A stretch of 34,574 bases of DNA from a bacterium (lineage in GTDB: Bacteria; Patescibacteriota; Patescibacteriia; SG8-24): positions 1-34,574 of the forward strand of contig JAHFIW010000014.1 in assembly GCA_023246195.1 (NCBI GenBank). The letters run 5' to 3'. Below the pieces are notes generated by a model that saw nothing but the letters and a program-made list of their open reading frames with translations, searched no databases and was not told where the DNA came from. Position numbers and translations under genes: made by a program. How positions within the stretch are numbered: the first letter of the stretch is position 1; the number at the start of each line of letters is the position of its first letter. This document shows, one piece after another, positions 1 to 34,574 of the stretch.

Positions 1-146
1 CAGAAGCTTTTGTCGGTTGCTGTTCTGCGGAAGACATCGGTCATGTCTCTCTCTTTTGGAAGGTACTGCATTTGGTGGGCATGAGCATACGGAAAAAGTG
101 CGCGATTGTCAACGGCCTCAGTTTTGAATGCCCTGCCCGCCATGTC

Positions 147-180
147 AAAAGCCCCGGTCCGCAAGAATGCGGGCCGGGGC
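147..180 (-). terminator. GC-rich hairpin terminator downstream of the 196..792 gene
   Basis: AAGCCCCGG(t)CCGCA-agaa-TGCGG(g)CCGGGGCTT inverted repeat; reads into CTTTTG on the minus strand. Confidence 0.6.
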
Positions 181-195
181 TTGAGAAGAAGATGT

Positions 196-792
196 TCAGT
201 TGAGATGGAGGCGGGTTGCGCCGGTCTTGTGGCGAAGGCGCTGGCTTTTGGCGGTCGTGGCCGACTTCCACGAGATGTTGTTTCGGCAACGGCGGCGGTT
301 GTCCTTGAGGAAGATGACCTTGCCGATGATTCTGCCGGTCGAGAAGCAGCGGATGAGCGAGCTGAAGGTCTTGGACCTTCGGGGCGGAGCGGGGCGCTCC
401 TCGACATCCGCGCGGTCGGCGAGGTCCTCGTCGCAGTCGATCGCGAGATCGTCCTGCTGCCGTTCGGCCATCCGCGAGTACTCGTCATCCGTCTCGTCGA
501 GGTCGCCGCCCGTGACCTCGAAGGCGTCGACAGTGTCGATGGTGCCGTCGTTCTCGTCGACGGACTCCTCGGACTCGCCGCGCTCGATCAGCACGGAGAG
601 CGGCGAGCGGTAGACGCCGTCGGCGGAGCGGAGACAGTGCTGGGTGCGGTTGGCGCCCTGCTCGTCGAGGCGCTCGTCGCACTCGTCGGTCTGGTCCCGC
701 AACCACGCGTAGGCGTTGGTGAGATCGGTCGAGCTGAAGTTCTCGACGGAGACCGTGCGGGAGCAGAGGGCGTAGTCGTTGCGGTTGATCAT
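196..792 (-). CDS. hypothetical protein, acidic central region and basic C-terminus
   Basis: ORF MINRNDYALCSRTV...; AAGGAG Shine-Dalgarno just before the ATG; upstream promoter; downstream terminator. Confidence 0.7.
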   Translation of the reverse strand: MINRNDYALCSRTVSVENFSSTDLTNAYAWLRDQTDECDERLDEQGANRTQHCLRSADGVYRSPLSVLIERGESEESVDENDGTIDTVDAFEVTGGDLDETDDEYSRMAERQQDDLAIDCDEDLADRADVEERPAPPRRSKTFSSLIRCFSTGRIIGKVIFLKDNRRRCRNNISWKSATTAKSQRLRHKTGATRLHLN

Positions 793-852
793 TCGTATTC
801 TCCTTGTTAATGAGCGTTTGCTATGCGTTTGGCGTGATATCTTCGTGCAGAT

Positions 853-881
853 ACGTTATCACAAAAGAGGCATTTTGTCAA
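853..881 (-). promoter_or_regulatory. sigma70-like promoter for the 196..792 gene
   Basis: minus strand TTGACA-N17-TAACGT. Confidence 0.6.
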
Positions 882-965
882 GGGTGCCAGACAAAATATA
901 TTCGCTTAATTTAGCCAAAAAAATGCTCTTTGCAAGAGCGGGTCTTTGGCGTATTCTATGGTGAT

Positions 966-1973
966 ATGAAAGCCGCTGAACAGAGGCAAAAAAAGGGGGA
1001 GGGCGGCGCTATTGCAGCTTGGAGTGATGGCCTTATCGGTCATTCTGCGGCGCTTAACGTGCTTAATCGCGCCCTTGAATCCGGTCGTTTGGCCCACGCC
1101 TATCTTCTTGTCGGACCGGAAGGCGCTGGCAAAGTAACAGTGGCGAGGAAGTTCGCTTCGATGCTCTTGGGCGTTTCCGCCCCCGAAACGCATCCGGACT
1201 TCACGTTCGTGGAGCGTGAGCGCGATGCCAAGACGGGCAAACCGCACGCCGCTATCCTGCTCGATCAGGTGCAGGCGCTTACCAACCGCCTTTCGCTGGC
1301 GCCGATGATGGGCGGTTGGCGCGTGGCCATCCTCGACGGCGCCCAACTGCTCAACAAGGAGTCGGCCAACGCCTTGCTCAAAACTTTGGAGGAACCGCAT
1401 CCAAAAACGATGCTCTTGCTCACGGCTACTTCCGCAGAAGAAGTCATGGCCACCATCCGCTCTCGTTGCCAGTTGCTGCGTTTTCACCGCGTGGCCACCG
1501 CCGAGATTACCGTCGCGCTTCGGGCTCGCGGCACGGAACATGACCATGCCGAGCTTTACGCGCGTCTTGCCGACGGCCGCCCCGGAGCCGCGATCAGTTT
1601 CGCCGAGAAGTCGTCGCATCTCGACGACATGTTTGCCATGCGCGATGCCATCTTGTCGATGCCGTCGTCGGCGGTTGCCGAACGGTTCATGGCGATCGAG
1701 AAGGCCATTCCGCCCAAGCTGCCGTTCCAAGATGCCATCGATCGCTCCCGCGACTGGCTCGACCTCGCCGCCGAACTGCTGCGCGACGCCATGCTCATCA
1801 AGCTCGGTGCCGAAGGGCGCATCGTGCACGTGGATGCGCGCGAAAGGCTGGCAGCATGGGCCAATCAGTGCGATCCGGCGGCAGTGCTGGCCGTACTCGA
1901 GGAATCGCGTCGGCTTCTCAGCGCCAACGTTTCGCCGCGTGCCGCCCTGGAGCGCGTGGTCGCCTCCTTTTGA
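966..1973 (+). CDS. holB: DNA polymerase III subunit delta' (clamp loader AAA+)
   Basis: LIGHSAALNVLNRALESGRLAHAYLLVGPEGAGKVTVARKFA, LLKTLEEPHPKTMLLLTAT, IRSRCQLLRF motifs; start set at ATG 966, 8 nt after a TATTCT -10 box. Confidence 0.9.
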   Translation: MKAAEQRQKKGEGGAIAAWSDGLIGHSAALNVLNRALESGRLAHAYLLVGPEGAGKVTVARKFASMLLGVSAPETHPDFTFVERERDAKTGKPHAAILLDQVQALTNRLSLAPMMGGWRVAILDGAQLLNKESANALLKTLEEPHPKTMLLLTATSAEEVMATIRSRCQLLRFHRVATAEITVALRARGTEHDHAELYARLADGRPGAAISFAEKSSHLDDMFAMRDAILSMPSSAVAERFMAIEKAIPPKLPFQDAIDRSRDWLDLAAELLRDAMLIKLGAEGRIVHVDARERLAAWANQCDPAAVLAVLEESRRLLSANVSPRAALERVVASF

Positions 1974-2034
1974 GCATTCTGCGGTCGTGCTAAGATAACC
2001 GCGACATTTCCTAACTCCACGATTCTCCTTCGGT

Positions 2035-3105
2035 ATGCATATCAGGCGATATCTTCTTCCTGCGATCATGATGGGAAGCTTGATCATGATCGGCGCAGGC
2101 TGCATCTCCTTCAACTCCGGAACTGCCAGCGCCGGCGCAGATGGCGGCATTTTCAAAACCGCCGACAAGGGCGTGAATTGGGTCCAGAAGTCCGCCATCG
2201 CCACCACCACGGGCGAAAAGCTTTCCATCAGCAATGCCAACGTCATCTCCATCGTTCAGGATCCAGAGGACTCCTCGGCGCTGTACGTGGGCACCGCCGA
2301 TAATGGCCTGTTCTATTCTTACGACGCCGGTGAGTCATGGTTGCAGCCGGTACAGCTGTCGCATGGTCGCATCCCGTCCGTCTCCATCGATGCCAAGAAT
2401 AAGTGCATCATCTACGTCGCGGCCGAGAACAAGGTGCTTAAGACCGTGGACTGTTCGCGCACCTGGAACTCCGTGTACTTCGAGACACGCACTGAGAAGC
2501 TGACCACTGCGGTCGTCGTCGATCACTACGACCCCAACATCGTCTGGATGGGCAACAGCTCCGGTGATCTTTCCAAGAGCACTGATGCCGGCCTTTCCTG
2601 GAAGCCGATCAGGACATTCGACGGCCACCAGATCGTCAAGATCATGCTCAACGTCGCGGACAGCCGTAAGGTCTACGTGGCCACCAAGGATTACGGCGTC
2701 TGGCGCAGCGTCGATGCCGGAGCGACCTGGAAGGACTTGAGCGAGAACTACAAGGACTTCAGCGGCAGCCGCGAATTTTCCGACATGACCTTCGGCGTTT
2801 CCGACCCCGGCATGATGATCATTGCCTCCAAGTACGGCTTGATCCGTTCCACCGACGGCGGTGACAAGTGGAGCAGCATCGAGTTGCTGACGCCGCCAGG
2901 CTCAGCCGTCATTTACTCCGTGGCGCTTGATCCCAAGGACACTAACGGCTTGTACTACGGGACTGCCACCACGTTCTACAGCTCGCCCAACGGCGCCGTG
3001 AACTGGGTCACCAAAAAGTCGCCTACCAGCCGAGCCGCCACGGCCATGCTCGTGGACAGCAGTAACCAGAGCGTCATCTACCTCGGCGCCACCAAGTTCA
3101 AGTAG
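2035..3105 (+). CDS. secreted lipoprotein with BNR/sialidase/sortilin-type beta-propeller repeats
   Basis: signal peptide with lipobox MIGAGC; repeated GVWRSVDAGATWK / GLIRSTDGGDKWS / GLFYSYDAGESW Asp-box motifs. Confidence 0.8.
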   Translation: MHIRRYLLPAIMMGSLIMIGAGCISFNSGTASAGADGGIFKTADKGVNWVQKSAIATTTGEKLSISNANVISIVQDPEDSSALYVGTADNGLFYSYDAGESWLQPVQLSHGRIPSVSIDAKNKCIIYVAAENKVLKTVDCSRTWNSVYFETRTEKLTTAVVVDHYDPNIVWMGNSSGDLSKSTDAGLSWKPIRTFDGHQIVKIMLNVADSRKVYVATKDYGVWRSVDAGATWKDLSENYKDFSGSREFSDMTFGVSDPGMMIIASKYGLIRSTDGGDKWSSIELLTPPGSAVIYSVALDPKDTNGLYYGTATTFYSSPNGAVNWVTKKSPTSRAATAMLVDSSNQSVIYLGATKFK

Positions 3106-3177
3106 GGCCTTGTCCCTGAAGGGGATTGAACTTGTGGACGTTATGACGTAAGGTCTTCAAGCCTTACAAACAAAACT

Positions 3178-3735
3178 ATGCCCATAGACATTCTTTCCGA
3201 CATCCATCCCGAATTTCAGAACGTCGTGGAATTCCTCAAGAGCGACATATCCGCGCTGCGTACCGGTCGCGCCAACCCCACCGTCCTCGAAGGCGTGATG
3301 GTCGAAGCGTACGATTCGTTCTCGCCGCTGCCGAGCGTCGCTTCCATTACCGTGCCGGACTCCCGTTCGCTCGTTGTCGAACCGTGGGATAAGAGCATCC
3401 TTAAGGCCGTCGAGAAGGCCATCATCGATGCCAAACTCGGCTTGAATCCCGCCGTGCAGGGTACGCAAATCCGCATTCCGGTTCCGGCACCTACCGAGGA
3501 AACTCGCAAGGCGTTGGTGAAGACCCTCGGCGAAAAGCTCGAACACGCCCGTAAGAGCGTCCGCAACGTACGCGATGAGGCCAAGCTGGCCATTCAGGCA
3601 GCCGAGAAGGGCAAGGAAATCGGCGAGGATGAGAAGTACCGCCTCCTCGAAGAGCTCGACAAGAAAGCTGCCAGCATCAATGACAAGATCAAAAAGATCG
3701 GCGAAGAGAAGGAAAAGGAAATCATGACCATCTAG
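3178..3735 (+). CDS. frr: ribosome recycling factor
   Basis: LKSDISALRTGRANPTVLEGVMVEAY ... RKSVRNVRDEAK ... KGKEIGEDEKYRLLEELDK, typical RRF. Confidence 0.97.
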   Translation: MPIDILSDIHPEFQNVVEFLKSDISALRTGRANPTVLEGVMVEAYDSFSPLPSVASITVPDSRSLVVEPWDKSILKAVEKAIIDAKLGLNPAVQGTQIRIPVPAPTEETRKALVKTLGEKLEHARKSVRNVRDEAKLAIQAAEKGKEIGEDEKYRLLEELDKKAASINDKIKKIGEEKEKEIMTI

Positions 3736-3743
3736 CAAAAAGG

Positions 3744-3768
3744 GAGCGGCATTAAGCCGCTCTTTTTT
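3744..3768 (+). terminator. intrinsic terminator after frr
   Basis: GAGCGGC-attaa-GCCGCTC-TTTTTT. Confidence 0.9.
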
Positions 3769-3835
3769 GTTCTCTTTTTTTGATTTGCCCAGCTTTACAT
3801 AAGGCAAAATAAGCTTAAAAGACTGCCAGGCACTC

Positions 3836-3864
3836 TTGACAAAGCGTCTTTTTCGTGCTAGAGT
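3836..3864 (+). promoter_or_regulatory. strong sigma70-like promoter upstream of the tandem structured RNA
   Basis: TTGACA-N17-TAGAGT; predicted TSS ~3871. Confidence 0.75.
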
Positions 3865-3905
3865 CTTTAGTTCTTTTATTACGGAATCACCCGCTCTCGC
3901 GTATT

Positions 3906-4061
3906 GAGATGGAGGAGGATCCCCCTGTTGGCACGCTTCGGCATGTCCGATAGGGGCGGTTACTACGTCGGTTTTCGCCGGTTTCGACTGGCGGGCACCT
4001 TCGGAAAAACCATCGCCTTTGGCTCGGCTTCGGCTGATACCCAGAGGTTCCGCTCCATCTC
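3906..4061 (+). ncRNA. structured RNA domain, copy 1 of a tandem pair
   Basis: closing helix GAGATGGAG/CTCCATCTC around three hairpins, several with TTCG loops; ~184 bp offset from a diverged second copy. Confidence 0.75.
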
Positions 4062-4089
4062 GTTGCGCGAGACGGTTATCGTAGTCGGC

Positions 4090-4246
4090 AAAATGGAGGA
4101 GGATACCCTTATTGGCACGCTTCGGCATGTCCGATAGGGGCGGCATGGACGTCGGTATCAGCCGGTTTCGACTGGCAGGTACCTTCAGAAAGGCCATTGC
4201 CCCTGGGTCAGCTTCGGCTGATTCCCAAGGGTTCCGTCTCCAGTTT
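4090..4246 (+). ncRNA. structured RNA domain, copy 2 of a tandem pair
   Basis: closing helix AAAATGGAG/CTCCAGTTT (one mismatch); same three hairpins as copy 1 with pairing-preserving substitutions; the ORF frame differs between copies. Confidence 0.75.
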
Positions 4247-4258
4247 GTCGCCTATGAG

Positions 4259-4292
4259 AGCGACCTTCCTCGAAAGAGAGAGGTCGTTTTTT
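4259..4292 (+). terminator. intrinsic terminator after the tandem RNA, upstream of glyS
   Basis: GCGACCTTCCTC-GAAA-GAGAGAGGTCG-TTTTTT. Confidence 0.88.
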
Positions 4293-4363
4293 GATTTGCC
4301 CGTTTCTCGGCCTTATGCCACCGTCATTGTCCCATGCGCTTTCGTGTGGTATTTTTCCCGCAT

Positions 4364-5773
4364 ATGTCTACACCTTCAAAGGCTGAAAAAATGGAGAAAA
4401 TCGTCGGCTTGGCCAAGCGCCGCGGTTTCGTGTTTCCCGGCTCCGATATCTATGGCGGTATCGGCTCCACCTATGATTACGGGCCGCTGGGAGTGTTGCT
4501 CAAGAACAACATCCGCACGGCTTGGTGGAAGGCCATGACACAGGAACGTGATGACGTCGTCGGACTTGACTCCGCGATTTTGATGTCGCCAAAAGTGTGG
4601 GAAGCTTCGGGTCACTTGGCCGGATTCAGCGATCCTCTGGTGGACTGTAAGAACTGCAAGAAGCGCTGGCGTGCCGACCACCTGCTCGAAGCCAAGTCTG
4701 CCGAGATGGCGGGCTTGCGCGAGGCTCCGGTGGAGATGAAAGACGTGCGCTGCCCGGCGTGCGGCGGCGAGCTCGGCGAAGAGCGCCAGTTCAACATGAT
4801 GATGAAGACCTTTCTCGGTCCGGTAGAAGAAGCCGCCGCGGTCGTGTACTTGCGTCCGGAAACTGCGCAGGGCATCTTCGTGAACTTCAAGAACGCGCAG
4901 GAATCCGCCCGTAAGCGCGTGCCGTTCGGCATCGCCCAGGTCGGAAAATCTTTCCGCAACGAAATCACTCCCGGCAACTTCATCTTCCGCACCCGCGAGT
5001 TCGAGCAGATGGAAATGGAATTCTTCGTGAAGCCCGGCACCGACGAGGAATGGTTCGAGAGCTGGAAGCAGTTCATGATGGATTGGTTCACGCGTTTTGG
5101 CGTGAAGGCCGACAATCTGCGCTTTCTCGAACACGCCAAGGAAAAACTGTCGCACTATTCAAAGCGCACGGTCGACTTGGAGTACCAGTACCCGTGGGGC
5201 TGGGGCGAACTGTGGGGGTGCGCCAATCGCACGGACTTCGACCTGAAGCAGCACGAGAAGCACAGCGGCCAGGATCTTTCGTACCGCGATGACCTCACCA
5301 ACGAGCGTTATCACCCGTACGTCATCGAGCCCGCGCTCGGACTTGATCGCGCCATGCTCGTCTTCATGCTCGATGCCTATGAGGAGATCGACGGCGGACG
5401 CAGCACCACCACTGACGCGGTGAAGGACATCGAGACGGTGTTGCGCTTTCATCCGGCGATCGCGCCGATCAAGGCGGCGATATTTCCGTTGTCGAAGAAG
5501 GAGCCTCTGACGGGAATTGCCCACGAACTGCGCAATCGGTTAGCCCGGCGCTGGAGCGTGCAATATGACGAAACCGGCTCCGTCGGCAAGCGCTACCGCC
5601 GGCAAGATGAAATCGGTACGCCGTTCTGCATCACGGTCGACTTCCAGACGGTCGGTGAAGAGGGCGTTCCCGGCGACGACAAAGTCACCGTGCGCGACCG
5701 TGACACGATGTTGCAGGAGCGCGTTGCCATTTCTGAGCTTGAAAGCTATCTGGCGGCGAAGCTGGGCTGCTGA
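4364..5773 (+). CDS. glyS: glycyl-tRNA synthetase (alpha2 type)
   Basis: RRGFVFPGSDIYGGIGSTYDYGPLGVLLKNNI, RPETAQGIFVNFKN, FRNEITPGNFIFRTREFEQMEMEFF; start at MSTPSKAEK chosen 8 nt after a TATTTT -10 box. Confidence 0.95.
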   Translation: MSTPSKAEKMEKIVGLAKRRGFVFPGSDIYGGIGSTYDYGPLGVLLKNNIRTAWWKAMTQERDDVVGLDSAILMSPKVWEASGHLAGFSDPLVDCKNCKKRWRADHLLEAKSAEMAGLREAPVEMKDVRCPACGGELGEERQFNMMMKTFLGPVEEAAAVVYLRPETAQGIFVNFKNAQESARKRVPFGIAQVGKSFRNEITPGNFIFRTREFEQMEMEFFVKPGTDEEWFESWKQFMMDWFTRFGVKADNLRFLEHAKEKLSHYSKRTVDLEYQYPWGWGELWGCANRTDFDLKQHEKHSGQDLSYRDDLTNERYHPYVIEPALGLDRAMLVFMLDAYEEIDGGRSTTTDAVKDIETVLRFHPAIAPIKAAIFPLSKKEPLTGIAHELRNRLARRWSVQYDETGSVGKRYRRQDEIGTPFCITVDFQTVGEEGVPGDDKVTVRDRDTMLQERVAISELESYLAAKLGC

Positions 5774-5812
5774 TCTTTGTCGGACGTCTCCACTACTCAC
5801 ATCCTCAACTTC

Positions 5813-7096
5813 ATGATTCTTCATCAACAGCTGACTCTTTCCAATGGCACGCGCGTGGTGCTCGTGCCGCATCACGAGACCGAGGCCGTCACCTTGATGG
5901 CCCTGTATCAGGTGGGTTCCCGGCATGAGTCGGCTGCGTTGAGCGGCGCGGCGCACTTCATCGAGCACATGATGTTCAAGGGGACGCAGAAGCGGCCCAA
6001 CACCATGGCTATTTCGCGCGATCTTGATGCGGTCGGTGCGGACTATAACGCCTTCACGTACAAGGATTTTACCGGTTACTTCATTCGCCTGCAGTCCGAC
6101 AAGCTCGGTTTGGCGGTGGACATGCTCAATGACATGCTCTACCACTCGCGCTTTCGTGAAAGCGACGTGGAGCCGGAGCGCAAGGTCATATTCGAGGAGC
6201 TGCGCATGTACGACGATAATCCGATGATGGTGGTCGAGGAGCGCATGGAAGAAGAGCTCTACAGGGGTTCCAGTTTGGGGCGCCGCACCGGCGGCACGGT
6301 GGAAACCATGACGGGCATCAGCCGCGACGACCTGTTGGCCTTCCGCGACAAGCACTACATTCCGGGCAAGACGGTGTTGTCCCTGGCCGGTCGCTTCAAT
6401 CATGACGAAGCGGTGGCCATGTTGGAAAACACGTTCGGTAAAGTGGCCAAGGCGAAGATGCCGACGCCGTTTGCGCCGTTCTCGGCGGCGAAAGCCGGCA
6501 AGGGGCCGCGCGTGCGCGTGGAATTCAAGGAGAGCGAACAGGTGCAGCTGGCCATGGGCTGGCCGGCCTATTCGTACGCCGATCCGCGACTGTCCGCGCT
6601 CAAGGTCATGTGCATCATTCTCGGCGGCACCATGAGCTCGCGCCTGTTCATGCAGGTGCGCGAGAAGCGGGGACTGGCCTATTCGGTGAGCGCTTCCTCG
6701 AATCCGTATCAGGACGTCGGCAACGTCACCGTTCACGCGGGACTCGCCAAGGGCCGCTTTGATGCCGCACTCAAGGTCATCATCGCCGAGCTGGCTCGCA
6801 TGAAGGACAAGGACGTCACCGGCGAAGAGCTGAAGCGCGCCAAGGAATACTTCAAGGGCAAGATGGTCCTCGGCTTGGAGGATTCCAGCCGCCTCGCGGA
6901 CTGGTACGCGCGCCAGGAACTGCTGCAGGGCCGCGTGGAGACGCCGGACGAGCGCATCGCCAAGATGTTCGCGGTCACCAAGGCAGACGTGCGCAAGGCG
7001 GCCAATGACGTCTTCCGTCGTTCCATGGCGGCCATCGCGGTCATCGGTCCCTTCAAGGATCCCGCTCCTGTCGCCAAACATCTCGAGAAATTATAG
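5813..7096 (+). CDS. M16 family zinc peptidase
   Basis: inverted zinc motif HFIEHMMFKGT; RE-KRGLAYSVSA; an alternative start at 5777 is possible. Confidence 0.9.
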   Translation: MILHQQLTLSNGTRVVLVPHHETEAVTLMALYQVGSRHESAALSGAAHFIEHMMFKGTQKRPNTMAISRDLDAVGADYNAFTYKDFTGYFIRLQSDKLGLAVDMLNDMLYHSRFRESDVEPERKVIFEELRMYDDNPMMVVEERMEEELYRGSSLGRRTGGTVETMTGISRDDLLAFRDKHYIPGKTVLSLAGRFNHDEAVAMLENTFGKVAKAKMPTPFAPFSAAKAGKGPRVRVEFKESEQVQLAMGWPAYSYADPRLSALKVMCIILGGTMSSRLFMQVREKRGLAYSVSASSNPYQDVGNVTVHAGLAKGRFDAALKVIIAELARMKDKDVTGEELKRAKEYFKGKMVLGLEDSSRLADWYARQELLQGRVETPDERIAKMFAVTKADVRKAANDVFRRSMAAIAVIGPFKDPAPVAKHLEKL

Positions 7097-7102
7097 ACAC
7101 TT

Positions 7103-7882
7103 ATGAAGTACCTCATCGGTAACTGGAAAATGCAGCTTAACGAGTCCGAGTCCGAGGCCTTGGCCGCGGAAGTCGTCCGTTTGTGGGCGGCGCAAGGCGC
7201 CACGAAGACCGACGTTACCGTGGTACTGTGCCCTTCGCACATGGCGCTCGAGGAAGTCGGCAAGATCACGCGCGGTACGCCCGTGGCCATGGGCGCGCAG
7301 GATACCTTCTGGGAAGACAAGGGCGCCTTTACCGGAGAAATCTCCGCCAAGACCCTCAAGGAACTCGGCTGCGAGTATTGTCTCGTCGGTCACTCCGAGC
7401 GCCGTCAGTTTTTGGCAGAGACCGACGAGATGGTCAATAAAAAAGTGCAGGCGCTCCTTCGTCATGGGTTGGTGCCGATCGTCTGCGTCGGTGAGACGCT
7501 CGATGAACGCAACTCCGGACGCCGCGACTCGGTGGTCATCTCGCAGGTACGTGTTGCGATGAACGGCGTACGGCTGGTGGGCGCGCAACGCGTTATCATC
7601 GCCTATGAGCCGCGCTGGGTTATCGGCTCGGGCAATGCCGTCGCGCCGGAAAGCGCGGCAGAGATGCATCATCTCATCATCAGCACGTTGCAGGAGCTGT
7701 TTGCCGCCGACATCGTTGACCGACAGTTCTCGGTCATCTACGGTGGTGCTGCCGACTCCAAGAACCTGGCCGGTTTTCTGGCCATGGACGTCATCCGCGG
7801 TTCGCTCGTGGGCGGTGCCGCGCTCAAGCCGCTGGAATTCGCGGCGATGGCCGAAATCGCGGCCGACGCCGTCATAAAGTAA
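7103..7882 (+). CDS. tpiA: triosephosphate isomerase
   Basis: IGNWKMQLN, VGHSERRQF, IAYEPRWVIGSG, YGGAADSKN. Confidence 0.97.
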   Translation: MKYLIGNWKMQLNESESEALAAEVVRLWAAQGATKTDVTVVLCPSHMALEEVGKITRGTPVAMGAQDTFWEDKGAFTGEISAKTLKELGCEYCLVGHSERRQFLAETDEMVNKKVQALLRHGLVPIVCVGETLDERNSGRRDSVVISQVRVAMNGVRLVGAQRVIIAYEPRWVIGSGNAVAPESAAEMHHLIISTLQELFAADIVDRQFSVIYGGAADSKNLAGFLAMDVIRGSLVGGAALKPLEFAAMAEIAADAVIK

Positions 7883-7888
7883 ACGCCT

Positions 7889-8809
7889 ATGTGGATTGAT
7901 GTCCTCGTCGCCATTGTCATTCTGGGCTGCCTCGCGGGCATCGCCTCCATCGTGTTGCGCAAATTTCCGCAGCTGACTCTTATCGACACCAAGGCGCTGC
8001 CGCTGGAACGCGACGCGCAGCGCAAGAAGGAAATCATCCGCCGTCGCGTTGACCGCATGACCGGTGGTTTCGGTCGAAAGCTCGAGGCTCACCTTGTGCG
8101 CCGGTTTGAGCAAGTGCAGGAACGTTTTCGTTCCGCCTATCGCAACCTGCTCATTTTGGAGCGCCAGTACCGCATGGAGAAGCCCACTACGCCCCAAGGA
8201 CTCGCCGACAAGATCGTGCAATTGCTCGATCAGGCCAACGCCTCGCGTCAGAACGGCGACTTCGGCGCTGCCGAGAAGCGCTACATCGAAGTGCTGTCCA
8301 TCGACCGCCGTAAGCACGACGCGTATTGGGGGCTCGGTGAGATTTATCTCGATGCCAAGCGTTACGAAGAATCCAAGGAGACCTTTGCCTACTTGGTGCG
8401 CATGATCCGCAAGGAGTCGCGCTGCGCCCACCTTGAAACCGGCGCGGTCACCGAGAGGCCGTGCGAGGCCAGCGCCACGGCCCACTCCGATATCGCCACC
8501 GGCTGGTTCAATGCCGGCCTGGCTGCAGAGGCCGGTGGAGATGTCGCCTACGCGCGTCAGGCTTTTGAGCGCGCCGTGATTTTTGGCCCGGCCAACCCCC
8601 GCCACCTTGATTTGTTATTGGACGCGTGTATACTGGAAGGCGACAAATCGAGGGCTGCAGAAGTGTTCGCTCAGCTGCAGGCCACCAACCCCGAGAACAA
8701 CAAGCTCGAGGCCTTTGCCCAGCGCATCGCGGAATTGCCCGATCCGCAGCGTAAAAAGGGGAAGGTGCGATTCGTCATGGCCTCGCGAGATGAAGGTGGG
8801 GACAAGTAA
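7889..8809 (+). CDS. membrane-anchored tetratricopeptide repeat protein
   Basis: N-terminal TM segment MWIDVLVAIVILGCLAGIASIVL; TPR-like repeats (GDFGAAEKRYIEVLSIDRRKHDAYWGLGEIYLDAKRYEESKETF). Confidence 0.75.
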   Translation: MWIDVLVAIVILGCLAGIASIVLRKFPQLTLIDTKALPLERDAQRKKEIIRRRVDRMTGGFGRKLEAHLVRRFEQVQERFRSAYRNLLILERQYRMEKPTTPQGLADKIVQLLDQANASRQNGDFGAAEKRYIEVLSIDRRKHDAYWGLGEIYLDAKRYEESKETFAYLVRMIRKESRCAHLETGAVTERPCEASATAHSDIATGWFNAGLAAEAGGDVAYARQAFERAVIFGPANPRHLDLLLDACILEGDKSRAAEVFAQLQATNPENNKLEAFAQRIAELPDPQRKKGKVRFVMASRDEGGDK

Positions 8810-8923
8810 GGTCGGGGAGGGGGAGGGAGGCCATTGATAATTTTTGGGACCTGTCGTAGAATTTCCCCACATCTCCGTCCTTCGCTAAGGCTACGGGGGA
8901 CACGTAAAACCAGACCAGATTAG

Positions 8924-8999
8924 GCCGACGTAGCTCAGCTGGTAGAGCATCTCCATGGTAAGGAGAAGGTCACCGGTTCGATTCCGGTCGTCGGCTCCA
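8924..8999 (+). tRNA. tRNA-Thr (GGT)
   Basis: cloverleaf with GCCGACG/CGTCGGC acceptor stem, anticodon loop ATGGTAA, encoded CCA. Confidence 0.95.
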
Positions 9000-9067
9000 C
9001 TCGATTTTCTTTCGGCCGTTTTTGAGGGGTCGGAAGGAAGCCGAGCGGAAAGGGTTCGCTCAAATAT

Positions 9068-9152
9068 GGGTAGGTACCGAAGCGGTCAACCGGGGCAGAC
9101 TGTAAATCTGCTGGCTATGCCTTCCTAGGTTCGAATCCTAGCCTACCCACCA
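9068..9152 (+). tRNA. tRNA-Tyr (GTA)
   Basis: class II tRNA with GGGTAGG/CCTACCC acceptor stem, CTGTAAA anticodon loop, long variable arm, ACCA end. Confidence 0.95.
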
Positions 9153-9192
9153 CCAATATTTCGGCTTAACAAAGAGGAGAATCGAGGAACGG

Positions 9193-9268
9193 GCCACCTT
9201 AGCTCAGCTGGTAGAGCAACACTTTTGTAAAGTGAAGGTCCCGGGTTCGATCCCCGGAGGTGGCTCCA
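9193..9268 (+). tRNA. tRNA-Thr (TGT)
   Basis: GCCACCT...GGTGGC acceptor stem, anticodon loop TTTGTAA, encoded CCA. Confidence 0.94.
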
Positions 9269-9348
9269 CCGCGCTATGCGGAGGGTCGGCTCTGGACAGA
9301 TTTCTGCAGATAAGATAGGCTCCTCGCATTGAGTGAATCAACCCCTGT

Positions 9349-9504
9349 ATGTCACAAGAGAATCTCGTCAAATTGGAGTGTACCGCTTGTCATCGGATCA
9401 ACTACTACTCCCACAAAAACAAGAAGAAGCTCAAGGCCCGCCTTGAGATCAAGAAGTTCTGCGAGTGGTGCGACAAGCACGCCCCACACAAGGAGACCAA
9501 ATAG
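9349..9504 (+). CDS. rpmG: 50S ribosomal protein L33
   Basis: MSQENLVKLECTACHRINYYSHKNKKKLKARLEIKKFCEWCDKHAPHKETK (51 aa), with CxxC...CxxC; too short to appear in the supplied ORF track. Confidence 0.93.
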   Translation: MSQENLVKLECTACHRINYYSHKNKKKLKARLEIKKFCEWCDKHAPHKETK

Positions 9505-9541
9505 ACCGCAACCTCTGTAGTCCCGAAGACGGGGCGAGGGA

Positions 9542-9562
9542 GCCGCCGCAGGGCGGTTTTTT
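9542..9562 (+). terminator. intrinsic terminator after rpmG
   Basis: CCGCC-gcag-GGCGG-TTTTTT. Confidence 0.75.
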
Positions 9563-9614
9563 CGTATGCAGGTCCCATGTACGAGAGACCGATTTTTTGC
9601 CATACTGTCTGCAT

Positions 9615-10118
9615 ATGAGTCCATTTGGAGGAGAGGGTGGAGGCGGGTACGTTCCTTCGGAGCACCAGCGCGCCCCCGAGCCGGATCCGGCTCCCGAAAA
9701 ACATGAAGGTCCCGCGGCATCCGTTCCCGAGAGCGAGATGCAGTTTACGTTCTCTGCTTCCGGAGGCCCCGGCGGTCAAAACGTGAACAAGGTGGCGTCC
9801 AAAGCCACCCTGCGCTGGAACGTCGGAAAGTCGGGCGCATACTCCGAGGAGCAGAAGCAGCTTATCCGCGACTACTCCGGCAGCTATCTCAACAAGGCCG
9901 ACGAAATCATCATCCAGGCCAATGAACAGCGTTCTCAGCACCAGAACCGCGAGAGTGCCACCGAGCGCCTCCAGAACTTGGTGGCGCAGGCGCTGGTGCC
10001 AAAGAAGGAGCGCAAGGCGACCAAGCCCAGTTGGGGCAAAAAACAACAGCGTCTCGACGAGAAGCGCATGGAAGGCAACAAGAAGCGTGAGAGGCGCAAG
10101 GGCGGGGACGATTACTAA
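9615..10118 (+). CDS. class I release factor-domain protein (ArfB/YaeJ-like peptidyl-tRNA hydrolase)
   Basis: FTFSASGGPGGQNVNKVASKATLRWNV (GGQ motif) and a basic C-terminal tail KKERKATKPSWGKKQQRLDEKR. Confidence 0.88.
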   Translation: MSPFGGEGGGGYVPSEHQRAPEPDPAPEKHEGPAASVPESEMQFTFSASGGPGGQNVNKVASKATLRWNVGKSGAYSEEQKQLIRDYSGSYLNKADEIIIQANEQRSQHQNRESATERLQNLVAQALVPKKERKATKPSWGKKQQRLDEKRMEGNKKRERRKGGDDY

Positions 10119-10168
10119 AGTTTCTGGACAAGCCCGTAAAGTCGCGTTATTATCGTCCCACAACCTAT

Positions 10169-10242
10169 AGGGGTGTGGTGAAATGGTATCACAAGGGTCT
10201 CCAAAACCCTTGTCGTAGGTTCGATTCCTACCACCCCTGCCA
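10169..10242 (+). tRNA. tRNA-Trp (CCA)
   Basis: AGGGGTG/CACCCCT acceptor stem, anticodon loop CTCCAAA, encoded GCCA. Confidence 0.96.
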
Positions 10243-10243
10243 C
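10182..10243 (+). repeat. tRNA-Trp 3' segment, inverted exact copy at 13915..13976
   Basis: 62 bp identical to the reverse complement of 13915..13976 by direct reading. Confidence 0.93.
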
Positions 10244-10298
10244 GAAGATTTTTTATCGGCGGCAACCCGAAAGCCTCTCAACAGAGAGGTTTTTTGGT
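10241..10298 (+). repeat. tRNA-Trp terminator segment, inverted near-exact copy at 16434..16491
   Basis: 58 bp with 2 mismatches to the reverse complement of 16434..16491; weaker similarity continues outward (...AGGATGACC...). Confidence 0.92.
10269..10296 (+). terminator. intrinsic terminator after tRNA-Trp
   Basis: AAAGCCTCTC-AACA-GAGAGGTTTTTT. Confidence 0.8.
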
Positions 10299-10407
10299 TG
10301 TCTGGGTTTTGGTAAAAAAGGATGACCCAAGTGGGAATCGAATTTTAAGCGTGAAAATAACGTATCGGGGTAACCTACGTGATCCTAACTTTTTTTGATG
10401 GATGGCC

Positions 10408-10435
10408 TTGACATTTCCTTGAAAAACGGTATACT
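10408..10435 (+). promoter_or_regulatory. sigma70-like promoter
   Basis: TTGACA-N16-TATACT upstream of the 10493 gene. Confidence 0.65.
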
Positions 10436-10492
10436 TCTTCGTTCCTTAAGTTCCTTATCAACCCCAACCGAACCAAAGACGAGGAGAACACA

Positions 10493-11185
10493 ATGGGCGG
10501 AATCAATCATCAGCCGTGCGGCAAGAGCCTCGAATGCTCGACCCGTTTGTCTCGGGCCGTTTCACTGGCCTACGCGAAGTTCATGCAGGCGAACGTTTCG
10601 CTCGAGGACGCACTTATCGGCGAGCTTGCGAAGGATCCAGCCGAGAAGTCGCATGCCATTTGGCAGCGTTCCTGCGACGATTTCCGAGGTGCCGCCGGAC
10701 TCATGAAGTCAGCCGTCGTCGCCATCACCTCGTCCATCGACGATATGGAGATCCGACCGTTCCTCCACGATGCCGTGCTCCAGGCGCTCGACATGAATCG
10801 GCTGAAGGACGGTCTGGTGCAGGTGGGAGCCGTCAATCCGGCGGATCCCGTCTTCGACGAGGTGGCCGCCATGCTCAAGGACGGCGGCTTCGAGAGGGTC
10901 TTCAGGGCCTTCAAGCGCCGCTTCATCGAGCACCACGCGGTTGCGGAAAAGCTGGTCGCCACCTACGAATCGGGCGAACGCTACGCGAAGGACGGAACGC
11001 TGCTCCTCATGATCGAGCAGAACGCTCTGCCGTTCCGGCTCCACTTCGCCCAGTTGATGAACCCGCTCACGAGGACGCTTCAGATGTTCTCGTACTCCAG
11101 CCTCATCTCAATCGAGGTTCATTACCGCTCGACGCACTGCAAGCCTGGCACAAGCTTGTTCAAGTCCGACATCGTGCGGACCTGA
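10493..11185 (+). CDS. hypothetical protein, helical
   Basis: ORF MGGINHQPCGKSLECSTRLSRAV...; promoter upstream; GAGGAG preceding the ATG. Confidence 0.65.
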   Translation: MGGINHQPCGKSLECSTRLSRAVSLAYAKFMQANVSLEDALIGELAKDPAEKSHAIWQRSCDDFRGAAGLMKSAVVAITSSIDDMEIRPFLHDAVLQALDMNRLKDGLVQVGAVNPADPVFDEVAAMLKDGGFERVFRAFKRRFIEHHAVAEKLVATYESGERYAKDGTLLLMIEQNALPFRLHFAQLMNPLTRTLQMFSYSSLISIEVHYRSTHCKPGTSLFKSDIVRT

Positions 11186-11258
11186 CGACACATCGTCCTT
11201 TCTGGGGCGGAAGCATTAGCTTTCGCCTTTTTTCTTACGCTGCGATATCATGTAAGAT

Positions 11259-12077
11259 ATGCGCATTTATACCAAATCACCGATCAACCTCTCGACCCTT
11301 TCTCATGCTTGGAACAGGAGTACTGTTTTGGACGAATACAAGAAAAAAGGGCATTTTTCGTTGTTTCTTCTCGAGGCGATGTCGCGCGACACGCTGCCGG
11401 CGTTTTCCTACCAAGGCCGAAAACACCCGCTACAAAAATCACGGCGGTGGTACGGACATTTCGACCAGACGATCCGAGAATATTATTCACGCCATCGACC
11501 GACCATCTTACGCGCGACGAAGCGCGTTTCCTGTAAAGAAGCTGCACGGTTTCCGGGCAAACTCCGAAGCCTGATTGAATCGCTCGGCCCTTACAAGCTG
11601 CCATGCGACAAGGTAATTCTCTGCCCGAACCCGTTCGGCATGCAGGGTGAGGGTTACGGGCCATTGATCGGGCGGACGGCCTACGCCGTGTTCACGCCCG
11701 ACGCGCGTAAGGATCAGTCGTGGCTCATGGTCCATGAGACGTGCCATTCATTTCTCCTCCCGATTTTTCAATCCGCCGAGATCAAACGGCTGGTAAGATG
11801 CACGGAACCGCTGATGGTGAAATGGTCCACGAAAAAATTTCGAAAATATTATCCGAAATGGGAGTGGGTCGTCGAGGAGTACATGATTCATGCCATCGAG
11901 CAGCGGGCCACCGGAAGTTCCGTCAAGAAGAAAAAGTCGTGGGGCATGAACCGTTTGCCGTGGTTCATTGCGTCTTGGAAAGAGTTTCAACACCGCCGAC
12001 GTTCAGAATCGAATCTGTCTGTCGATATTTGGGTGAAAGAAACGTTGCACAAGATGCAAAAGCTGGCGGAAAAATGA
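11259..12077 (+). CDS. putative HExxH metallopeptidase-like protein
   Basis: SWLMVHETCHSFLLPIF with a downstream EEYMIHAIEQRA candidate third ligand. Confidence 0.55.
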   Translation: MRIYTKSPINLSTLSHAWNRSTVLDEYKKKGHFSLFLLEAMSRDTLPAFSYQGRKHPLQKSRRWYGHFDQTIREYYSRHRPTILRATKRVSCKEAARFPGKLRSLIESLGPYKLPCDKVILCPNPFGMQGEGYGPLIGRTAYAVFTPDARKDQSWLMVHETCHSFLLPIFQSAEIKRLVRCTEPLMVKWSTKKFRKYYPKWEWVVEEYMIHAIEQRATGSSVKKKKSWGMNRLPWFIASWKEFQHRRRSESNLSVDIWVKETLHKMQKLAEK

Positions 12078-12202
12078 ATTGATTTACATGGTTCATGTCG
12101 TCTTGTAAAGTTTTGGCGGTCTGTTGCCCCAAGATCACGTTTTGGGTGCGCCCCTTTTTTATGTACTCATGCGTCAAATTTCGTGCCAGTCCTTAAAAAG
12201 AC

Positions 12203-12817
12203 ATGGAAACATCCGCCTTGTTCATCAAGGAGGCTAAGTATTTTGGCCCTTTTTCCAAAAATATGAAACCTCTCATAACCCTCAGCGATAAAGACATTTT
12301 TCCGAACGCGGTCGTCACCGAAGTCGGCTTGTGGGCCAATCGGTCGACAGTGAAGATCATCCTTCAGAACGAACGGGGCGAAATCGCGCTGGTCACGAAC
12401 CCGGTCCATGGATGCTATCTATTGCCGGGCGGAGGCATGGATGAGGGCGAAACCGTGGATATGGCCGCTGACCGCGAGTGTCGCGAAGAAGTGGGATATG
12501 CAATCAAAGATTCAGTGGAGATCGGTTTTACCGAAGAGTTTCGCGCCAGAGACGGTAAGCACTATGTCACCAGAGGCGTGGTGGCGACCGTAGGTGCTCC
12601 GACTGGCGAGGATGCCCGGACGGAAAATGAGAAGGCTCTTGGCCTCAACGTCATTTGGCGGACCGTGAGGGAAGCGCACGATATTTTCGTGGATCAAAAC
12701 CGGCGGCTCGTCGAGGGTAAAATTGATTTTTACAACACCGGATTCAACATTGTTCGCGATGGGGTTTTGCTTGACGAGGCGATAAGAAAGTGGCTGATAA
12801 AGCCGCAGAAATCGTGA
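12203..12817 (+). CDS. NUDIX hydrolase
   Basis: Nudix box GGGMDEGETVDMAADRECREEVGY. Confidence 0.9.
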   Translation: METSALFIKEAKYFGPFSKNMKPLITLSDKDIFPNAVVTEVGLWANRSTVKIILQNERGEIALVTNPVHGCYLLPGGGMDEGETVDMAADRECREEVGYAIKDSVEIGFTEEFRARDGKHYVTRGVVATVGAPTGEDARTENEKALGLNVIWRTVREAHDIFVDQNRRLVEGKIDFYNTGFNIVRDGVLLDEAIRKWLIKPQKS

Positions 12818-12958
12818 CTGCAATGAAAATTCTTGTTCTCAAGGATTACCGTGACCATTTTTATTCGTCGACCGTTTCGCACGGGGCGAGCTGGATTTGC
12901 GCAGGGTCGTTGATGGTTTGAGCGACCTCGGTCACTAAGAAATACTGGCACTGAACCT

Positions 12959-13540
12959 ATGAAGGAAATCGAACTCAAGATACTCAACGTCGACGGCGCG
13001 AAGCTTCGAAGGGGGTTGCGCAAGCTCGGCGCGAGGCGGCTCTTCCCTCCCGTCCTCGTGCGCGAGGTGTTTCTCGAGCAGGCCGGCGTGCCCGTCGAGG
13101 GGCGGGGCTATTCGTCGTTCCGTCTCCGCTCCGTCGGCAAGACCTGCGAGCTTACGGTGAAAGTGCGGAAGACTGATAAGAGATACAGCGTCCACGACGA
13201 GTTCGAGGTGAACGTTTCCGGATTCGAGGAGACCTTGAAGCTCCTCACCGTATTGGGTTTCCAGGTGTTCCGCCGGCGCGAGAAGGTGCGCGAGGAATGG
13301 AAGCTGGGCGGCGTGAAGGTGGAAATCGACGAGTACCCGAAGATGCTTCCGTACATGGAAATCGAGGGCCGGAGCAGGGAGGCTGTTGGCCGCTTCCTCA
13401 AGTCGCTCGGTATGTCCGCAGAACACGCGACCAACGCCACGGCCACCGAGATCATGCGTGGCGCGGGCCTCGATCCCGACAATCTCGTGTTCAAAAAAAC
13501 GCCGCCTACCAGAGCGCGCACAGCAGCGCCGTCTCTGTGA
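12959..13540 (+). CDS. CYTH-domain protein (class IV adenylate cyclase / triphosphatase-like)
   Basis: N-terminal EIELKI (ExExK), FRLRSVGKTCELTVKVRK, VEIDEYPKMLPYMEIEG. Confidence 0.85.
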   Translation: MKEIELKILNVDGAKLRRGLRKLGARRLFPPVLVREVFLEQAGVPVEGRGYSSFRLRSVGKTCELTVKVRKTDKRYSVHDEFEVNVSGFEETLKLLTVLGFQVFRRREKVREEWKLGGVKVEIDEYPKMLPYMEIEGRSREAVGRFLKSLGMSAEHATNATATEIMRGAGLDPDNLVFKKTPPTRARTAAPSL

Positions 13541-13841
13541 GCGTGTCCGTGCTGTGAAGCCGGTTTTCCGCGATGGCGTTTTCACCAGTGACGATGAGCA
13601 CAAGGGCGGGACCGAGGAGCATGTTCCTCGGCATGGCTGGGAATTCCTTTCGGCACACCCAGTCAGGATAGATGGCGGGGATGTCGTGTTCCCTGAAGCG
13701 CCAGTACTTTCGCCAGACGACGGTGACGCCAGTTTCGGCGAGGATATCCCGGAGCAATTCGGTCTTTATATTCGCATAGACAAACCGTCCCGATACACAT
13801 GTCTCCCTGCACGCCTGCTTTTTGCTGTGGAACTGGAACAC
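13506..13841 (-). CDS. shortened nucleoside diphosphate kinase-like protein
   Basis: GPALVLIVTGENAIAENRLHSTDTLTETA resembles NDK GP-VV---GENAV... and the N-x2-H-G-S-D active-site signature, with the intervening segment missing; GTG start assumed. Confidence 0.5.
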   Translation of the reverse strand: MFQFHSKKQACRETCVSGRFVYANIKTELLRDILAETGVTVVWRKYWRFREHDIPAIYPDWVCRKEFPAMPRNMLLGPALVLIVTGENAIAENRLHSTDTLTETALLCALW

Positions 13842-13914
13842 GTCCTACCGCCATATCTGTGTTTCGTTTGTTCCGAATTCGCCAGTTGACCCCAATCCGT
13901 ATCGAGAGCGTGAA

Positions 13915-13976
13915 GTGGCAGGGGTGGTAGGAATCGAACCTACGACAAGGGTTTTGGAGACCCTTGTGATACCATT
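13915..13976 (-). repeat. partial tRNA-Trp copy (lacks acceptor 5' strand and part of D-arm), non-functional as a tRNA
   Basis: exact reverse complement of 10182..10243. Confidence 0.93.
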
Positions 13977-14041
13977 ATCATGATGAAGATCAGACGAGGC
14001 ATGGCGTTGTCGAGATTGGCCTTTCGTGAGAGAATCAGGCT

Positions 14042-14965
14042 ATGGAAATCACCTTCCGATTCAAGGTAGAAAGGTCAGCGAATTTTTACTTTTTCGTGCA
14101 GAATCTTTCGGAATGGGAGCCGTGGGCACGACTCGAAGCAAACGAGTTCTGGAGAACGAGCCTTGCGATACCAGAAGACGTTATCGCGAATCTGAAGGAT
14201 TTTGCGAGTATACACCGCATGTACCAGCGACCGGAAAACTTCCTGGGTCGATGGTTCTTCGGTTATAAAGATCCCTGGAAACAGTTGCGCCGCAGCCTAA
14301 GACCAAAGGAATTTGAGATCGTACGAAACGCCTTTTCCGCGTGTGAGCCTTTCTTTAATCGGCTTTGGATCAAGGAGGAAAAATCCCTGCGTAAATGGCA
14401 GTTCATCCTGACGAAACGCGCTGCGGAACTGCGACTAGCGAAAAAAATCATCCCCACCCTCGCCAGTCTTTATGGCGTTCGCTTCACGTCGAGGACGGTG
14501 ACGTCGCACCTGCTCCTGTCCGCCCCGAACTACCTGAGCGGCACATCCGGAAGATCGGGGGATGCGAGCATCATAATGGAGATTTCGCGGTTTCCGAAGG
14601 ATAAGCCTGCGGCGGTGCTTGGCCTGCTGTGGCACGAAACGATTCACTGTCTCTTCGACCGCCAATTCAAAAGGCTGGCTTCCAAAACCACGCGCAAGGC
14701 CGACGGAATGCGCATACACGAAATCGCGGCCGGTTCGCTGTTTCCTCGAGGCCCTCTCGGTCAGCGGGCATTGGGAACGAATCCTCCGAATAACCGCTAT
14801 TTTCGTGACGCTCCGGGCATGCAGGAGAACCTGTTCGGACTGATGCAGACGTACATCGATCAGGAGCGGGCCTTAGACCGGCAGTACGTCAAAGAGGTCG
14901 CAAAAATAAAAAGCCGCCCTGAGCAATCCCAAGGCGGGAGACAAGACGTCGATTACACGTCGTAG
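14042..14965 (+). CDS. putative HExxH metallopeptidase-like protein, convergent with the RiPP operon
   Basis: LLWHETIHCLFDRQF; preceded by TTGTCG-N17-GAGAAT ending 6 nt before the ATG. Confidence 0.55.
   Translation: MEITFRFKVERSANFYFFVQNLSEWEPWARLEANEFWRTSLAIPEDVIANLKDFASIHRMYQRPENFLGRWFFGYKDPWKQLRRSLRPKEFEIVRNAFSACEPFFNRLWIKEEKSLRKWQFILTKRAAELRLAKKIIPTLASLYGVRFTSRTVTSHLLLSAPNYLSGTSGRSGDASIIMEISRFPKDKPAAVLGLLWHETIHCLFDRQFKRLASKTTRKADGMRIHEIAAGSLFPRGPLGQRALGTNPPNNRYFRDAPGMQENLFGLMQTYIDQERALDRQYVKEVAKIKSRPEQSQGGRQDVDYTS
14902..14938 (-). terminator. intrinsic terminator for the radical SAM/precursor operon
   Basis: minus strand CCGCCTT-gggattgctc-AGGGCGG-CTTTTTATTTTT. Confidence 0.65.
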
Positions 14966-15141
14966 AAGACGACAGTGTTTTCGTAGTCTTGGTAGTTGTC
15001 GTGGTCGCCCCACTCTTCCGGGAGCGAGCCGCCTTCGGCAACTACTCTGTCGCGCATTTCCACGGTCGGCCGCCTGGCCATCCGCTTGAGAGCGGCAAGC
15101 ACTGCTGTCTTACCCTTCTGCTGCTGTGTTTCCGTTTGCAT
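14953..15141 (-). CDS. putative radical SAM RiPP precursor peptide (triceptide-like), 62 aa
   Basis: MQTETQQQKGKTAVLAALKRMARRPTVEMRDRVVAEGGSLPEEWGDHDNYQDYENTVVFYDV; AAGGAGGTGATACCA-ATG ribosome binding site; starts inside the 3' end of the rSAM gene. Confidence 0.82.
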   Translation of the reverse strand: MQTETQQQKGKTAVLAALKRMARRPTVEMRDRVVAEGGSLPEEWGDHDNYQDYENTVVFYDV

Positions 15142-16264
15142 TGGTATCACCTCCTTCCATCACCGCGTTGATCTTTTCCCTGAGGTAGGGAAAGATGGCT
15201 TTCCTTGTCTCGCAGTAGTAGTACTTTCCTGACAGCCCGCCCTTGCGATGGTGCGAGCAGCCGTTATGGCACACTTTTTGCCATTCGCAAGCGGCGCAAT
15301 CGGGATGCACCGCATTCACCTCCTCGGCGAACTTGAGCCGCCGCTCGCTGTTCAAAACGTCCAGAAGCGACGTGTCGGACAGATTCCCGTAGCACAGCTC
15401 GCTGCGATTGGCCAAGCGGTCGCAAGGAAAAACCCTACCATCGTACTCGACCGTGAAGTAAGCCGAGCATGTCCCGCTGTGCGTACAGCTCGAGGCGCAT
15501 CGGCCGACGATGCCCGCGAAGTAGTTATCGATTTCGCGGTGACGAATATTCGGATCGTCCATCTCGAACCAAAGGTCGATGAAGGCTTTAAGATACTCGG
15601 TGAGCTCCTTATTGCCCATCGTCTCGTTCAGCATGCGCCTGTTGATGTTGACGACGTCGAGGTACTCGCTCGTGCCCCAGGACTTCGCCTTGAGGACGTT
15701 CGCGAAGAACGTGAAGTCCTCACTCGCACGCGCTGCGTTCGCGGCCGTCAGCGTCTGGATAAAGCCGGGCTGAATCCCGTGCGCGCGCAGATGCGAGATA
15801 CCCCGCATCACCGCATCAAAAGAGCCAGACTCGTTGCGTCGCGTGCGGAAACGGTCGTGGCTGATCCGGTCACCGTCAAGACTGATGCCAACCTTAAACT
15901 TGTGCTCGGCGAAGAAGGCCGCCCAAGCGTCGTTGGCCAGCGTCGCGTTGGTCTGGACGACGTTCTGGATTTCGTGGTCCTTCCGGTACTTTTGCTGAAA
16001 AGTCAGGCTGCGTTCGAAGAACTTCATCCCCGCAAGCAGCGGCTCTCCACCGTGCCAGATGAACTGTACACGGCCCTGGAACAACTCCAGGTACTCTCGG
16101 ATGAAGCGCTCTTGAAGCTCCTCTGACATGACGTGCGGTGTCTGCTGATCCAGAGTGTTGTAGAAGCAGTAGGCACATCGCAAGTTGCAAAAATCGCCCA
16201 CTATCTTGATGATCGGAACCATCACCTTTTTCGACGACGTCTGAACAACGGCTAGTTTCCTCAT
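15110..16264 (-). CDS. radical SAM/SPASM peptide maturase
   Basis: CNLRCAYC (CX3CX2C), FIWHGGEPLLAG, KVGISLDGD; SPASM cysteines CSAYFTVEYDGRVFPCDRLAN...CAACEWQKVCHNGC...YYYC. Confidence 0.93.
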   Translation of the reverse strand: MRKLAVVQTSSKKVMVPIIKIVGDFCNLRCAYCFYNTLDQQTPHVMSEELQERFIREYLELFQGRVQFIWHGGEPLLAGMKFFERSLTFQQKYRKDHEIQNVVQTNATLANDAWAAFFAEHKFKVGISLDGDRISHDRFRTRRNESGSFDAVMRGISHLRAHGIQPGFIQTLTAANAARASEDFTFFANVLKAKSWGTSEYLDVVNINRRMLNETMGNKELTEYLKAFIDLWFEMDDPNIRHREIDNYFAGIVGRCASSCTHSGTCSAYFTVEYDGRVFPCDRLANRSELCYGNLSDTSLLDVLNSERRLKFAEEVNAVHPDCAACEWQKVCHNGCSHHRKGGLSGKYYYCETRKAIFPYLREKINAVMEGGDTNANGNTAAEG

Positions 16265-16320
16265 TTGCTCTTCCTTGTGGTGTCAATGATCTCGCGTCAG
16301 AAGCCTGACCGAATTCAGGT

Positions 16321-16342
16321 TCTCGTGGCGACTGCCACGAGA
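16321..16342. promoter_or_regulatory. 22-bp palindrome overlapping the rSAM promoter -10 and TSS, candidate operator
   Basis: TCTCGTGGC-GACT-GCCACGAGA, perfect 9-bp arms. Confidence 0.6.
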
Positions 16343-16367
16343 TACCATCCAGAAAGCACCTTGTCAA
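16339..16367 (-). promoter_or_regulatory. sigma70-like promoter of the rSAM/precursor operon
   Basis: minus strand TTGACA-N17-TATCTC. Confidence 0.7.
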
Positions 16368-16433
16368 GATTCTCGTTGTACCGCCAAAGATGGCCCGGCC
16401 TGCATGGTCATCCTTTTAGCCGTATCATAGCCC

Positions 16434-16491
16434 ACCAAAAAACCTCTCTGTTGAGAGGCTTTCGGGTTGCCGCCGATAAAAAGTCTTTGTG
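16434..16491 (-). repeat. inverted copy of the tRNA-Trp downstream terminator region
   Basis: 58 bp, 2 mismatches versus 10241..10298. Confidence 0.92.
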
Positions 16492-16749
16492 ACAGAGCGC
16501 CAAGGTTGGGTACCATCGAGAACTGTATGTGTTAGGGCAAATTCAGGGGTCGTTCCGACGCAGCATTTTGAGGCATATGGATTCAAACACCCAAAAAGTT
16601 CTAAACTCGTTTGCCAGACCCCGCCAAAAATACCGGAGCCTGACGGTTCCCGTATTTTTGTTTTGCTGCCATACGTAAAGCCTCCGGCAGGCACGATTGA
16701 CGCGGTGCGTATTTCGTGCCATGTTAATCGCGCGAAAGGAGCTCATTCA

Positions 16750-17232
16750 ATGAACGATAAGGCAAAAAAAGCTAAGAAGGCCGTGGCCGATGTGGATTTC
16801 ACGAATGGCGTGGCGATCGTCTACGAGCCGGACGGTAGGATCTACCTGCTCGAATACGACAAGTCGGAACCCGTCGACGGTACTAGGATACATCCACGGA
16901 GGTATCTCCAGCCGGCGATAAACGAAGTCGATACGTGCTCGGCGGGAGAGTATCCTTACGCGGAGCTTCATGCGGAGATTCGCAGGATGTACGGCATCCG
17001 CAGGGCGATTCAGCTCGTGCTCGATGCCGTGAACCCGGTTTTCTCTTCGAATCTTCGTTGCCGGCTGGCCAGGCTTGCATTGCTGATGTTGCAAGCGACA
17101 TCCGTCAAAGACGGTGTCGAGGAGGCGTTCGCCAAGCAGGCGCTTTTAGAGACCGCAGCCGCGGACTTACAGGGGCTTCCCGACGAGTTCTGCGACTTCA
17201 TTCGGCCTTTCTTGCCGTCGCCGCGCCGATAA
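16750..17232 (+). CDS. hypothetical protein
   Basis: AAAGGAG ribosome binding site before ATG 16750; MNDKAKKAKKAVADVDF... Confidence 0.65.
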   Translation: MNDKAKKAKKAVADVDFTNGVAIVYEPDGRIYLLEYDKSEPVDGTRIHPRRYLQPAINEVDTCSAGEYPYAELHAEIRRMYGIRRAIQLVLDAVNPVFSSNLRCRLARLALLMLQATSVKDGVEEAFAKQALLETAAADLQGLPDEFCDFIRPFLPSPRR

Positions 17233-17269
17233 TGCTATTCTGCGTACAGATTTTTCCCAGGAGGAAGTC

Positions 17270-17638
17270 ATGCTGCGAGTCGTTAAGAGAAGCGTTCGTT
17301 ACGTCTGCGGCATCTGCCACACCAAGTACCGTACCGCCAGGCAGGCTCTTGTCTGCGAAGCATCGGGACGCGAACCCGTTCCGCAGCATTTACGACGAGG
17401 GTCCCGCGTGCGCGCGACTAGCGAGCGTGAGTGCTCTAGCTCGGACAGGAAGTACGTCTGTGAAGGTTTCGTTGCGGGATCGGTCATCGAGCTTTATGAA
17501 GACGAAGTGCACCTCAAGGGCTTCGGCGTGAGCCGTTCGTCAAAACACATCCGCATGTATAAGGTTCGCTACCGATGTCCGCGCTGTCGCGAGATGAAAG
17601 CGGCTTTTTATCCCGCCGAGCATCTCGTTGCTCGCTGA
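17270..17638 (+). CDS. hypothetical protein with two zinc-ribbon-like CxxC pairs
   Basis: YVCGICHTKYRTARQALVC and YRCPRCREMKAAFYPAEH; CAGGAGG ribosome binding site. Confidence 0.7.
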   Translation: MLRVVKRSVRYVCGICHTKYRTARQALVCEASGREPVPQHLRRGSRVRATSERECSSSDRKYVCEGFVAGSVIELYEDEVHLKGFGVSRSSKHIRMYKVRYRCPRCREMKAAFYPAEHLVAR

Positions 17639-17645
17639 TGCGTCC

Positions 17646-17676
17646 CTCAGTCATTACGGCATGAGGGATTTTTTTA
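17646..17676 (+). terminator. intrinsic terminator
   Basis: TCCCTCA-gtcattacggca-TGAGGGA-TTTTTTT. Confidence 0.8.
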
Positions 17677-17740
17677 TTGTGGCGCACGCTGACAGGCGTT
17701 TGCTTGAACGAAAAATGGACCGGCGAGCGTCCGGCCAGTC

Positions 17741-17769
17741 TTGACAAAAACCGTTTTTTCTGCTGTACT
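17741..17769 (+). promoter_or_regulatory. sigma70-like promoter
   Basis: TTGACA-N17-TGTACT upstream of 17847. Confidence 0.6.
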
Positions 17770-17846
17770 GCCTGCATCTTTGGGAGATGGTCTTCCAAGT
17801 GATTTGGTCATTGTATGGTTCAAAGATGTCATTGAAGGAGAGAGAA

Positions 17847-19016
17847 ATGCCCCATCGAAAAGTCGATTTTCGCGCTTGTGTTGTCGTGATGGTGATCCTT
17901 GCCGCCGCATTCGGCTGCGGTTCGGGTCCTGGCACCGCTAACGGTTCGGCTGAGGCGTCCGACGTCGGCTTCCGCATCAACGACGCGGCCGCCGTTGGCC
18001 CCGACGCGTCAGACGCCGCGACGGACGCCGTGGCGGATGCGGATGGCGGTACGGATGCCGTCGCGGATGCGGCGGTACCGGACAACGGTCCGGGCATCGC
18101 GTGCTCTGCGCTCGCGGGCGTCGGCACGATCTACTACAGCCGAGGGCCGGTGACGCTTGTCGACGGCACTAAAATGACCGACGGCGAGATGTGGGCGATT
18201 TCTGGCGACGGCGCGGACGATTCCAAGATCGGCGGCGGAGAATTTCCCCGCCTGTCTCCGGATCGGCAAAGCCTGGTGTTCCACCGGGACAACGTGAACT
18301 ACTATTCGGCCAACCTGTACGTGCGAAACATGGTCGCCGGTATTCCGCCGACGGACACGCTCGTGTACGTCAACCCGAAGGACTACGTGGTCGACTACAG
18401 CTGGACCGCGGACAGCGCCAGCATCGTCTTCGACTGGGAGTGCGCCATCTACAAGATGGACCGTGACGGATCGAACCGTCATAAGTTCATCGACTATCTC
18501 GAGAGCAATTGCTACTCGGATGCGCCCTCGGTCAATCCGGTCGACGGTCGCGTCGCGTGGGACAATTTCTACGACGGTCTCGGGCTGTCCGATGCCGACG
18601 GAACGAACGCGCACCACGTTCCGAATACTTACCCCAACGCGACGGGGTCGGTCGGCGCCCAGAACCTCAACACGGCCGGCGATCACGCTCCCGTGTGGTC
18701 GCCCGACGGGAAAACGCTCGTCTTCGTGAGCAAGCCGACGCTCAACTTTTGGGAGAGCGGTCCTCTCGGTCCGCTCTACAAGATCAATCCCGACGGTACG
18801 GGGCGCGTCCTGCTTACGCCGGGACTCAGCGCGATCGACGGCTTTTACAGCGGCGGCGCCTTCTCGCCCGACGGCACGCGGTTCATCGGCGCGGGCGTTT
18901 ACATGGGCGTGAACGGCATCTACTCCGTTCCGCTCGACGGTTCCGGCAACTTCCAGCGCGTCTGCATCTCACCTGGTGCGCCGGTCAACTACGTGGGCAC
19001 CGCGCTCGCATACTGA
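17847..19016 (+). CDS. lipoprotein with TolB/PD40-like beta-propeller repeats
   Basis: signal and lipobox ILAAAFGCGSG; Ala/Asp-rich linker; repeats FPRLSPDRQSLVF, APVWSPDGKTLVFVS, GAFSPDGTRFIGAG. Confidence 0.8.
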   Translation: MPHRKVDFRACVVVMVILAAAFGCGSGPGTANGSAEASDVGFRINDAAAVGPDASDAATDAVADADGGTDAVADAAVPDNGPGIACSALAGVGTIYYSRGPVTLVDGTKMTDGEMWAISGDGADDSKIGGGEFPRLSPDRQSLVFHRDNVNYYSANLYVRNMVAGIPPTDTLVYVNPKDYVVDYSWTADSASIVFDWECAIYKMDRDGSNRHKFIDYLESNCYSDAPSVNPVDGRVAWDNFYDGLGLSDADGTNAHHVPNTYPNATGSVGAQNLNTAGDHAPVWSPDGKTLVFVSKPTLNFWESGPLGPLYKINPDGTGRVLLTPGLSAIDGFYSGGAFSPDGTRFIGAGVYMGVNGIYSVPLDGSGNFQRVCISPGAPVNYVGTALAY

Positions 19017-19031
19017 CCGACTTCGCGCATG

Positions 19032-19065
19032 CCCGCTCCAAAGCTTTTTGGAGCGGGTTTTCTTT
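19032..19065 (+). terminator. intrinsic terminator
   Basis: CCCGCTCCAAA-GCTT-TTTGGAGCGGG-TTTTCTTTTT. Confidence 0.85.
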
Positions 19066-19167
19066 TTGGATCTTTGACGATACATGCGGGTCATCTTCGC
19101 TTATCGCGTATGTCCCGAAAGTGCTATACTTCGTCCCGTAATCTCATCGACGCTTTTCGCATCTCGT

Positions 19168-19659
19168 ATGAAAAATGCGCATGCCGGCATCATCGAGTAT
19201 CTCGGTTCTAGGGCGATTGCCGTGGTTTCCACGGTCTCGAAGGAAGGTCTGCCGCAGGCGGCAACTGTCTTTTATTGGGTGGACGAGACCGTGCATGGCG
19301 GCTTCAGCCTTTATTTCGTCACCAGGAGACACACTCGAAAGTTCAGCAACATCATGCATAATCCGGCGGTTGCCGTAGTGGTCGGTACCGACATGGATCC
19401 CCATACGGTGCAGATCGAGGGGGAGGCGGAACTCGTCGAGGTCGGAGAGAGCGTGACGCAATTGGGGCGTCTCGCGATGCTGGTCGGGAAGCACCCGAAA
19501 GTGGCCGCGCTGTATACCGGCGCTTTTTATCCCAAGGACCCGTTCAGCGGCATCGAAGGAAAAGATTTCGCGGTGTTTCGCGTCTCTCCGAAGTGGGTCC
19601 GTTACATGACTTATGATGAGGAGAAAAGGGATATCGTCTATCTCCAGACTCTTCCCTGA
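19168..19659 (+). CDS. pyridoxamine 5'-phosphate oxidase-like (FMN-binding split barrel) protein
   Basis: IAVVSTVSKEGLPQAATVFYWVDE...LYFVTRRHTRKFSNIMHNPAVAVVVG. Confidence 0.75.
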   Translation: MKNAHAGIIEYLGSRAIAVVSTVSKEGLPQAATVFYWVDETVHGGFSLYFVTRRHTRKFSNIMHNPAVAVVVGTDMDPHTVQIEGEAELVEVGESVTQLGRLAMLVGKHPKVAALYTGAFYPKDPFSGIEGKDFAVFRVSPKWVRYMTYDEEKRDIVYLQTLP

Positions 19660-19683
19660 GTCGCACGACGGTGCTTTCATCAT

Positions 19684-20106
19684 ATGAAAAATGCCTCTTA
19701 TCTCAAAACGGTCCTCGTCTTGGCGCTCGGCGGGACGCTGTTTGCCGGTTACTTGAGCGGCGTAAGGCTGTTCACGAAGACGTGCGCCTTCAGTGAGCCC
19801 TGTCCGTACTTTCTTGGGGTTTCGGCCTGTTGGTATGGATTGGGGATGTTCTCGTTCATGCTCATCGCGTCCGCGTTGGCGGTGATGAAAAAAATAAGGG
19901 CCAGCGCCGCGAAAAAAATAATTCTGGCGGTCTCCTTTGCGGGGATTCTTTTTGCCGGGTATTTCACGTTCGTCGAAGTGGCTTCTTGGTTGCGTGCCGT
20001 GACTCGATACGCGCTTGTTTTGCCTACCTGCGCCTACGGCCTGTTCTTTTATCTTTTGCTGTTCTTTCTGTCCGTCAGCCATCGCGGGTCAGCGGAAGGG
20101 GAGTGA
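19684..20106 (+). CDS. four-TM membrane protein with paired cysteines, possibly VKOR-like
   Basis: four hydrophobic segments; TCAFSEPCPYFLGVSACWYG and LPTCAYG. Confidence 0.5.
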   Translation: MKNASYLKTVLVLALGGTLFAGYLSGVRLFTKTCAFSEPCPYFLGVSACWYGLGMFSFMLIASALAVMKKIRASAAKKIILAVSFAGILFAGYFTFVEVASWLRAVTRYALVLPTCAYGLFFYLLLFFLSVSHRGSAEGE

Positions 20107-20116
20107 ATCGTTCGGA

Positions 20117-20146
20117 AAAAACCGGCCTCAAGATGAGGCCGGTTTC
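20117..20146. terminator. bidirectional terminator between convergent genes
   Basis: AAAACCGGCCTC-aagat-GAGGCCGGTTT. Confidence 0.8.
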
Positions 20147-20153
20147 ATGTGCG

Positions 20154-20861
20154 TCACTTCGGGAGCGCGAGAAAGAGCGAGGCGGAGCTCGGACCGATGA
20201 ATGTCAGATACGTTTGCACCGTCAGGCGTCCGTCGCTGAGACGGGCAACGCTGGCGGCGCAGGCGCTTCCGTCGTCCTTTTTGCAGTTCCAGACGGTTCC
20301 GAGCGCGATGACCTCGCCGTGGTCTCCGAACACGTTGTGGGACGTCCGCATCAGCAGGTCGCGATGGGCGGCGACGAAGGCGAACAACTCTCTGGCTGTC
20401 GCGGGTCGCAGGCCTTTTCGGTCGATGAGCGCGCGTACGTCATCGATTGATCCGTGACTGACGAGGCGCATCGTGGCCGGAGGTCCGCCGTTTTTGCTCG
20501 CCACGTTTCCCATGAGGACGTCCTCATCGGGTCTCACCAGACGAAAATTCAGTGACGTGGCGTCGTGCATGCCGTCTTTTGCGGGCGGACTTTGCATGGC
20601 AAGAAGTTCGGCGATGCGCGGGTCGATCTCGTCGTACTTTCCCGCCGCGATGATATCGGCGGTGGGGGAAGTGCCGTCGAAAATGGTCGGAAACGCTTCG
20701 GACGCGCTTCCGGGTTTCGTGTCGAAGACGGACTCCTGTTCTTTCGGCTGCGCTGGTTGCGCCATCGCCGTCGTTTGCGGCGTCGTTGCGGTCGTTTGAT
20801 GCGCGCAGGCGGTCAGCACGAACGCCGTCACCGCAATTGCCGTCATCGGGAATGTCCTCAT
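20154..20861 (-). CDS. hypothetical lipoprotein
   Basis: MRTFPMTAIAVTAFVLTACAHQTT lipobox; AGGAGG ribosome binding site on the minus strand. Confidence 0.75.
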   Translation of the reverse strand: MRTFPMTAIAVTAFVLTACAHQTTATTPQTTAMAQPAQPKEQESVFDTKPGSASEAFPTIFDGTSPTADIIAAGKYDEIDPRIAELLAMQSPPAKDGMHDATSLNFRLVRPDEDVLMGNVASKNGGPPATMRLVSHGSIDDVRALIDRKGLRPATARELFAFVAAHRDLLMRTSHNVFGDHGEVIALGTVWNCKKDDGSACAASVARLSDGRLTVQTYLTFIGPSSASLFLALPK

Positions 20862-21026
20862 GTTTCCTCCTTGCCCAGAATTGAGCCTCGCTGAGCTTGA
20901 ATGAAAGCCGTACGGCTGTCAATTATTTTTGCCAATTTTTTATTCCCGGTTCTTTGCGAGGTGCTGTTGACTGCACTGTCGGCTTTTTCGCCCATAAAAA
21001 ATCCGACCATGGAGGTCGGATGTCCG

Positions 21027-22037
21027 TCATCGGACGGAGACGTAGATCGGGTTGGACCAAGCCATCGTGTCGCCGCCGCAGCTGATGCGCAGGCGCACGT
21101 AGCGTTCGGTTCCGTCGGCATCATAATGCGATGCGGTGACCGCATGCTCGGTCATCGCGACCTTGCCGCCGGCCACGACGTATTCGACGTCGCAGCTCCT
21201 GGGAAGGGACGCGGAGATGCGCCTATCGCTCACGCTGATCGACAGGATGAGCGCTCCTCGGGTTGCGTAGAAGTTGCCGGACTTGAGGTTGGCGAGAATG
21301 TCGTCCTGCGTAAGCGCGTCGGCAGACACCATCACCGAGGAGGTCAGGCAGTACGAGTAGCGGACGTCATGGCAGTCGTCGACTGCGGTCAGGTACGTCC
21401 GTTTGCCATGCGACAGCAAGAAGTCGATGCGGGTCTCGGCGTTGGGGTCGCCGTCGCTGATGTCGCTGGCGTTCCATACCTCCACGGCATCGTAGCCGTG
21501 CATGGCGAGCAGATCCTTGTCGGACCAGCACGGGTTCGACGGATACTTGCCCGGCCAGTCCGGATGGTTGATTTGCACGAACGACCCTTCGCCGTTGGCC
21601 TCGTCGACCAGGAGTTGCGGGTGCGGCGCTCCTGCTGCCACCGCGTGCCGGTTGATGCGGTTTTCGTGGTGACAGCCGTCCTCGTTCTCCATGCCGTGCA
21701 GGAACAGGATTCCTGGCACGCCGGGGTCGGGAGTGGCGTGGTCGTGGTCGGTAATCGCCATGAAGTCGTACCCGGCATTCTTGTACGCGGTCACGAACTC
21801 CTTCGGTGGCTGATGGCCGTCGGAGTTGGTGGTATGCGCATGGAGCTGGCCGCGGTACGTGTGCGCCCTCGGCCTGTAGGGCGATTCGAGCGAGATGTGC
21901 TCTCCGGCCTCAGATTGTCCCGAAGTGAGCACGGGTGGCTGCGGTTTGATCACGGCCTCGCGTGCTTCGGGACCCCTGCAGGCAATGGCTGCCCAAATCG
22001 CCATCACGAACAACATTGCATTAGCGAGATGTCTCAT
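21027..22037 (-). CDS. PHP-domain (CehA/McbA-like) metallohydrolase lipoprotein
   Basis: YRGQLHAHTTNSDGHQPPKEFVTAYKNAGYDFMAITDHD; signal MRHLANAMLFVMAIWAAIAC. Confidence 0.82.
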   Translation of the reverse strand: MRHLANAMLFVMAIWAAIACRGPEAREAVIKPQPPVLTSGQSEAGEHISLESPYRPRAHTYRGQLHAHTTNSDGHQPPKEFVTAYKNAGYDFMAITDHDHATPDPGVPGILFLHGMENEDGCHHENRINRHAVAAGAPHPQLLVDEANGEGSFVQINHPDWPGKYPSNPCWSDKDLLAMHGYDAVEVWNASDISDGDPNAETRIDFLLSHGKRTYLTAVDDCHDVRYSYCLTSSVMVSADALTQDDILANLKSGNFYATRGALILSISVSDRRISASLPRSCDVEYVVAGGKVAMTEHAVTASHYDADGTERYVRLRISCGGDTMAWSNPIYVSVR

Positions 22038-22229
22038 TTTGCCTGCTCCTTGCGGCTTTCGTGAGCCGACGTGCCGTGTAAAGAACGATCCGTGCGCCAA
22101 AGGTGCAGGATGACGTCATTCCAGCATGAAATCGCCTCGCGGTCAATCTTCCGGGTGCCCGTGAAGTGGCATTTGCCGTGTTGCCAATAGCTTGCAACAG
22201 AGATATGTTTAGGGTTTCGAACTGCACGT

Positions 22230-24005
22230 ATGGCCGATTCGAGGACTTCTGCCACGACCAAATCACCAAAGGGTTCCGCACGACCGAAGGGTCCGAGCCT
22301 GTTTTCGTTGCTCAGGCCCTATCGTGGGCTGATTGCGATGTTACTGCTGCTGACCGTGGCCTCCAATGCCCTCGGTTTGGCGCTGCCCAAGATCGTCGCC
22401 AACGCCATCGACGGCTACGGTCACGGCGCCTGGAGGGTCGAAACCCTTTTTTTCGAGTTTCTGACGATTGCGGTCTTGGTATTCGTTTTGACCTACCTGC
22501 TTAACATCGCGCAGACTTACGCTTCGGAACGCGTCGCATTCGACATGCGAAAGCAGCTGGCCTCCAAGATCTCTGAACAGGAATACGCCTATATCCAAAA
22601 GGCGACGCCGGCAAAACTGCTCACCAATCTTACTTCGGACATCGACGCGATCAAGACGTTCGTGTCGCAGGCCATCACCTCGATCATCTCCTCGGTATTC
22701 CTCATTTTCGGTGCCAGCGTGCTGTTGCTGTACATCGATTGGAAGTTGGCGTTGGTGGTGCTTGCCGTGGTGCCTTTCGTCGCGGCGATGATCACGGTGG
22801 TACTGCGCAGGGTTCGCAAGCTGTTCCGCAAGGTGCAGGAGGCCATCGACTGGCTCAACCGCATCATCAATGAGAGCATTTTCGGCGCCGCGCTGGTGCG
22901 CCTGCAGAATTCGCAGCAGTTCGAGTTCCAGAAGTTCCTGGCGGCCAACGCCCAGGCGCGGGATCTCGGCTTGGGCATCTTGCGCCTGTTCGCGATGATG
23001 ATTCCGGTCATCACGCTGGCGTCAAACGTGGCCACGCTGTCCATCCTTACCATCGGCGGGCATTTCGTCATTACTGGCGCGATGACCCTTGGCGACTTTA
23101 CGGCGTTCAACAGCTACCTGGCCATTCTCATCTTCCCGATCTTCATCATCGGTTTCATGAGCAACGTCATCGCGCAGGCACAGGCGTCATATTCGCGCGT
23201 GGCTGAAATCATGCACTGCGAGACGAGGAAAAAGGCCGGCAATTTGCAGGCGGTCGCGGGCGGCGACCTCTCGCTGAAGGGCATTACGGTCATCTTCGGG
23301 AATCGGAGCGCGCTCAAGAACGTTTCCATGACCGTGAAGGCCGGTACCAAGACGGCCATCATCGGCCCGACTGCTGCGGGCAAAACGCAGCTTCTGTACC
23401 TGCTTACCGGCCTGATTGAACCGACCCTTGGCACCGTGGAGTATGCCGGGCGCGCTATCGCGGACTACGATCCGGTGAGCCTGCATCGGCAAATCGGCTT
23501 CGTGTTTCAGGACAGCGTCATCTTCAACCTGACGGTGCGCGAGAACATCGCCTTCAGCAATACCGTCAACGATGCCGACTTGGCAAAGGCCATAGAGACT
23601 GCCGAACTGGCTGACTTCATAGATGCGCTGCCTGACAAGTTGGACACGGTCGTGTCCGAGAGGGGAACGAGCCTTTCTGGCGGGCAGAAGCAGCGCATCA
23701 TGTTGGCACGCGCCCTGGCGCTGAATCCCAGCGTGCTGCTGCTCGACGATTTCACCGCGCGTGTCGACACGCGGACGGAAAGGAGCATTCTCGAAAACGT
23801 CCGCAAAAACTATCCCGGCATCACTTTGATTTCCGTCACGCAAAAAGTCGCTACGGTGGAGGATTACGATCAGATCGTCGTGCTGATGGAGGGGGACATG
23901 CTGGCCTCCGGCACGCACGAACAGCTGATGAAGACCTCGAACGACTACGTGCTGATCCATGACTCGCAACGCAGCACCAATGCCTATGAATTACACGCTG
24001 AGTAA
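22230..24005 (+). CDS. ABC exporter half-transporter, subunit 1 (degenerate ATPase site)
   Basis: TM domain; Walker A IIGPTAAGKT; LSGGQ; Walker B LLLDDFTARVD with D in place of the catalytic E; H-loop replaced by Q (SVTQKVAT). Confidence 0.92.
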   Translation: MADSRTSATTKSPKGSARPKGPSLFSLLRPYRGLIAMLLLLTVASNALGLALPKIVANAIDGYGHGAWRVETLFFEFLTIAVLVFVLTYLLNIAQTYASERVAFDMRKQLASKISEQEYAYIQKATPAKLLTNLTSDIDAIKTFVSQAITSIISSVFLIFGASVLLLYIDWKLALVVLAVVPFVAAMITVVLRRVRKLFRKVQEAIDWLNRIINESIFGAALVRLQNSQQFEFQKFLAANAQARDLGLGILRLFAMMIPVITLASNVATLSILTIGGHFVITGAMTLGDFTAFNSYLAILIFPIFIIGFMSNVIAQAQASYSRVAEIMHCETRKKAGNLQAVAGGDLSLKGITVIFGNRSALKNVSMTVKAGTKTAIIGPTAAGKTQLLYLLTGLIEPTLGTVEYAGRAIADYDPVSLHRQIGFVFQDSVIFNLTVRENIAFSNTVNDADLAKAIETAELADFIDALPDKLDTVVSERGTSLSGGQKQRIMLARALALNPSVLLLDDFTARVDTRTERSILENVRKNYPGITLISVTQKVATVEDYDQIVVLMEGDMLASGTHEQLMKTSNDYVLIHDSQRSTNAYELHAE

Positions 24006-25746
24006 GTCGTCCGGGCCGGCAGCGCCCGTCGAGGCCGGCTACGCGTCACTGAGGCGCCTGCTGCCGCTGCTCAAGGGAGAGAAGCGTAATTTGGCATGGA
24101 CCGGCATTTCCATCGTCATCTCTTCCGCGGGCACGTTGGCGGCACCGCTGATCATCGGACGCACCATCGACACGTCCATCCGCAATAAGGATTTTGGCGG
24201 AGTGCTGGTTTCGGCAGCGTTGCTGGTGGTCATGTATCTGACGGTGCTCGTCGCCAGCTACGTCCAGACCATCCGCATGGGCACCGTCGGCAGACGGGTG
24301 CTTTTCAGCCTCCGCAACCTCCTGTTCAGCAAGTTGCAGGAATTGCCCGTGGCGTTTTTCAATCAGAACAAGACGGGCGACTTGATCTCGCGCATCAATA
24401 ATGACACCGAGAAGCTTAACCAGTTTTTCGCGCAGGGGTTGGTGCAGTTCGTTCGCAGCTATTTCATGATGCTGGCCACCGGCATCTTCCTGCTCGTCCT
24501 GAATCTCAGGCTCGGGGCGGCATCGCTGCTGCCGGCGTTAGGCGTGCTCGTCCTCACGCAGGTGATTTCGCCATGGGTCAAGCGCAAGAACCAGAAGAGC
24601 CTGCAGACCACCGGCAGTTTGAGCGCCGAAATTCAGGAGAGCCTGAGCAATTTCAAGGTCATCGCGGCCTTTAACCGTTTCGATTATTTCCGTGAGAAGT
24701 TCGACGGCGCCAACCGGGAAAATTTCACGTCGTCCGTCGGTGCCGGATTGGCCAACGGCGTTTTCGTTCCCGTTTACGGATTGGCTTCGAGTTTGGCGCA
24801 GCTCACCGTTCTCGCGTATGGCATCATGCTGGTCACTACCGGTCATTTGACCGTAGGTCTGCTGATCGGGTTCATGCTGTACGTCGATAACTTTTATATG
24901 CCGCTACGGCAGGTTGCCTCGATCTGGTCGTCACTGCAGCTGGCGCTTGCCGCGTTAGATCGCGTCTCCGAAGTGCTGGCGCTCGAGTCCGACATGTCCG
25001 TGATTCCGGCAGAATCGCACGTTTCAAAGGCCGTATTGGAATTCCGCGACGTCTCCTTCCGTTATTCCGGCGGCAAGGACGTGCTTCGAAACGTGACGTT
25101 TGCCCTTGAGGCGGGAAAGACCTATGCGCTTGTGGGTCCCACCGGCGGAGGCAAGACCACCACCGCCTCTCTGATGGCCCGTCTGTACGATTCCACCGAG
25201 GGCATCGTGCTGCTTGGCGGACGCGACATCCGTTCCTATCAGCCGGAGGAACGTACGAAGAAGATCGGTTTCATATTGCAGGAGCCGTTCCTGTTTTCCG
25301 GCAGCGTGCTCGACAACATCTTTTACGGAAACGCCGACTTCATCGGCAGCTCCGACGAGCAAAGGGCGGAAGCCGTCGCGCAGGCGGGCCTGGGCAACTT
25401 GCTGGAGCGGTTCGAGCGCGGTTTTGATTCCAAGATCGAGACGAGCGGCGATGCCATCAGTCTCGGTCAGCGGCAGCTCATCGCCTTCATGCGAGCGGTG
25501 CTGCGCAATCCGGAATTCCTGGTGCTCGACGAGGCCACGGCCAATATCGATACCGTCACCGAAAAGCTGCTGGAGGAGACTCTCCGCGCCTTGCCCAAAG
25601 AAACGACGAAGGTCATCATCGCGCACCGGCTTAATACCATCGAGAGCGCTGATGAGATATTTTTCGTGAACGGCGGAGAGTTGCAGCGCGCCGGCTCGCT
25701 TCAGAATGCCGTGGACATGCTGATGAAAGGCAAGAGGGAGAGCTAG
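23983..25746 (+). CDS. ABC exporter half-transporter, subunit 2
   Basis: Walker A LVGPTGGGKTT; signature ISLGQRQ; Walker B LVLDEATANID; H-loop IIAHRLNTI; overlaps subunit 1. Confidence 0.92.
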   Translation, partial: PMNYTLSKSSGPAAPVEAGYASLRRLLPLLKGEKRNLAWTGISIVISSAGTLAAPLIIGRTIDTSIRNKDFGGVLVSAALLVVMYLTVLVASYVQTIRMGTVGRRVLFSLRNLLFSKLQELPVAFFNQNKTGDLISRINNDTEKLNQFFAQGLVQFVRSYFMMLATGIFLLVLNLRLGAASLLPALGVLVLTQVISPWVKRKNQKSLQTTGSLSAEIQESLSNFKVIAAFNRFDYFREKFDGANRENFTSSVGAGLANGVFVPVYGLASSLAQLTVLAYGIMLVTTGHLTVGLLIGFMLYVDNFYMPLRQVASIWSSLQLALAALDRVSEVLALESDMSVIPAESHVSKAVLEFRDVSFRYSGGKDVLRNVTFALEAGKTYALVGPTGGGKTTTASLMARLYDSTEGIVLLGGRDIRSYQPEERTKKIGFILQEPFLFSGSVLDNIFYGNADFIGSSDEQRAEAVAQAGLGNLLERFERGFDSKIETSGDAISLGQRQLIAFMRAVLRNPEFLVLDEATANIDTVTEKLLEETLRALPKETTKVIIAHRLNTIESADEIFFVNGGELQRAGSLQNAVDMLMKGKRES

Positions 25747-25930
25747 GCCGTTCTGCGGTCGGGGGAGAGACTTGCGGAGGCTGTGGATAAATGATATACT
25801 GACGGAGTAAACAAACATAAAAAAGCGTATCTCGTCCCGCCAACGTACAAGGCGAATGGACGATTCGGTAATTTGAAGCCTCGTGATTTCGTGCGCTTTT
25901 TTTTACCCCGATACGCCTAAAAAATGCCCT

Positions 25931-26626
25931 ATGCAGCATGATTCTCAACCGAAGTCCGCAGAGCTTTCCCCGAAAAAGCCGTATCATGTGCATCCGCTTA
26001 TCGCCTGGATGGCCATTTTCAACTTCGCGTTGATTTTCAGTCTCGCGCCGTCGATGATCCTGGCGCAAACCACCACTGCCGCCATGTCCGAAGGCAGCGA
26101 TGCCGTGGCAACGCGACTTCCGGAATCATCCAAGCTCGCCTACGCCAAGCATGTCGCTCGTGCCGAGGAGGGCACGCACCTTTCGGTGACTGCGCAGGAT
26201 CGTCGCCCGAACGGTAGCGGCGTCGGATTGACTGCCGCGGCATCTTGCGTCCGCAGTTGTCGCATTACCAAATCCGATTGCACCCGCGCCGCCGACAGTG
26301 ACAGCATCGCGCTGCATGCGTGCAACGTGAAGGCTGCGACTTGCGTGCAGGCGTGCGGCGGAACAGGCGTCGGTGCCGCCGCCGCTCTTGGAAGCGGAGA
26401 TGATAAAAATTCTGTCGATGGCGGCCTCAGGGCCGCGAACGAGGCTTACAAGGCCGCAGTCGCGGCCGCCCGTCAGAAGCGCGACGACGCCGTCGGTAAA
26501 GCGCAGTCCGACTTTACGGCTGACATGCAGGCCGCCAAGGATGCGCTCAAGACTGCCAAGGATGCGGCCAAAGCCGCAGCAGCTGCCGGTACGTCCGCTC
26601 CCGCGTCATCTTCCACGTCGAACTGA
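25931..26626 (+). CDS. secreted/anchored Cys-containing, Ala/Lys-rich hypothetical protein
   Basis: N-terminal TM/signal WMAIFNFALIFSLAPSMILAQ; six cysteines; Ala/Lys-rich helical C-terminus. Confidence 0.6.
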   Translation: MQHDSQPKSAELSPKKPYHVHPLIAWMAIFNFALIFSLAPSMILAQTTTAAMSEGSDAVATRLPESSKLAYAKHVARAEEGTHLSVTAQDRRPNGSGVGLTAAASCVRSCRITKSDCTRAADSDSIALHACNVKAATCVQACGGTGVGAAAALGSGDDKNSVDGGLRAANEAYKAAVAAARQKRDDAVGKAQSDFTADMQAAKDALKTAKDAAKAAAAAGTSAPASSSTSN

Positions 26627-26666
26627 CGCCCTTATCGACGGTCCGTCATTGCGGGCGGGAAGAAAC

Positions 26667-26699
26667 AAAAGCGTCCGGCTTACACCGGACGCTTTTTTG
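26667..26699 (+). terminator. intrinsic terminator
   Basis: AAAAGCGTCCGG-cttaca-CCGGACGCTTTTTT. Confidence 0.9.
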
Positions 26700-26759
26700 C
26701 ATGGGCACGCGCATTTTTTTGACCGATGGAACTGCGCTGTCGTGCTATACTTCCGTCGT

Positions 26760-28826
26760 ATGCGCATGCAAGAAAAAATAGTCCACGCATTGTCGGTCGC
26801 TGCCGTCCTGTCATCGTGCCTTTTCGTGCCGGTCCCCTCGGCCTTGGCGGTTTCGGTGTCTTCGGGGACGCTCATCAAGGGCTCCGGACCCGCGGTCTAC
26901 TATTATTCCGCGAACGGCACACGGCTTGTCTTTCCGAACGAAAGGACGTATCTCACCTGGTATTCCGGTTTTTCCGGCATCGCCGTCATCTCCGACGCCG
27001 AACTCGCGGCGATACCCATAGGAGGCAACGTTACTTACCGTCCCGGCGCGCGGCTCGTGAAGGTCACTACTGATCCGAAGGTGTATGCCGTTTCGCGGGG
27101 CGGCGTGCTGCGATGGGTTCAGACGGCGGAGGTCGCGTCCGTACTGTACGGCGCCTCATGGAGTCATCAGGTCGATGACGTGCCGGATACCTTCTTCGTG
27201 AATTATTCCGTCGGGATTCCCATCGCGAAGTCGGGTGATTATTCGCGCGACGACGAATCGGCGAACGCCGCGATCGAACCGGCTGCCGCAGGTCCCGGCG
27301 CGGTGCCCGTCGCCGCGGACGTCACTTTTACCGTCGACCTGAACGGTCCGAAGAGGCGCATTTCGCCGTTCATTTACGGGTTGAACCAATTTCCCACGAC
27401 TGCGGACGGCAAAAACCGCCTGCCTGGCGCGGGTTTTTATCGTCAGGGCGGCAATCGTCTCACGGCGTACAATTGGGAAAATAACGCTTCCAATGCCGGC
27501 AGCGACTGGGGTCCGAATAGCAGTGACGGGTACATGAGCGACAGCGCGACGCCGGGGCTCGCCGTCACGCAATTCGTCGACCGCGCGCGGTCGCTTGGCG
27601 CCACTGCGCTGGTGACCGTGCCAATCGTCGACTATGTGGCAGCCGACAAGGACGGCGTGGTCACGGAAGTCGCGTCCGGTACCAGCACGCGCTGGGTACG
27701 CAACGCGCCCCGCAAACCCGCAGCGCTGTCGATGACGCCCGACCTTGCCGATCGCACGGTATACCAGGACGAGTTCGTGCATTTTATCGAACAGCACTAT
27801 GGCGCTTCTGCCGGTGACGGCAAGGGGATTTTTTTCGCGCTGGATAATGAGCCGGCGCTTTGGCCGTCGACGCATTCGCTCGTGCATCCCGACCAGACGA
27901 CTTATGCCGAGATGGCCGATCGCACCGTGAAATACGCCACGATGATCAAGGAGTTCGCGCCGGCTGCCAAAGTATTCGGCGCTGAGTCCTACGGGTTTGA
28001 AGAATTCGTGAACCTGCAGCAAGCGCCCGACCAGAACGGGCGCGAATATCTCGATTTCATCCTCGACAGTGCCAAGACGGCGGGCGACGCCGCCGGCCAC
28101 CGAGTGATGGACGTGCTCGATCTGCATTGGTATCCGGAAGCGACTGGGGGCGGCGTGAGGATTTCCGACAGCAATGCCGCCAATCCCTCGCGCGCCGAGA
28201 TTGAGGCTCGCGTGCAGGCGCCACGTTCGCTCTGGGATGAGTCGTACACGGAAAAAAGCTGGATAGCGGACTATCTCGGCAAGCCGATCGCATTGATACC
28301 CTGGGTTCAGGGAAAGATTGACGCACGCTATCCGGGCACCTCCATGGCCTTCAGCGAGTATTATTACGGCGGGGCCAAGCACATTTCAGGCGGCATTGCC
28401 GAAGCCGACGTTCTTGGCATCTTCGGGCGCAGCGGCGTCTACGAGGCGGCGTTGTGGCCGATAGGCGCCGAAGCGGACAGCTTCATCTACGGAGCCTTTG
28501 ACCTCTTTCTGAATTATGACGGTTCCGGTCACCATGTGGGGGACACGTCACTCGTCGCGCGGACGTCGGACGCGGTAAAGACGTCGGTTTACGCGATGGC
28601 AGGAACTGACGGCGAGCTTGATGTCGTTGCCATCAACAAGACGGACCGATCGATTGCCGTCAATGCGAACATTGCCGGCGCGCAGAAATATTCGTCAGCT
28701 GTCGCGTACCAGCTCACGTCAGCTTCCCCGAAACCGGCGCGTGCCGGCACGCCGCGGATTCAAGGCGACACGTTCACTGCGTCCTTGCCCGCGATGAGCG
28801 TCACCGCCTTTGTGCTGAAGCCGTAA
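26760..28826 (+). CDS. secreted GH44-like glycoside hydrolase with N-terminal surface domain
   Basis: signal peptide; N-terminal GTLIKGSGPAVYYYSANGTRLVFPNERTYLTWYSGF...VTYRPGARLVKVTTDPKVYAV; catalytic part IYGLNQF..RQGGNRLTAYNWENNASNAGSDW and FALDNEPALW. Confidence 0.75.
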   Translation: MRMQEKIVHALSVAAVLSSCLFVPVPSALAVSVSSGTLIKGSGPAVYYYSANGTRLVFPNERTYLTWYSGFSGIAVISDAELAAIPIGGNVTYRPGARLVKVTTDPKVYAVSRGGVLRWVQTAEVASVLYGASWSHQVDDVPDTFFVNYSVGIPIAKSGDYSRDDESANAAIEPAAAGPGAVPVAADVTFTVDLNGPKRRISPFIYGLNQFPTTADGKNRLPGAGFYRQGGNRLTAYNWENNASNAGSDWGPNSSDGYMSDSATPGLAVTQFVDRARSLGATALVTVPIVDYVAADKDGVVTEVASGTSTRWVRNAPRKPAALSMTPDLADRTVYQDEFVHFIEQHYGASAGDGKGIFFALDNEPALWPSTHSLVHPDQTTYAEMADRTVKYATMIKEFAPAAKVFGAESYGFEEFVNLQQAPDQNGREYLDFILDSAKTAGDAAGHRVMDVLDLHWYPEATGGGVRISDSNAANPSRAEIEARVQAPRSLWDESYTEKSWIADYLGKPIALIPWVQGKIDARYPGTSMAFSEYYYGGAKHISGGIAEADVLGIFGRSGVYEAALWPIGAEADSFIYGAFDLFLNYDGSGHHVGDTSLVARTSDAVKTSVYAMAGTDGELDVVAINKTDRSIAVNANIAGAQKYSSAVAYQLTSASPKPARAGTPRIQGDTFTASLPAMSVTAFVLKP

Positions 28827-28856
28827 CGGCAGCGACGCGTAACGCGTCGCTTGAGG

Positions 28857-28880
28857 AGCCCCATGATCATGGGGCTTTTT
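28857..28880 (+). terminator. intrinsic terminator with perfect palindrome
   Basis: AGCCCCATGATCATGGGGCT-TTTTT; preceded by GCGACGCGTAACGCGTCGC hairpin. Confidence 0.85.
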
Positions 28881-28924
28881 TGATTATCGTCGCGATGGTA
28901 TCATATTGGCGTATTCGTCGTTCG

Positions 28925-29461
28925 ATGAAACCTCAATCTTATCCTATGCCTTCCGCACGAAGCGAGGAAAAACAGCAAGAGATGCGCAGCGCCATCGCTT
29001 TTTTGAACTCAAAATTGACCGCGGTCGTGTCGTACACGGCGGCCGACGGCAAGGTGCATTCAGCGACGGTGTTTTATTGGGTGAGCGACGTCACCCCTGA
29101 CGGTTTCAGCGTTTATTTTGTGACGCGGCGCAATGCGCGAAAGTTCTCGTCCATCGTCGCCATCCCGTCGGTGGCCATCGTGGTGGGCGCCGAACTCGAG
29201 CCGATGACCATGCAGATCGAAGGTGAGGCGTTGCCCGTCGATGCGGCTGACGGGTTGGGGAGTCTTGATGAGCTGGATAAGCGTCTTGCCGACAAGCCGA
29301 ATCTCAAGATGCTCTATGGCGGAGCCTTTTTTCCGAAAAATCCCTTCTCGAGCCTCGAGGGCGTCGATTTCGCCATTATCTGCGTGAAGCCGACGTGGGC
29401 CCGGTTCATGCATCGCAATTCCGAGACGCAAGCGATCGAATTTCTCCAGGTGCTTCCATAA
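28925..29461 (+). CDS. pyridoxamine 5'-phosphate oxidase-like protein, paralogue of 19168..19659
   Basis: VFYWVSDVTPDGFSVYFVTRRNARKFSSIVAIPSVAIVVGAELEPMTMQIEGEA aligns with the 19168 product. Confidence 0.75.
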   Translation: MKPQSYPMPSARSEEKQQEMRSAIAFLNSKLTAVVSYTAADGKVHSATVFYWVSDVTPDGFSVYFVTRRNARKFSSIVAIPSVAIVVGAELEPMTMQIEGEALPVDAADGLGSLDELDKRLADKPNLKMLYGGAFFPKNPFSSLEGVDFAIICVKPTWARFMHRNSETQAIEFLQVLP

Positions 29462-29494
29462 AAATTGCGTGTCCGTAAGCGCAATGGCATTCCT

Positions 29495-31396
29495 ATGGCC
29501 GAAGATCACGCCTTGACCGCCGGTCAGCAGCTACGCAGTTTTTTTGAGGCGCCAAAGCGCGACGGTGTCATCGTCGTCGTGCTTGGGTTGGTGTTGGTTG
29601 CGGACTATGCGGGCCTTGAGCGTCACTGGTTGTTGGCTGGATTCGCCGCGCTCGGCGCCTTGCCGACCTTGGTTTCCGCATTCGTCTCGCTTCGCAGACG
29701 TTCCGTCGGCATCGATGCTTTCAACGTCTTTGCGGTCGTGATTTCTTTTGCGACTTTGCAGTTTCGTTCCGCGGCATTTATCGCCTTGATGCTCTCTTTT
29801 GCGCGGCTGCTCGACTGGCGCACGCAGACCCGCGCTCGCGATGCTATCGCGGAACTTCTCAAACTCAAGCCGCTCAAGGCCGTGCGTGAGGTCGGCGACA
29901 AGCTCGAGGACGTGGCGGTTGATGACGTGAAGCTCGGCGACGTGTTGTTAGTGCGCCCCGGCAGCCGCGTACCGGTAGACGGGCGCATCGTCTTCGGTCA
30001 GGTTTCCATGAACGAATCATCAGTGACCGGGGAATCGGCCCTGGTCGACAAGACCGTCGGAGATGCGGTCATCAGTTCCACGTTGGTGGAATCCGGCGTG
30101 CTCAAGATGCGGGCAACCGGCGTCGGTGCGGATTCGACCATTGAGCGCATGGCCGCGCTGATGCGCCAGGCTGCGGAGAACAAGTCTCGCACCGAGCGGA
30201 TTGCCGATCGGTTTGCCGGGGCGTTCCTGCCGCTGGTCGCGCTGCTCGGCATCGTCACCTACGTCGTCACCCGTGATGCCGCCAAGACTTCGGCGCTTTT
30301 TCTCGTAGCCTGCGCGGATGACATGGCCGTGGCCATTCCGCTGGCGATGACCGCGGCGCTCGGTCGTGCGGCAGGTCGCGGCGTAGTGGTGAAGGGCGGC
30401 GAGTGGCTTGAGGCGTTGCACGGAATGAAGACGCTGGTGCTCGACAAGACAGGCACGCTCACCTACGGCCGCCTGGAAATCCGCGACGTGCATCCGGAGT
30501 CGTGGATAGCAGAAGATGAATTCCTGCGGCTCACCGCTGCGGCGGAGAAGTTTTCCGAACATCCCATCGGTCGCGCGATTTATCGCACCGTAAAAAGGGC
30601 ACATGGTTTCGTATCCGATCCCGATACGTTTGATTCGTTCAAGGGTGCCGGCGTTTCGGCGACGGTCGACGGCAAAAACGTCATCGCGGGCAATGAACGC
30701 ATCTTGGCTGAACGCGGTTTGCAGGTGCCGGCCGAGGTAATGGAAAAGTTCGAGGCAGAGAAGAACGAGCACGGGCAGACCACCGTGTTGGTGATGATTG
30801 ACGGCAAGTTTGCCGGGCTCGTCACCGTCGCCGACGTGCCCCGTCCCGAAGCCGCAGAGGCAATGCGCCGTCTCAAGGAGTATGGCGTGAAGCGCGTCAT
30901 CATGTTCACCGGCGACAACGAGCGCACGGCCGCCGACGTCGCCAAGACGCTGGGCATCAGCGAGTTTCGTGCCTCAATGACTCCTGAAAGCAAGCTGGCC
31001 GAATTGAAGATCTTGCAGCGTGACGGCCGCGTGGGCATGGTTGGCGACGGCATCAATGACGCGCCGGCGCTTGCCGCCGCGGATGTCGGGATCGCCATGG
31101 GCGGCGGCGGCACCGCCGTGGCCGTCGAAGCCGCCGACGTGGTGGTGCTCACCGATGACCTGGCGCGCCTTCCGGAGATGGTCGATCTGGGCCATCGTGT
31201 CATGAAGGTCATCCGCAACGACACGGCCATCTGGATCATTTCCAACCTTTTCGGATTCGTCCTGGTACTCACCGGATTCATGGGCCCCGCCTTCGCCGCC
31301 GCTTACAATTTCGGCACCGACTTCCTGCCGCTGATCAACTCCAGCCTGTTGTTCGGCAAAGACAAAAATGACGCGAAGCCAGTCAAGAAGCCTTAA
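29495..31396 (+). CDS. P-type (P1B-like) cation-transporting ATPase
   Basis: TGES, DKTGTLTYG, HPIG, MFTGDN, GDGINDAPALAAADVGIAMG; CADD where CPC is expected. Confidence 0.9.
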   Translation: MAEDHALTAGQQLRSFFEAPKRDGVIVVVLGLVLVADYAGLERHWLLAGFAALGALPTLVSAFVSLRRRSVGIDAFNVFAVVISFATLQFRSAAFIALMLSFARLLDWRTQTRARDAIAELLKLKPLKAVREVGDKLEDVAVDDVKLGDVLLVRPGSRVPVDGRIVFGQVSMNESSVTGESALVDKTVGDAVISSTLVESGVLKMRATGVGADSTIERMAALMRQAAENKSRTERIADRFAGAFLPLVALLGIVTYVVTRDAAKTSALFLVACADDMAVAIPLAMTAALGRAAGRGVVVKGGEWLEALHGMKTLVLDKTGTLTYGRLEIRDVHPESWIAEDEFLRLTAAAEKFSEHPIGRAIYRTVKRAHGFVSDPDTFDSFKGAGVSATVDGKNVIAGNERILAERGLQVPAEVMEKFEAEKNEHGQTTVLVMIDGKFAGLVTVADVPRPEAAEAMRRLKEYGVKRVIMFTGDNERTAADVAKTLGISEFRASMTPESKLAELKILQRDGRVGMVGDGINDAPALAAADVGIAMGGGGTAVAVEAADVVVLTDDLARLPEMVDLGHRVMKVIRNDTAIWIISNLFGFVLVLTGFMGPAFAAAYNFGTDFLPLINSSLLFGKDKNDAKPVKKP

Positions 31397-31600
31397 CGGG
31401 TCTTGTTTCGCGTACTTAGATGACCGCATTTGATCAGCCCGTGGGCTGTTTATCCAAGCCAAACCGATCTGAACGTTGCTGCGGCGTTCGCCCCCCCCCT
31501 CCGCTATGCGGGGTGTTTTTTGCAAAAATTCTTTTCGCAGTCGTGTTGACGCCAATCCTCCGGCATGATGAGATGTGCTGGCTCTGATTAAGGAGGAGTC

Positions 31601-32020
31601 ATGACCGAGCATGAAAATACGCCCGTAGCATCGTTGGCGGCGGAAGAAAGGCGGTTGGTGGAGCGGAAGCTCAAGGAGCTGCAACAGAAGCATTCCGAGC
31701 GACGTTCCGCGCTCCGAGACCTGCAGTCTTTCCACAGTGCGGCCTGGGCGCAGTACGGCAGCGAACTCAGCAGCGGCGGGATGATGCGCGAGGAGCGGGA
31801 AGTCAGCGCCGACATCGAGGCCCTCGCGGCCAACATCGCCCTGCTGACGAACTGCCTCTCCGGAGAGGTGCCCGTCAGGCGGGATCTGGTGGCGGCGGGT
31901 GAGCTCGAGTATAAGCTGGTTCAGCGTCAAAAGCTCGATGCCGAGATCGTCGCCTTGCAGCAAAAGCTCGCCGTGACGGATCGGGTCCGGGCGCTGCTCG
32001 TCCTTCCCGTCGAGAAGTAG
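31601..32020 (+). CDS. hypothetical coiled-coil protein
   Basis: AAGGAGG ribosome binding site; Glu/Leu/Lys-rich heptad-like sequence. Confidence 0.65.
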   Translation: MTEHENTPVASLAAEERRLVERKLKELQQKHSERRSALRDLQSFHSAAWAQYGSELSSGGMMREEREVSADIEALAANIALLTNCLSGEVPVRRDLVAAGELEYKLVQRQKLDAEIVALQQKLAVTDRVRALLVLPVEK

Positions 32021-32032
32021 TTCGGCTCCAGA

Positions 32033-32057
32033 GGCACGCATCGCGTGCCTTTTTTTT
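32033..32057 (+). terminator. intrinsic terminator
   Basis: GGCACGC-atc-GCGTGCC-TTTTTTTT. Confidence 0.9.
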
Positions 32058-32077
32058 ATCAGCAGATTCGAACACGA

Positions 32078-32710
32078 TCAGCAGGAGCGTTTCGGCTTGC
32101 GCCATTCGACGATTTCGCCCGCGCTGATCTCGACGTCGTCCGCTTTCCGAAGCGCGACGACGTCTTTCGTTTTGAGTATGGCCTGATGCGGAATGTCACA
32201 GAGATGTTCCGGCACGAACCAGACCGGCTCTTCCGAGGTCATCCAGTTTTGACCGTCGAAGCGGGCGAGGTTCACCGGGCGCGAGAAGGCGCGCATCGTC
32301 TTGCGTCCGTCCTTGAGGAAATATTCGTGAAAATAGGACATCACCAACTCGCGCACCGAGGCGTAGATTGGCTCGCGGTAACGCAGCACCGCGTGATTGG
32401 TTTTTGAAATTGCGCCCCAGCGTCCGCGCACCTTGAACACCGCGATGACGTGATCGTGGTCGTCGTCCGTGGATTCGAGGTCGACCACCAGCGGGGGATG
32501 ACCCAATAGGCGCAGCGCCGTCGCGGCGAACATCGCGCCCTCCATGCATTGCGCCTTTCGTTCCGCCAGCACGCGGCGCGGCGACTTGCAGGTATCGCCC
32601 AGCGTTTCAAAATTGAAGGGCATGGTATTCAGAAAGTCCTGAATTTTCGCCGGCGTGTGCAGCTTCCGCATGGATCGCATCTCAGCTGCCGTGAATCCGA
32701 TATCGCGCAT
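32078..32710 (-). CDS. transglutaminase-like cysteine protein (putative)
   Basis: RKAQCMEGAMFAATALRLLGHPPLVVDLES...DHDHVIAVFKVRGRWGAISKTNH: Cys and His in a transglutaminase-like layout. Confidence 0.5.
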   Translation of the reverse strand: MRDIGFTAAEMRSMRKLHTPAKIQDFLNTMPFNFETLGDTCKSPRRVLAERKAQCMEGAMFAATALRLLGHPPLVVDLESTDDDHDHVIAVFKVRGRWGAISKTNHAVLRYREPIYASVRELVMSYFHEYFLKDGRKTMRAFSRPVNLARFDGQNWMTSEEPVWFVPEHLCDIPHQAILKTKDVVALRKADDVEISAGEIVEWRKPKRSC

Positions 32711-32829
32711 ATGCGGTCATTGTAGCACGCTCCGCATGACATGAAATAATTTCGCCTATGCCTGACCGTCTTGACTCGGGCGTGGTCGGAATGTACGCTC
32801 CTGCCACGTCCTTTTTCAAGGAGAAGACG

Positions 32830-33714
32830 ATGAAGCTGACGGAACGACTGCGAACGGCGATTGCGATCGTGTCGGAAGGCGTCAACCTGTGGGTCGACCC
32901 TCCTCGCATTCGCAAGCTCAAGGTTACGATCGATAGGGGCTGGTACGAACGGCGCGCCGCTCAGCGCGAGGCAGACAAGCTGGCACATCCCGAAATCTGG
33001 GATCGTCACAGGAAGAGGGCGGAGGGTTTTGCCAAACAGGGACTCTTGCAGAAACCCAAGAATCTCCGTCGCTACCGCCTCCTGGTCACGCATCCGCAGA
33101 CTGGCGCGCAGCATGACGCCTCAGTGGTCATCGACATCGAACGGCGACTGATTGACTGGACCTACACTTCCGCCTGGCTGTTCGGCGAGGAGCATGAAGG
33201 CTCCGGCGGCATCGGCCTGATGCTCATCACCTTGCCGACTTCCGCGCTGCTGTCGCCGTACATCTTCGTGCGCATGCGCATGTACGCGGCGCAGGAAGAA
33301 CGAGAGGGCATGTCGCGTCATGGAAGCGCGCTGCTCGAAGCGCTCGGCGACCAGATTACCGCCGACGAACGGCTGGAGATGACCGACGCTTTCAAGAGCG
33401 AGTGGGCTCGGCAATGCCTGAGGCGGAAGAAGGTGACGCTGGCGCAGGCAGATGACCTGTTGCGGACGCTTCGGCTGGTGGAGCGGCACGCCTCTGAAAA
33501 TGAAGCCATGCAGTACGGCGACGTCGCGGCATCCGACTACCGCTGGTTCGACGAAGCCGGTGACTGTCTTGCCCAAGGCGGCATCTACGGCACGCGCGAT
33601 CATTACGTCAAGGTGCTCGGGTCAGTTTTCGAGGATGAGGAGGCTGACCGTCTCATCAGCTGCTTCGCCGTGCGGGAGAAGACGGTTAATGGCAAAAAAA
33701 GGGCCCGCGCGTAA
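32830..33714 (+). CDS. hypothetical protein
   Basis: AAGGAG ribosome binding site before ATG 32830; TTGACT-N17-TACGCT promoter upstream. Confidence 0.65.
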   Translation: MKLTERLRTAIAIVSEGVNLWVDPPRIRKLKVTIDRGWYERRAAQREADKLAHPEIWDRHRKRAEGFAKQGLLQKPKNLRRYRLLVTHPQTGAQHDASVVIDIERRLIDWTYTSAWLFGEEHEGSGGIGLMLITLPTSALLSPYIFVRMRMYAAQEEREGMSRHGSALLEALGDQITADERLEMTDAFKSEWARQCLRRKKVTLAQADDLLRTLRLVERHASENEAMQYGDVAASDYRWFDEAGDCLAQGGIYGTRDHYVKVLGSVFEDEEADRLISCFAVREKTVNGKKRARA

Positions 33715-33724
33715 AGTGCGGTTC

Positions 33725-33751
33725 GAGCGCCGGGTGGCGCTCATTTTTTTT
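33725..33751 (+). terminator. intrinsic terminator
   Basis: GAGCGCC-gggt-GGCGCTC-ATTTTTTTT. Confidence 0.85.
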
Positions 33752-33946
33752 GCACATGCCGCCCATTTCACGCTGCGTATGAAAAAACTCGAGCAAAGTC
33801 GAGTCTCGACCGTGTGAAATATCTCGACGCGGTTGCAGGCGGTCATGACGGTCACGCGGAGCGTGCCCGTCCGGCAAGGATATTACGGCACTGACCTCGC
33901 GACAAAACCCCTTTACCGGCGCACTTCAAAATGCTACTTTGCGCCC

Positions 33947-34574
33947 ATGAGTACGATGCTCCAAGTCAATGACGTTACCAAGCGCTTCGGCCCGCACGTG
34001 GTCCTTGACCGCGCGCGGATTTCGTTTGCCGAAGGGCAAAAAGTGGGCATCATCGGCCGCAATGGCGCGGGCAAATCCACCTTGGTCCGCATCATCGTGG
34101 GCGACGATGAGGCCGATGAAGGCAGCGTCACGAGGCACTCGTCGTTGCGATTGGGCTATTTGGAACAGCATGCGCCATACAAGGAAGAAGAGACGGCCAT
34201 GGCCTTCCTGACGCGTTATGCCGAAGTGGAAACGTGGCGGGCCGCAAAAGCCGCCAGCCGTTTTGAGATGAAGGGCGATATGCTCGAACGGCGCGTCGCC
34301 GAGCTGTCCGAAGGCTATCGCATGCGCGTGCGACTCACCGGCATGCTGTTGCGCGAGCCGAACTTCCTGGTGCTCGACGAACCGACCAACTACCTCGACC
34401 TTCGCACGCAGATGCTTCTCGAGGAATTTTTGCGCACGTTTCGCGGCGGCTTCATGGTCGTGTCGCATGACCGCGAATTTCTGAAGAACACCTGTCAGGA
34501 GACGCTGGAGGTCGATCACGGTCGATTGTTTCTGTATCCGCAGGGTATCGAGGCGTACCTGCTGTACAAGGAGC
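33947..34574 (+). CDS. ABC-F family ATPase, truncated by window end
   Basis: MSTMLQVNDVTKRFGPHVVLDRARISF...GIIGRNGAGKSTLVRII...LDEPTNYLDLRTQ...VVSHDREFL; open to the window edge, absent from the ORF track. Confidence 0.9.
   Translation, partial: MSTMLQVNDVTKRFGPHVVLDRARISFAEGQKVGIIGRNGAGKSTLVRIIVGDDEADEGSVTRHSSLRLGYLEQHAPYKEEETAMAFLTRYAEVETWRAAKAASRFEMKGDMLERRVAELSEGYRMRVRLTGMLLREPNFLVLDEPTNYLDLRTQMLLEEFLRTFRGGFMVVSHDREFLKNTCQETLEVDHGRLFLYPQGIEAYLLYKE

Follow-up and report, generated by a model that had tools for sequence, protein, structure and literature searches.

The locus occupies about 2.3 kb of the window (by which we mean the whole stretch of DNA analysed, 34,574 nucleotides, contig 16 of a genome of 1.17 Mb that is 98% complete) and consists of three genes, collected with their features in Table 1. 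The gene for a radical SAM (rSAM)/SPASM maturase and that for a short precursor lie on the minus strand and overlap at 15110-15141; the two frames fall where the first-pass annotation had put them, with the 62-residue size and the 32-bp overlap it described. The pair it recognised thus stands, but its gene set was incomplete, as it missed a conserved third gene (14042-14965), encoding an HExxH protein, which is convergent with the precursor gene, the 3' ends of the two overlapping by 13 bp. The maturase and precursor genes are best explained as co-transcribed from the minus strand. The terminator-like hairpin behind the precursor (14937-14914, minus strand) has a 10-bp stem with 7 G-C pairs, followed by CTTTTTATTT, and is taken as supportive rather than decisive, since the region holds four terminator-like sites against 2.9 expected from shuffled sequence, a difference that is not significant. 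A search of a viral collection returned only five distant relatives, at 26-31%, so there is no sign of a mobile carrier; the GC content of the locus shows no contrast with its flanks. Two overlapping MsbA-like ABC half-transporters at 22230-25746 (plus strand) were weighed as possible exporters and discounted, because they lie 6 kb off and no exporter recurs across the maturase neighbourhoods compared. The Nudix and CYTH neighbours were also dropped as cassette parts for lack of recurrence (one other Nudix match only). A second HExxH protein of the window, 272 amino acids long (11259-12077, plus strand), carries the motif VHETCHSF, its sole likeness to the cassette's HExxH protein, and weakly matches DUF4932 (E 0.0056).

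Table 1. Features of the three-gene cassette, by position in the window.
Feature	Position	Strand	Basis
Radical SAM/SPASM peptide maturase (predicted), 384 aa	15110..16264	-	PF04055, PF13186, CX3CX2C and eight SPASM cysteines
RiPP precursor (predicted), 62 aa, ATG start, 32-bp overlap with maturase gene	14953..15141	-	Sequence, homologous small ORFs
Conserved leader motif AVLAALKRM	15079..15105	-	Alignment of 17 precursors
Core WGD-HDN-YQD-YEN-TVV-FYD	14959..15012	-	Sequence, offset test
Shine-Dalgarno and spacer GGAGGTGATACCA, within 3' end of maturase gene	15142..15154	-	Sequence
Terminator-like hairpin, 16 nt 3' of precursor stop	14914..14937	-	Stem and T-rich tail
Partner HExxH protein, 307 aa, putative zincin-type metallopeptidase, new family	14042..14965	+	Recurrent linkage, invariant residues
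HETIH metal-binding motif, partner residues 198-202	14633..14647	+	H, E and H invariant in 20 homologues
Partner E227, 25 residues past HETIH, likely third metal ligand (gluzincin-like spacing)	14720..14722	+	Invariant in 20 homologues

The maturase matches Pfam models PF04055 (7e-17) and PF13186 (9e-10). Its CX3CX2C motif (C26, C30 and C33) and SPASM cysteines (C260, C266, C281, C323, C326, C332, C336 and C351), both of which had been noticed at first reading, are invariant in an alignment of the five closest maturases. The enzyme is not a member of the XyeB, GrrM or FxsB families that the first-pass annotation had cited, the protein scoring below the curated NCBIfam cut-offs for XyeB (107 bits against 450), GrrM/OscB (136 against 310) and FxsB (110 against 370), as well as for YhhB (137 against 445) and AmcB (137 against 425). 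The best NCBIfam score is to the anaerobic sulfatase maturase (anSME), TIGR03942, at 275.8 bits (cut-off 349.45), and the second to DynA, NF041298, at 245.9 bits (cut-off 450), which makes DynA the nearest peptide-maturase model. With an AlphaFold model of the enzyme (pLDDT 93), Foldseek found anSMEcpe (TM 0.85) and ChlB (TM 0.84); D282 of the maturase aligns with the catalytic residue of anSME, Asp277.

Searching the genome collection with the single maturase gave nothing, while an alignment of five relatives as query gave 80 loci. The related maturases are 33-57% identical and come mostly from Patescibacteria; at E<=1e-40, and not counting the window's genome, a relative was found in 8 of the 381 genomes sampled from the class and in 12 of the 380 from the phylum. 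One maturase of the phylum sample (G462) is probably a true sulfatase maturase, since a sulfatase-like ORF of 784 amino acids adjoins it. Distribution is patchy, as all nine of the remaining genomes in the family to which the window belongs are without a close relative. In the tree, the window maturase falls in a 14-row clade (support 100/100) of Zambryski-, Wolfe-, WWE3-, Nomura- and other Patescibacteria together with members of the Bacteroidales and Chitinophagaceae, while the sulfatase-linked enzymes form a distinct clade (100/100) and the DynA enzymes another (100/100). The maturase-first gene order and the Patescibacteria/CPR host, both proposed from the sequence alone, hold in this genome comparison.

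The window precursor reads MQTETQQQKGKTAVLAALKRMARRPTVEMRDRVVAEGGSLPEEWGDHDNYQDYENTVVFYDV. On the minus strand it is preceded by ggaggtgataccaATG, an almost ideal Shine-Dalgarno sequence, which agrees with the strong ribosome-binding site reported earlier and is the reason why we prefer the ATG at 15141 to the GTG at 15150 chosen by the automatic ORF call. After EE, the C-terminus runs W44-G-D, H47-D-N, Y50-Q-D, Y53-E-N, T-V-V, F59-Y-D, V62, exactly the parse of the first-pass annotation, so that the core holds five triplets in which an aromatic residue or His is followed two residues on by Asp or Asn, four of them consecutive. Five such +2 pairs in the last 30 residues were reached by only 2 of 10,000 shuffles of the residues. 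The precursor has no cysteine, hence none of the cysteine donors of ranthipeptides and sactipeptides, and a thioether is thereby impossible.

Of particular value are the small ORFs that adjoin the related maturases. They have a conserved leader, A-I-x-G-A-L-x-R (consensus A-I/V/L-x-G-A-L/F/I-x-R-I/M in an alignment of 17 precursors), and a variable core of tandem triplets, and the expectation that homologous maturases would keep such a neighbour is thus borne out. Candidate precursors were found at all 14 close-clade loci, nearly all with the leader motif or a recognisable version of it; L094 and L095 have the weakest candidates, and that of L100 lies upstream of its maturase instead of downstream. 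The cores are wholly different from one another: WGDHDNYQDYEN in the window, WQQWGDWDN in L087, WKNWPDWENETDFPNWEN in L090, NYGDHWDNYDDHWDNYDDHVDFPD in L092, WDNYEDFVDFPD in L093 and WRGDWDKWDNWDQWDQ in L098. What they share is spacing. When the 17 leader-bearing precursors of the window clade and its sister clade were pooled, Asp or Asn stood at +2 from an aromatic residue or His in 57 cases where chance would give 24.3 (z 8.7), with some precursors outside the leader-bearing clade having been chosen partly by motif; offsets +1, +3, +4 and +6 were at expectation (z -1.4 for +3), and the excess at +5 (z 3.8) arises because tandem triplets echo the +2 spacing. Leaving aside the sulfatase, DynA and Bacilli groups, 35 loci remain, of which 19 have an adjacent small ORF with at least three triplets, that of L099 seeming spurious; such an ORF is present at none of 29 loci in the sulfatase-maturase clade and at none of 6 in the DynA clade; in a control scan, 2.8% of random positions had as many. 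The third triplet position is Gly, Gln, Lys or Glu in some relatives, and specificity there would thus be looser than Asp/Asn. Decay of the small ORF in relatives, which the first-pass annotation had raised as a contrary outcome, was tested, and purifying selection was found instead: in pairs of related precursors dN is 0.09-0.46 and dS 0.45-2.0, for a dN/dS of about 0.1-0.4, values that come from homologues, the window copy having no close relative in the comparison. With dN well below dS, the homologous precursors are real, constrained proteins.

Several other loci are of interest in their own right. In a related group of loci (L110, L112, L119, L120, L121, L126, L128 and L158) the precursors contain repeated W-D-K triplets and have a near-fixed end, PWDKGHWANRK, and they are accompanied by a divergent HExxH partner; this looks like a conserved-core branch, as against the hypervariable one. 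The maturases of Bacilli MAGs at L105, L106, L108 and L114 are followed by tiny precursors ending in NWRGTLSNWIKC, no HExxH partner was found at these loci, and they may represent a distinct RiPP. Directly upstream of the maturase of L136 (Woesearchaeota), which branches with the Aenigmatarchaeota enzyme of L160 near DynA, is an ORF of 96 amino acids that ends about 5 bases before that maturase, at 4971, and has tandem W/Y-x-E/D triplets, YKEYKDYKDYDDKYHTDEWV, at its C-terminus. A much longer open frame lies 3' of the L095 maturase (5450-5950), with many W-x-D triplets over more than 100 residues, and in L143 (Chloroflexota) a 77-residue ORF ending in VGYSDYSDYSDEHHDDDEEATFPEDYGS is found about 191 bases 3' of the maturase.

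Homologues of the HExxH partner adjoin 29 of 46 related maturases. In the close clade the gene is present at 9 of the 14 loci, in every case convergent as in the window, and missing from 5. Among the 380 phylum genomes there are 14 partner copies, 10 beside a maturase and 4 not, as counted with a profile built largely from those 10 maturase-adjacent copies. At L181, L182, L183 (where the frame is interrupted) and L184, partner-type HExxH genes stand with no maturase or triplet precursor nearby. Across 20 partner homologues seven residues never vary (N14, E180, H198, E199, H202, E227 and G237), and the HExxH-x24-E arrangement, that is, the zincin/gluzincin HExxH plus a downstream Glu, is conserved across them. 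The window protein has no family match in Pfam or NCBIfam; five of the 20 family members weakly resemble SprT-like zincins (best 6.7e-5), and none of the 20 matches the alpha-ketoglutarate (aKG)-HExxH models (IPR026337, the H domain of ChlB). Its AlphaFold model (pLDDT 87.3, pTM 0.86) found no significant match among PDB folds (best E 1.8) or among viral models, where several of the weak matches were to peptidases. In L098 (1841-2650) and L100 (429-1250), two loci of the close clade that lack the partner, TraB/PrgY/GumN-like proteins just below the Pfam cut-off are found instead, and by sequence clustering L101, L107 and L109 possibly have proteins related to these. The TraB/PrgY/GumN lineage includes metalloproteases.

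The locus is best read as encoding a triceptide-type multi-cyclophane RiPP with a maturase of a distinct clade, and it is probable, in our judgement, that maturase, tandem-cyclophane precursor and HExxH processing enzyme constitute a three-gene RiPP cassette, their linkage being recurrent across related loci. We infer the ring chemistry, the number of rings, the peptidase role and the eventual function of the peptide as follows. The N-terminal leader, A-I-x-G-A-L-x-R, would dock on the rSAM/SPASM maturase, which by way of 5'-deoxyadenosyl radicals would form a bond between the side chain of every aromatic residue or His and C-beta of the Asp or Asn two residues on, giving up to five three-residue cyclophanes (WGD, HDN, YQD, YEN and FYD), with a mass loss of about 2 Da per ring. 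Processing of the product would then fall to the metalloenzyme of the convergent gene, with its HExxH-x24-E site, and the finished peptide might act toward hosts or competitors. The rings known from 3-CyFEs include Trp-x-Asn/Asp, Phe-x-Asn, Tyr-x-Asp and His-x-Ala/Arg (PMC11002830), so that every ring type predicted here has a direct or a near precedent. What speaks against the cassette is that its maturase falls short of every cyclophane-maturase HMM cut-off and has its best sub-cut-off score with anSME, that four HExxH homologues have no maturase nearby and five close-clade loci no HExxH gene, that the partner's fold is unlike any solved peptidase, and that the third triplet position is less strict than the window core would suggest.

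Among the alternatives, an anaerobic sulfatase maturase beside an incidental small ORF would agree with the top HMM and structure matches and with the aligned Asp277, yet the score is below cut-off, no match to PF00884 was found in the host genome (barring a sulfatase in the missing 2%), which excludes a sulfatase role there, and the sulfatase-linked enzymes stand apart in their own clade without triplet ORFs. The missing sulfatase and the separate clade lead us to reject this identity as very improbable. Still less credence can be given to the notion that the 62-residue ORF is a chance or decaying frame: although the dN/dS values come from its homologues, the near-ideal ribosome-binding site, the conserved leader, the triplets, the same position in relatives and the selection on those homologues all tell against it. 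If the ORF is a true substrate, the maturase could nonetheless perform some other peptide chemistry, such as ether or C-N bond formation, an i to i+3 link of the dynobactin type, or a ring-free modification at the beta carbon of Asp or Asn. DynA, as nearest peptide-maturase model, points in this direction, and the wider anSME-like subfamily also has TvgB, with its cyclopropylglycine (PMC11002830). We nevertheless think such chemistry unlikely, since spacing is strongly enriched at +2 and not at +3, an offset result that disfavours DynA-like i+3 chemistry in particular, the lack of cysteine removes thioethers, and the DynA enzymes form a separate clade without triplet ORFs.

The partner raises a question of the same kind, for the maturase and precursor could stand as a RiPP pair with the HExxH protein as an aKG/Fe hydroxylase, adding beta-hydroxyl groups to ring Asp or His as the ChlB-fused domain does. 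This reading keeps a place because ChlB-type HExxH enzymes, which were annotated at first as peptidases, act on cyclophanes that have already formed, hydroxylating their Asp and His (PMC12636437); the window precursor offers many ring Asp residues and a His, and linkage of the partner to the maturase is strong. It is doubtful all the same. No partner family member matches an aKG-HExxH model, whereas some are weakly SprT-like; the fold search returned no such enzyme, the HExxH-x24-E pattern resembles a gluzincin metal site, and fermentative, oxygen-poor Patescibacteria would presumably be poor hosts for an enzyme dependent on O2 and aKG. Because an unrelated putative peptidase of the TraB/GumN kind occupies the partner's place in two loci, and because of the zincin-like motif and the absence of any aKG-HExxH match, a processing peptidase is favoured, and the partner would most likely act by removing the leader.

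New here are the tandem triplet array, the maturase lineage and the partner protein. A broader proposal, for which we would put the chances at slightly below even, is that multi-cyclophane peptides form a large superfamily, not yet described, that is common to the Patescibacteria, with an anSME-like maturase clade, one fixed leader, hypervariable ring arrays and a metalloprotease finisher of unsolved fold, scattered also in Bacteroidota, Planctomycetota, Caldisericota, Chloroflexota and DPANN archaea, its changing cores serving as tools of episymbionts toward hosts or rivals. Patescibacteria have reduced genomes from which most biosynthesis is missing, and they probably live on other cells; the host of the cassette would thus be a very small and probably parasitic bacterium. 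A literature search gave no account of cyclophane RiPPs in this phylum, while published triceptide networks may already include some of the sequences. If the cassette is what it appears to be, it would supply a concrete, testable class of effectors or signals for the cell contacts of Patescibacteria and widen triceptide chemistry to include tandem rings, the work of a maturase lineage unlike those characterised; such maturases could serve as catalysts for stapling consecutive aromatic-x-Asp/Asn triplets, and the HExxH partner may offer a new enzyme for leader removal.

Among known systems, the triceptides and their 3-CyFEs (XncB/XyeB, OscB/GrrM, MscB/FxsB, YxdB, HaaB and YhhB) are alike in having an rSAM/SPASM maturase and a small adjacent precursor, whose C-terminal core, behind a conserved leader, carries Omega1-X2-X3 motifs that in many cases end in Asn or Asp; YxdB forms a Tyr-x-Asp ring (PMC11002830). 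The present system differs in its maturase, which is below every family cut-off tested, in its tandem cores of up to five or more adjacent triplets behind the A-I-x-G-A-L-x-R leader, in its HExxH partner, which is encoded separately and represents a new family, and in its Patescibacteria hosts. ChlB, a multiple cyclophane synthase fused to an aKG-HExxH hydroxylase, resembles it in maturase fold, in involving an HExxH protein and in the several cyclophanes per precursor that we predict, but is only 22% identical, and the HExxH protein here is encoded by a separate convergent gene and matches the ChlB domain in neither sequence nor fold. DynA, the closest peptide-maturase HMM and similar in length, belongs to another clade, its cut-off is missed, and it goes with dynobactin-type precursors rather than tandem +2 triplets. 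The anSMEs are the best match in HMM, sequence and structure, and the position of their catalytic Asp is kept; here, however, the host genome is without a sulfatase and the enzyme has a small precursor as its partner. RiPP clusters have been published from the same bacterial group, in the form of the Candidate Phyla Radiation (CPR) graspetides (PMC8939145), and an antiSMASH survey of CPR genomes listed 16 regions related to RiPPs, most of them YcaO (PMC12153355); the graspetides differ from the system described here in their ATP-grasp ester and amide chemistry and have unrelated enzymes and precursors.
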